Positions 1 through 39,464 of a stretch of DNA of 39,464 bases are shown in pieces. This DNA comes from an uncultured Alphaproteobacteria bacterium (GTDB lineage: Bacteria; Pseudomonadota; Alphaproteobacteria; RF32; CAG-239), in contig CALYBB010000023.1 of the NCBI GenBank assembly GCA_944393715.1, positions 1 through 39,464 on the forward strand, in the 5' to 3' direction. The notes below the pieces were generated by a model, which worked only from the letters and a program-made list of their open reading frames with translations, was not told the origin of the DNA and did no database searches. Every line of letters starts with the position of its first letter. Position 1 is the stretch's first letter. A program made the position numbers and the translations under genes.

Positions 1-103
1 GCGTGTCGTCAAGCACCTCATCAAGATTTCCAGAACTTTCGGCAGCTTCATACAAAGCAGTCGAATAAATTCGGGCAATTTTACTTTTTGAATTTTTTTT
101 CAA
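1..103 (-). CDS. atpH: ATP synthase F1 delta subunit, 5' end only (partial)
   Basis: Only the first 34 codons lie in the window; the gene runs off the left edge. The reverse strand reads MKKNSKSKIARIYSTALYEA and continues with an acidic ...LDEVLDD stretch. This is the typical start of the F1 delta subunit (a basic N-terminus, then a Y..ALYE.A helix and L..V..D). The protein links F1 to the Fo stalk of the ATP synthase. The only start codon after the in-frame stop at 122-124 is TTG at 103, so a TTG start is inferred. It lies 75 bp downstream of priA on the same strand, and priA next to atpH is a familiar alphaproteobacterial arrangement. Identity rests on a short peptide plus synteny. Confidence 0.72.
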   Translation of the reverse strand, partial: MKKNSKSKIARIYSTALYEAAESSGNLDEVLDDT

Positions 104-178
104 TTTACAACAACTTTCGCTCTATCCGATTAACTGTTGCAGTCTACAATTAATTGGTTTCTTTTTTATTAACAAAAT

Positions 179-2356
179 TTAATAAAACGAATAAGGATCA
201 ATATCAACCTCTATCCGCACCGCCGCCGGAACTTTGACCTTTTTAAGCCAATTCGTTATGACGTCTTGAATTTTAATATTCTTATCCGTCTTCAACAACA
301 AACGATAACGATACTTGCCGCGCAAAACAAATAACGGCGCCGGCGCCGGACCAAGCGTCGATATTTTGCCGTCATTAAAAGCGCATTGTCCAAGCAAAAT
401 AGCCGTTCTTTCAGTCTCCTCACGGCGTGTTCCCGACACAATAATCGCCGCTAGCTTTCCGAAAGGCGGCATCTTCAGAATCCGACGACTTTGTTTTTCC
501 AAAGAATAAAATCCTTCCGCGTTTCCTTTAATCAAAGCATTTAATACCGCATTTTCCGGATACAAGGTCTGCAAATAAACCTCTCCTTTTCTAGCACCTC
601 TGCCGGCACGGCCGGACACCTGCGACAACAGTTGATACGTCCGTTCCGCCGCCCGCAGATCACTTCCCATCAGCCCCAAATCAGCATCGACGATTCCCAC
701 CAGCGTCAATTCAGGAAAATGATGCCCTTTTGCCAATATCTGCGTACCGATAAGAATATCGACTTTCCTATCTTCCATTTCTTTAATAATTTTTTGTACA
801 TCTTTGAAATTACTGACAACATCAGAAGACAAAATGCTCGTTTTTGCTAGTGGAAACCGGTATCTGACCTCTTCGGCAATTCTCTCAACTCCGGGACCAC
901 AAGCCGTCAAGCCGTCTTCAGAATGACACGACGGGCATTCTTTCGGAATATCAACCATATAACCGCAATAATGGCAAACCAACCGCCCTGCATTTTTGTG
1001 TTCTGTCAACCATGTCGTGCAGTTCGGACATTGAATCCGATGTCCGCAGTCGCGACATATGACCAACGGCGCATACCCTCTTCTATTTAAAAACAATACG
1101 CTCTGCCCGCCTTGTTCATAATTTGCTTTAAGTTTTTCGCAAAGTATCGGAGACAACCAAGATACGCCCCATGTTCCTTTGATCGGCTTATTTTTTTTCA
1201 GATCAATGATTTTGATTTCTGGCAGCTGCGCACCGGCAAAACGCGATTCCAAACAAACCTGATCATATTTGCCATCATCAACATTGCAAATCGTCTCCAA
1301 ATCAGGTGTTGCCGTTGATAAAATTATCGGAATTTTTTCATATTTGGCACGCGCAACGGCCATATCGCGCCCCTGATAATTAACGGCATCTTCCTGTTTG
1401 AATGAGGCATCATGGCTCTCATCCACCACAATCAATCCCAAATTCAAATAAGGCAAAAATAACGCCGATCTGGCTCCAATAATAATTTTTGCCTCACCCC
1501 TGACCGCAGCTTTCCATACATCGATTCTTTCCCTGATTCCCAAAGCCGAATGCCATTCTGCCGGCCGCACACCGAACCTTTTTTCAAACCTTCCCAGCCA
1601 CTGAGCCGTCAGCCCTATTTCCGGCACCATAATCAGCACCTGTTTGCCTGCGGCAAAAGCTTTTTCAACCGCTTCAAAATAGACCTCCGTTTTTCCCGAT
1701 CCGGTTACACCGTTCAACAGGGTCACACTGAAACCGCACTCAATTTTACGACACAAAACATCCGCCGCCTCTTGTTGTTCCTCTGTCAATTTGACTTTGC
1801 AAAAACCACACATCGGCTGCAAATATTCCTTTTTGGATTCAACAAGAACTTCCTTGAGCACGCCGGCATCAATCATAGCCTTGACAACCGAAGGTGATAC
1901 CCCTGCACCTGCGGCTATTTCTTGTCGGTTAAACGGTGCAACTTTCAAAAAATCCATAACCCGCCAGCGAGCATCAGAATTTTTCAGTCCGGCCTCACTG
2001 AGAGTTTTTCCAGACAACTCATAAAACTTGAGTATTTTGGGATCATCAAAAACCTGTTTAACACTCAACGCCATTTTGAGTACCAATCCCCGAAAAGCCA
2101 TATTATAAGAAGCAACAAAATCAATAAACCGGCGCATCTCGTTTTTTAACGGCGGATAAGGCAAAACCTCAACAATCTTTTTGATTTTTTTACTGTCAAG
2201 AGCACTCTTTTTATCGGTTTCCCACACAACACCGACCACCATCTTGTGCCCAAAAGGCACTCTGACCAAAACACCTGCCCGAATACTTTCATCGGCATAA
2301 TAATCAAAAGCCTCACTAAACGGCAGCGGCAGCAGCACTCCGACAACCTGCATCAT
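179..2356 (-). CDS. priA: Primosomal replication restart helicase PriA
   Basis: The 725-residue product matches the usual PriA length. PriA is a 3'-to-5' superfamily 2 helicase that binds stalled forks and reloads the replisome. Visible features are an N-terminal DNA-binding region (about 1-190), a Walker A motif GVTGSGKT at 216-223, motif II DESH at 312-315 (the third residue differs from DEAH/DEEH), and a zinc-binding insert. The insert has eight cysteines as four CxxC-type pairs at 434/437, 443/446, 461/464 and 474/477, followed by GPGVERI. The start is ATG 2356, or the next codon (also ATG), behind a GAAAGGA ribosome site. It is transcribed divergently from xerC and toward atpH; a weak TTGAGC / TATTTT promoter may lie just upstream. 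Confidence 0.97.
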   Translation of the reverse strand: MMQVVGVLLPLPFSEAFDYYADESIRAGVLVRVPFGHKMVVGVVWETDKKSALDSKKIKKIVEVLPYPPLKNEMRRFIDFVASYNMAFRGLVLKMALSVKQVFDDPKILKFYELSGKTLSEAGLKNSDARWRVMDFLKVAPFNRQEIAAGAGVSPSVVKAMIDAGVLKEVLVESKKEYLQPMCGFCKVKLTEEQQEAADVLCRKIECGFSVTLLNGVTGSGKTEVYFEAVEKAFAAGKQVLIMVPEIGLTAQWLGRFEKRFGVRPAEWHSALGIRERIDVWKAAVRGEAKIIIGARSALFLPYLNLGLIVVDESHDASFKQEDAVNYQGRDMAVARAKYEKIPIILSTATPDLETICNVDDGKYDQVCLESRFAGAQLPEIKIIDLKKNKPIKGTWGVSWLSPILCEKLKANYEQGGQSVLFLNRRGYAPLVICRDCGHRIQCPNCTTWLTEHKNAGRLVCHYCGYMVDIPKECPSCHSEDGLTACGPGVERIAEEVRYRFPLAKTSILSSDVVSNFKDVQKIIKEMEDRKVDILIGTQILAKGHHFPELTLVGIVDADLGLMGSDLRAAERTYQLLSQVSGRAGRGARKGEVYLQTLYPENAVLNALIKGNAEGFYSLEKQSRRILKMPPFGKLAAIIVSGTRREETERTAILLGQCAFNDGKISTLGPAPAPLFVLRGKYRYRLLLKTDKNIKIQDVITNWLKKVKVPAAVRIEVDIDPYSFY

Positions 2357-2486
2357 CTTATCCTTTCATTCTGCCGTTTAAAATAACAATTTTATTACTT
2401 TGCTCAAAGCCTCATTGTCATTTACGCACAAAAAAGACACATCTTAAGCAAGAGTTTATTAAACTTTTTGCCTTAAGATTAATTCT

Positions 2487-3425
2487 ATGAAACAGGAAAT
2501 AAAATATGCCGCAACGGCTGAAATCGTTAAATTAATTTCCGAATGGCAAGCTTGGCTTGTTGGCGAGCGGGGCTATTCAGCTTGTACGCTGGATGCTTAT
2601 TCTCGCGATTTAGCCGCTTTTTTTAATTTTTGGCACCAATACCTCGGCGCCTTACCGCAGCTTGACGATCTCAAACAGATTGACATCCGCACTTTTCGCG
2701 CTTTTTTAAGTGCTCAAAACCGGCATCATCTGAGCAAAACATCGACGGCGCGCCGGCTGTCAACGCTCAAAAGTTTTTTCAAATGGCTTAACCGATGCCA
2801 CATCATCAACAACACATCCATAACCGTTGTCTCTGCCCCCAAAAAAGACAAATTGCTACCCAAAGCATTAGATGTCGACCAAACCTTAAATCTTCTGGAG
2901 GTCGCCGGAGATTTCGCCAAAGAAAAGTGGCAGGGGATCAGAGATGTCGCCATTTTGACAATACTTTACGGATGCGGTTTGCGAATTTCTGAAGCCCTGT
3001 CGCTTAACGTCGGAGATATCGACCATAACGATTTCCTTAGAATATGCGGTAAAGGAAACAAAGAACGCCTCGTTCCGCTCCTTCCCGCCGTTAAAGAAAA
3101 AATCGCCGCCTACCAACAGGCTTGCCCCTACCAACAAAAACAAGGAGACGCTTTATTTTTAGGGGCAAGAGGCGAGCGCATCAGCCCACGGATTGTCCAG
3201 CGGACATTAGAAAAGCTGAGATTGGTTTTAGGACTACCAAACAGCCTGACACCGCATGCTCTGCGCCATTCTTTTGCTACTCACCTTTTGGCGGAGGGAA
3301 CAGATTTGCGCTCCATTCAGGAATTATTGGGTCATGCGTCCCTCTCCACAACCCAGCGCTACACCAATGTTGAGATTGAACACTTAAAACAAGAATATAA
3401 AAAGGCCTGCCTGTTAGACGGCTAA
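2487..3425 (+). CDS. xerC: Tyrosine recombinase XerC (chromosome dimer resolution)
   Basis: The 312-residue tyrosine recombinase has an N-terminal SAM-like core-binding domain (about 12-105) and a C-terminal catalytic domain. The catalytic set is complete: Arg166 in YGCGLRISEA, Lys189 in CGKGNKER, His257 and Arg260 in PHALRHSFATH, His283 in LGHAS, and the nucleophile Tyr292 in TQRYTNVE. XerC acts with XerD at dif to resolve chromosome dimers at the division site. XerC and XerD are hard to tell apart from sequence alone. XerC is chosen because it lies beside priA, the usual alphaproteobacterial position. No clear Shine-Dalgarno precedes ATG 2487. A hairpin terminator follows the stop codon. 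Confidence 0.88.
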   Translation: MKQEIKYAATAEIVKLISEWQAWLVGERGYSACTLDAYSRDLAAFFNFWHQYLGALPQLDDLKQIDIRTFRAFLSAQNRHHLSKTSTARRLSTLKSFFKWLNRCHIINNTSITVVSAPKKDKLLPKALDVDQTLNLLEVAGDFAKEKWQGIRDVAILTILYGCGLRISEALSLNVGDIDHNDFLRICGKGNKERLVPLLPAVKEKIAAYQQACPYQQKQGDALFLGARGERISPRIVQRTLEKLRLVLGLPNSLTPHALRHSFATHLLAEGTDLRSIQELLGHASLSTTQRYTNVEIEHLKQEYKKACLLDG

Positions 3426-3459
3426 CTCTTAAGCCAAGTTTTTTTACACATACCAAAAC

Positions 3460-3496
3460 AAAAGAGCCTGTTTCTCACAAAACCGGCTCTTTCTTG
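3460..3496. terminator. Bidirectional intrinsic terminator between xerC and rpmG
   Basis: An 8-bp perfect inverted repeat, AAAGAGCC (3461-3468) with GGCTCTTT (3485-3492), encloses a 16-nt loop. It has an A-run on the left and a T-rich run on the right. It sits between the converging 3' ends of xerC (+) and rpmG (-), so it could serve both. Confidence 0.75.
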
Positions 3497-3514
3497 TCAA
3501 ACGCAACTAAAGTC

Positions 3515-3682
3515 TTACTTTAATTTCTTTTCGACGAATTCCTCATGCTTTTTCGACTTTTTATCATACTTCTTCAAAGTCAACTTCTCCGGATGAGTTC
3601 TCGGATTTTTTTCAGCAAGATAGAATGTTCCCGTACCGGCAGTGCTTTCCAATTTTACTTTAACTTTTACTGCTTTAGCCAT
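3515..3682 (-). CDS. rpmG: Large ribosomal subunit protein bL33
   Basis: This short gene encodes 55 residues starting MAKAVKVKVKLESTAGTGTF, with the family motif TAGTGTFY, then KNPRTHPEKL and a KKYDKKSKKH tail. It is the bL33 protein of the 50S subunit, near the E site. It has no zinc-binding CxxC pairs, so it is the zinc-independent (C-minus) form common in Proteobacteria. It is a single-gene unit: a consensus promoter lies about 50 bp upstream and a hairpin terminator downstream. The ribosome site is a weak GAG-type stretch. Confidence 0.96.
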   Translation of the reverse strand: MAKAVKVKVKLESTAGTGTFYLAEKNPRTHPEKLTLKKYDKKSKKHEEFVEKKLK

Positions 3683-3729
3683 TTTTCTCTACTCTTAAAA
3701 TTAAGGTTACAATCAAAACATTTGCGCGT

Positions 3730-3757
3730 ACTATACATTTTTTTTGCGCCATGTCAA
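3730..3757 (-). promoter_or_regulatory. Sigma-70 promoter for rpmG
   Basis: On the reverse strand TTGACA (3757-3752) is followed after 16 bp by TATAGT (3735-3730). This gives a predicted start near 3723 and a leader of about 40 nt before rpmG. The -35 is perfect, as expected for a ribosomal protein gene. It lies just past the stop codon of the S41 protease. Confidence 0.8.
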
Positions 3758-3766
3758 TCATAATTT

Positions 3767-4750
3767 TCAATTTTCGTAAAATTCCGGCACTTTTTTATCC
3801 GGAAAAATTCCCTTGCCGTTAAGTTCCCGACCAGAAGGCGTCATAAAAAAACCATTAGTTATGGCCAAAACGCTGCCGCTGGGAAGTGGCAAAAGTTTTT
3901 GAATACTCCCTTTACCCTGGGTCTTTTCTCCGGCAATCTCAGCCCTTCCCTGTTCCTGCAACGCCGCGGCCAAAACCTCCGCAGCAGAAGCTGTTTGCTT
4001 ATCCACCAAAATCGTTATTTCTTTTCCCCGCCACATATCACCGGCATCTGCGGTATAGTAGACTTCTTCCGGCTGTTTCCCTCTGGTTGAAGCAATAATT
4101 CCGCCGTCCAAAAACAAATCGGCCATTTTAATTGCCTCACCGAGCATTCCCCCTGGGCATCCGCGCAAATCCAAAACCAATGCTGCGGCAGCCGCATTTT
4201 CTTCCAAGGCTTTTTTTACTTCGGCCAACGTCTGCTTGTTAAAAGCTGTTATTTTAATGTATAAATCATTACCGTCCCGCCGCGCGGCAAAAGTTCTTTT
4301 ATTGACAGATGAAATTCCCAAAGCTTTATCCATATCGCCATAAAATTTTGAATCTTTGTCCAAAACTCGCACCATACCTGCGGCCATAATATCCGGCAAC
4401 TCAAAATCTCTCTGTCCGGCTATCGGCGAATATTCGGCTGCGGCAAGGCTCATCATTGTGCTCAATTCGGCCCAAGACGCCGCATCTTGTCTGTCCTCTG
4501 GCTTACGCAAAACTTTAACCACTTTTCCTTTGTAATAAAGCGTCAAACGGGTTTTATCATTCCCCACCGTCAAATTTTTATCAACCCTATGCAATGACTT
4601 TAATGCCGCAACAGCTAATTCTTCCGGTGTTACATTATAAACATAGGCCTCCGGAACCTGAGTATAAATTTTCCGCCACCCCCCGTCATCGGCAGCAAAC
4701 GCATCAAAACGCCACAACAGCAAAAACAGCAAAAACAAAAAACTTTTCAT
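3767..4750 (-). CDS. S41-family (CtpA-like) periplasmic processing protease
   Basis: The 327-residue product opens with a signal peptide (about 1-19, hydrophobic core then AFAAD), so it should be exported. The C-terminal half is a tail-specific S41 peptidase domain: LVLDLRGCPGG at about 191-201, nucleophile Ser255 in KQTASAAE, and general base Lys280 in EKTQGKG. The Ser-Lys dyad is therefore intact. No well-formed PDZ domain is visible in the middle, and the protein is shorter than most CtpA proteins. The start codon directly abuts the xth stop (TAA then ATG, zero spacing), so translation is probably coupled to xth. The substrate is unknown; a role in envelope protein turnover is inferred from the family. 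Confidence 0.88.
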   Translation of the reverse strand: MKSFLFLLFLLLWRFDAFAADDGGWRKIYTQVPEAYVYNVTPEELAVAALKSLHRVDKNLTVGNDKTRLTLYYKGKVVKVLRKPEDRQDAASWAELSTMMSLAAAEYSPIAGQRDFELPDIMAAGMVRVLDKDSKFYGDMDKALGISSVNKRTFAARRDGNDLYIKITAFNKQTLAEVKKALEENAAAAALVLDLRGCPGGMLGEAIKMADLFLDGGIIASTRGKQPEEVYYTADAGDMWRGKEITILVDKQTASAAEVLAAALQEQGRAEIAGEKTQGKGSIQKLLPLPSGSVLAITNGFFMTPSGRELNGKGIFPDKKVPEFYEN

Positions 4751-5542
4751 TTAACGCAACACCACTTCCAACACCGTATGATCCGATGGTTTATCGCTCA
4801 AACGCGGTGTTTTATCAACCCGACAACTTTCGAGCCGGTCAACGGCATAGGCATTCAACCACAAATAATCTATTCTCATCCCCATATCGTTGCGCAACGC
4901 GGCACCGGTATAATCCCAAAAAGTATAGCCGTTTTCTTTTTGATGCAAGATTCTAAAAGCATCATAATAGCCAAGATACGAAAAAGCTTTTAATTTACGA
5001 ACAACCTCAGGAAGAAACAAGGCATTGCTGCGAAAAGCCGCCGGATCATAAACATCATTATCGGTCATAATAACGTTAAAATCACCACCCAAAATCACCG
5101 GTTGACGCTCCTCGGCCAAAACAGCGGCACGGCGACAAAAAGCGTCCATCCATTTCAGTTTATAGCACAATTTACTGTCATCATCTGGTTTATTATACGG
5201 TGGATTACCGTTCGGCAAATAGATTGATGCCGCCTTATACACCATCCCGTTAACAGCAATTTCAGCCTCAAGATAGCGGGCATTTTCATCCTCAAACTCC
5301 GGCAGCCCTTGTTGAGTAACTTTAATCTTATGCCGACTCAAAATAGCAACGCCGTTATAACTCTTCTGCCCCAAAATCTCAACATTATAACCGGCCGCCC
5401 GCAATTCAAAAGCCGGAAAATTTTCATACGTGCTTTTAATCTCCTGCAAAAGCGCAACATCCGGCTGTTGTGCCGCAAGCCATCTCAACAAATTTTCCAT
5501 GCGAGCATTAACAGAATTCACATTATAAGTCGCAATTTTCAT
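4751..5542 (-). CDS. xthA: Exodeoxyribonuclease III (AP endonuclease)
   Basis: The 263-residue protein is full length for the ExoIII family and acts in base excision repair, cutting abasic sites and removing 3' blocks. Catalytic residues are all present: Asn7 in TYNVNSVN, Glu34 in LLQEIKS, Tyr108 in ASIYLPNG, Asp154 and Asn156 in GGDFNV, and Asp254-His255 in PSDHTV. It starts at ATG 5542 behind an AAAGAAAGAG purine stretch and is transcribed divergently from dgt. It is the first gene of a two-gene unit with the S41 protease. xth close to dgt is a common alphaproteobacterial arrangement; the erpA gene often found between them is absent here. Confidence 0.95.
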   Translation of the reverse strand: MKIATYNVNSVNARMENLLRWLAAQQPDVALLQEIKSTYENFPAFELRAAGYNVEILGQKSYNGVAILSRHKIKVTQQGLPEFEDENARYLEAEIAVNGMVYKAASIYLPNGNPPYNKPDDDSKLCYKLKWMDAFCRRAAVLAEERQPVILGGDFNVIMTDNDVYDPAAFRSNALFLPEVVRKLKAFSYLGYYDAFRILHQKENGYTFWDYTGAALRNDMGMRIDYLWLNAYAVDRLESCRVDKTPRLSDKPSDHTVLEVVLR

Positions 5543-5582
5543 TTATTAACTCTTTCTTTAGTTCCTTATCTTAAATTAAAAC

Positions 5583-5588
5583 TATAAT
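5583..5588 (+). promoter_or_regulatory. Putative -10 element for dgt
   Basis: A perfect TATAAT lies 18-33 bp upstream of the two candidate dgt start codons; no good -35 is visible. Transcription would begin near 5595. That leaves almost no leader for ATG 5601 but room for a GGAAAG ribosome site (5603-5608) before ATG 5616. This supports the downstream start. Confidence 0.45.
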
Positions 5589-5615
5589 ATTTTTTTTAAC
5601 ATGGAAAGCAAAAAA

Positions 5616-6767
5616 ATGCCCCTTGCTGATTACGCTGTCAACAAAAGTTCCCGCGGCAGACTGTTTCCGGATTATGCCAATCCGATCCGCTCAGATTTCC
5701 AGCGCGACCGCGATCGTTTAATTCATTCTGCGGCCTTTCGCCGCTTGGAAGGCAAGACTCAAGTCTTTGCCTATCATGAAGGTCGCAGCTATCGCACGCG
5801 CCTGACTCACAGTATCGAAGTATCGCAAATTACTCGCACTTTATGCAAAAATCTGAATTTAAATGAAGAACTCGGCGAGGCTATTGCTCTGGCACACGAC
5901 CTCGGCCATGCGCCTTTTGGTCATGCCGGCGAACGGGCTCTCAATCGCTGCATGAAGAATTTTGGCGGTTTTGATCATAACATCAACTCCCTCAAGATTA
6001 TGACCGAAACAGAAAACCACTACCCCGAATTTAACGGACTAAACCTGACATGGGAAACACTTGAAGGCACCATAAAACACAATGGCCCAATCAAAAAAAT
6101 TTCCAACAATTTCCTAAAAAATTTTAATAAAAAATTTCCGCTTGATCTCAAACATTATCCTTCTCTTGAGGCTCAGATCGCTTCTTTTGCCGATGATATC
6201 GCCTACAACAATCATGATATTGACGATGGTTTTCGTGCCGGATTTTTCACAATCGATCAACTCAGCGAACTGGATTTTGTGCAAGAAATCGTCGGTCGTT
6301 TTGACAAAAAACATCCCGACAGCAGCAACGAACTACGCATCTACGCCATCACGCGCTCACTCATCAGCGCAATGGTGTTTGACCTGCTGAAAACTTCGCG
6401 CCAAAACATTGCCAAACACCAAATAAAAACTGTGGATGATATCCGCAAAAATCCAGCTTTCACCGCGAATTTTTCCAAAGAAATGCACCAACAAATCTAT
6501 AACCTGCATCAATTTTTAACCAATCACTTCTATACTCATAGCAACATTGCCCGCATGGACATGAAATCGCAAAAAATCATTGAAGATTTATTCAACGCCT
6601 TCATGAACGACGACAAGCTTCTGCCGATGGAATTGCGCCCAAAAATCGAAAAAGCGGAAGATGACCGCGCCAAAGCAGATTGTATCTGTACCTATATTGC
6701 CAATATGACCGATGCCTTTGCCGTCGAAGAGCACCAAAAACTTTTTAATGCGGTTTACCGTTTTTAA
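5616..6767 (+). CDS. dgt: dGTPase-like HD-domain deoxynucleotide triphosphohydrolase
   Basis: This is a 383-residue HD-superfamily enzyme of the dGTPase type 2 group, which hydrolyses dNTPs to deoxynucleoside and triphosphate. Motifs are RDRDRLIHSAAFRRL near the N-terminus, metal ligands His65 (RTRLTHS), His94-Asp95 (LAHDLGHAPFGH) and Asp193 (ASFADDIAY). An ATG at 5601 would add five residues. The 5616 start is preferred because GGAAAG sits 7 nt before it, a -10 box implies a start site near 5595, and MPLADYAVNKSSRGR fits the family N-terminus. In related genomes argS usually follows; here it is missing and a SPOR-protein gene comes next after 82 bp. Confidence 0.93.
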   Translation: MPLADYAVNKSSRGRLFPDYANPIRSDFQRDRDRLIHSAAFRRLEGKTQVFAYHEGRSYRTRLTHSIEVSQITRTLCKNLNLNEELGEAIALAHDLGHAPFGHAGERALNRCMKNFGGFDHNINSLKIMTETENHYPEFNGLNLTWETLEGTIKHNGPIKKISNNFLKNFNKKFPLDLKHYPSLEAQIASFADDIAYNNHDIDDGFRAGFFTIDQLSELDFVQEIVGRFDKKHPDSSNELRIYAITRSLISAMVFDLLKTSRQNIAKHQIKTVDDIRKNPAFTANFSKEMHQQIYNLHQFLTNHFYTHSNIARMDMKSQKIIEDLFNAFMNDDKLLPMELRPKIEKAEDDRAKADCICTYIANMTDAFAVEEHQKLFNAVYRF

Positions 6768-6849
6768 TTTATCCGTCGTTAAGGGATTATAAAGTTTTTT
6801 ATTGTATAAACAACAACATGTTACCATTTAATACAAAAGGAGAGCAGTA

Positions 6850-7773
6850 ATGCTGGACGATTTTCGCGACGATGAAGAATTAGACAAAGGAGGCGAATTT
6901 TTGGATGAATTTCGTCAGCGCCTTAATTCTCAACCTCTGGAAAGCCTTGAAGAACGCAAAAATGACATCAACCGTTCAAGACATATATTTTTAGGCACTG
7001 TCTTAGGTGTCGGATTAGCCGGCATAGTCAGTTGGTTTATCCTGTCGCCGGACTACTCAAAAGTTGAAGACACGGAAATTCCCGTTATCCGCCGGCCTCA
7101 AACCGCGGTTAAAGTTCAACCAGCGGATCCGGGCGGAATGGAAATTCTCAATCAGGACAAAACCGTTTATGACATCGTCGAAAAGAAAGACACGCCCGAA
7201 GTCAAAGTAGAAAATCTTTTGCCCCCGCCTGAAGAACCGAAGGTTCCGACCATAACGGCAGATGCTTTGCCAACAGAAAAATTACCGACCTCTCCGGTTA
7301 TCGAAAACGCAGAAAAGATCATAACCGCAGAAGAACAAAAAAAATCTGTTGCTAAGCAACAAACCGAACCGGAAACAAAAAAAGAAGCAAAAATAGACGT
7401 AAAAGAAATTTCGGCGCCAAAAAGTACGACCTCTTCTGCCGAAGTTCAAAAAAATTCAAGCATTTCCAAAGCCGAAACTCCGGCTTCCCAAACAGCTCCA
7501 CGCCCCAAAGAAGCCACTGTGGCTAAAGGAACATGGCAAATTCAGCTCATATCTTCACCTAATAAATCGGCAATGTCTAAAGCTTGGAATGAACTCAGCA
7601 AAAAATATGCTGTTCTAAAAGATCTTCCACATGAAATTCAAGAAGCTGATCTCGGCAACAAAGGCATCTTTTACCGTTTGATGGCGGGTTCTTTTCAAGA
7701 ACGCGGAGAAGCAGATAAAGTATGCAACGCCGTAAAATCTGCCGGTGGTTCTTGTTTGGTAAAGAAAAAATAA
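6850..7773 (+). CDS. SPOR-domain inner-membrane protein
   Basis: The 307-residue protein is bitopic. It has a short acidic cytoplasmic N-terminus (about 1-43), one membrane segment (about 45-65, FLGTVLGVGLAGIVSWFIL), a long Pro/Glu/Lys-rich periplasmic linker (about 70-225), and a C-terminal SPOR domain (about 227-305, starting GTWQIQLISSP with YRLMAGSF near its end). SPOR domains bind denuded peptidoglycan at division sites. A strong AAGGAGAG ribosome site precedes the start. The M50 protease gene begins immediately after the stop (TAA-ATG). The nearby nagZ supports a cell-wall role, as in other alphaproteobacteria where this gene precedes nagZ. Confidence 0.88.
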   Translation: MLDDFRDDEELDKGGEFLDEFRQRLNSQPLESLEERKNDINRSRHIFLGTVLGVGLAGIVSWFILSPDYSKVEDTEIPVIRRPQTAVKVQPADPGGMEILNQDKTVYDIVEKKDTPEVKVENLLPPPEEPKVPTITADALPTEKLPTSPVIENAEKIITAEEQKKSVAKQQTEPETKKEAKIDVKEISAPKSTTSSAEVQKNSSISKAETPASQTAPRPKEATVAKGTWQIQLISSPNKSAMSKAWNELSKKYAVLKDLPHEIQEADLGNKGIFYRLMAGSFQERGEADKVCNAVKSAGGSCLVKKK

Positions 7774-8430
7774 ATGCTGATAAAAATTCTGACATCGGCC
7801 ATTGCCATCTTTATTGCCATTATTGCCCACGAAATTGCTCACGGCTATATGGCTTGGCGTCTGGGAGACAATACCGCGAAAGAAGCCGACCGACTATCTG
7901 TCAATCCGCTAAAACACATTGACATTTTCGGAACGATTATTCTTCCTGCATTATTGTTTTTATCCAAGGCCGGATTTATTTTCGGCTGGGCCAAACCTGT
8001 TCCCGTTGATTACAGAGCTTTTAAACATCCTAAAAGAGATATTGTTCTGGTTTCCGCTGCTGGAATCATTGCAAATTTGCTATTAGCAATCATATCATCT
8101 TTGTTTTTAAAGCTGTCTTTGCTGCTCCCTTTGTCCGTCGTCAGCGGCATTGTCGCTATGTTTTGGCTCAACATGGTTTTATTCAACATCGTGCTGGCAG
8201 TCTTTAATCTTTTGCCAATTCCGCCACTAGACGGCTCAAAAATTTTGCTGGGCTGGTCTGACAATCATGTTATCCAAAAATTTCTTGCTTCCGAAAGAGG
8301 CGGTTTAATTTTTATTATTATTCTGGCATTTGTTCTGCCGATGCTATTGCAAACGTTCAGAATAGATTTTAATCCTTTTGCTGTTTATTTGAAGCAAGTT
8401 TCTTTTCTGCTTGCCGGCTGGTTAATATAA
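7774..8430 (+). CDS. M50 site-2-type intramembrane metalloprotease
   Basis: The 218-residue, very hydrophobic protein has about five or six membrane segments. The zinc site HEIAH (His19, Glu20, His23) lies in the first segment, and the third ligand Asp153 lies in NLLPIPPLDG in a later one. This is the standard site-2 protease layout without PDZ or CBS additions. Such small M50 proteins cleave substrates within the membrane; the substrate here is unknown. The start abuts the SPOR gene stop, and nagZ follows after 12 bp, so all three probably form one transcript. In many alphaproteobacteria this neighbourhood instead carries argS before, or scpA/scpB after, nagZ. Confidence 0.9.
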   Translation: MLIKILTSAIAIFIAIIAHEIAHGYMAWRLGDNTAKEADRLSVNPLKHIDIFGTIILPALLFLSKAGFIFGWAKPVPVDYRAFKHPKRDIVLVSAAGIIANLLLAIISSLFLKLSLLLPLSVVSGIVAMFWLNMVLFNIVLAVFNLLPIPPLDGSKILLGWSDNHVIQKFLASERGGLIFIIILAFVLPMLLQTFRIDFNPFAVYLKQVSFLLAGWLI

Positions 8431-8442
8431 GGAAAACACATC

Positions 8443-9519
8443 ATGGAAAAACCTATTACGGCCGCCCTGATGTCTTGCAAAGGAACGATCCTAAGCGATG
8501 AAGAAAAACACGTTTTTTCCCGCAGCAATCCTTTAGGAATAATTCTTTTCTCTCGTAACATAACAAACAAAAAACAACTTAAACACTTAATTACCGAAAT
8601 CAGACAAACCATAGGCAGGGACGATGTTCTGATAGCCGTTGACCAAGAAGGCGGACGCGTCAGAAGACTAAGAGAACCGGATTTCCGTCCTTATGTTTCG
8701 CAAGCGGCCATAGGAGCATTGCCTCAAGACAAAGCAAAACGAGCCGCCGAACTTCATGCAAGACTCATCAGCAGAGATTGTAAAGATGTCGGCATCAACA
8801 TTAACCTAGCTCCGGTTTTAGATATATTTCATCCTCAAACCACCGAAGCGTTGCACGGTCGATGTTTTTCATCATCACCGAAGATCGTTTCGGAATTAGG
8901 GAAAATTATGATCGATCAATATATGGCTAATAATATCCTCCCTTGCATCAAACACTTACCAGGACATGGTTTGGCCGCCGCAGACCCGCATTTCGATCTC
9001 CCTGTCATTAGGCAATCAAAACAAGAGCTGCAAGATGAATTGACTCCATTTAAAAATTGTCGTCATGCTCCTCTTGGAATGACAGCCCATATTTTGCTTA
9101 CCGCGTTAGATAAAGACAATCCCTTAACCCAAAGCGCTATCGGTATTCGTGAATTAATTCGCGGTCAAATTGGCTTCAAAGGACTGCTCTTATCTGACGC
9201 TATTGATATGCATGCCCTGTCAGGTTCAGTAATAAAACGCGCCGTAATGTCGCTCAATGCCGGTTGCGATGCTGTCTGTTATTGTGGCGGAGACATAAAT
9301 GAATTAAAAATGTTGGCAGACAACTGCCCAAAATTATCCGACGATGCATCAGAACATCTGGACAATGCTCGACATATTTTGCATAATCACACTATACTGA
9401 CGGATATCAAAACTGATGCCGCAGAGTATGCTAAACTTAAAGATCTTGCGGCTTCAAACCTTGATGGAGCCGATGCAACCGAGATTTTACACAAACAACA
9501 AAGGACAAAAAAATGTTAG
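8443..9519 (+). CDS. nagZ: Beta-N-acetylhexosaminidase NagZ (peptidoglycan recycling)
   Basis: This 358-residue glycoside hydrolase family 3 enzyme is cytoplasmic, with no signal peptide. It removes GlcNAc from anhydro-muropeptides during cell-wall recycling. Seen motifs are VDQEGGRVRRL (about 66-76), the substrate-binding KHLPGHG (about 170-176), the Asp-His dyad DPH (181-183) that supplies the general acid, and the nucleophile Asp252 in LLSDAIDMHALSG. The usual SDD is SDA here, while the nucleophile itself is kept. The ribosome site is AAGGAAA. Its last codons overlap the next ORF by 7 bp, a strong sign of translational coupling. Confidence 0.95.
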   Translation: MEKPITAALMSCKGTILSDEEKHVFSRSNPLGIILFSRNITNKKQLKHLITEIRQTIGRDDVLIAVDQEGGRVRRLREPDFRPYVSQAAIGALPQDKAKRAAELHARLISRDCKDVGININLAPVLDIFHPQTTEALHGRCFSSSPKIVSELGKIMIDQYMANNILPCIKHLPGHGLAAADPHFDLPVIRQSKQELQDELTPFKNCRHAPLGMTAHILLTALDKDNPLTQSAIGIRELIRGQIGFKGLLLSDAIDMHALSGSVIKRAVMSLNAGCDAVCYCGGDINELKMLADNCPKLSDDASEHLDNARHILHNHTILTDIKTDAAEYAKLKDLAASNLDGADATEILHKQQRTKKC

Positions 9520-9743
9520 AATGGATTGTTATTATCGTGGCTATTGCCTTTATTTTCGGCGTCATAAAAGTTGATATGCTAAAAAAACAATGGAACATCT
9601 TACAACCAAAATTAAAAGAACTTCTGGCTTTGGGAACATCTTGGAGCAAAACAAAAGCAGACGAGGTACGTGCTTTTTCCAAACAAAAAAAGCTAAATGA
9701 TAATCAAAATAATTCCGCCGATTCTGATGATAAAAAGGCATAA
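9513..9743 (+). CDS. Small single-pass membrane protein, TatA-like topology (unassigned)
   Basis: The 76-residue protein has an N-terminal membrane helix (about 3-18, WIVIIVAIAFIFGVI), then an amphipathic Lys/Leu stretch (about 20-42) and a charged, Asp/Asn-rich tail. This topology and the Phe-Gly at the end of the helix resemble TatA, whose gene lies downstream of nagZ-scpAB in many alphaproteobacteria. However, the conserved TatA hinge and LGxxLG-type helix are not recognisable and no tatB or tatC follows. It is therefore left unassigned. It overlaps nagZ by 7 bp and so is almost certainly translated as part of that operon. Confidence 0.7.
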   Translation: MLEWIVIIVAIAFIFGVIKVDMLKKQWNILQPKLKELLALGTSWSKTKADEVRAFSKQKKLNDNQNNSADSDDKKA

Positions 9744-9843
9744 CGACCAAAAACAGGCATAACCGCCAAATTATTATGGATTTTTAAGCTTTTGTATGCT
9801 ATAATTAAGAAGACAAGGGAAGCCTAAAGTATTTCAGGCATAA
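9736..9843 (+). repeat. Three copies of AGGCATAA around a promoter
   Basis: The word AGGCATAA occurs at 9736-9743, 9755-9762 and 9836-9843; the first two extend to AGGCATAAC. The first overlaps the stop codon of the preceding gene. The copies flank a TATAAT box at 9800. They could be operator half-sites or chance. Confidence 0.3.
9797..9805 (+). promoter_or_regulatory. Extended -10 promoter upstream of the 142-residue orphan
   Basis: TGCTATAAT is a TGn-TATAAT extended -10, which can work without a good -35; none is obvious here. The predicted start is near 9812, giving a leader of about 50 nt with a GGGAGAA ribosome site. The same 11-mer TATGCTATAAT recurs at the recX promoter (19889-19899). 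Confidence 0.6.
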
Positions 9844-9864
9844 TAATCTTATGGGAGAATCCGC

Positions 9865-10293
9865 ATGAGTATTACCTCAACGCGCAGAATAAGCACATCA
9901 ACGCCGACTTCTGCCAAAATTGAAAGCCGCTCTTTCGTAATGGAAAACCGCGCGGAATTTGTTGAGAATATTGATACATCAAACAATGTTCTGGTGCGAG
10001 GCGAAACAGACGGCGACACAAAACAAAACCGCCGCCAATCCAGAGAACAGAATTCGTCGGCTGATTTTAGCTCGCCTACCCCTAACATATCAACAAGCAT
10101 TGAGGCCTTAGCCTTAAGCGGCATTTTTGAAGAAAATACCGAATCTTCCGATCCCAACCCCAGCAAAGTTAGCATCTATAACAACAACCAAACAATTATC
10201 AAAGACGAAGAAGTCGAACGCACGGGCCGCAATTATCTTAAGCATTTTTATGAAAAGAATGAACACATCGAAGATATTGACAAGCTTGTATGA
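9865..10293 (+). CDS. Hypothetical protein, Ser/Thr-rich (142 residues)
   Basis: Not recognised. The protein is hydrophilic with no signal peptide or membrane helix. The first 90 residues are rich in Ser, Thr, Asn and Gln and look disordered. The C-terminal 40 residues (DEEVERTGRNYLKHFYEKNE, then HIEDIDKLV) are charged and probably helical, the likeliest functional part. Support for a real gene comes from a clear GGGAGAA ribosome site 7 bp before ATG, an extended -10 promoter upstream, and an end only 2 bp from the end of a convergent gene. It is an independent unit after the nagZ operon. A secreted or flagellar role cannot be argued from the sequence. Confidence 0.65.
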   Translation: MSITSTRRISTSTPTSAKIESRSFVMENRAEFVENIDTSNNVLVRGETDGDTKQNRRQSREQNSSADFSSPTPNISTSIEALALSGIFEENTESSDPNPSKVSIYNNNQTIIKDEEVERTGRNYLKHFYEKNEHIEDIDKLV

Positions 10294-10295
10294 TT

Positions 10296-10508
10296 CTATT
10301 TTCTGCCCTTTTCTTCAAGCTGTTCAACGGCTCGTCCAACGGTGCCTGCGGCATTTTTAGCCATTGTTCCGGTCCCTTTGTCGACCTGAGAAACTACTTC
10401 GCCAACCGTCGTATCTGAAGTAATGCTACCGTCATAAATCCCCTTACCAACAATATATAAAGCCGCCAAAATAAAAATATAAATCAGATATTTCAGAAAT
10501 GTAGCCAT
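10296..10508 (-). CDS. Small single-pass membrane protein (70 residues)
   Basis: Not recognised. One N-terminal hydrophobic segment (about 5-22, LKYLIYIFILAALYIVGKGI) is followed by a Gly/Thr/Val-rich region and an amphipathic, charged C-terminus (GRAVEQLEEKGRK). The N-terminus could be a membrane anchor with the rest in the periplasm, or an uncleaved signal. A very strong AAGGAGGG ribosome site lies 4 nt before the ATG, so it is likely expressed well. It converges on the 142-residue gene with a 2-bp gap. A perfect 15-bp terminator lies upstream, belonging to the gene before it, so this gene should have its own promoter in 10509-10582; none was convincing. Confidence 0.68.
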   Translation of the reverse strand: MATFLKYLIYIFILAALYIVGKGIYDGSITSDTTVGEVVSQVDKGTGTMAKNAAGTVGRAVEQLEEKGRK

Positions 10509-10582
10509 TTTCCCTCCTTATTTTAAAACCCTACCTCCAACAATATATGCCCTAACAAACTCATTTAAACAAACCGGCAGAC

Positions 10583-10618
10583 AAAAAGGCGGCTTTTTTT
10601 CATAAAAGCCGCCTTTTT
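10583..10618 (-). terminator. Perfect 15-bp intrinsic terminator after the lolCD operon
   Basis: AAAAAGGCGGCTTTT (10583-10597) and its exact complement (10604-10618) flank a 6-nt loop. A GC core with A/T flanks gives a U-tract in either direction. It lies 15 bp past the stop of the 241-residue membrane protein gene and ends that operon. Confidence 0.88.
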
Positions 10619-10632
10619 GGGTATTTCTTTTT

Positions 10633-11358
10633 TTATTTAGCCTCTTTAGCCGCAGATTTATTCGACCGCACCTTTTTTCCGGACGCCGGCTTACCTTTTT
10701 TCGCCAATTTAGTCGACTGATTCATTTTTTTTGCCGCTGTTTTAGTTTTTTTTACTTTTCCTGAAACCGCAGCTTTTTTTATTTTTTTGGCTGGCTGCTG
10801 TGTGGCGGTTTTATGTCTTCTGACTTTTTCTGTGTCTTCCTCTGCTTTCACAATCGTTTTTTCTGTTGTTATATGCTTCTTCTCAATCTGACAATTTGCA
10901 ACCAATTTATACCTTTTATCCAGATCACCAGCAATCGACTTATGGCGAACCAAGACCATAAACACCGCCGCTATAATTGTCAAAATCGTCACCACATGTC
11001 GAACATCTGTCGCCGTTATAATTACCTTAAACAACGTAAACAAATGATATTCGTACTGCGGACCGGCCAAAACGATAACAAACGCGGCAATCACATTAAC
11101 AACAAAAATAATGGCTACCACATACGGAACCCACCCGACGGATACCAATAGAGTCGAAATAACCGGATTCCGACGAATAAAACAATCTATCTTTCCAAAT
11201 GGCTGCAACCATTTCATCGGAATCAAAAATAAAAGCAACAACACCGAAATCGCCGTATCTGTCAAGCTGCTCCAATATGTCCCCACATAAGCAAAACATT
11301 GAGATATAATCCAATAAATTCCGCCGATCCATAAACTTTGTTTCCAATAACTGTTCAT
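10633..11358 (-). CDS. Multi-pass membrane protein with Lys/Ala-rich histone-like tail
   Basis: The 241-residue product has four or five hydrophobic segments in residues 1-140 (for example around 35-48, 72-100 and 122-138). It then has a hydrophilic linker and a strongly basic C-terminus (about 180-241) full of KK, AAKK and GK repeats, like histone H1 or AlgP-type tails. The start is set by GAGGAGGAGA just before ATG 11358; a TTG upstream would put the ribosome site inside the gene. It lies 11 bp after lolD, so it is part of the lolCD transcript. No function is recognised. The tail, if cytoplasmic, could bind nucleic acid, phospholipid or ribosomes; this is inference. Confidence 0.78.
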   Translation of the reverse strand: MNSYWKQSLWIGGIYWIISQCFAYVGTYWSSLTDTAISVLLLLFLIPMKWLQPFGKIDCFIRRNPVISTLLVSVGWVPYVVAIIFVVNVIAAFVIVLAGPQYEYHLFTLFKVIITATDVRHVVTILTIIAAVFMVLVRHKSIAGDLDKRYKLVANCQIEKKHITTEKTIVKAEEDTEKVRRHKTATQQPAKKIKKAAVSGKVKKTKTAAKKMNQSTKLAKKGKPASGKKVRSNKSAAKEAK

Positions 11359-11369
11359 TTCTCTCCTCC

Positions 11370-12092
11370 TCAATAAAAATTTTGATCACTGATGAATTTT
11401 TCTGCTCGCATATCAATTAACTTTCCGCCGTCAAGCCTCACTTTGCGATCCATTCTGTTTGCCAAATCAAAATTATGCGTCGCAATCAGTGCGCTCAACC
11501 CCGTTTCTTTAACCACCGCCAACAAAGCCGCAAAAACCGTTTCCGCCGTTTTAGGATCCAGATTTCCCGTTGGTTCGTCAGCCAACAACAATTTTGGCGT
11601 ATTGGCCAATGCTCGGGCTATGGCCACCCTTTGCTGCTCACCGCCGGACATTTCCGCCGGCCGATGGCGAAATCTTTTTCCTAGTCCCATTTTATTTAAC
11701 AACCACTTAGCTCTGTTTTCGGCCTCTCTTACCTTAACACCTGCAATCAGCTGTGGAATCATTACATTTTCAACCGCATCAAAATCTGCCAGCAGATTAT
11801 GATATTGATACACAAAACCCAAATAATCACGCCGCAGCATCGTACGCATTGTATCCCCGAGCTTAGAACAATTTTGCCCGTCAAGATAAACATCGCCTTT
11901 TGTCGGTTTTTCCAAAAGTCCGGCAATCTGCAACAATGTCGATTTTCCGGCGCCCGAAGGACCAATAAGCGCAACCGCCTCCCCTTTTTCAATCTCAAGC
12001 TCAACATTGCGCAAAACCTGCAACATTTGGCTGCCCTGTTTAAAAGAGCGGGACAAATTTCTCAATTCCAATACCGGCGTTTGGTCATTCAT
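11370..12092 (-). CDS. lolD: Lipoprotein-releasing ABC transporter ATPase LolD
   Basis: This 240-residue ABC ATPase has Walker A GPSGAGKS (44-51), signature MSGGEQQRV (from 148), Walker [13 protein letters not shown] (from 168) and the switch His in IATHN. It powers release of outer-membrane lipoproteins from the inner membrane by LolC/E. The start is ATG 12092, giving [17 protein letters not shown]. Longer in-frame starts would lie inside lolC and lack family similarity. The start overlaps the end of lolC by 8 bp, which indicates coupling and supports LolD rather than another MacB-type ATPase. Confidence 0.94.
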
Positions 12093-13332
12093 AACGCAGC
12101 GCCTCCACCGGATCAAATTTTGCCGCCCGCCATGCAGGGTACAATGTCGCAACAAACGACAACAATAGCGAAATTCCTACCACGCTCAACACCTCTGTCA
12201 TATCAACCTTCGCCGGCAGTTTAGATAAGAAATAAATCTCCGCGGAAAACAGATCTCGCCCAAGCAATGATTGCAGGCCTTGGCGAATTTCCTCAATATT
12301 CTCACAGAACAAAAGACCCAACACTACCCCTAAAGCCGTCCCGACCACGCCAATAAGAGCACCGTCCATAAAGAAAATTCTCATAATCATTCCTTTTGTC
12401 GCACCCATCGTGCGCAGAACGGCAATATCGCGCCCTTTATCTTTCACCAGCATAATCAGCCCTGTAACGATATTAAAAGCAGCCACCAAAATAATCAGCG
12501 TCAGAATAACAAACATCACATTACGCTCAACCTCAATGGCATTAAAAAACGCCGCATTACTTTGTTTCCAGTCATAAATATATGCGCTGCCTCCCAAACT
12601 CTTTTCCAAAGCATCACGCACTGGCTGCAAATACTTATCATCATCTATCGTCACATCAATATTGGTAACCGCATTTGTCAGGCCAAAATACACCTGCGCC
12701 GACGAAAGCGGCATAAACACAAAATTAGCATCATATTCATACATACCGGAATCAAACAAACCAATAACCTGATAAGACTTCATTCGCGGCACTGTTCCAA
12801 AAGCCGTTACTTTTCCATTTGGCGACAGCAACGTTATTTTGTCACCCTCAACCACACCCATCTTGCGCGCCAACCGGATTCCCATAATAACCTTATCACC
12901 TTCAAAATAATCCAAGTCGACATCAGACACGGACTGTGCCAAAGCCGGTTTGCGTAACATATCCTCAGCAGAGATTCCCCTGACCATGGCTCCCTCCGCC
13001 GATTTTCCGGATGTAACCAGCAACTGATTCTCAATCATCGGAATTGCCAGCTGAATATGCTCAATTTTTTCTATCTCACCGACAGCACTGCGATAATTAT
13101 TAAAAGGATAGCTGCTCGGCGCCATAATACCAATATGACCGTTAATTCCCAAAATCCGGCCTAAGAGTTCAGAACGAAAACCATTCATAACGCTCATCAC
13201 AATGATCAGCGTCGCCACACCGAGCGCAATCCCGCTAAAGGCAAACCCCGTGATTACTGATATAAAACCCTCTTTCCGCCGTGCCCGCAAATAACGTCCG
13301 GCCATTTTGCATTCAAATTTTGAAAAAAACAT
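12085..13332 (-). CDS. lolC: Lipoprotein-releasing ABC transporter permease LolC/LolE
   Basis: The 415-residue permease has an N-terminal membrane helix (about 27-48), a large periplasmic domain, then three helices (about 275-300, 320-345, 370-395). This is the FtsX/MacB-type fold of LolC and LolE. The N-terminus ([20 protein letters not shown]) and [20 protein letters not shown] are typical of the family. With LolD it extracts mature lipoproteins and hands them to LolA. Only one permease gene is present, so the complex is probably homodimeric (sometimes called LolF); this is inference. Ribosome site GAGAGGAAG; a sigma-70 promoter lies 33-61 bp upstream. The gene upstream in many relatives, proS, is not here. 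Confidence 0.93.
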
Positions 13333-13364
13333 CTTCCTCTCAATTTTTCAGAACGGTCAGACTT

Positions 13365-13393
13365 TTTATAATCTTTTTATTGCCCTTTGACAA
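13365..13393 (-). promoter_or_regulatory. Sigma-70 promoter for lolC-lolD
   Basis: On the reverse strand TTGTCA (13393-13388) is followed after 17 bp by TATAAA (13370-13365). The predicted start is near 13358, with a leader of about 25 nt. It lies between the terminator of the FlaF-like gene and lolC. Confidence 0.65.
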
Positions 13394-13414
13394 TATCCAA
13401 ACATAACTTATACC

Positions 13415-13448
13415 AAAAAAGCTTCGTTCCGCATTGACGAAGCTTTTT
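13415..13448 (-). terminator. Intrinsic terminator after the double-FlaF gene
   Basis: A perfect 12-bp stem, AAAAAGCTTCGT (13416-13427) with ACGAAGCTTTTT (13437-13448), has a 9-nt loop and a U-tract on the reverse strand. It lies 17 bp after the FlaF-like stop codon. Confidence 0.82.
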
Positions 13449-13465
13449 CGTTCCCTGACAAAAAC

Positions 13466-14128
13466 TTATCTGTGTCCCAGCAGTCCTTCAGAAATCTGCC
13501 GATTAATATTAACAAAACAACTAAGCATTTTTTGATCCATATTATCCAGATTTTGTCCAAGTTTAATCGTATTTCTGGAGACATAATCGGCTAACTTAAT
13601 CAAATTATCTTTTGTTTCCTGCGGCATCTTACTGTTTTTTGAGCTCATCAACGTCTTAATCAAGACCCATAACCGCTGATTATTATCCAGAGCCTCAACC
13701 ATCTGCTGCTTGTCGCCTGACTTTCCGGCTTCGGACAAATCCAATCCGCACTTAGCCAAATAATAAGCCTCTTGTTGTGCTAGATTGGTATTAACCGATT
13801 CCATAAGCCCTTGCGATATCTGCCGATTAATCTCCGCCAATGACCTGTAGTAATTGTCCGTCATATTTACCCCTTTGGATATTGTGACTTGCTCCACATA
13901 TTTCGACAATTTGGTCAAATTGTCTTTAATCTCCTGCGGCAACATATTCTTGGGACTTTTCATTGAGGCCTCAATAGCCACCCACATCTTCAGATTTTCA
14001 TCCAACACCAGCAGTTTATACCGGCTGTTATCCGATACGGCTGCCCTTTCCAAAGAATCCGCATATTCCCTCAAGAGCTCAGCTTCTTGGCTGGCTCCGT
14101 CAATTTCGTTTTTGATTTCATCTAACAT
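13466..14128 (-). CDS. Tandem-duplicated FlaF-family flagellar regulator
   Basis: This 220-residue cytoplasmic, helical protein consists of two similar units (about 36-110 and 137-217). Both contain L(D)xN..(L/M)WV.I, then PQE.KDNL.KL..YV...TI, and end INRQIS.GL. That pattern is the FlaF family (LW core, LP.E...NL..L..FV, then IN..I..GL). FlaF in Caulobacter and relatives promotes flagellin production and opposes FlbT; it is usually a single unit of about 110-130 residues. The gene lies downstream of flgFGAH on the same strand but no flbT or flagellin gene is adjacent. Its ribosome site is weak (TGGAAAA). Assignment to FlaF is from motif recall, not from a search. Confidence 0.72.
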   Translation of the reverse strand: MLDEIKNEIDGASQEAELLREYADSLERAAVSDNSRYKLLVLDENLKMWVAIEASMKSPKNMLPQEIKDNLTKLSKYVEQVTISKGVNMTDNYYRSLAEINRQISQGLMESVNTNLAQQEAYYLAKCGLDLSEAGKSGDKQQMVEALDNNQRLWVLIKTLMSSKNSKMPQETKDNLIKLADYVSRNTIKLGQNLDNMDQKMLSCFVNINRQISEGLLGHR

Positions 14129-14302
14129 TGTTGTTTTTCCATTTTATTTAATATTATCCAAAAACTTTCTAAAACTCCGCTTTTATCAAAAACTAAAAAG
14201 GGTTTGGCCAAAACGGCCTTTGGGGAATAAAAATGCGCATCCTGACACAAACCCTCTTGTCTTCAATTTTGGCACATCCGACATACTGCCGGCAGCGCCT
14301 TT

Positions 14303-14337
14303 TTTTAAGAAAAAATTGGGGAGATTTTTCCTTAAAA
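14303..14337 (-). other. AT-rich hairpin between flgH and the FlaF-like gene
   Basis: In the 243-bp gap 14129-14371, arms 14303-14316 and 14324-14337 form a 14-bp helix in the reverse-strand RNA with one G-U pair and a 7-nt loop (CUCCCCA). No U-tract follows on either strand, so it is not a standard terminator. It may stabilise the flg mRNA 3' end or structure the leader of the FlaF-like gene. No convincing promoter or gene is seen in the rest of this gap. Confidence 0.4.
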
Positions 14338-14371
14338 GATCATCACATAATAATAGGGGAACTCTTCTTTA

Positions 14372-15133
14372 TTAAAACGGCGCAACAATATCCAAGATCT
14401 GTCGTCCGTAACGCGGTTGCTGAACATCCGTAATCACGCCTTGACCACCGTAAGAAACCCTAAGCTCAGCAATCTTATTTGACGCAATGGTATTGTCGGA
14501 CGATATATCGGCGCGGCGGATAATTCCTCTAACCGACAACTGGCGCACCTCATAACTCACCCTGATTTCCTGTGTCCCCTCAATTACCAAATTGCCGTTT
14601 GGCAAAACTTGCGTAACCACTGCAGCCATTGTTACATCAATATCCTCTTTACGGTCTATTTTACCATCACCGGAAATCTCACGATTAGACGTAATATCGA
14701 CCAGACTGTCTTTATTCACATCCCCCGGAAAGACTTTGCCGAGATATGATTCATAACCAAACAAAGACCCCATCCCCATTGAATCCGTATTATCATCGCG
14801 ATTCTGCTCCATCTCATTTTCCATCAAAGCATTATCTTGAGCCGTAATTTTCACCGTAATAATATCACCGACTTTTGCCGCGCGCTGGTCTTTAAAAAAG
14901 CCGTCTGCACCCTGATGCCACAAAGAATTAGCAGCCTGCTTTTTTTCTTCCGGAACCGGCATCGGCATACTCACCGGTTCATACCCTTTAACCTCGACCG
15001 GATTAGTAATCGGTGTCAACGGCGGCTCCTGCCCAACCTGCGACAATCTTGACCACATACCACATCCAGACAACGACATTACCATCACCAAAAAGATCGT
15101 CCCTTTTACAATATTTCCATTCTTCAATCCCAT
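14372..15133 (-). CDS. flgH: Flagellar L-ring lipoprotein FlgH
   Basis: The 253-residue lipoprotein precursor has a signal peptide with lipobox LSGC, the lipidated Cys at 24. FlgH forms the outer-membrane L-ring around the flagellar rod. Recognisable stretches are SLWHQGADGFFKDQRAAKVGD (shown in part), GDIITVKI, LPNGNLVIEGTQEIRV and the C-terminal GIIRRADIS...Y.GQG. It follows flgA by 17 bp with a good AGAGGAG ribosome site and is the last gene of the flgFGAH operon. It should be carried across the periplasm by the Lol system, whose genes lie just downstream. Confidence 0.96.
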   Translation of the reverse strand: MGLKNGNIVKGTIFLVMVMSLSGCGMWSRLSQVGQEPPLTPITNPVEVKGYEPVSMPMPVPEEKKQAANSLWHQGADGFFKDQRAAKVGDIITVKITAQDNALMENEMEQNRDDNTDSMGMGSLFGYESYLGKVFPGDVNKDSLVDITSNREISGDGKIDRKEDIDVTMAAVVTQVLPNGNLVIEGTQEIRVSYEVRQLSVRGIIRRADISSDNTIASNKIAELRVSYGGQGVITDVQQPRYGRQILDIVAPF

Positions 15134-15150
15134 TTCAATAGCTCCTCTGG

Positions 15151-15849
15151 CTACTCAGCCGCAATTTCGACCATATTTTTATCAACAACTTTCCCGACGA
15201 CTTCTTTGCCGCTTTTTGTGTTCAACAACTTTATTCTCTGTCCTCTCGCACCATCTTCTTGCGCTTCCATTTTTGTCATTATTTGCAAACCCTTATGCCT
15301 ATAAACCGCCAGCACTGTCTGTCCTCTTTTAATCAAAACTTCATCACGAATATCCCTAAGCATAATCGGCTTACCTTCTTTAATAAGCCGCAAAGCCTGT
15401 TTGCCAAGCAAACTTTCTTTTGCGCCGACCGTCCCTTCTCTCAAACGGTTAGAACGAAAAACGACTTTTTTCAAATCCTCGCTCCGAATAATTTTATCTT
15501 TTTCAATATCTTTAATCGGAACCCAAATCTCTGTCATAACAAAATAACGTCCAAAGAGCTTTGTCTTTTCCACCGGTTTCCCATCGGCAAAAATTTCCGC
15601 CTCGGCCGTAAATTTATTCTGTTCCTCTTCAACTTCCAAATAACTGACCATAATTTTGGCATCTTTGACGCCTTCAAATGCAAATTCCGTCTGCCCGCCG
15701 AAAAATTCAACCTCAACATTATCGCCCAAACCCTGTTCGACAAACTCCCGTCGCACGGCCTCTGCCATATCATCCGGCGACAAAACAAGCGCACCGGCAG
15801 GCTGTATTGCTATCAGCATAAATGTCAAAATTGTCAATACCAGTCGCAT
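15151..15849 (-). CDS. flgA: Flagellar P-ring assembly chaperone FlgA
   Basis: The 232-residue periplasmic protein has a signal peptide (about 1-20, ending PAGA). The C-terminal half carries the SAF-like and FlgA domains: VPIKDIEKDKIIRSEDL (about 112-130), a GKQALRLIKEGKPI segment and a closing RGQRIKLLNTKSGKEVVGKV motif. FlgA chaperones FlgI during P-ring assembly; flgI itself is not in the window. It starts 11 bp after flgG with AGGAAG upstream of the ATG. The order flgG-flgA-flgH is typical of alphaproteobacteria. Confidence 0.93.
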   Translation of the reverse strand: MRLVLTILTFMLIAIQPAGALVLSPDDMAEAVRREFVEQGLGDNVEVEFFGGQTEFAFEGVKDAKIMVSYLEVEEEQNKFTAEAEIFADGKPVEKTKLFGRYFVMTEIWVPIKDIEKDKIIRSEDLKKVVFRSNRLREGTVGAKESLLGKQALRLIKEGKPIMLRDIRDEVLIKRGQTVLAVYRHKGLQIMTKMEAQEDGARGQRIKLLNTKSGKEVVGKVVDKNMVEIAAE

Positions 15850-15860
15850 CCCGCGTCTTC

Positions 15861-16649
15861 CTATCTCATCTGATTAATGGTATTAAGCATAGAATCTGCC
15901 GTTGTAATGATCTTAGAATTCATTTCATAAGCACGCTGAGCCGAAACAAGTTCGGTAATTTCAGTAACCGGACTGACATTCGAGGTATTCAAATACCCCT
16001 GCAAAATCGACCCAAACCCTTCCGCATCCGGATTATCGACCACCGGTGCACCAGAGGCTTCCGTCTCCATAAACAAATTGTCGCCCAAAGCTTCCAGACC
16101 TGCCTCATTAACAAAAGTTGCCAATTCCAGCTGCCCGACATTCACTTCGTCTGTTTCGCCGTCTTGTTTAATCCAAACCTCACCAGAACTATTAACATAA
16201 ACTTCTGTTGCATCTTCCGGAATGGTAATTTCCGGCTGCACGACGTAGCCTTCATGCGTTACGATGGTTCCATCGCCGTTGCGCTGAAAAGCGCCGTCTC
16301 GGGTATAAGCCGTCCCTTTTCCCTCCGGCAATTCAATTGTGAAATACCCTCTGCCGCGGATAGCCAGATCCAAATCATTACCGGTAGAGGTTAACGATCC
16401 GCCCTCGGTAATACGATAAATCGCCGCCGTCCGAACACCAAGCCCCATCTGAATACCTGCCGGAACAATCGTATTGTCCGCAGTTGACGCCGCACCAGGA
16501 CGCACCACATTCTGATACAAAAGATCGCTGAATTCGGCTCTTCTTTTGGTATAAGCCGTCGTGTTCATATTGGCGATATTATTAGCAATGGTATCAACAT
16601 TGGTCTGTTGAGCCAGCATACCGCTTGCGCCGATTTGTAAAGATCTCAT
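15861..16649 (-). CDS. flgG: Flagellar distal rod protein FlgG
   Basis: At 262 residues this is the standard FlgG length. The N-terminal rod motif MRSLQIGASGMLAQQTNVDT and IANNIANMNTTAYTKRRAEF are nearly invariant in FlgG. The C-terminus EITELVSAQRAYEMNSKII forms the paired helix. FlgG builds the distal rod in the periplasm through the flagellar type III export pathway, so no Sec signal is expected or seen. It lies 22 bp after flgF with a strong GAGGGAGAT ribosome site. Confidence 0.97.
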   Translation of the reverse strand: MRSLQIGASGMLAQQTNVDTIANNIANMNTTAYTKRRAEFSDLLYQNVVRPGAASTADNTIVPAGIQMGLGVRTAAIYRITEGGSLTSTGNDLDLAIRGRGYFTIELPEGKGTAYTRDGAFQRNGDGTIVTHEGYVVQPEITIPEDATEVYVNSSGEVWIKQDGETDEVNVGQLELATFVNEAGLEALGDNLFMETEASGAPVVDNPDAEGFGSILQGYLNTSNVSPVTEITELVSAQRAYEMNSKIITTADSMLNTINQMR

Positions 16650-16671
16650 AATTTTATCTCCCTCAAAAAAA

Positions 16672-17415
16672 TCAAGCTAATTCCGCAAAAGTCGAAATCG
16701 TATTGGACAGACGATCATGCTCTTCATCAATCATCTGCTGCACATAATCATAGCTGCGCTGAATTTTAACCAAATTTGTCATCTCGGCTATGGCATTGAC
16801 ATTTGACGCTTCCACCATCCCCTGAGCGATTCGGATATTTTCCGAACCAAACATCACGGCATTTCCTTCAACATTATCAAACAGCACGCCCGCGCTTTTC
16901 AACAATTTTTGGTTGTCGGCAAATCTGGCAATTTTCAATCGCCCGATAAAACCATTCTCCGTCATAACATCGCCGCTTTCTGAAATGGTTATTTCAGTCT
17001 CACCCGGCGCAAAAAACAAAGGCGTGTCATTTTCGCTCATAACCAAATCGCCCTCCGTCGTAGCCAAAGCGCCATCTTCGTTCAAGGTAAATTCACCTTT
17101 GCGGGTATATTTCTCGCCCGCCGGCGTTTCAATACAAAAAAAGCCGTCGCCTTTAATGGCCAAATCAAACGTATTGCCCGTATTTTTAAAAGCGCCTTCC
17201 CTGAAATCCTGAAATTCGCCAAAATCCAACGCAAAAAATTGCGGTGCAGAGCCGACCCCTGCGGCATCCGGCGTCTGATTAATATACGACGTAAAAACGG
17301 CATTGTCCTGCTTATAACCGGCAGTATTCATATTGGCGACATTATTGGAAACAATATTCATCTGTTTCCACAAGGCCATCTGCCGCGACAACGCAATATA
17401 TGATGTATTATCCAT
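16672..17415 (-). CDS. flgF: Flagellar proximal rod protein FlgF
   Basis: The 247-residue rod protein starts MDNTSYIALSRQMALWKQMN and has VSNNVANMNTAGYKQ, the hallmark of the rod/hook family. The central GDGFFCIETPAGEKYTRKGEF is followed by the C-terminal IAEMTNLVKIQRSYDYVQ helix. FlgF is distinguished from FlgG by its shorter length and first position. It is the first gene of flgFGAH. An AAGGGGA ribosome site precedes the ATG, and a near-perfect sigma-54 promoter lies about 75-85 bp upstream of the start. Confidence 0.96.
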   Translation of the reverse strand: MDNTSYIALSRQMALWKQMNIVSNNVANMNTAGYKQDNAVFTSYINQTPDAAGVGSAPQFFALDFGEFQDFREGAFKNTGNTFDLAIKGDGFFCIETPAGEKYTRKGEFTLNEDGALATTEGDLVMSENDTPLFFAPGETEITISESGDVMTENGFIGRLKIARFADNQKLLKSAGVLFDNVEGNAVMFGSENIRIAQGMVEASNVNAIAEMTNLVKIQRSYDYVQQMIDEEHDRLSNTISTFAELA

Positions 17416-17486
17416 AAAATATTCCCCTTAATTCAATAACCATTTCCCCATGGTTTGAATAATTTTCCTTCTCTGCCGATTTATAT

Positions 17487-17501
17487 GCAACTAGCGTGCC
17501 A
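17487..17501 (-). promoter_or_regulatory. Sigma-54 (RpoN) promoter of the flgFGAH operon
   Basis: The reverse strand reads TTGGCACGCTAGTTGCAT, matching the TGGCAC-N5-TTGC(A/T) sigma-54 consensus at every defined position, with correct GG-to-GC spacing. Transcription should start near 17475, leaving about 60 nt before flgF. RpoN control of flagellar rod and ring genes with the activator FlbD is established in Caulobacter. Whether FlbD exists here cannot be seen. Confidence 0.9.
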
Positions 17502-17725
17502 AATTTTAAAATATCTCAAACAAAAAAAATAAACATCTCATTTATCCGCCCCTTCCACATAACCTTAAATGCCTCATTCTAATATGTTCACATACCGTCA
17601 AGCTCAGCAACGAATCCAAAGAAAAATTTTTATTATATAACATGATGATTGAAAGCTGTGTTATTTTTTCAAATAATCGGTTACAAAAAAAAGTGGATAA
17701 GATTGGGGATAAAAATTTGAAAGGC

Positions 17726-17754
17726 TTGTTTTCGTTTTGAGCTGTTTTTAGGAT
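17726..17754 (+). promoter_or_regulatory. Putative sigma-70 promoter for apaG
   Basis: TTGTTT (17726-17731), a 17-bp spacer, then TAGGAT (17749-17754). The predicted start is near 17761 and the leader is about 45 nt. Both hexamers are imperfect. Confidence 0.4.
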
Positions 17755-17759
17755 ACTGG

Positions 17760-17774
17760 TTAACAAAAGATTAA
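17760..17774 (+). promoter_or_regulatory. CtrA-like box upstream of apaG
   Basis: TTAA at 17760 and TTAA at 17771 are separated by exactly 7 bp, the spacing of the CtrA consensus in alphaproteobacteria. It would overlap the predicted apaG transcript start, a repressing position. By chance about one or two such pairs are expected in a window this AT-rich. Confidence 0.25.
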
Positions 17775-17806
17775 AATTCGGTGGTCTAAAAACAAAGAGG
17801 TGAAAA

Positions 17807-18220
17807 ATGAGCATTGCCGATGACTTAGTCAGTCTGCAAACCGATGGAATTGTTGTTTCGGCAGGATCGGTACCTATGGAAGCCGAAGAAGCGGAGAATC
17901 GTTATATGTGGGGCTATTATTTATGTATTGAAAACAACAGTCCCCAAAAGATTCGTTTAGTCGGTAAGGATTGGAACATCACTGACGACCGCGGCAATCT
18001 TTACCACGATTCTTCAGCTGGATTCAAAGGAGAAATGCCGGAACTGGAACCTGGAGAATATTTTGAATACACCTCATATGCACCGCTCAAGGCACAAAAC
18101 GCCGTTTTTTATGGCAGCTGCAAAGTTGAAGCGGAGGGAACGTCCGGCGCCAAAAATATCCGTGTGCCGACATTCAGTCTATCCATGGGAAACAATGCGG
18201 CGTTGAGGACGCTGAATTAG
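17807..18220 (+). CDS. apaG: ApaG-domain protein
   Basis: The 137-residue protein is an ApaG/DUF525 beta-sandwich. Typical landmarks are Y.WGYYLCIENNSPQKIRLVG (shown with a gap), DWNITDDRGN, the GFKGEMPELEPGEYFEYTS turn, and a closing VRVPTFSLS-like strand. The function of bacterial ApaG is unsettled; the family fold resembles fibronectin-like and CO2+-resistance associated domains. It is divergent from typical ApaG in its first 20 residues. An AGAGGTG ribosome site lies 5 bp before ATG. Its last 4 bp overlap the last 4 bp of the convergent lipoprotein gene. Confidence 0.85.
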   Translation: MSIADDLVSLQTDGIVVSAGSVPMEAEEAENRYMWGYYLCIENNSPQKIRLVGKDWNITDDRGNLYHDSSAGFKGEMPELEPGEYFEYTSYAPLKAQNAVFYGSCKVEAEGTSGAKNIRVPTFSLSMGNNAALRTLN

Positions 18221-18855
18221 TAGTAAACCGGTGTCAAATCCTGACTAACGACAAAAGCATTCAAGTGCTGATATATATTGGCCGTCATCCGGTCATTAAA
18301 GTCATCAAACAGCTTCTGCACCATGTTGTTCCAATAAACTTCCTTGGCCGCAATATCCGTATTAGCCGGAATAGTTAAGCTGCGCCAAGCTTCAACTTCC
18401 GTTGATGCTTGAGCCAAGCTTGAAGGATCGGTTATCTTGACAGCAACCACCAAACGCGCTGAATATTTAACTTTGTCTTGTTCAAAAATTTGAGCACCTT
18501 CTTCAAGCTCCTCTGTCACAGAAGCATCACGAATAATAACTTCGGCAATTTTAGGCGAAGAGAAATCCGCCGCCTTAAGACGATCTCTAGCCCAAAGACG
18601 AGCTGTCTTTTCTATGGATACTGGAAATAAGTGCTCAACATGCGGCCGCGTAAAACTCGGTGTAAACTCTGAGATGACATTAATTTTGCTGACCTTCAGT
18701 TCAACTGGCGTTTCAGTAGTAAAACGAGGCTCGCTGTAACGAGGCAGATCTTCCTCCGGTGTGCCGTAAAGCGTACCGCAGGCCGCTAAGAATAATGTAA
18801 CACCCAAAACAGATAAAATTTTCTTTGCAGTTATCATATTCATTTGTCCAAACAT
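18217..18855 (-). CDS. Hypothetical lipoprotein (212 residues)
   Basis: A signal peptide with lipobox LAAC places the lipidated Cys at 26 if translation begins at 18855; ATGs at 18843 and 18837 would also leave a valid signal. The mature protein alternates beta-like and helical stretches: an early ELKVSKINVISEF strand, a KYSARLVVAVKIT strand, and a C-terminal helix (NNMVQKLFDDFNDRMTANIY). This is reminiscent of small envelope auxiliary lipoproteins such as the YajG or ABC-auxiliary type, but no family is firmly recognised. It converges on apaG with a 4-bp overlap. A CtrA-like motif lies 59 bp upstream. Confidence 0.78.
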   Translation of the reverse strand: MFGQMNMITAKKILSVLGVTLFLAACGTLYGTPEEDLPRYSEPRFTTETPVELKVSKINVISEFTPSFTRPHVEHLFPVSIEKTARLWARDRLKAADFSSPKIAEVIIRDASVTEELEEGAQIFEQDKVKYSARLVVAVKITDPSSLAQASTEVEAWRSLTIPANTDIAAKEVYWNNMVQKLFDDFNDRMTANIYQHLNAFVVSQDLTPVYY

Positions 18856-18913
18856 TTAAACAAGCAGCTGACGAAACCATACTACAGCTGTTTGCAGTAT
18901 ATGAATAAATTAA

Positions 18914-18928
18914 TTAAAATCTGGTTAA
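18914..18928 (-). promoter_or_regulatory. CtrA-like box upstream of the 212-residue lipoprotein gene
   Basis: TTAA-N7-TTAA, reading TTAACCAGATTTTAA on the reverse strand, with the TTAACC half-site seen in many CtrA targets. It lies between hslO and the lipoprotein gene, about 60-75 bp upstream of its start. Confidence 0.3.
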
Positions 18929-18929
18929 C

Positions 18930-19847
18930 CTATTGTTTTATCAATTCGCTCGGCATAAAACAATATTGCTCAGAACAAAAATGACAAGTTGCCGTTATTT
19001 TACCATCCTCAACCATATCCGCAATATCTTGCTTGGAAAAAGTGCTTAAAGTATTAAGCAGTTTTTCGCGGTTGCAGCGGCAGCCAAAAGAATAATCCTT
19101 GGTTTGCAAAAGGGTTAGATCGTTAGCATGAAACAGGCGATGCAAAATCTCTTTAGATGACAGATCCGCATCAAAAACTTCATCCTCAGAAAGACTTTGC
19201 ATAAAGACATTAGCTTCATTCCAAGTTTCAGCCGCAACATTTTCATCAACCGATACACCGCCTTTGATCGGCATCTTTTGCAACATGATACCGGCCGCAA
19301 GCCAAGAGAGGCTTTCGCCTTGTGGCGGTTGTAAAAAAAGTTTCAGACTTGTATCTATCTGTTCGGATTGTTTAAAATAGCGCAACGCGCATTCCGTCAA
19401 ATCTTTGCCGCGCAAATCAACAATCCCCTGATAAAGTTCGGTTTCTTTTCCCTGATCTACCGTAAAAGCCAAATGACCTGCCCCCATTAAATGCGGTGCC
19501 GGTTCTATCTGCCCTGCCGTTTTGCGTCTGGCCTGACTGGTTTCAAGACGATGTTCATCAAAACGGGCACAGGCACGAATTTTTCCGGCAGACGAAACAT
19601 CAACAACCACCATTGAAACCGGACCGTTGCTCTGGGTTTGTAAAGTAAACAAACCATCATATTTCAATGTACTGGAAAGTATGGCAGCCAAAACGGTGCT
19701 CTCGGCAACAACGGCAGAAACCGGCAAAGGATAGGAATGCTTGCTTAAAATTGTATTGATAACTTCGTTTAAGCGAATGAGACGCCCTTGAAAAGCGCCG
19801 CCATCAATAAAAAAAGATACACAGTTGTCAAAATTTTTATTAGGCAT
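18930..19847 (-). CDS. hslO: Redox-regulated chaperone Hsp33
   Basis: This 305-residue cytoplasmic holdase is activated by oxidation. The C-terminal redox switch has the four zinc-binding cysteines CxC (256, 258) and CxxC (288, 291) within GCRCNREKL and TCHFCSEQY. Further family marks are the YPLPVSAVVAES region and GPVSMVVVDV. Under oxidative stress the cysteines form disulfides and release zinc, which exposes the client-binding surface. It is transcribed divergently from recX from a promoter whose -10 overlaps that of recX. No strong Shine-Dalgarno is visible apart from AAGGA about 7 nt before ATG. Confidence 0.95.
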   Translation of the reverse strand: MPNKNFDNCVSFFIDGGAFQGRLIRLNEVINTILSKHSYPLPVSAVVAESTVLAAILSSTLKYDGLFTLQTQSNGPVSMVVVDVSSAGKIRACARFDEHRLETSQARRKTAGQIEPAPHLMGAGHLAFTVDQGKETELYQGIVDLRGKDLTECALRYFKQSEQIDTSLKLFLQPPQGESLSWLAAGIMLQKMPIKGGVSVDENVAAETWNEANVFMQSLSEDEVFDADLSSKEILHRLFHANDLTLLQTKDYSFGCRCNREKLLNTLSTFSKQDIADMVEDGKITATCHFCSEQYCFMPSELIKQ

Positions 19848-19890
19848 TTATATAAATCCTTGATAAACTCCGTAACATAATGTTTATCTA

Positions 19891-19899
19891 TGCTATAAT
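19891..19899 (+). promoter_or_regulatory. Extended -10 promoter for recX
   Basis: TGCTATAAT is an extended -10 with no good -35. Transcription would start near 19906, only about 15 nt before the GTG start used here. It interlocks with the hslO promoter on the other strand. Confidence 0.55.
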
Positions 19900-19920
19900 C
19901 CAAAATAAAGGCTTTTTCAA
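19892..19920 (-). promoter_or_regulatory. Sigma-70 promoter for hslO
   Basis: On the reverse strand TTGAAA (19920-19915), a 17-bp spacer, then TATAGC (19897-19892). The predicted start is near 19885 with a leader of about 38 nt. The two -10 boxes share bases 19894-19897, so polymerase can occupy only one promoter at a time. Confidence 0.6.
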
Positions 19921-20484
19921 GTGTTGTCAGATTGTAAAAGAAAATATTTAAAAAAAACACCCCCTAAAATGACCCCGCAGCAGCTGAGGGAAATTGCGTT
20001 GAATTATCTTAAACGATTTGAGGCCTCTGAGGCAACTTTTAGAACGATGTTGCGCCGTCGAATATCTTTGTACGCCGTATATGACAAAGATTTTGATAAA
20101 AAAGAAGCCTATCGTTGGGCCGAAGAAATTGTGAAAGAGTTTATAGAACGCAAATATATTGATGACAAAAGATTTGCCGAGATAAAAACACGCCGTTATA
20201 TCGAAAACTGCCGTTCGCCGCGCTATATTTTGGGCAAGTTGCAAGAAAAGGGAATCAACAAACAAATAGCCACCGACATCTTAGAACAACAGGCATACGA
20301 TCCGGCAGATGCGGCCAAACAATTAATGCGGCGAAAAAAAATAGGCCCTTACAGCGCAAACACGGAAATCAGACGCGAGAGAAGAGAAAAAGATCTAGCT
20401 GTTTTGATCCGAGCCGGTTTCGATTATGATTTGGCAATTGAGCTTCTGGACGCCGATCCGGAAAATAGCGAAACATCTTTTTAG
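19921..20484 (+). CDS. recX: RecA regulatory protein RecX
   Basis: This 187-residue, all-helical, basic protein of the RecX family limits RecA filament extension. Typical marks are ALNYLKRFEASEATFRTMLRRR, KKEAYRWAEEIVKEFIERKYIDD (shown in parts), the K-Y-I-DD-x-RFAE motif, and SPRYILGKLQEKGI. The start is uncertain. GTG 19921 has AAAGG upstream and lies just after the predicted transcript start, while ATG 19969 lacks a ribosome site but begins closer to the usual family start. recA is not adjacent. Shared regulation with hslO through overlapping promoters is possible. Confidence 0.85.
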   Translation: MLSDCKRKYLKKTPPKMTPQQLREIALNYLKRFEASEATFRTMLRRRISLYAVYDKDFDKKEAYRWAEEIVKEFIERKYIDDKRFAEIKTRRYIENCRSPRYILGKLQEKGINKQIATDILEQQAYDPADAAKQLMRRKKIGPYSANTEIRRERREKDLAVLIRAGFDYDLAIELLDADPENSETSF

Positions 20485-20533
20485 ATAGTTGCCGGACAAA
20501 GATCTATTGTAACACTTTATCCGGCACCAAATA

Positions 20534-20755
20534 TCAGTTCATTTTGTGCTGGACAGCTTCGCGGAGCGAACAAACCGGCACAAAGGCCATCGTAATTGCC
20601 GACAATGCAATTAAAGTATAAACAACGCGGCTTAAGGTGCTAAAAGGGCCGAACAAAAAAGCAACCAAATCAAAACCAAACAAGCCGACCAATCCCCAGT
20701 TAAGACCACCGATAATCGTTAAAACCAGAGCCGTAGTGCGCAAAATATTATTCAT
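20534..20755 (-). CDS. DUF378 (YuzA-like) small membrane protein
   Basis: The 73-residue protein has two membrane helices (about 8-30 and 42-62). The family signature is clear: LTIIGGLNWGLVGLFGFDLVA, then FGPFSTLSRVVYTLIALSAI. DUF378 proteins are of unknown function. A strong AAGGGAGA ribosome site lies before ATG, and a promoter can be drawn 33-60 bp upstream. It is a single-gene unit that converges on recX. Confidence 0.93.
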   Translation of the reverse strand: MNNILRTTALVLTIIGGLNWGLVGLFGFDLVAFLFGPFSTLSRVVYTLIALSAITMAFVPVCSLREAVQHKMN

Positions 20756-20787
20756 GATACTATCTCCCTTTTATTTTTTACCTCCAT

Positions 20788-20815
20788 GATATATAGCAGA
20801 GATGTTTTTTTTCAA
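20788..20815 (-). promoter_or_regulatory. Sigma-70 promoter for the DUF378 gene
   Basis: On the reverse strand TTGAAA (20815-20810), a 16-bp spacer, then TATATC (20793-20788). The predicted start is near 20781 and the leader about 25 nt. Confidence 0.5.
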
Positions 20816-20961
20816 GCAGTAACTGTCAAAAATACGCGGCAAAAAATTTATAATTGTTGTTAAAACGACGCAATTAACAATGCTTTTTTATGTTAAGTAG
20901 GACGGTTATTTAAAATATCATAACAAAGCGTATATTGTTTAATATCACTCAAGGAAACAAA

Positions 20962-21861
20962 ATGCTTTGGATTATTAACGGACTGATTTACGGATTTTTT
21001 TCGGCTTTATACACGATGGTTAACCAGCACCGCCGTTTTAACGGTTATGTACTAGGAATTTGGCGCGGTTTCGGCATCTCGCTGTTGTTTTTTCCGTTTT
21101 TATTTTTAGTACCACCGCAAACCGACTGGCACAACTGGACTCTGCTGATTTTGCAGGGAATATTTATCGGAATTTATGATTCACATTTATTTTTTGCCTC
21201 AGCCAGATACGGCGCCGGCACCACATCGCGTTTAATGGTTTTGAGTGTACTGGCAACAACAATCATCTGGTGGATCCTAACACCGCAAAAATTTGTCCGA
21301 CTTTTTGACAACGGCAGCGTATTTATCACCCTGCTTTTGGCATTGTCCGGTTTCAGCATTTGCTACTGGTATATGTTAAAAAGCAAGGTAACTCGACAGG
21401 CATTTGAATACATGTTGCCGGCAGTTTTAGCCTTAGCGGGTATGAGTGCGGCAACCAAAGAAATAGCCCTGATGGGACAAAATATATGGAGCAATATTTT
21501 ATACTATCTGGTTGTGGCAACATTTGTTTCGGGATGTTATAATATGGTGCTGCTATTTTTTCAACAAAAGCCTAAAAAAAATATTCTGCACAAAATATTA
21601 GCGCCCGAAATCAGAAAAACCGGTCTTTACATTATCGGTTTTTCAGCAATCTTAATCGCTGCCAAAACAATGGCAATGCGCCTAGCGCCCAATCCGGGAT
21701 ATGTAGCGGCGCTGTTGCTGACATCACCTCTGTTTGTCTTTGCTTTAAGCCCTCCAAATCGCAGGGAAAGAGGCCTGTCTGCCAAAGCCGGATGGGCAAT
21801 GCTGTTTTTTCTGGCAATGATTATGATTTTGGTTAATGGCAATTTCAATATTGATGACTAA
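20962..21861 (+). CDS. Multi-pass membrane protein, drug/metabolite-transporter (EamA)-like
   Basis: The 299-residue protein has about nine or ten membrane segments in two halves, with short loops and a basic loop near the middle (QQKPKKNILHKI). Size and the two-repeat layout fit the DMT/EamA superfamily, and LVPPQTDWHNW, then GIYDSHLFFASARYGAGTTSR resembles a first-half inter-helix region. Substrate and direction are unknown. The start is ATG 20962 because AAGGA lies 6 nt before it; a TTG 27 bp upstream has no ribosome site. A weak TATATT -10 box at 20931-20936 may drive it. Its stop overlaps the convergent hemW stop by 4 bp. Confidence 0.75.
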   Translation: MLWIINGLIYGFFSALYTMVNQHRRFNGYVLGIWRGFGISLLFFPFLFLVPPQTDWHNWTLLILQGIFIGIYDSHLFFASARYGAGTTSRLMVLSVLATTIIWWILTPQKFVRLFDNGSVFITLLLALSGFSICYWYMLKSKVTRQAFEYMLPAVLALAGMSAATKEIALMGQNIWSNILYYLVVATFVSGCYNMVLLFFQQKPKKNILHKILAPEIRKTGLYIIGFSAILIAAKTMAMRLAPNPGYVAALLLTSPLFVFALSPPNRRERGLSAKAGWAMLFFLAMIMILVNGNFNIDD

Positions 21862-22958
21862 CTGCAAAGTCCCCGTATCAGCCAGTCAAGCAGCAAAAAA
21901 CCCTCCGTCGTTGCGGCAAGATTTTGGGAAGTTTCACACAACAGACCGGCATCGACACTTTGTTTTTTGAATTTTTGATTAACAAAAAAATCAAAATCTA
22001 AGCCACAATTTTGCTTGAAATTCTTTTTGTTAATGCCGGAAACCAATCGCAATCCCATAATGATCAGTTCTTCAGCGCGTTCTTGAGCCGAAAGTTCTTC
22101 AAATTGCAACGGATCGGTCACAGCATAAATTTTGTCGTCCAAATGCAAACGACCATGCGCTGATTCGCCGATACCAATATAATCGCCGCCCTGCCAATAA
22201 ACTTTGTTATGGATGGATTGAAAACCGGTTCTGGCATAATTGGAAACTTCATATTTGCCATAATTGGCATCAGCCAAAAATTGTTCAGTCTGCAAATATA
22301 TTTGTGCCGCTCTTTCTTCATCCAAAGTTTTAATTCCTCTGCGACCAAAAGGGGTGTTTTCTTCAACCGTCAACTGATAAAATGACAAATGCGGAAACCC
22401 GAGAGCACAAATCTTTTTTAGGCGCCGACACCAAATTTCTGGCGTTTGATCAGGAAGAGCATAGATAAAATCGGCAGAAGCATTGCAAAAATAGCGCTTT
22501 ACCTGTTCCATGGACTGATAAGCATCGGCTGCCGAATGCGTACGACCAAGAAATTTTAATTCGTTATCATCAAGAGATTGCACCCCCAAAGATAAGCGAT
22601 TAACACCAGCCGAAGCTAAATCGGCAAACAAAGAAGGTGTTTGGGTATTAGGATTGGCTTCCAAAGATACCTCTGCCTTAGAATCAAGCGCCCATAAGCA
22701 TGATATTTTTTCCAATATGCGCGAAATATTGCGTGGGTTGATAAGCGAAGGTGTACCACCACCGAAAAATATTGAAATAACCTGCCGTCGGGGCAAAATC
22801 TCGGCATAACGCTCCAGCTGTTGCAGATAACCGTCAATAATAACATCCTGATCAAAATTTTTCTTAACACGGCTGAAAAAATCACAATAAGGACATTTGC
22901 TCCGGCAAAAAGGCCAGTGCAAATAAATGCTCAAATTCTGCACATTTCCGTCAATCAT
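21858..22958 (-). CDS. hemW: Heme chaperone HemW (radical SAM)
   Basis: The 366-residue radical SAM protein carries the CxxxCxxC cluster motif at Cys18, Cys22 and Cys25 ([12 protein letters not shown]), the GGGTPS SAM-binding loop, and EANPNT. These mark the HemW group, formerly annotated as oxygen-independent coproporphyrinogen oxidase. True HemN has an extra upstream Cys (CxxxCxxCxC); here the residue after the last Cys-Asp is Phe, which supports HemW. HemW transfers heme to respiratory enzymes. The start overlaps the hslU stop (ATGA), so it is co-translated with hslVU. Confidence 0.93.
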
Positions 22959-24262
22959 AAGATAAATTTCGATAGATCTGAGCTGACGGTATATTTGCTC
23001 AATTTTTCTTCAACCATTTGAGCGGTAATCGTCAGTTCCTGACCGCTTTTATCTGAAGCAGAAAAACTGATATCCTCAAGCAGAATCTCCAAAACTGTGT
23101 GCAAACGTCTGGCACCGATATTCTCAACATTTTCATTAATAGCAACAGCAATATCGGCAATTTTGTCAATGGCATCCGGTGAAAATTTCAAATGAAAATT
23201 CTCAGTACCGAGCAGCGCTATATATTGCTCAATTAAATTTGCCTCAGGCTCGGTTAAAATACGAACAAAATCAGCATGATTCAAAGCTTTTAATTCAACG
23301 CGAATTGGTAGTCTTCCCTGAAGTTCTGGCAGCATATCCGACGGTTTTGACAGATGAAAAGCGCCTGAACAAATAAAAAGAATATGATCCGTTTTAACCA
23401 TGCCATACTTCGTAGAAACAGTCGTCCCTTCAATCAGCGGCAGCAAGTCGCGCTGAACGCCCTCGCGTGAGATGTCGCCTCGGGCACTGTCTGATTTCCC
23501 AGTAATTTTATCAATCTCATCAATAAAAACAATACCATCATTTTCCACAGCCTTAATAGCTTCGGCAATGATCGTCTCATTATCCAGCAGCTTGTCGCTT
23601 TCCTCATCAATCAAAACTTTAAAAGCTTCACTGACCTTAAGTTTTCGAGTTTTGTATTTTTGTGGCGCACCACCGAGCAAATCGCCAAGGCTGATCATCC
23701 CCATCGAAGCGCCGGGCATTCCGGGAATATCTATCGTCGGCATAGATGCGGTTGAATTATCCAACAGAGATATCTCGACCTCGCGCTCATCCAGCTGGTG
23801 CTCTCGCAACAAGTGCAAAAATTTGGTCTTGGTCTCATCGCTTGCCGATGCTCCGACCAAAGCATCAATCAACCGCTTCTCCGAGGCTGCCTCAGCTTTA
23901 GCCGAAACACTTTTGCGTAAGCTTTTGCGTGTTTGCACCAAAGAAATCTCCACCAGATCGCGAATAATGCTTTCGACATCACGCCCAACGTAGCCTATTT
24001 CGGTAAATTTTGTGGCCTCGACCTTAATAAACGGCGCTTTTGCCAATTTGGCCAAACGTCTAGAAATCTCGGTTTTCCCGACTCCTGTAGGACCAATCAT
24101 CAGAATGTTTTTGGGAACGATTTCTTCTTTTAATTTATCAGGAAGCTGCATGCGGCGCCAACGATTACGCAAAGCAACAGCAACGGCTTTCTTGGCCTCA
24201 TTCTGACCAATGATGTATTTATCCAGTTCAGAAACAATTTCTCTCGGGCTGAAATTAGTCAT
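22955..24262 (-). CDS. hslU: HslUV protease ATPase subunit HslU (ClpY)
   Basis: The 435-residue AAA+ unfoldase has the N-terminal [16 protein letters not shown] motif, Walker A GPTGVGKT (57-64), the [14 protein letters not shown] segment with the pore motif GYVG, Walker [11 protein letters not shown], and the C-terminal tail ending KFIL. The tail inserts into HslV to activate it. The intermediate domain (about 110-240) is present. It unfolds substrates and feeds them to HslV in the cytoplasm. The start overlaps hslV by 8 bp and the stop overlaps hemW by 4 bp, so all three form one operon. Confidence 0.97.
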
Positions 24263-24785
24263 TATTGATACTCTCTATAACAACGTTGTGATTGGTGTAA
24301 ACATCAATATCTCCGGCAATTTTCATAGCTCTTCGGGCAATATCTTCAAGAGACAACTCATCAACTTCATAAAGCGCTTTGGCAGCAGCCATAGCATAAT
24401 TTCCGCCGGAACCGATACCAATAATACCATCATCAGGTTCCATAACCTCACCAGTGCCGGAAATGACCAAAGAAGTATCTTTATCAGCCACAATCATAAA
24501 AGCCTGAAGCTGGCGCAAATATTTATCCATACGCCAATCTTTAGCCAACTCAACCGCAGCGCGTTTCAACTGATTGGCATGTTTTTCAAGCTTAGCTTCC
24601 AGCCGCTCAATCAGTGTTATGCCATCTGCGGCAGCACCGGCAAATCCGGCAATAATATTACCGTTGCCAATACGGCGCACTTTAACTGAGTGAGATTTAA
24701 AGATAACAGCCTCCCCTAACGTTGCCTGCCCGTCGCCGGCCATAACAACATGGTCTGCCTTACGAATGCATAAAATCGTGGTCAT
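24255..24785 (-). CDS. hslV: HslUV protease proteolytic subunit HslV
   Basis: The 176-residue proteasome-like peptidase has its catalytic Thr directly after Met (MTTILCIRK), exposed by methionine removal. Other marks are [30 protein letters not shown] (shown in part), the Lys-Arg-Arg of the active site region, and [16 protein letters not shown]. It forms the double-hexamer core capped by HslU. It is the first gene of hslV-hslU-hemW. The ribosome site is GGTAGGG. A promoter resembling the RpoH consensus lies about 40-65 bp upstream, in keeping with heat-shock control of hslVU. Confidence 0.97.
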
Positions 24786-24821
24786 GCCCTACCGCCTTTT
24801 TGTAAACTTACTTTCTAAGAT

Positions 24822-24850
24822 ATTTAGGAAAAAATATTGTCTGATGCAAG
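24822..24850 (-). promoter_or_regulatory. Heat-shock (RpoH)-like promoter for hslVU-hemW
   Basis: On the reverse strand CTTG (24850-24847), 18 bp, then CCTAAAT (24828-24822). This differs by one base from the alphaproteobacterial RpoH pattern CTTG-N17/18-CYTATNT. The same bases also give an ordinary TTGCAT-N17-TAAATA sigma-70 reading, so dual recognition is possible. The predicted start is near 24815. Confidence 0.5.
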
Positions 24851-24858
24851 ATCAGACT

Positions 24859-24898
24859 GAAAAAAAACGTCCTTACTCTGGATAAATAAGGACGTTTT
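24859..24898 (-). terminator. Intrinsic terminator after the pseudoprotease lipoprotein gene
   Basis: A perfect 12-bp stem, AAAACGTCCTTA (24864-24875) with its complement (24887-24898), has an 11-nt loop. A run of U follows on the reverse strand (A-run 24859-24867 on the forward). It separates this gene from the hslV promoter. Confidence 0.88.
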
Positions 24899-24912
24899 CT
24901 AAACAAGACATA

Positions 24913-26898
24913 TTATTTTTTCTGGAGGCCGCTCATCGGCTTGGGCGACTTATCGGCCTGAGAATTGTCAATAGCATCGGCTATCGGTGTATAGACCTGC
25001 ACAGCCTTTGGCTTATGAACAGCCGACCGTTGACCGCAAAATTCCAAACCTAAACTCTTGAGCGCCGATTCAATCGGGATAAACAAATCCGGCGAATTAT
25101 CTCCCTTTTTGCTTTCATGCGCGATACCGATAACATTACCTTTTTGGTCTATCAGGGCTCCCCCCAAAGTAACGGTTTGCACAAAAGTATCGACAATAAT
25201 TTCGGCACCGCGCCCTTCAGACCACCGATAACCGACGACACGACCTTCATTGTCAATATAGTTTTCGCCGCCTTCATCAAAATTCAGCATTCCGAGAGTT
25301 AACAAAATATCTTTGTTAACCTCAGGCAACGTCAAAGACATAGGCAGCGGCTGATAAGATGTCGGTTGATCAAGCAAAAGCAACGCAACATTTTTTGACG
25401 GATTGACGCGAAAAGCCGATGCCTTAAATTTCTTGCCGTTTACCGTTTCCAGATCATAAACGTTATTCTCTTTCTGAATCAAATCCGCCGAAGTCAGCAC
25501 CAGATTCTCAGCAATGATAAGGCCGGCACCTTTCTTGCCCGAGGCATTTTCAACCGAAACAATCGAGGCACGCAGTTTGTACAAATTTTGCGGATTCAGA
25601 TTCTCAAACGGCGGATTGTTAACAATGCAGAATTCGTTGCTAATTGTCGCAAAAGCCGCTTCATCAATTTCATTAACTTCAATATTGCTGCTGGTAGCTG
25701 CCGCACCACCTTCTTCAATAGCCTGCGACGTTTCTGTTTCCAACGGAATATCAATAAAATAATCATCAGTCAGCGTTATATTTTCACTGTTTTTGACCGT
25801 CGACCCGCCCGCTTCAACCAATTCAAGCGTTTGACAATCATCGGCAATGACGTAGCTTTCATCCGTGACAACATAATTGCTTTCAGCGACATCGCCGTCA
25901 GTCTCGACTTCGACCACGGGAATACACGTCTGGTTTTCACAAACCGGCTGGCAATTTTGCAAAGCAGAAATTGCGCCCAGTTCCTCCGCATATTGGGAAT
26001 TAAAGCAACTCGGACAATTAAACCGATTATTTATTCTGGCCAGCTGTGCCTGAATATCTTCCGGACGAATACGCTGAGCCAAAGTAGAATTAAAACAACT
26101 GATTTCCGGCAATTTAACCAAAGCATCTTCAAAGGCGCGTTCAACCAGCAAAGTCTCACCGTTAGGCTCTCCCTCGGCAATCTGTCCATACCCTGTCGTG
26201 GAGCCTCGACAATAAACTTCATCCTTGGCAATATTCATAACGCGCCAAACGACCGTCATTTCCGAGGTGCCGCTGCGAAGACGTTTGGACTTAGCATCAT
26301 CCCAGTCAAACTCATCACATATATTCATAAAATAATCAGTAATTTCCGCAGTTAACAAATATTCGGCCTGCGGAATTTTATCAGAATCGGCATAATGAAC
26401 ATTTGAAGGATCAACCACAACAGGATAATAATCATTCAAAGTCTCATAAAAGACATCAAAGAAATGCATGTCTTTTTGCATGGCGCGTCCCTGATTAAGA
26501 AAAGCATTTTTAGTCTCTCTGCGGCAGCCGAAAAGACGAAAACGATAATCACCGAGTTTGGTATCAAAACCTTCATAACTGCGGCTTTTACGAATGCGAA
26601 AATCAACATTTTCGAGTTTTATGGGCGCAAAAGAATCACGACTCTGATGCAACATAACATAGGCATCATACTGATCATCAATAATAAGCGTCTGATAACG
26701 AATCTTTTGCTTATCCTGCAGATAAGATATGCGGCGAACGGGACGTTTTTTGGCTGGTTCACACATGCAGTCGAAAATACCCAACGTCGAATCGGCATTA
26801 GGATCACACATGCAGGGTATCAATTCCGGACTTTCTTTATCACAAGCCGCCAAGGCTAAAAGGGGCAACAACAGAGCTAGGCTTAAAGGTTTGCGCAT
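24913..26898 (-). CDS. Large lipoprotein with catalytically dead trypsin-like domain
   Basis: The 661-residue lipoprotein precursor has lipobox LAAC (Cys19). It contains a short Cys-rich segment with two CMC motifs (29-31 and 44-46), a central region (about 65-270) with an AEYLLTAEITDYF / TVVWRVMN pattern like CsgG- or TolB-type envelope proteins, more cysteines (about 295-325), an acidic low-complexity linker (about 330-420), and a C-terminal domain (about 440-620) with the layout of DegP-like proteases. There the His position reads SAD (Asp472), the Asp position NPSKN (Asn503), and the Ser position TLGGAL (Leu578). All three catalytic residues are thus replaced, and a binding role is inferred. 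Ribosome site GGGAG; GTG 26901 is an alternative start. It is probably monocistronic. Confidence 0.82.
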   Translation of the reverse strand: MRKPLSLALLLPLLALAACDKESPELIPCMCDPNADSTLGIFDCMCEPAKKRPVRRISYLQDKQKIRYQTLIIDDQYDAYVMLHQSRDSFAPIKLENVDFRIRKSRSYEGFDTKLGDYRFRLFGCRRETKNAFLNQGRAMQKDMHFFDVFYETLNDYYPVVVDPSNVHYADSDKIPQAEYLLTAEITDYFMNICDEFDWDDAKSKRLRSGTSEMTVVWRVMNIAKDEVYCRGSTTGYGQIAEGEPNGETLLVERAFEDALVKLPEISCFNSTLAQRIRPEDIQAQLARINNRFNCPSCFNSQYAEELGAISALQNCQPVCENQTCIPVVEVETDGDVAESNYVVTDESYVIADDCQTLELVEAGGSTVKNSENITLTDDYFIDIPLETETSQAIEEGGAAATSSNIEVNEIDEAAFATISNEFCIVNNPPFENLNPQNLYKLRASIVSVENASGKKGAGLIIAENLVLTSADLIQKENNVYDLETVNGKKFKASAFRVNPSKNVALLLLDQPTSYQPLPMSLTLPEVNKDILLTLGMLNFDEGGENYIDNEGRVVGYRWSEGRGAEIIVDTFVQTVTLGGALIDQKGNVIGIAHESKKGDNSPDLFIPIESALKSLGLEFCGQRSAVHKPKAVQVYTPIADAIDNSQADKSPKPMSGLQKK

Positions 26899-26920
26899 CA
26901 CAAAAACTCCCGATTAATTC

Positions 26921-28435
26921 TTAGAAATACTGACTTTGACGATATGACAAAGCCTCAGCTATGTGTAGCTTACGAATTTTTGATTCATTTTGCAAGTCTG
27001 CAATTGTTCTTGCTAACCGTAAAGTGCGATGATAAGCGCGGGCAGATAATTTGTTTTGGTCAGCAAAAGCAACAAGCAGTTTTTCCGCATCATTATCCAT
27101 AACACAAAGATCTTCAAGCAATTTTCCTTTAAGTCTGGCGTTGGTAAAAAAAGATGTCTCGCCGATGGCCCACAGCCTGTCAGCCTGAATTTTGCGGGCC
27201 GCAACAACGCGACTGCGAATTTGCGCAGAAGTTTCACCACGCCTGATACCTGCCAAATCCCAAGGGCTGACGGCAGGGACTTCAATCTTTATATCTATAC
27301 GATCTAACAAAGGACCGGAAATTTTAGCCATATATTCTTTAGCACAAATCGGAGCACGGGCACATTCTTTATCTTTATTGCCGAGCCAGCCGCAGCGGCA
27401 GGGATTCATGGCGGCTATCAACTGGAAATCGGCCGGAAAAGTTGTATGGGCATTGACGCGTGATATTTGCACGACTCCGTTTTCCAAAGGCTGGCGTAAT
27501 GCCTCCAATGTCGGCCGATTAAATTCCGGAAGCTCATCCAGAAACAAAACGCCGTTATGTGCCAAAGAAATCTCCCCTGGCGTCCCCTTACGGCCTCCGC
27601 CGACAAGAGCCGGAGTCGAAGCGCTGTGATGCGGTGCGCGAAAAGATCTGGTCAGACACAACCCGTTGTGTTTGAGTTCTCCGGCGACAGATTGAATCAT
27701 GGACGTTTCCAAAGCTTCGGTAATACTCATCGGCGGCAAAATTGACGGCAAACGGGCTGCTAACATAGATTTACCGGATCCCGGAGGACCTATCATCAAC
27801 ATATTATGACCGCCGGCGGCAGCAATCTCCAAAGCACGCTTGGCTGTTTCCTGCCCCTTAACATCGACCATATCCAACGCCGCATCGTCATCAAATGTGC
27901 GCACAGGCTCGGGAGCCGGTAAAATTTCTGTTTTTTTAAGATGATTAATCAAACAGCCCAAATTAGACGCTGCAGCAATATCTTTAAGCCCAGACCAAGC
28001 CGCTTCGGCGCCACAGGCAAAAGGACAAATAAGTCCCAAACCGTCTTTGGCGACCTGAACAGCAACCGGCAAAACGCCGTTGACGGGCAGAATATTGCCG
28101 TCAAGTCCTAGCTCACCCATTACAATATAATTTTTGAGCGCCGCCGCAGGAACAATCCCCATAACGGCCAAAATTCCTAACGCAATCGGCAAATCAAAAT
28201 GAGAACCTTCCTTAAGTAGATCCGCCGGCGCCAAATTGATAACAATGCGTTTGGGCGGCAACTGAAGACCGAGAGACTGAATGGCTGCCCGAACACGCTC
28301 TTTGCTCTCGGCAATGGCCTTATCGGGCAAACCGACAATAATAAAATTCGGCAAACCGGAAGAAATTTGTGCCTGCAGATCAACCCGTCGAATTTCCAAT
28401 CCGTTAAACGTTAAGGTATTGACATGAGTCAGCAT
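26921..28435 (-). CDS. yifB: YifB/ComM-family Mg-chelatase-like AAA ATPase
   Basis: The 504-residue protein begins MLTHVNTLTFNGLEIRRVDL, the usual YifB start. It has an N-terminal Lon-protease-like fold (about 1-180), Walker A GPPGSGKS (216-223), Walker B LFLDELPEF, an arginine-finger region with PCRCGW and C-terminal SARAYHRTLRLARTIADL. ComM, the characterised member, is a hexameric helicase that aids branch migration in natural transformation. The ATG at 28435 is chosen; an upstream GTG/TTG at 28480 would overlap the preceding gene. It follows the 98-residue secreted protein gene by 11 bp, suggesting co-transcription. Confidence 0.94.
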   Translation of the reverse strand: MLTHVNTLTFNGLEIRRVDLQAQISSGLPNFIIVGLPDKAIAESKERVRAAIQSLGLQLPPKRIVINLAPADLLKEGSHFDLPIALGILAVMGIVPAAALKNYIVMGELGLDGNILPVNGVLPVAVQVAKDGLGLICPFACGAEAAWSGLKDIAAASNLGCLINHLKKTEILPAPEPVRTFDDDAALDMVDVKGQETAKRALEIAAAGGHNMLMIGPPGSGKSMLAARLPSILPPMSITEALETSMIQSVAGELKHNGLCLTRSFRAPHHSASTPALVGGGRKGTPGEISLAHNGVLFLDELPEFNRPTLEALRQPLENGVVQISRVNAHTTFPADFQLIAAMNPCRCGWLGNKDKECARAPICAKEYMAKISGPLLDRIDIKIEVPAVSPWDLAGIRRGETSAQIRSRVVAARKIQADRLWAIGETSFFTNARLKGKLLEDLCVMDNDAEKLLVAFADQNKLSARAYHRTLRLARTIADLQNESKIRKLHIAEALSYRQSQYF

Positions 28436-28446
28436 GAACAAAAGCT

Positions 28447-28743
28447 CTACCAGCGCGGTGTCAATTCGCCGCTGCGCCACCGGCGGGTCGGGTAGGTATC
28501 AACCGCTAAAAAATCGTATTTGGCAGTTTTGGACGGCAAATTACGCATTCGGATATAACCAAGAGTTTCGTAATAAGAAGCGCAGTCCTCCGCTGAGTAT
28601 TGAGAATTGGCATAACAATAGACAACGGTGCGGGTATAAATATTCTGCAAACCAATGCGGCTGTTCTCCGCCGCAAAACAATTATCGACCCCAAAGAAAG
28701 CCAAAGCGGCAAAAGCACAAAAAAGACAAATCAAACGAGGCAT
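28447..28743 (-). CDS. Small secreted protein (98 residues), unknown
   Basis: Not recognised. A Sec signal peptide is clear (about 1-24, core LICLFCAFAALAFFG, cleavage near CFA-AEN). The mature part is about 74 residues with two cysteines (VVYCYANSQY and SAEDCASYY), which could form one disulfide, and it is rich in Tyr and Arg, ending with a basic RRWRSGELTPRW. The start at 28743 is set by AAGGGA 8 nt upstream. A longer TTG start would bury the ribosome site. It precedes yifB by 11 bp on the same strand and is divergent from rpsF. Confidence 0.72.
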   Translation of the reverse strand: MPRLICLFCAFAALAFFGVDNCFAAENSRIGLQNIYTRTVVYCYANSQYSAEDCASYYETLGYIRMRNLPSKTAKYDFLAVDTYPTRRWRSGELTPRW

Positions 28744-28821
28744 TTTTATATCCCTTTGCAAATTTGGTTAGATTTTAGCGGCAAAAGATTAAATCTTCTT
28801 TAAAACGAAGCACAAAAAAGC

Positions 28822-28849
28822 TTGCAAAATAAAGATTTTGTGTTATAAA
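28822..28849 (+). promoter_or_regulatory. Sigma-70 promoter for rpsF-rpsR-rplI
   Basis: TTGCAA (28822-28827), a 16-bp spacer, then TATAAA (28844-28849). The start is predicted near 28856, giving a leader of about 120 nt before rpsF, long enough for an autoregulatory RNA structure. Confidence 0.62.
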
Positions 28850-28868
28850 GCGCTTTGTCCTTGCTGCG

Positions 28869-28918
28869 GGCAAAAAGCACGCGGCTATACAAAAGGCTGT
28901 TTCTGCCGACGTTTTGCC
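28869..28918 (+). ncRNA. Structured mRNA leader upstream of rpsF (possible S6:S18 autoregulatory element)
   Basis: In the rpsF leader, GGCAAAA (28869-28875) pairs with TTTTGCC (28912-28918). After a 4-nt asymmetric bulge AGCA, CGCGGC (28880-28885) pairs with GCCGACG (28905-28911) with a bulged A, closing a 19-nt loop. Leaders of rpsF operons in several phyla bind the S6:S18 complex to repress translation. This one has the right location and a bulged hairpin, but its match to the published consensus could not be checked. Confidence 0.42.
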
Positions 28919-28977
28919 TTGCCGCGAAACTAAGCAGAAACTAATTTGTTGAGTATCCACAAGGAGATTATAAAAAA

Positions 28978-29319
28978 ATGAACAAATATGAAAGTGTGCT
29001 CATAGCACGTCAGGATTTGGGCGCCTCGCAACTAAATTCTCTGGTTGACAGCCTGAAACAGGTTGTTGCCGGACAAGGCGGCGAAGTTGTCCGTGTTGAT
29101 AATTGGGGGCTGAAAAATCTGGCCTACCGCATCAAGAAAAACCGCAAAGGCTATTATGTCCTTTTGAATATCTCGGCTCCGGCTCAGGCTATTGCCGAGT
29201 ACGAAAGAATCATGCGCGTTAATGAAGACATTATCCGCTATATGACCGTTAAGGTTGACGAGTTTTCGGAAGCTTCGGCTGGTGATGACAGCACCGCCGA
29301 ATCGGTTGTTGAGGAATAG
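28978..29319 (+). CDS. rpsF: Small ribosomal subunit protein bS6
   Basis: The 113-residue protein matches bS6: [14 protein letters not shown] at the start, [19 protein letters not shown] in the middle and [10 protein letters not shown], with an acidic C-terminal tail ([16 protein letters not shown]) as in many alphaproteobacteria. bS6 binds bS18 on the 30S platform. An AAGGAG ribosome site lies about 10 nt before ATG. It is the first gene of rpsF-rpsR-rplI, with 11 and 17 bp gaps. Confidence 0.97.
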
Positions 29320-29330
29320 GAGGACACCAG

Positions 29331-29558
29331 ATGGCTAAACAAGTATTTTTCAGAAGAAAAAAAAGCTGCCCGTTTTCGGGTGAAGATGGTTTGAAGATCG
29401 ACTACAAAGATGTCAAACTTTTATCCCGTTATATTTCGGAAAAAGGCAAGATCATCCCCAGTCGTATCACTTCAGTTTCGGCTAAAAAGCAAAGAGAATT
29501 GGCCAAAGCTATCAAAAGAGCTCGGTATCTCGGTTTGCTACCGTATGTTGCCATGTAG
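29331..29558 (+). CDS. rpsR: Small ribosomal subunit protein bS18
   Basis: The 75-residue protein has the bS18 pattern: [12 protein letters not shown] near the N-terminus, [19 protein letters not shown], then the basic [20 protein letters not shown] (shown in part) and an [10 protein letters not shown] end. It pairs with bS6 in the 30S platform. An AGGAGGA ribosome site overlaps the end of rpsF. The cysteine at residue 12 is isolated, so no zinc site is likely. Confidence 0.98.
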
Positions 29559-29575
29559 TTTGAGGGAGAGAAAAA

Positions 29576-30061
29576 ATGGAAGTTATCTTGCTTGAACACA
29601 TTGAAAAATTAGGCAAAATGGGCGAAAAAGTAAACGTTAAGAACGGTTATGCCCGCAACTACCTGCTGCCGCAAGGAAAAGCTTTGCGCGCAACGGAGGC
29701 TAATTTAGCGGTTTATGAAAAACAAAAAACCGAATTAGAAGCCCATAACAAAAAACTGTTTGAAACGGCTTCGCAACTTGCCGAATCTCTGAAAGGTTTT
29801 TCAGCTGTTTTGATCCGACAGGCTGCCGAAACCGGTCAATTATACGGTTCGGTTACCATCCGCGATATTGCTGCGGCAATCAAGGAAGCCGGCTTTGCGA
29901 TCGAACGCCGTCAGGTGTTTTTGGATAAAACCATTAAGGATCTGGGCGTTTATCAGGTCAGACTGAACCTGCATCCGGAGGTTTCGCAAACGATTTTGGT
30001 CAATGTAGCCAGAACCGATGATGATGCCAAAAGACAGGCCAAGGCTTATGAAAATTCTTAA
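29576..30061 (+). CDS. rplI: Large ribosomal subunit protein bL9
   Basis: The 161-residue bL9 has the N-terminal RNA-binding domain (MEVILLEHIEKLGKMGEKVN, GYARNYLLPQGKA), a long connecting helix (about 40-75) and a C-terminal domain with GQLYGSVTIRDI and IKDLGVYQVRLNLHPEV. bL9 sits at the base of the L1 stalk. It follows rpsR by 17 bp with a GAGGGAGAG ribosome site and is the last gene of the operon before a strong terminator. Confidence 0.97.
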   Translation: MEVILLEHIEKLGKMGEKVNVKNGYARNYLLPQGKALRATEANLAVYEKQKTELEAHNKKLFETASQLAESLKGFSAVLIRQAAETGQLYGSVTIRDIAAAIKEAGFAIERRQVFLDKTIKDLGVYQVRLNLHPEVSQTILVNVARTDDDAKRQAKAYENS

Positions 30062-30106
30062 GCTTCGTCGAGCATAAGAATTTCCGAGCCCTAAAATTCG
30101 GAATAT

Positions 30107-30140
30107 AAAAAGCCCCGCTTTTCTGAAGCGGGGCTTTTTT
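30107..30140. terminator. Intrinsic terminator after rplI, also facing ssb
   Basis: A GC-rich stem, AAAAAGCCCCGCTT (30107-30120) with AAGCGGGGCTTTTT (30126-30139), has a 5-nt loop and a T-tract. The A-run on the left lets it also end ssb transcripts from the other strand. Confidence 0.92.
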
Positions 30141-30153
30141 TAGTAGCTTTCAG

Positions 30154-30621
30154 CTAAAATGGAATATCATCATCCAACGATGCCGTACCTCCAGAAGAAG
30201 CCGATGACGAATCCCAGCCGGAATCTGTTGCCGCAAACACATCATTGCCACCTACTGGCGAGCCATCACCCTTAGCATCCAACATCACCAAATTGCCGCT
30301 GAAGTTTTGCAAAACAACTTCGGTAGTATACCTCTCCTGTCCGTTGGAATCTTCCCAACGACGCGTTTGCAACTGCCCTTCCAGATAAACTTTTGAGCCT
30401 TTGCGCAAATATCTTTCCGCAACATCGGCCAATGCCGGATTAAAAATCACCACCCTGTGCCACTCGGTCCTTTCTTTGCGTTCACCGCTGGCCTTGTCTT
30501 TCCACGAATCTGAAGTTGCCACGTTCAAATTAACAATTTTTGCGCCATTCGCCGTATTGCTGACTTTCGGATCTGCACCCAAATTACCGACCAAAATAAC
30601 CTTATTAATGCTTCCAGCCAT
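30154..30621 (-). CDS. ssb: Single-stranded DNA-binding protein
   Basis: The 155-residue SSB has an N-terminal OB fold (about 1-110: [54 protein letters not shown]), a Gly/Ser-rich linker and the conserved acidic tail DDDIPF that recruits partners such as RecO, PriA and ExoI. It has its own promoter about 45-70 bp upstream. It is not next to uvrA, although the two are often divergent neighbours in other Proteobacteria; here they are about 3.2 kb apart. Confidence 0.97.
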
Positions 30622-30664
30622 TGTTCTTTTACCCTATTTTCTCTAAAAAATTAAAACTTTCTCC

Positions 30665-30692
30665 AGTATAACCGGATATTTAAGCAATGCAA
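30665..30692 (-). promoter_or_regulatory. Sigma-70 promoter for ssb
   Basis: On the reverse strand TTGCAT (30692-30687), a 16-bp spacer, then TATACT (30670-30665). The predicted start is near 30658, with a leader of about 37 nt. Confidence 0.68.
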
Positions 30693-30697
30693 CAAAA

Positions 30698-31810
30698 TCA
30701 ATCAACCTGTGTATATTCGCCGTTCACAATCTGATAAACCTCATAACCGCTGTTTTGCAAAGCTCTGCCTCCCTCAAATTCAACTTCTCCCCACGGCAAT
30801 CTGAACTTTGAACCGCTTCTCTGGGCATCTACCTTTTCAAAAGCAATACTTCCGGCTTTAAGAGCCATATCGCTCCATAACTTAACCGCCGCATAACCAT
30901 AAACCCCGAGCCCGCGAGGTTCTCTTCCGATAAGCCGCAGCCGAACAAGCTCCTCCGTAAAAGTCGGACTATCTTTCAAATCCTCTTTTGCCAAAACATA
31001 AACACCTTCGGCAAAATTTCCCATCTCCCTGAAAAAATAAGGCGTCGCCATATATTCATCAATCAACAACACCGTTTCCGAATTTTCTTCCTGCAATTTT
31101 TGCGCCATCATAGCCGTCGAACTAGGACTTCCTAAGATATAGACGATCTGATTATTAAGCAAAACTTCTTTGGCCGCACGATCATAATCTCCGCCATAAT
31201 TATCCAGATCATACAAAGTCAACCTGTTCTGCAATTTGTTTTCATCAAACAATCCCCGCACCTGATAAGCTGTCTCAAGCGCTGCGGCCAACGAGCTTTC
31301 ATAAGCAATCGCAATATTTTTTCCGGCAAATTTTTTCTGATAAAAACGAAAAAAAGCTTCCGCCTCCTCAATCATAACACCGCCGATCTTAATCAATCCA
31401 GGCTCATTGAGATTATATTGTGCCTTATCAACCGGAACCGGAACGATTCTGATTATTTTACCGTCGGCATAAATTTGCGAAATCCTAGCAAACGCATTGC
31501 CGCAATAAGGGCCTATGACCAAACTGACCCGATCTTCTGCCGATGAATTCAATGCCATCATCTGTGCAGCTGAAATAGCAAAAGAATCCTCGCATTGATC
31601 ATCTATGGTAATCAAATTAAGCTGCTCGCCCATAATTCCGCCGTTTTGGTTAATATCATCCACCGCCGTTCTGACACCTTCTGTCAAATTGTGCCCAAAC
31701 TTTGCCATTGGCCCGACCTTTGGCGCCACAACCGCAATATTGGCAGCCCAAACACTTGAGGCCTCCAGCAACAGCGCCAACACAAAAATATATTTTGCAG
31801 CAGCTTTCAT
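30698..31810 (-). CDS. Periplasmic branched-chain amino-acid-type (Liv) binding protein
   Basis: The 370-residue protein has a signal peptide (about 1-22, ending SVWA-AN) and a type I periplasmic binding fold: IAVVAPKVGPMAKFGHNLTEG, the AVDDINQNGGIMG motif, the SLVIGPYCGNAF loop that binds the ligand, then a second lobe. This is the Peripla_BP_6 / LivJ group. Ligands vary (amino acids, short-chain amides, others). No ABC permease or ATPase genes adjoin it, so its partner transporter lies elsewhere or it is an orphan sensor. ATG 31810 is chosen over upstream codons that would spoil the signal peptide. It is divergent from the AspA/AstE-like gene. Confidence 0.85.
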   Translation of the reverse strand: MKAAAKYIFVLALLLEASSVWAANIAVVAPKVGPMAKFGHNLTEGVRTAVDDINQNGGIMGEQLNLITIDDQCEDSFAISAAQMMALNSSAEDRVSLVIGPYCGNAFARISQIYADGKIIRIVPVPVDKAQYNLNEPGLIKIGGVMIEEAEAFFRFYQKKFAGKNIAIAYESSLAAALETAYQVRGLFDENKLQNRLTLYDLDNYGGDYDRAAKEVLLNNQIVYILGSPSSTAMMAQKLQEENSETVLLIDEYMATPYFFREMGNFAEGVYVLAKEDLKDSPTFTEELVRLRLIGREPRGLGVYGYAAVKLWSDMALKAGSIAFEKVDAQRSGSKFRLPWGEVEFEGGRALQNSGYEVYQIVNGEYTQVD

Positions 31811-31842
31811 AAACTTAGTCTCAAACTTTTTAAACTTCCGGC

Positions 31843-31870
31843 ATAGTAGCATCTTATCTTTTTTTTGCAA
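31843..31870 (-). promoter_or_regulatory. Sigma-70 promoter for the Liv-type binding protein gene
   Basis: On the reverse strand TTGCAA (31870-31865), a 16-bp spacer, then TACTAT (31848-31843), with TG one base before the -10 (extended -10). The predicted start is near 31836. Confidence 0.6.
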
Positions 31871-31889
31871 CTTTTTTTTCAAATAATAT

Positions 31890-31917
31890 TTGACTCGACG
31901 ACAGAATTTTCTAAAAT
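31890..31917 (+). promoter_or_regulatory. Sigma-70 promoter for the AspA/AstE-like gene
   Basis: TTGACT (31890-31895), a 16-bp spacer, then TAAAAT (31912-31917). The predicted start is near 31924, with a leader of about 25 nt. Confidence 0.6.
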
Positions 31918-31948
31918 CAGCTCAGTCAATGAAAAATACTGAAAAAGC

Positions 31949-32797
31949 ATGCTGAAAAAATACGTTTTTAGATCAAACCGCGCCGGATACAATATTTTGT
32001 TCCTCGGTGCGATTCATGGCAATGAACCTGCGGGAACTCAAGCCATATCCACAGCCGTACAAAAATTTGCTTCCGGTGCTCTAATACCGCTTAAAGGCAC
32101 GGTTTCGTTCATCCCTGTATGTAATCCTCTGGCGTTTGAACGCAACGTCCGGCAAATTGATGAAAACTTAAACCGTATCATTCGCCGCTGGAACAATCCG
32201 ACAACCTATGAACAAAATTTGGCTAATGAACTCTCTGCCGAAATTGAGGCCGCAGACATTATCATTGATTTGCATTCCAGTCACTGTCCGGACGACAAGC
32301 CTTTTATTTTCAATGACTATCCCGATGATCATCTGGCTTGCCGGCTTTCCTCCGTTCAAAATATCGAATACGTCGTTGAAGGCTGGCCGCAAATTTATAA
32401 CGCCGCCCCCATAAAAGATTATTCGACCGGAAGCTGGGCAAAAATCTGTGGCAAAACATGCCTGACGGTCGAATGCGGTTACCATCTTTCCGACACCGCC
32501 GTCAAAACCGCTTATCACGTCATTATGAACACACTGTTATCCTTGGATGTGCTGGAAGGATTTTCCTCAGTGCCTCCAAAACAAAAATATATTGCTATGG
32601 ACGGCTTCTTTATCAAAACCGGTTCCGGTCATCTAGCACGGCCATTTAAACATCTTGACCCCATATCGGCAGGAGAACTTTTGGCTTTCTACGATAACGG
32701 AACATCAGTTGTTTGCCCGCAAGACGGTTTTATTATGCTGCCCAACCCCAATGCCGCCGTCGGTACCGAATGGTTTTATCTCGGCCATCAAAAATAA
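31949..32797 (+). CDS. Zinc-dependent succinylglutamate desuccinylase/aspartoacylase-family protein
   Basis: The 282-residue cytoplasmic M14-type enzyme has zinc ligands His23 and Glu26 (AIHGNEPAGT) and His109 (IIDLHSSH), and a likely catalytic Glu175 (LTVECGYH). Arg/Asn binding-site residues appear in FERNVRQIDENLNR. The family removes acyl groups from amino acids (N-acetylaspartate, succinylglutamate). The exact substrate cannot be told, and no arginine-degradation genes are near. The C-terminal part (about 190-282) is the usual beta-rich domain. The ribosome site is poor, and the gene converges on the GNAT gene with a 7-bp gap. An acyl-transfer/acyl-removal pairing is only suggestive. Confidence 0.85.
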   Translation: MLKKYVFRSNRAGYNILFLGAIHGNEPAGTQAISTAVQKFASGALIPLKGTVSFIPVCNPLAFERNVRQIDENLNRIIRRWNNPTTYEQNLANELSAEIEAADIIIDLHSSHCPDDKPFIFNDYPDDHLACRLSSVQNIEYVVEGWPQIYNAAPIKDYSTGSWAKICGKTCLTVECGYHLSDTAVKTAYHVIMNTLLSLDVLEGFSSVPPKQKYIAMDGFFIKTGSGHLARPFKHLDPISAGELLAFYDNGTSVVCPQDGFIMLPNPNAAVGTEWFYLGHQK

Positions 32798-32804
32798 CTT
32801 CGGA

Positions 32805-33572
32805 TTATTTTTCGGCAGAGCCATATGCCTTATATGCCGCTTTTTGCAACATCGGTACAAAATCCGGATGTTTCTTAGCCCATATCATACAATGGCTTTG
32901 TTTATCGACACCGACACCGTAATAACCTTGAGCAATCCGGTATTGCATTTTATGAAACAACGCCGGAATTTCTTTGTGAATATCCTTGCCGACATACATG
33001 GCAAAAGCATCTTTGCCCATGGTATATAACGGTGTTTGAACCGACTTGCCAAAATCCTTTTGCAGATATAAAACCTTTGCATGGTCATCGGGATCATAAT
33101 CCACTTTATGAATTGACATACCATGTTTCATGGCGCTAATCCAACTGGCCGGATTATCAATTGCAATCTGAATAATTGACGTCGCCTTACCCGCTTGCCG
33201 AGCTTTACGCTCAATAAAATCAAGCATATGTGTCATCAACCCTCCTCCCCGATGATCCGTATCCACTAATATGGCTTTATATACCACCAATTTGTCGTTA
33301 TCAATATCACCGGCAAATTCCGACATATCTCTTTTCTGACCACTTCGTGGAAAAGAAAATATACTTTGCGCAACCAGATTTTCGCCATCAAACACACCGA
33401 GCATATGCGTATTGTCACTGCTAAGCGCCGCGACAAAATCGCTCACGCTCCGTTCCAAAATAAAATGTTTTTCGTCCTCATGTAATCCGGCAATAATTTT
33501 TTTCTGCAACCCCATCACCTGCGGCAGATGTTCAATATTCAATTCCGTAATTGTTAACTGTTTTGTTTGCAT
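32805..33572 (-). CDS. GNAT-family N-acetyltransferase-like protein
   Basis: The 255-residue protein has a GNAT fold in its first 170 residues: LTITELNIEHLPQVMGLQKK, a strand LVVYKAILVDTDHRGGGLMTHML with the acetyl-CoA pyrophosphate-binding R-G-G-G loop, and a HVxxxN-type IQIAIDNPASW strand-helix. A C-terminal extension (about 175-255) is rich in Lys, Tyr and His and has no recognised domain. The substrate is unknown. ATG 33572 has GGAAAAA upstream; a GTG at 33596 would start inside the terminator hairpin region. Its mRNA leader carries a terminator hairpin immediately before the ribosome site, suggesting attenuation control. Confidence 0.8.
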   Translation of the reverse strand: MQTKQLTITELNIEHLPQVMGLQKKIIAGLHEDEKHFILERSVSDFVAALSSDNTHMLGVFDGENLVAQSIFSFPRSGQKRDMSEFAGDIDNDKLVVYKAILVDTDHRGGGLMTHMLDFIERKARQAGKATSIIQIAIDNPASWISAMKHGMSIHKVDYDPDDHAKVLYLQKDFGKSVQTPLYTMGKDAFAMYVGKDIHKEIPALFHKMQYRIAQGYYGVGVDKQSHCMIWAKKHPDFVPMLQKAAYKAYGSAEK

Positions 33573-33598
33573 TTTTGTTTTTCCTTTTTTTGGCACAT

Positions 33599-33631
33599 AA
33601 AAAAGGGGATGAAATTTTTCATTTTCACCCC
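33599..33631 (-). terminator. Intrinsic terminator inside the GNAT 5' leader (attenuator candidate)
   Basis: On the reverse strand GGGGTGAAA (33631-33623) pairs with TTTCATCCCC (33614-33605) with one bulged U and an 8-nt loop, followed by TTTTTT (33604-33599). It ends just 26 nt before the GNAT ATG, leaving no space for another promoter. Confidence 0.72.
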
Positions 33632-33777
33632 CTGCGACACAATATTTTGCTCAGACAAAACCAATCATCGTCGCAGGCCTCCACAGCGGCGGCGGATAAC
33701 ACTTGCACTATTTATTGTCTTTATCATCAAAAAACCCCTTTTCCGGAGATGCTGTCATAAAAGCAAAAGTTTGTCAA
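33632..33777 (-). ncRNA. Candidate regulatory leader RNA of the GNAT gene
   Basis: On the reverse strand TTGACA (33777-33772), a 17-bp spacer and CAGCAT preceded by TG form a plausible promoter, starting near 33742-33746. The transcript then has an AAAAGGGG segment (33742-33735), and a helix CTGCGAC (33676-33670) with GTCGCAG (33638-33632) enclosing a second hairpin (TTTTG / CAAAA, 33660-33656 with 33649-33645). It abuts the terminator. AAAAGGGG is the exact complement of CCCCTTTT in the terminator's 3' arm and U-tract, so an antiterminator can form. This could instead be a separate small RNA ending at that terminator. Confidence 0.45.
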
Positions 33778-33785
33778 TATTTTTG

Positions 33786-33814
33786 TTGCTATTCACCGGC
33801 AAAAATCCTATATT
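33786..33814 (+). promoter_or_regulatory. Sigma-70 promoter for uvrA
   Basis: TTGCTA (33786-33791), a 17-bp spacer, then TATATT (33809-33814). The predicted start is near 33821, giving a 20-nt leader with GGGAGGA. It rules out an upstream start codon for uvrA. No SOS (LexA) box was recognised. Confidence 0.6.
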
Positions 33815-33840
33815 ATGCTTCCGACAACGGGAGGAATAAA

Positions 33841-36636
33841 ATGAGCAACGATTTTATCGACATCAAAGGCGCACGTGAGCACAACCTCAAAAATATCAGC
33901 GTCAGTATTCCCAAAAACAAACTGACGGTCATCACCGGTCTGTCCGGCTCCGGCAAATCATCGCTTGCTTTTGACACCATCTATGCCGAAGGCCAGCGCC
34001 GTTATGTCGAAAGCCTGTCTTCCTACGCCCGTCAGTTTTTGGATTTGATGAAAAAACCCGACGTCGACTCAATCGAAGGCCTCAGCCCCGCCATCTCCAT
34101 CGAACAAAAAACCACATCGCACAACCCGCGTTCCACCGTCGGCACCATTACCGAAATTTATGATTACATGCGCCTTCTGTGGGCGCGCGTCGGCACCCCC
34201 TACTCGCCGGCCACCGGCCTGCCGATTGAAAGCCAGACCGTATCGCAAATGGTCGATAAAGTTTTGGAAATGCCCGAAAGCTCCAAACTGATGCTTTTGG
34301 CGCCGATTGTCCGCGGTAAAAAGGGTGAATATAAAAAAGAGCTTGAAAGCCTACAAAAACAAGGCTATCAGCGCGTTAAAATCGATGGCAAAATTTATGA
34401 CCTTGAAGACACACCGGAGCTTAACAAAAATCAAAAACACAATATCGAAGTCGTCATTGACCGCATTATTGTCAAAGAAGGCATTGCCGAACGCCTGAGC
34501 CAGTCGTTTGAAACCGCACTTAAACTGAGCGATGGTCTGGTTTTTGTCGAGGACACAACCACTGGCGCACAAACCACTTTTTCTTCCAAATTCGCCTGCC
34601 CAGTATCCGGCTTCACCATCGAGGAAATCGAACCGCGCCTGTTTTCGTTCAACAACCCCTACGGTGCCTGTCCGCACTGCGACGGCATCGGCGCCAAACT
34701 TTACATGGACCCGCTTTTAGTCGTGCCCAACCCCAATTTATCAATTTCGCAGGGAGCCATTGCGCCATGGCATGGTTTCCGCACATCTTTTTACGAACAA
34801 GCGCTTAACTCACTGGCCGATTATCTGGGTATCTCGGTCAAAACACCGTGGAAAGACCTGCCGCAAAAAGCCCGCGACGTTATTCTCTACGGCTCCGGCG
34901 ACGAGCCCGTGCCGCTTTACTTCTCGCGTTTTGCCACACATAAGCCTTTTGAGGGCGTTATTCCGAACATGGAGCGCCGTTTTTTAGAAACCGATTCGCC
35001 GGCCACGCGTGAGGAGCTGTCGCGTTATCAGTCCGCAGCGCCCTGTGAATTTTGCAGCGGCAAACGCCTCAAACCGGAAGCTCTGGCGGTCAAAATCGGC
35101 GGATTAGACATTATGGATGCCTCCAATATGTCGGTCAAAGACGCTTTGGTTTGGTTTAACGGCATCAAGCCCAACCTGACGCCCAAAAAGCAGGAAATCG
35201 CCGCCAAAATCATCAAAGAAATTTGCGAGCGTTTAAGCTTTTTAAACAACGTCGGGCTGGATTACCTGACGCTCTCGCGCCAATCCGGTTCGCTTTCCGG
35301 CGGCGAGGCGCAGCGCATCCGTCTGGCCAGCCAGATAGGCACCGGCTTAACCGGCGTTCTCTATGTTTTGGACGAACCGTCCATCGGCCTGCACCAGCGC
35401 GACAACAACCGTTTGATTGAAACCCTAGAGCGTCTGCGCAATATCGGCAACAGCGTAATTGTCGTCGAACATGATGAAGACGCCATTCGCGCCGCCGACT
35501 TCTTAATCGATATCGGCCCCCGCGCCGGTGCCGACGGCGGCCGGATTATGGCCAGCGGCACGGTCAAAGACGTCTTGAAATCCGACAGCCTCACCGCGCA
35601 ATACCTAAACGGCATCAAAAAAATCGCCGTGCCGCAAAAACGCCGCGAAGGCAACGGCAAATTTGTCGGCCTCAAGGGCGTGCGCACCAACAACCTTAAA
35701 AATATCGACGTCAAAATTCCGCTCGGTCTGTTTACCTGCGTCACCGGTGTCTCCGGCGGCGGCAAATCGTCTCTGATTCTGGAAACCCTGTGCAAAGCGC
35801 TGGAAAAAGAAATCAACGGCTCGCGCGAACCGGCCGGCATTTATGACAAACTGACCGGTGCCGAAAACATTGATAAAATCATCAACATCGACCAATCACC
35901 GATCGGCCGCACCCCGCGTTCCAACCCTGCTACCTACACCGGCGTTTTTACCAACATTCGCGACTGGTTTGCCGGCCTGCCTGAATCCAAAGCCCGCGGC
36001 TACACCGCCAGCCGTTTTTCTTTCAACGTTGCCGGCGGCCGCTGCGAGGCCTGCAAAGGCGACGGCGTCACCAAAATCGAAATGCATTTTCTGCCCGATG
36101 TTTATGTTGAATGCGATGTTTGCAAAGGCAAACGTTTCAACCGTGAAACACTGGAAGTCAAATACAAGGATAAATCCATCGCCGATGTTTTGGATATGAC
36201 GGTTGATGAAGCCTATGCCTTTTTTGAAAATATTCCCTCGATTAAAAACCGTCTGGATCTGCTGCGCCGCGTCGGTCTTGGCTATATCAAACTCGGCCAG
36301 CCGGCCACCACGCTTTCCGGCGGTGAAGCACAGCGTATTAAGCTTTCCAAACGCGCCACCGGCAAAACGCTTTATATCCTGGACGAACCGACCACCGGCC
36401 TACATTTTGAGGATATCAACAAACTGCTTTCCATCCTGCAGTCCTTGGTTGACCAGGGCAATTCATTGATTGTCATTGAGCATAATCTGGATGTGATAAA
36501 AACCGCCGACTACATCATCGACATCGGCCCCGAGGGCGGCGACGGCGGCGGCCGCATCATCGCCGAAGGCACGCCGGAACAGGTGGCTCAATCCGACATC
36601 AGCTACACCGCCAAGTTTTTGCGTGAAAAATTATAA
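33841..36636 (+). CDS. uvrA: Excinuclease ABC subunit A
   Basis: The 931-residue UvrA is close to the usual 940. It is the DNA-damage sensor of nucleotide excision repair. Two ABC cassettes are visible: Walker [15 protein letters not shown] near residue 32 and [10 protein letters not shown] in the second half; signatures LSGGEAQRI occur in both halves, with [13 protein letters not shown] and [13 protein letters not shown]. Zinc-finger CxxC pairs are [13 protein letters not shown] and the pair CEACKGDG / CDVCKGKRF. The ATG at 33841 has GGGAGGA; an ORF extension to 33703 is rejected because the promoter lies inside it. Base composition is noticeably more GC-rich than the flanking genes. Confidence 0.98.
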
Positions 36637-38202
36637 GGAGCGCCCCTTATCAATGACAAACCGATTTTGCTTGGCTGCACAAACCATAGAGATTCTGAGT
36701 CCCATTTCCTGAAGAAACTCAGACCCCTTGCTTTCTCGAATCAACACATCGGCCAAAGCTTTTGTATCTTTCGGCGCGTAATTATAATTAACTGCCAATT
36801 CAGTAAACAATTCGCACATTCCGCCGCCCAACGAATAATTCAAATTACTGAAATCATCATTGCTGTCATTAATTGAAACGGCATATTTTCTGGCAATATC
36901 CAAAACAAGATTTTTATCAACAGCCTTAATTTTTTTCTCTTTGCTGAACAACGTCGCCGGAATAGTATCCAATCGCCGCGCCGCCGCATTTTTTTGCAGA
37001 AGAACCATCAATTTGTCGGTTTTAACCGTTTCATCCCTAAAAAACGCTGCGTAATCAAACAGATATGAAGCATAGTCCAAAACCATCTTTTCATCTGGTT
37101 CAAAACCAGATGCCCAAATATCAACATTTTTAAGCGGATCTTCCCGACCCAAATACTGTAAAATTTGCCTTTCTCTGACCTCATTAAAACAAGCCTCAAT
37201 ACCATCAGCCACTTTTTGCAGACCAATTAGCTTTTGGTTCTTGCGAATTTTACGTCCATTCCCTCCCCCAATATCCGGCGGCCGCACCGCAGCAATCCAG
37301 TCATCGACATCATTTTTACCACAAGGATAGTTTTGCAAAACTTTTTGAGCCAGCAACATCATCCGAACCCCAAGATACGGGTTAAATTTATCTTCTTCCA
37401 TAACATGCGTTTTATAAGCTGCAAAAATATCCCGCAACACCTTCGTATCAGCAAACTCCTCATCCCATTGCTCTTTATCGGCCAAAGCCTGTGGCGTTTT
37501 GGTAACCATATTCAAAAGCGGAATATGAATCTGCCTCTCTGGTTGCTGTTGTAATTGGGCATCAGGTAACCTTTCAATAATCTCAAAATAAATCCGACTA
37601 AAATTAACAGCGTCTTCAGCCAATATTTCCGATAAATTGCCGGCAAAACTTTTAAACATACCCAAAGCCAAACGCGCAAAAGCATCATTCTTGCGTTTCT
37701 TTTGCCTAAAATAACGCATCGTCTTGATATAAAGACGGTTACAAGCCTGCGGATTATCCTTCGGATTAAAAACCGCAAGTTTATACAAAACCACAGGATC
37801 AAATTCTTTATATTTGCCACAGGCAAAAATATATTCCAAAAATTTTATTTTATTGCTATCCGACAAAGGATGCTCGGCCACAGACATTGAAACCAGCCTG
37901 ACAGCATGTTTGGCAAACGGTTGTCCGAAATAATCCTTATATTTCCACAACAAATGCCCGTTAACCTGTTTGCGATCGTCGTCTTCAAATGATAGCAAAT
38001 ACCTGTTTATGTCATTCATCATCAGCCGTTCTCTGTCATCATCGTACGGATAAGGAACATTGTCTTTGAATTGGTATTTATTACCCAATTGTGCTCGCAC
38101 ATAATTGCTCCGGCTGACGACCCATTCTTTTGTCCCGCGGGCATACTCATCCAACTTGTTTTCAATTGCCTGACAACGGGGATCATTTTTAAGGTCTAAC
38201 AT
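36631..38202 (-). CDS. Hypothetical protein, 523 residues, no recognised domain
   Basis: Not recognised. The protein is cytoplasmic by appearance: no signal peptide or membrane helix. It is highly charged and predicted mostly helical throughout, with scattered short helices and several aromatic-rich stretches (for example [22 protein letters not shown]). A Gly-rich loop [15 protein letters not shown] lies near 310-325 but does not match a P-loop. It could be a helical-repeat or effector-like protein. A good promoter (TTGCTT / TATTAT) lies about 40-65 bp upstream, ATG 38202 has a weak GGCGAG ribosome site, and its 3' end overlaps uvrA by 6 bp. The long intact frame supports a real gene. Confidence 0.8.
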
Positions 38203-38238
38203 CGTTGACTCGCCATCTTTATTTTGTCAATTTCCGTC

Positions 38239-38267
38239 ATAATAACATTTTTTGCGACAATAAGCAA
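38239..38267 (-). promoter_or_regulatory. Sigma-70 promoter for the 523-residue protein gene
   Basis: On the reverse strand TTGCTT (38267-38262), a 17-bp spacer, then TATTAT (38244-38239). The predicted start is near 38232 and the leader about 30 nt. It directly abuts the terminator of the fadL-like gene. Confidence 0.58.
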
Positions 38268-38268
38268 C

Positions 38269-38297
38269 AAAAAAGCGGAAAGCGCAAACTTTCCGCT
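38269..38297 (-). terminator. Intrinsic terminator after the FadL-like gene
   Basis: A perfect 9-bp stem, AGCGGAAAG (38274-38282) with CTTTCCGCT (38289-38297), has a 6-nt loop and a U-tract on the reverse strand. Confidence 0.85.
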
Positions 38298-38317
38298 GTT
38301 CCTAAAGGCGATAAGCT

Positions 38318-39464
38318 TTAGAACTTGTAGTTCAAAGACAAACCGACCATCTTAACCGAGTTGTCATATTCCGCCGAAACACCGCGCGATGTCGATGACG
38401 GATAGCCATCCCGAATATTAATTGACGCGTCTTTAGCTTTAATGTAAGTAAAGCCGAAATCAAACGTCATGTTTTCGCTGTAAGCATAATTCAAACCCAT
38501 TGAATACCAATAGCGGTCGGAATCCGGAATTCGCGGTGTGCGGTCGGCCGTTTTGACCGCCGATTCGTCATAAGCAAAGCCCAGACGCAGTTTCCACTGA
38601 TGATCCAGCTGGTAGCTGACACCGATGGCATAAAAGTTGGTATCGCGCCAGTTTTCCGGCGTCGAGCTGATAAGCACTGTTCCTCCTGGTCTGGGAATTC
38701 CGTCTGTTCCGTAAATATCCAAACTGTCAAACGAATTCCAGAAAACCCGCTGATATTCGGCCATCACTTCCCACTTGTCGTTAATCCGGTGATAAGCGCC
38801 GACCGAAAACATTGCCGGCGTATCCAGCCGCGCCGAAATATCCTGATTTAAAAAGCCAAAACGTGCCGGCGCATCAGAAGAAATATCGCCTTTGAGTTTA
38901 TGGTTGATTTCGCTGCGGTAGCCGACGCCGATACGGGTATTTTCATCAAATTCATACATTGCGCCGAGCTGATAACCGACATCAACCGTATCACCTTCCA
39001 GATTGGCTCCATATACTTCACCTCCCAAAGGAACACCGTTGACCGTATTGCTCAGTCTGGCTTTGATATACTGAATCGGCAGACCGGCGCCGACACTCAG
39101 TTTGTCGGTGGCTTTCCAAGCCACCATCGGCGTGGTGGTTGCCGTAATGACTTTGGAAGTAATACCATGGTCAGACCCTTTCCATTCACCGTCATATTTG
39201 GTAATCATGCCGAACGGCACGTTCAATGCCAGTCCGAGGGTAACCTCATCGTTCAACTGGTGCGATATCGTACCGTTGGGCGAAATCGCCGCATGCACGA
39301 TATTATTGACGTCTTGTCCTCTGTTACCGGCCTGATCATAAATATCATGCGCCTCCGCCCGCGGAATAATATAGGTACCGCCGACATTAACCTGCGTTCC
39401 CTTCTGCCGTGTCAAACCGGCAACGTTAAAATACGCATAAGAGTTGTTTTCCGCTCCGGCGGTT
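38318..39464 (-). CDS. FadL/OmpP1-family outer-membrane transporter (5' end outside window)
   Basis: The last 381 codons of an outer-membrane beta-barrel of the FadL/OmpP1/TodX family are present; the frame is open to the right edge, so the N-terminus is missing. The first visible residues read TAGAENNSYAYFNVAGLTRQ, matching the family's S..Y.NPAGLT region except that Pro of the NPA motif is Val here. Alternating beta-strands follow, with VGYRSEINHKLKGDI and a C-terminal aromatic strand ending NYKF, as required for barrel assembly. Members import long-chain fatty acids or hydrophobic compounds; the substrate is not known. The gene is relatively GC-rich, like uvrA, and a terminator follows. 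Confidence 0.9.
   Translation of the reverse strand, partial: TAGAENNSYAYFNVAGLTRQKGTQVNVGGTYIIPRAEAHDIYDQAGNRGQDVNNIVHAAISPNGTISHQLNDEVTLGLALNVPFGMITKYDGEWKGSDHGITSKVITATTTPMVAWKATDKLSVGAGLPIQYIKARLSNTVNGVPLGGEVYGANLEGDTVDVGYQLGAMYEFDENTRIGVGYRSEINHKLKGDISSDAPARFGFLNQDISARLDTPAMFSVGAYHRINDKWEVMAEYQRVFWNSFDSLDIYGTDGIPRPGGTVLISSTPENWRDTNFYAIGVSYQLDHQWKLRLGFAYDESAVKTADRTPRIPDSDRYWYSMGLNYAYSENMTFDFGFTYIKAKDASINIRDGYPSSTSRGVSAEYDNSVKMVGLSLNYKF

Follow-up and report, generated by a model that had tools for sequence, protein, structure and literature searches.

A trypsin/HtrA-fold domain with all three catalytic positions replaced, retained across an order of Alphaproteobacteria

Pseudoproteases of the S1 fold are already known, with MamO and RsgI9 being the nearest cases of a degenerate HtrA-fold active site. 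MamO, from magnetotactic Alphaproteobacteria, has the HtrA/Trypsin_2 fold and a non-catalytic role; its His116 and Asp149 are kept, Thr225 is the predicted nucleophile, and metal is bound via two histidines. Its inactivation was explained by the redundancy of duplicated proteases, and losses of this kind occurred independently in different groups (PMC4794232). The S1C domain of Clostridium thermocellum RsgI9 (PDB 7sjy) is an exported HtrA-like domain with a degenerate site in which, by alignment, His and Asp are kept and Thr replaces Ser; it forms part of an anti-sigma factor and lies beside an NTF2 domain. By contrast, the native sequence of MarP/Rv3671c (3k6y, 3k6z), a serine protease according to its PDB listing, has an intact His-Asp-Ser triad.

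The protein described here is encoded in a 39,464-nucleotide stretch of DNA (the window; contig CALYBB010000023.1 of assembly GCA_944393715.1) from an uncultured alphaproteobacterium of GTDB lineage RF32; CAG-239. It shares its C-terminal fold with all of these proteins. Unlike MamO and RsgI9, it has all three catalytic positions replaced, and it is the ortholog itself that was inactivated; its N-domain and linker also differ from those of MamO. Searches of the open-access literature turned up no paper on this family. The gene is a minus-strand ORF (26898..24913), with an ATG at 26898 and a stop at 24915-24913, and specifies 661 residues. The features considered below are as follows.

24913..26898, minus strand: predicted envelope pseudoprotease, whole gene, 661 aa plus stop (ORF)
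26842..26898, minus strand: predicted signal peptide with lipobox LAAC, Cys19 (residues 1-19; sequence, predicted helix 5-20)
26674..26841, minus strand: Cys-rich segment of low model confidence (residues 20-75, PCMCD...FDCMCEP; AlphaFold model, ortholog comparison)
26050..26661, minus strand: N-terminal alpha/beta domain (residues 80-283), without a Pfam or NCBIfam family (model, family searches)
25606..26049, minus strand: acidic linker (residues 284-431; composition, low pLDDT)
25036..25605, minus strand: trypsin/HtrA-fold pseudoprotease domain (residues 432-621; Pfam, predicted structure)
25483..25485, minus strand: Asp472, at the catalytic His position (alignments)
25390..25392, minus strand: Asn503, at the catalytic Asp position (alignments)
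25165..25167, minus strand: Leu578, at the catalytic Ser position (alignments)
25171..25173, minus strand: Val576, replacing the oxyanion-hole Gly (alignment; Gly in 25/25 active orthologs)
25627..25629, minus strand: Cys424, candidate for a disulfide with Cys621 across the domain ends (alignment)
25036..25038, minus strand: Cys621, candidate partner of Cys424 (alignment)
25117..25119, minus strand: His594, sole conserved His of the domain (49/55), off the catalytic position (alignment of the order)
24839..24857, minus strand: terminator-like hairpin and T run between the pseudoprotease gene and hslV (sequence pattern)
26921..28480, minus strand: comM/yifB-like gene, 22 bp upstream of the pseudoprotease gene (conserved neighbour within the order)
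24255..24785, minus strand: hslV, downstream of the pseudoprotease gene (likewise follows active orthologs elsewhere in the Alphaproteobacteria)
22955..24262, minus strand: hslU (neighbourhood comparison)

Two other ORFs of the window, at 36631-38202 (minus strand; 523 aa) and 20935-21861 (plus strand; 308 aa), gave no Pfam match at E 0.001.

Fold and former catalytic site

The whole Pfam Trypsin_2 model (PF13365) aligned to residues 457-592, scoring 42.6 bits (cutoff 27.6; E=1.4e-10), and the motifs GAGLII, VLTSADLI, VALLLLD and GGALIDQKGNVIGI were all found in the ORF. In the AlphaFold2 model, built with 64 homologs, residues 160-290 and 440-530 had block-mean pLDDT values that were mostly about 90 or above; elsewhere in the protease domain most values exceeded 80, two loops being weaker, and the linker between the domains was of low confidence. 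In a Foldseek search with this model, the top match was the S1C domain of RsgI9 (E 7e-11), followed by MarP, also the best PDB sequence match of the protein (E 0.004-0.006), and then DegP/DegQ/DegS. Alignment to DegP with VIA-align gave a Z of 21.9 and an rmsd of 2.5 over 181 residues, while an active ortholog (L051) was predicted to adopt the same fold, with a Z of 25 to DegP. The Pfam match and the predicted model thus assign the domain to the double beta-barrel, chymotrypsin-like Trypsin_2/HtrA (S1C) fold, in agreement with a sequence-only reading that had proposed such a fold from the motifs.

That reading had further claimed that the His, Asp and Ser positions are occupied by Asp472, Asn503 and Leu578. 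In the phmmer alignment with MarP, TNAHVV is matched by TSADLI (Asp472 on the His), PSVDVAIL by PSKNVALL (Asn503 on the Asp) and GDSGG by VTLGG (Leu578 on the Ser), so that both the coordinates and the residues named were correct. When the protein was aligned with active homologs by MAFFT, a one-column slip occurred at the His loop, because most active sequences have one extra loop residue there; in either register, the catalytic His is absent from the His loop of the window protein. The Gly that precedes the Ser in the oxyanion hole (GNSGG) is replaced by Val576. Despite a Z of about 22 to the protease domain of the DegP/DegQ/HtrA group, the protein thus lacks the triad and the oxyanion Gly of those enzymes. 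It also lacks their PDZ, since a Pfam scan gave no C-terminal PDZ match and the protease domain is followed by no more than about 40 residues, and it bears an unrelated N-domain and linker. Loss of the whole triad extends beyond the window, with none of 55 aligned sequences from the order (0/55) containing the His-Asp-Ser triad of an HtrA serine endopeptidase.

A triad at shifted positions was rejected: neither register places a His within the His loop or close to it, and His594, the conserved one, comes after the Ser loop. Likewise, an assembly or frame error was rejected, given that the same substitutions are seen in dozens of independent genomes. With the fold kept, the catalytic residues lost and an ancestry among active enzymes (see below), the domain can be classed as an S1-fold pseudoprotease, and the substitutions argue strongly that it is catalytically dead. 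It is highly improbable that the domain still performs chemistry via a rearranged active site. Conserved polar residues do lie close to the old site in the sequence (D472, N503, S470, T577 and H594), but they offer no conserved nucleophile-base pair of known geometry, the oxyanion Gly has become Val in most sequences and the Ser position holds Leu, Ile, Val or Thr. Scarcely better placed is a metal-binding function of the kind into which the fold was turned in MamO (PMC4794232). The many Cys of the N-terminal segment and linker, together with the one conserved His594, could be cited in its favour; still, most order sequences have one or two His in the domain, only one of them conserved, and the pair of surface His that makes up the MamO-like di-His site is absent from most.

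Distribution and selection within the order

The order was surveyed in 153 genomes using a sister-family protein (L054) as query and a threshold of E 0.001. Homologs were detected in 144 of the 153, a count that includes a few single weak matches, such as that in genome G008, which are not this gene; they were present in 106 of 109 good-quality genomes and in 16 of 17 genera. G008, which belongs to the same genus as the window genome and is rated 100% complete, has no detectable copy, and the gene is therefore dispensable in at least one lineage. No plasmid-borne copies were found.

Among the 55 aligned order sequences, the His, Asp and Ser positions read D/N/L in 34, D/N/I in nine, D/N/V in four, and N/N/I and D/N/T in two each, while R/D/L, S/N/V, S/N/I and E/N/I were each encountered once. 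Asn occupies the catalytic Asp position in 54/55; the only retained Asp is that of L054, the most divergent member of the order, where it stands opposite an Arg at the His position, such that Arg and Asp would keep a charge pair. Within the genus, the D/N/L residues are present in 28/28, 28/28 and 26/28 sequences, respectively, and the conservation of these replacements, put forward as a check on the sequence-only reading, thus holds across the genus and largely so across the order. The oxyanion Gly is replaced within the genus by Val in 27/28 and otherwise by Ala; across the order, this position is Val in 41/55, as compared with Gly in all 25 active orthologs. Q574, R497, N499 and S470 are invariant in the 55 sequences.

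Pairwise dN/dS values in the pseudoprotease domain were about 0.01-0.05 and similar in magnitude to those of the N-domain, with several pairs being saturated or nearly so at synonymous sites and those with dS under 1 giving 0.007-0.045. These values, the open frames of the aligned orthologs and the presence of the gene in 144/153 genomes reveal purifying selection, as had been surmised for the domain after loss of its triad. A decaying pseudogene was rejected on the basis of dN/dS and conservation. Mean column entropy, calculated over 18 genus representatives, was 0.60 bits in the His loop and 0.74 bits in the Asp loop, against 1.34 bits in the rest of the domain; the Ser loop, at 1.20 bits, was close to the latter.

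These figures bear on the main rival to a binding role, namely that the dead domain is a structural part or spacer, with the N-domain of an envelope lipoprotein doing the work and the former cleft being ligand-free. Such a role would suit an N-domain whose conservation equals or exceeds that of the protease domain (dN/dS similar or lower in most pairs) and a linker that varies from 57 to 662 aa in the order, as opposed to 11-40 aa in active orthologs, so that precise geometry would not be needed; the change of a buried Asp to Asn and of Ser to mostly hydrophobic residues is also what is expected of a site packed shut. Yet the former His and Asp loops exceed the rest of the domain in conservation, and a pure spacer should have drifted more at the four invariant residues, although core packing alone may account for the conserved loops. 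On balance, a purely structural role is considered unlikely.

Architecture, neighbourhood and active orthologs

To trace ancestry, a draw of 385 alphaproteobacterial genomes was searched with an active ortholog as query. The top matches were full-length two-domain proteins of 430-570 aa. In the 25 active orthologs used, the Asp and Ser are intact in 25/25 and the His lies in a TNxH motif, read as TADH in L133. The active two-domain proteins (L050-L053, L110-L133) and those of the order have a common N-domain, with the near-invariant Cys pair C125/C194, and the same domain order, the active forms being distinguished by their intact triad and short linker. Homologs with an intact triad, raised earlier as grounds for doubting the loss if their residues lay at shifted positions, do exist; their triads occupy the same positions, in other lineages, and represent the active ancestral form. 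hslV is found downstream on the same strand in 9/25 of the active-ortholog genomes, in seven at about 130-250 bp, and the window gene ends 127 bp before hslV. The common architecture and neighbourhood argue for orthology of the active and dead forms.

In a tree from which the triad columns had been excluded, the order formed one branch (100 SH-aLRT), for which one state change is enough; the root was not fixed by an outgroup, with the active-to-inactive direction resting on the triad as the fold's ancestral state. The active envelope protease thus appears to have become a pseudoprotease once, in the ancestor of the order. Degraded copies were also found in three genomes of f91, a family with small genomes (1.1-1.5 Mb; 97-98% complete), where the sites, with the register read by the LTxxx motif, are K/N/A in L134 (G351), S/D/S in L135 (G241) and I/D/S in L138 (G442). 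As these sequences are nested among active ones in the tree, the gene was apparently inactivated at least twice, in the window order and, independently, in f91.

The window genome (G000) also contains one copy of a canonical HtrA with the triad intact (TNNHV, TDLALL, GSSGG) and with a long C-terminal region, PDZ-like by eye; each of seven order genomes checked for Trypsin_2 genes yielded one strong match like this protein. The pseudoprotease could act on the single active HtrA as a regulatory partner, for instance by joining mixed oligomers as a subunit or as an adaptor that delivers substrate, with iRhom pseudoproteases (PMC12516561) offering a precedent for control of an active enzyme. This is rather doubtful, however, since the pseudoprotease lacks a PDZ and the active proteins most closely related to it make up a two-domain family of their own; in addition, the three f91 genomes with a degraded copy showed no further Trypsin_2 gene, and canonical HtrA appears absent from them, so that a partner HtrA is not required there.

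Upstream, comM, on the same strand, is the constant neighbour of the gene in the order. With comM 22 bp upstream and a hairpin after the gene, comM and the pseudoprotease gene may form a transcription unit apart from hslVU, the number of terminator-like sites in the region being at chance level; heat-shock promoter patterns were likewise at chance level only. Dependence on HslVU was rejected, as five nearly complete order genomes with no detectable hslV (G036, G038, G039, G046 and G052) keep the pseudoprotease gene, in most with comM as neighbour. G008, without the pseudoprotease gene, is also without hslU, its best hslU match being ClpX-like by sequence. In G024 (G024:C2:291923-292444), an hslV match of 93% identity is interrupted by one TAA. 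A small putative exported protein (window 28447-28761, minus strand; 104 aa, counted from a TTG start codon), which matched no Pfam family, is kept upstream of comM across the order, and a stretch 37% identical to it adjoins an active ortholog in L052/L166.

The N-domain gave no significant match in Pfam, NCBIfam and PDB profile searches, with comparison to CsgG and ABC_trans_aux/PqiC providing weak hints (member E-values 0.19; hhalign probability 10% and 32%). The earlier suggestion that the N-terminal half is an envelope-assembly lipoprotein accordingly found no significant match among known families of that type. The lipoprotein assignment itself stands for the window protein, which has the lipobox LAAC19; in many orthologs from other genera of the same family, no lipobox was found. 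Nothing supports the outer-membrane placement that had been proposed, and several orthologs lack a recognisable lipobox. In the window protein, an Asp directly follows the lipobox Cys. In E. coli, Asp at this position can mean inner-membrane retention, with the next residue deciding, a rule not established for the window's group.

Where the window protein has its Cys-rich segment, many other genera have repeats of the form KDGSxFPGGxCxxC before the N-domain. Proteins L055-L058, L063-L069, L071 and L081 present DKDGS(L/I)FPGGxCxxC and GPLFDTGPCxxC repeats between signal peptide and N-domain. Of the 13 sites detected in a search of eleven genomes for DKDGSLFPGGxCxxC, 12 lie at the locus of this gene. 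Within the searched genomes, the repeats are almost confined to the gene; in G036, a second DGSLFPGG site lies off the main locus (G036:C40:13243-13265; L256). In L045, L046, L048 and L066, linker or N-terminal expansions extend the open frame to 940-1179 aa. Besides losing its triad, the dead form in this order acquired a much longer linker than that of active orthologs and a flanking Cys pair. The linker of the window protein is acidic, with 27 acidic and 3 basic residues in 284-427. Cys424 and Cys621 flank the dead domain in 17/18 genus representatives and are both absent from L054 and from the three active orthologs listed; a disulfide across the domain ends is thus possible.

A probable non-catalytic role for the retained domain

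Strong constraint, order-wide retention and the conservation of some of the former active-site loops all point towards binding, and a non-cutting client-binding or regulatory role fits best. Indeed, the binding or sensing role put forward from the sequence is a reasonable interpretation, and a client could possibly be sensed at the outer membrane. The preferred reading, to which a probability of roughly 0.6 is assigned, is that of an exported two-domain envelope protein whose dead HtrA-type C-terminal domain is kept for non-catalytic binding. In this scheme, an active two-domain ancestor, of the type still found in other Alphaproteobacteria, often beside hslVU, lost its triad, and the domain would then have been retained for binding. 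The N-domain and membrane anchor would hold the pseudoprotease in the envelope, the long acidic linker would give the domain reach, and Cys424-Cys621 might staple it. Unfolded or specific proteins would be bound in the former substrate cleft and then held or handed to the single canonical HtrA, or else the latter would itself be regulated.

In a more specific form, held tentatively and at somewhat short of even odds, the order's single-copy, hslVU-linked envelope protease ortholog, with no active paralog retained, would have been turned into a pseudoprotease devoted to client binding or sensing, its pseudo-active site bearing a conserved Asp-Asn pair, f91 having likewise done so independently. 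If true, an enzyme of quality control was converted more than once into a non-catalytic factor of the envelope, in a change that defines the order.

These findings name an uncharacterised two-domain envelope protease family of Alphaproteobacteria, in which one gene specifies an intact protease in certain lineages and has been inactivated in two separate ones, with the neighbourhood partly preserved. This amounts to an order-wide natural experiment that lets one ask what uses a non-cutting protease domain has. Annotation of such genes as 'serine protease' would be wrong throughout one order. A gut-dwelling alphaproteobacterial order retains a dead protease nearly everywhere, most likely as a protein that binds rather than cuts.
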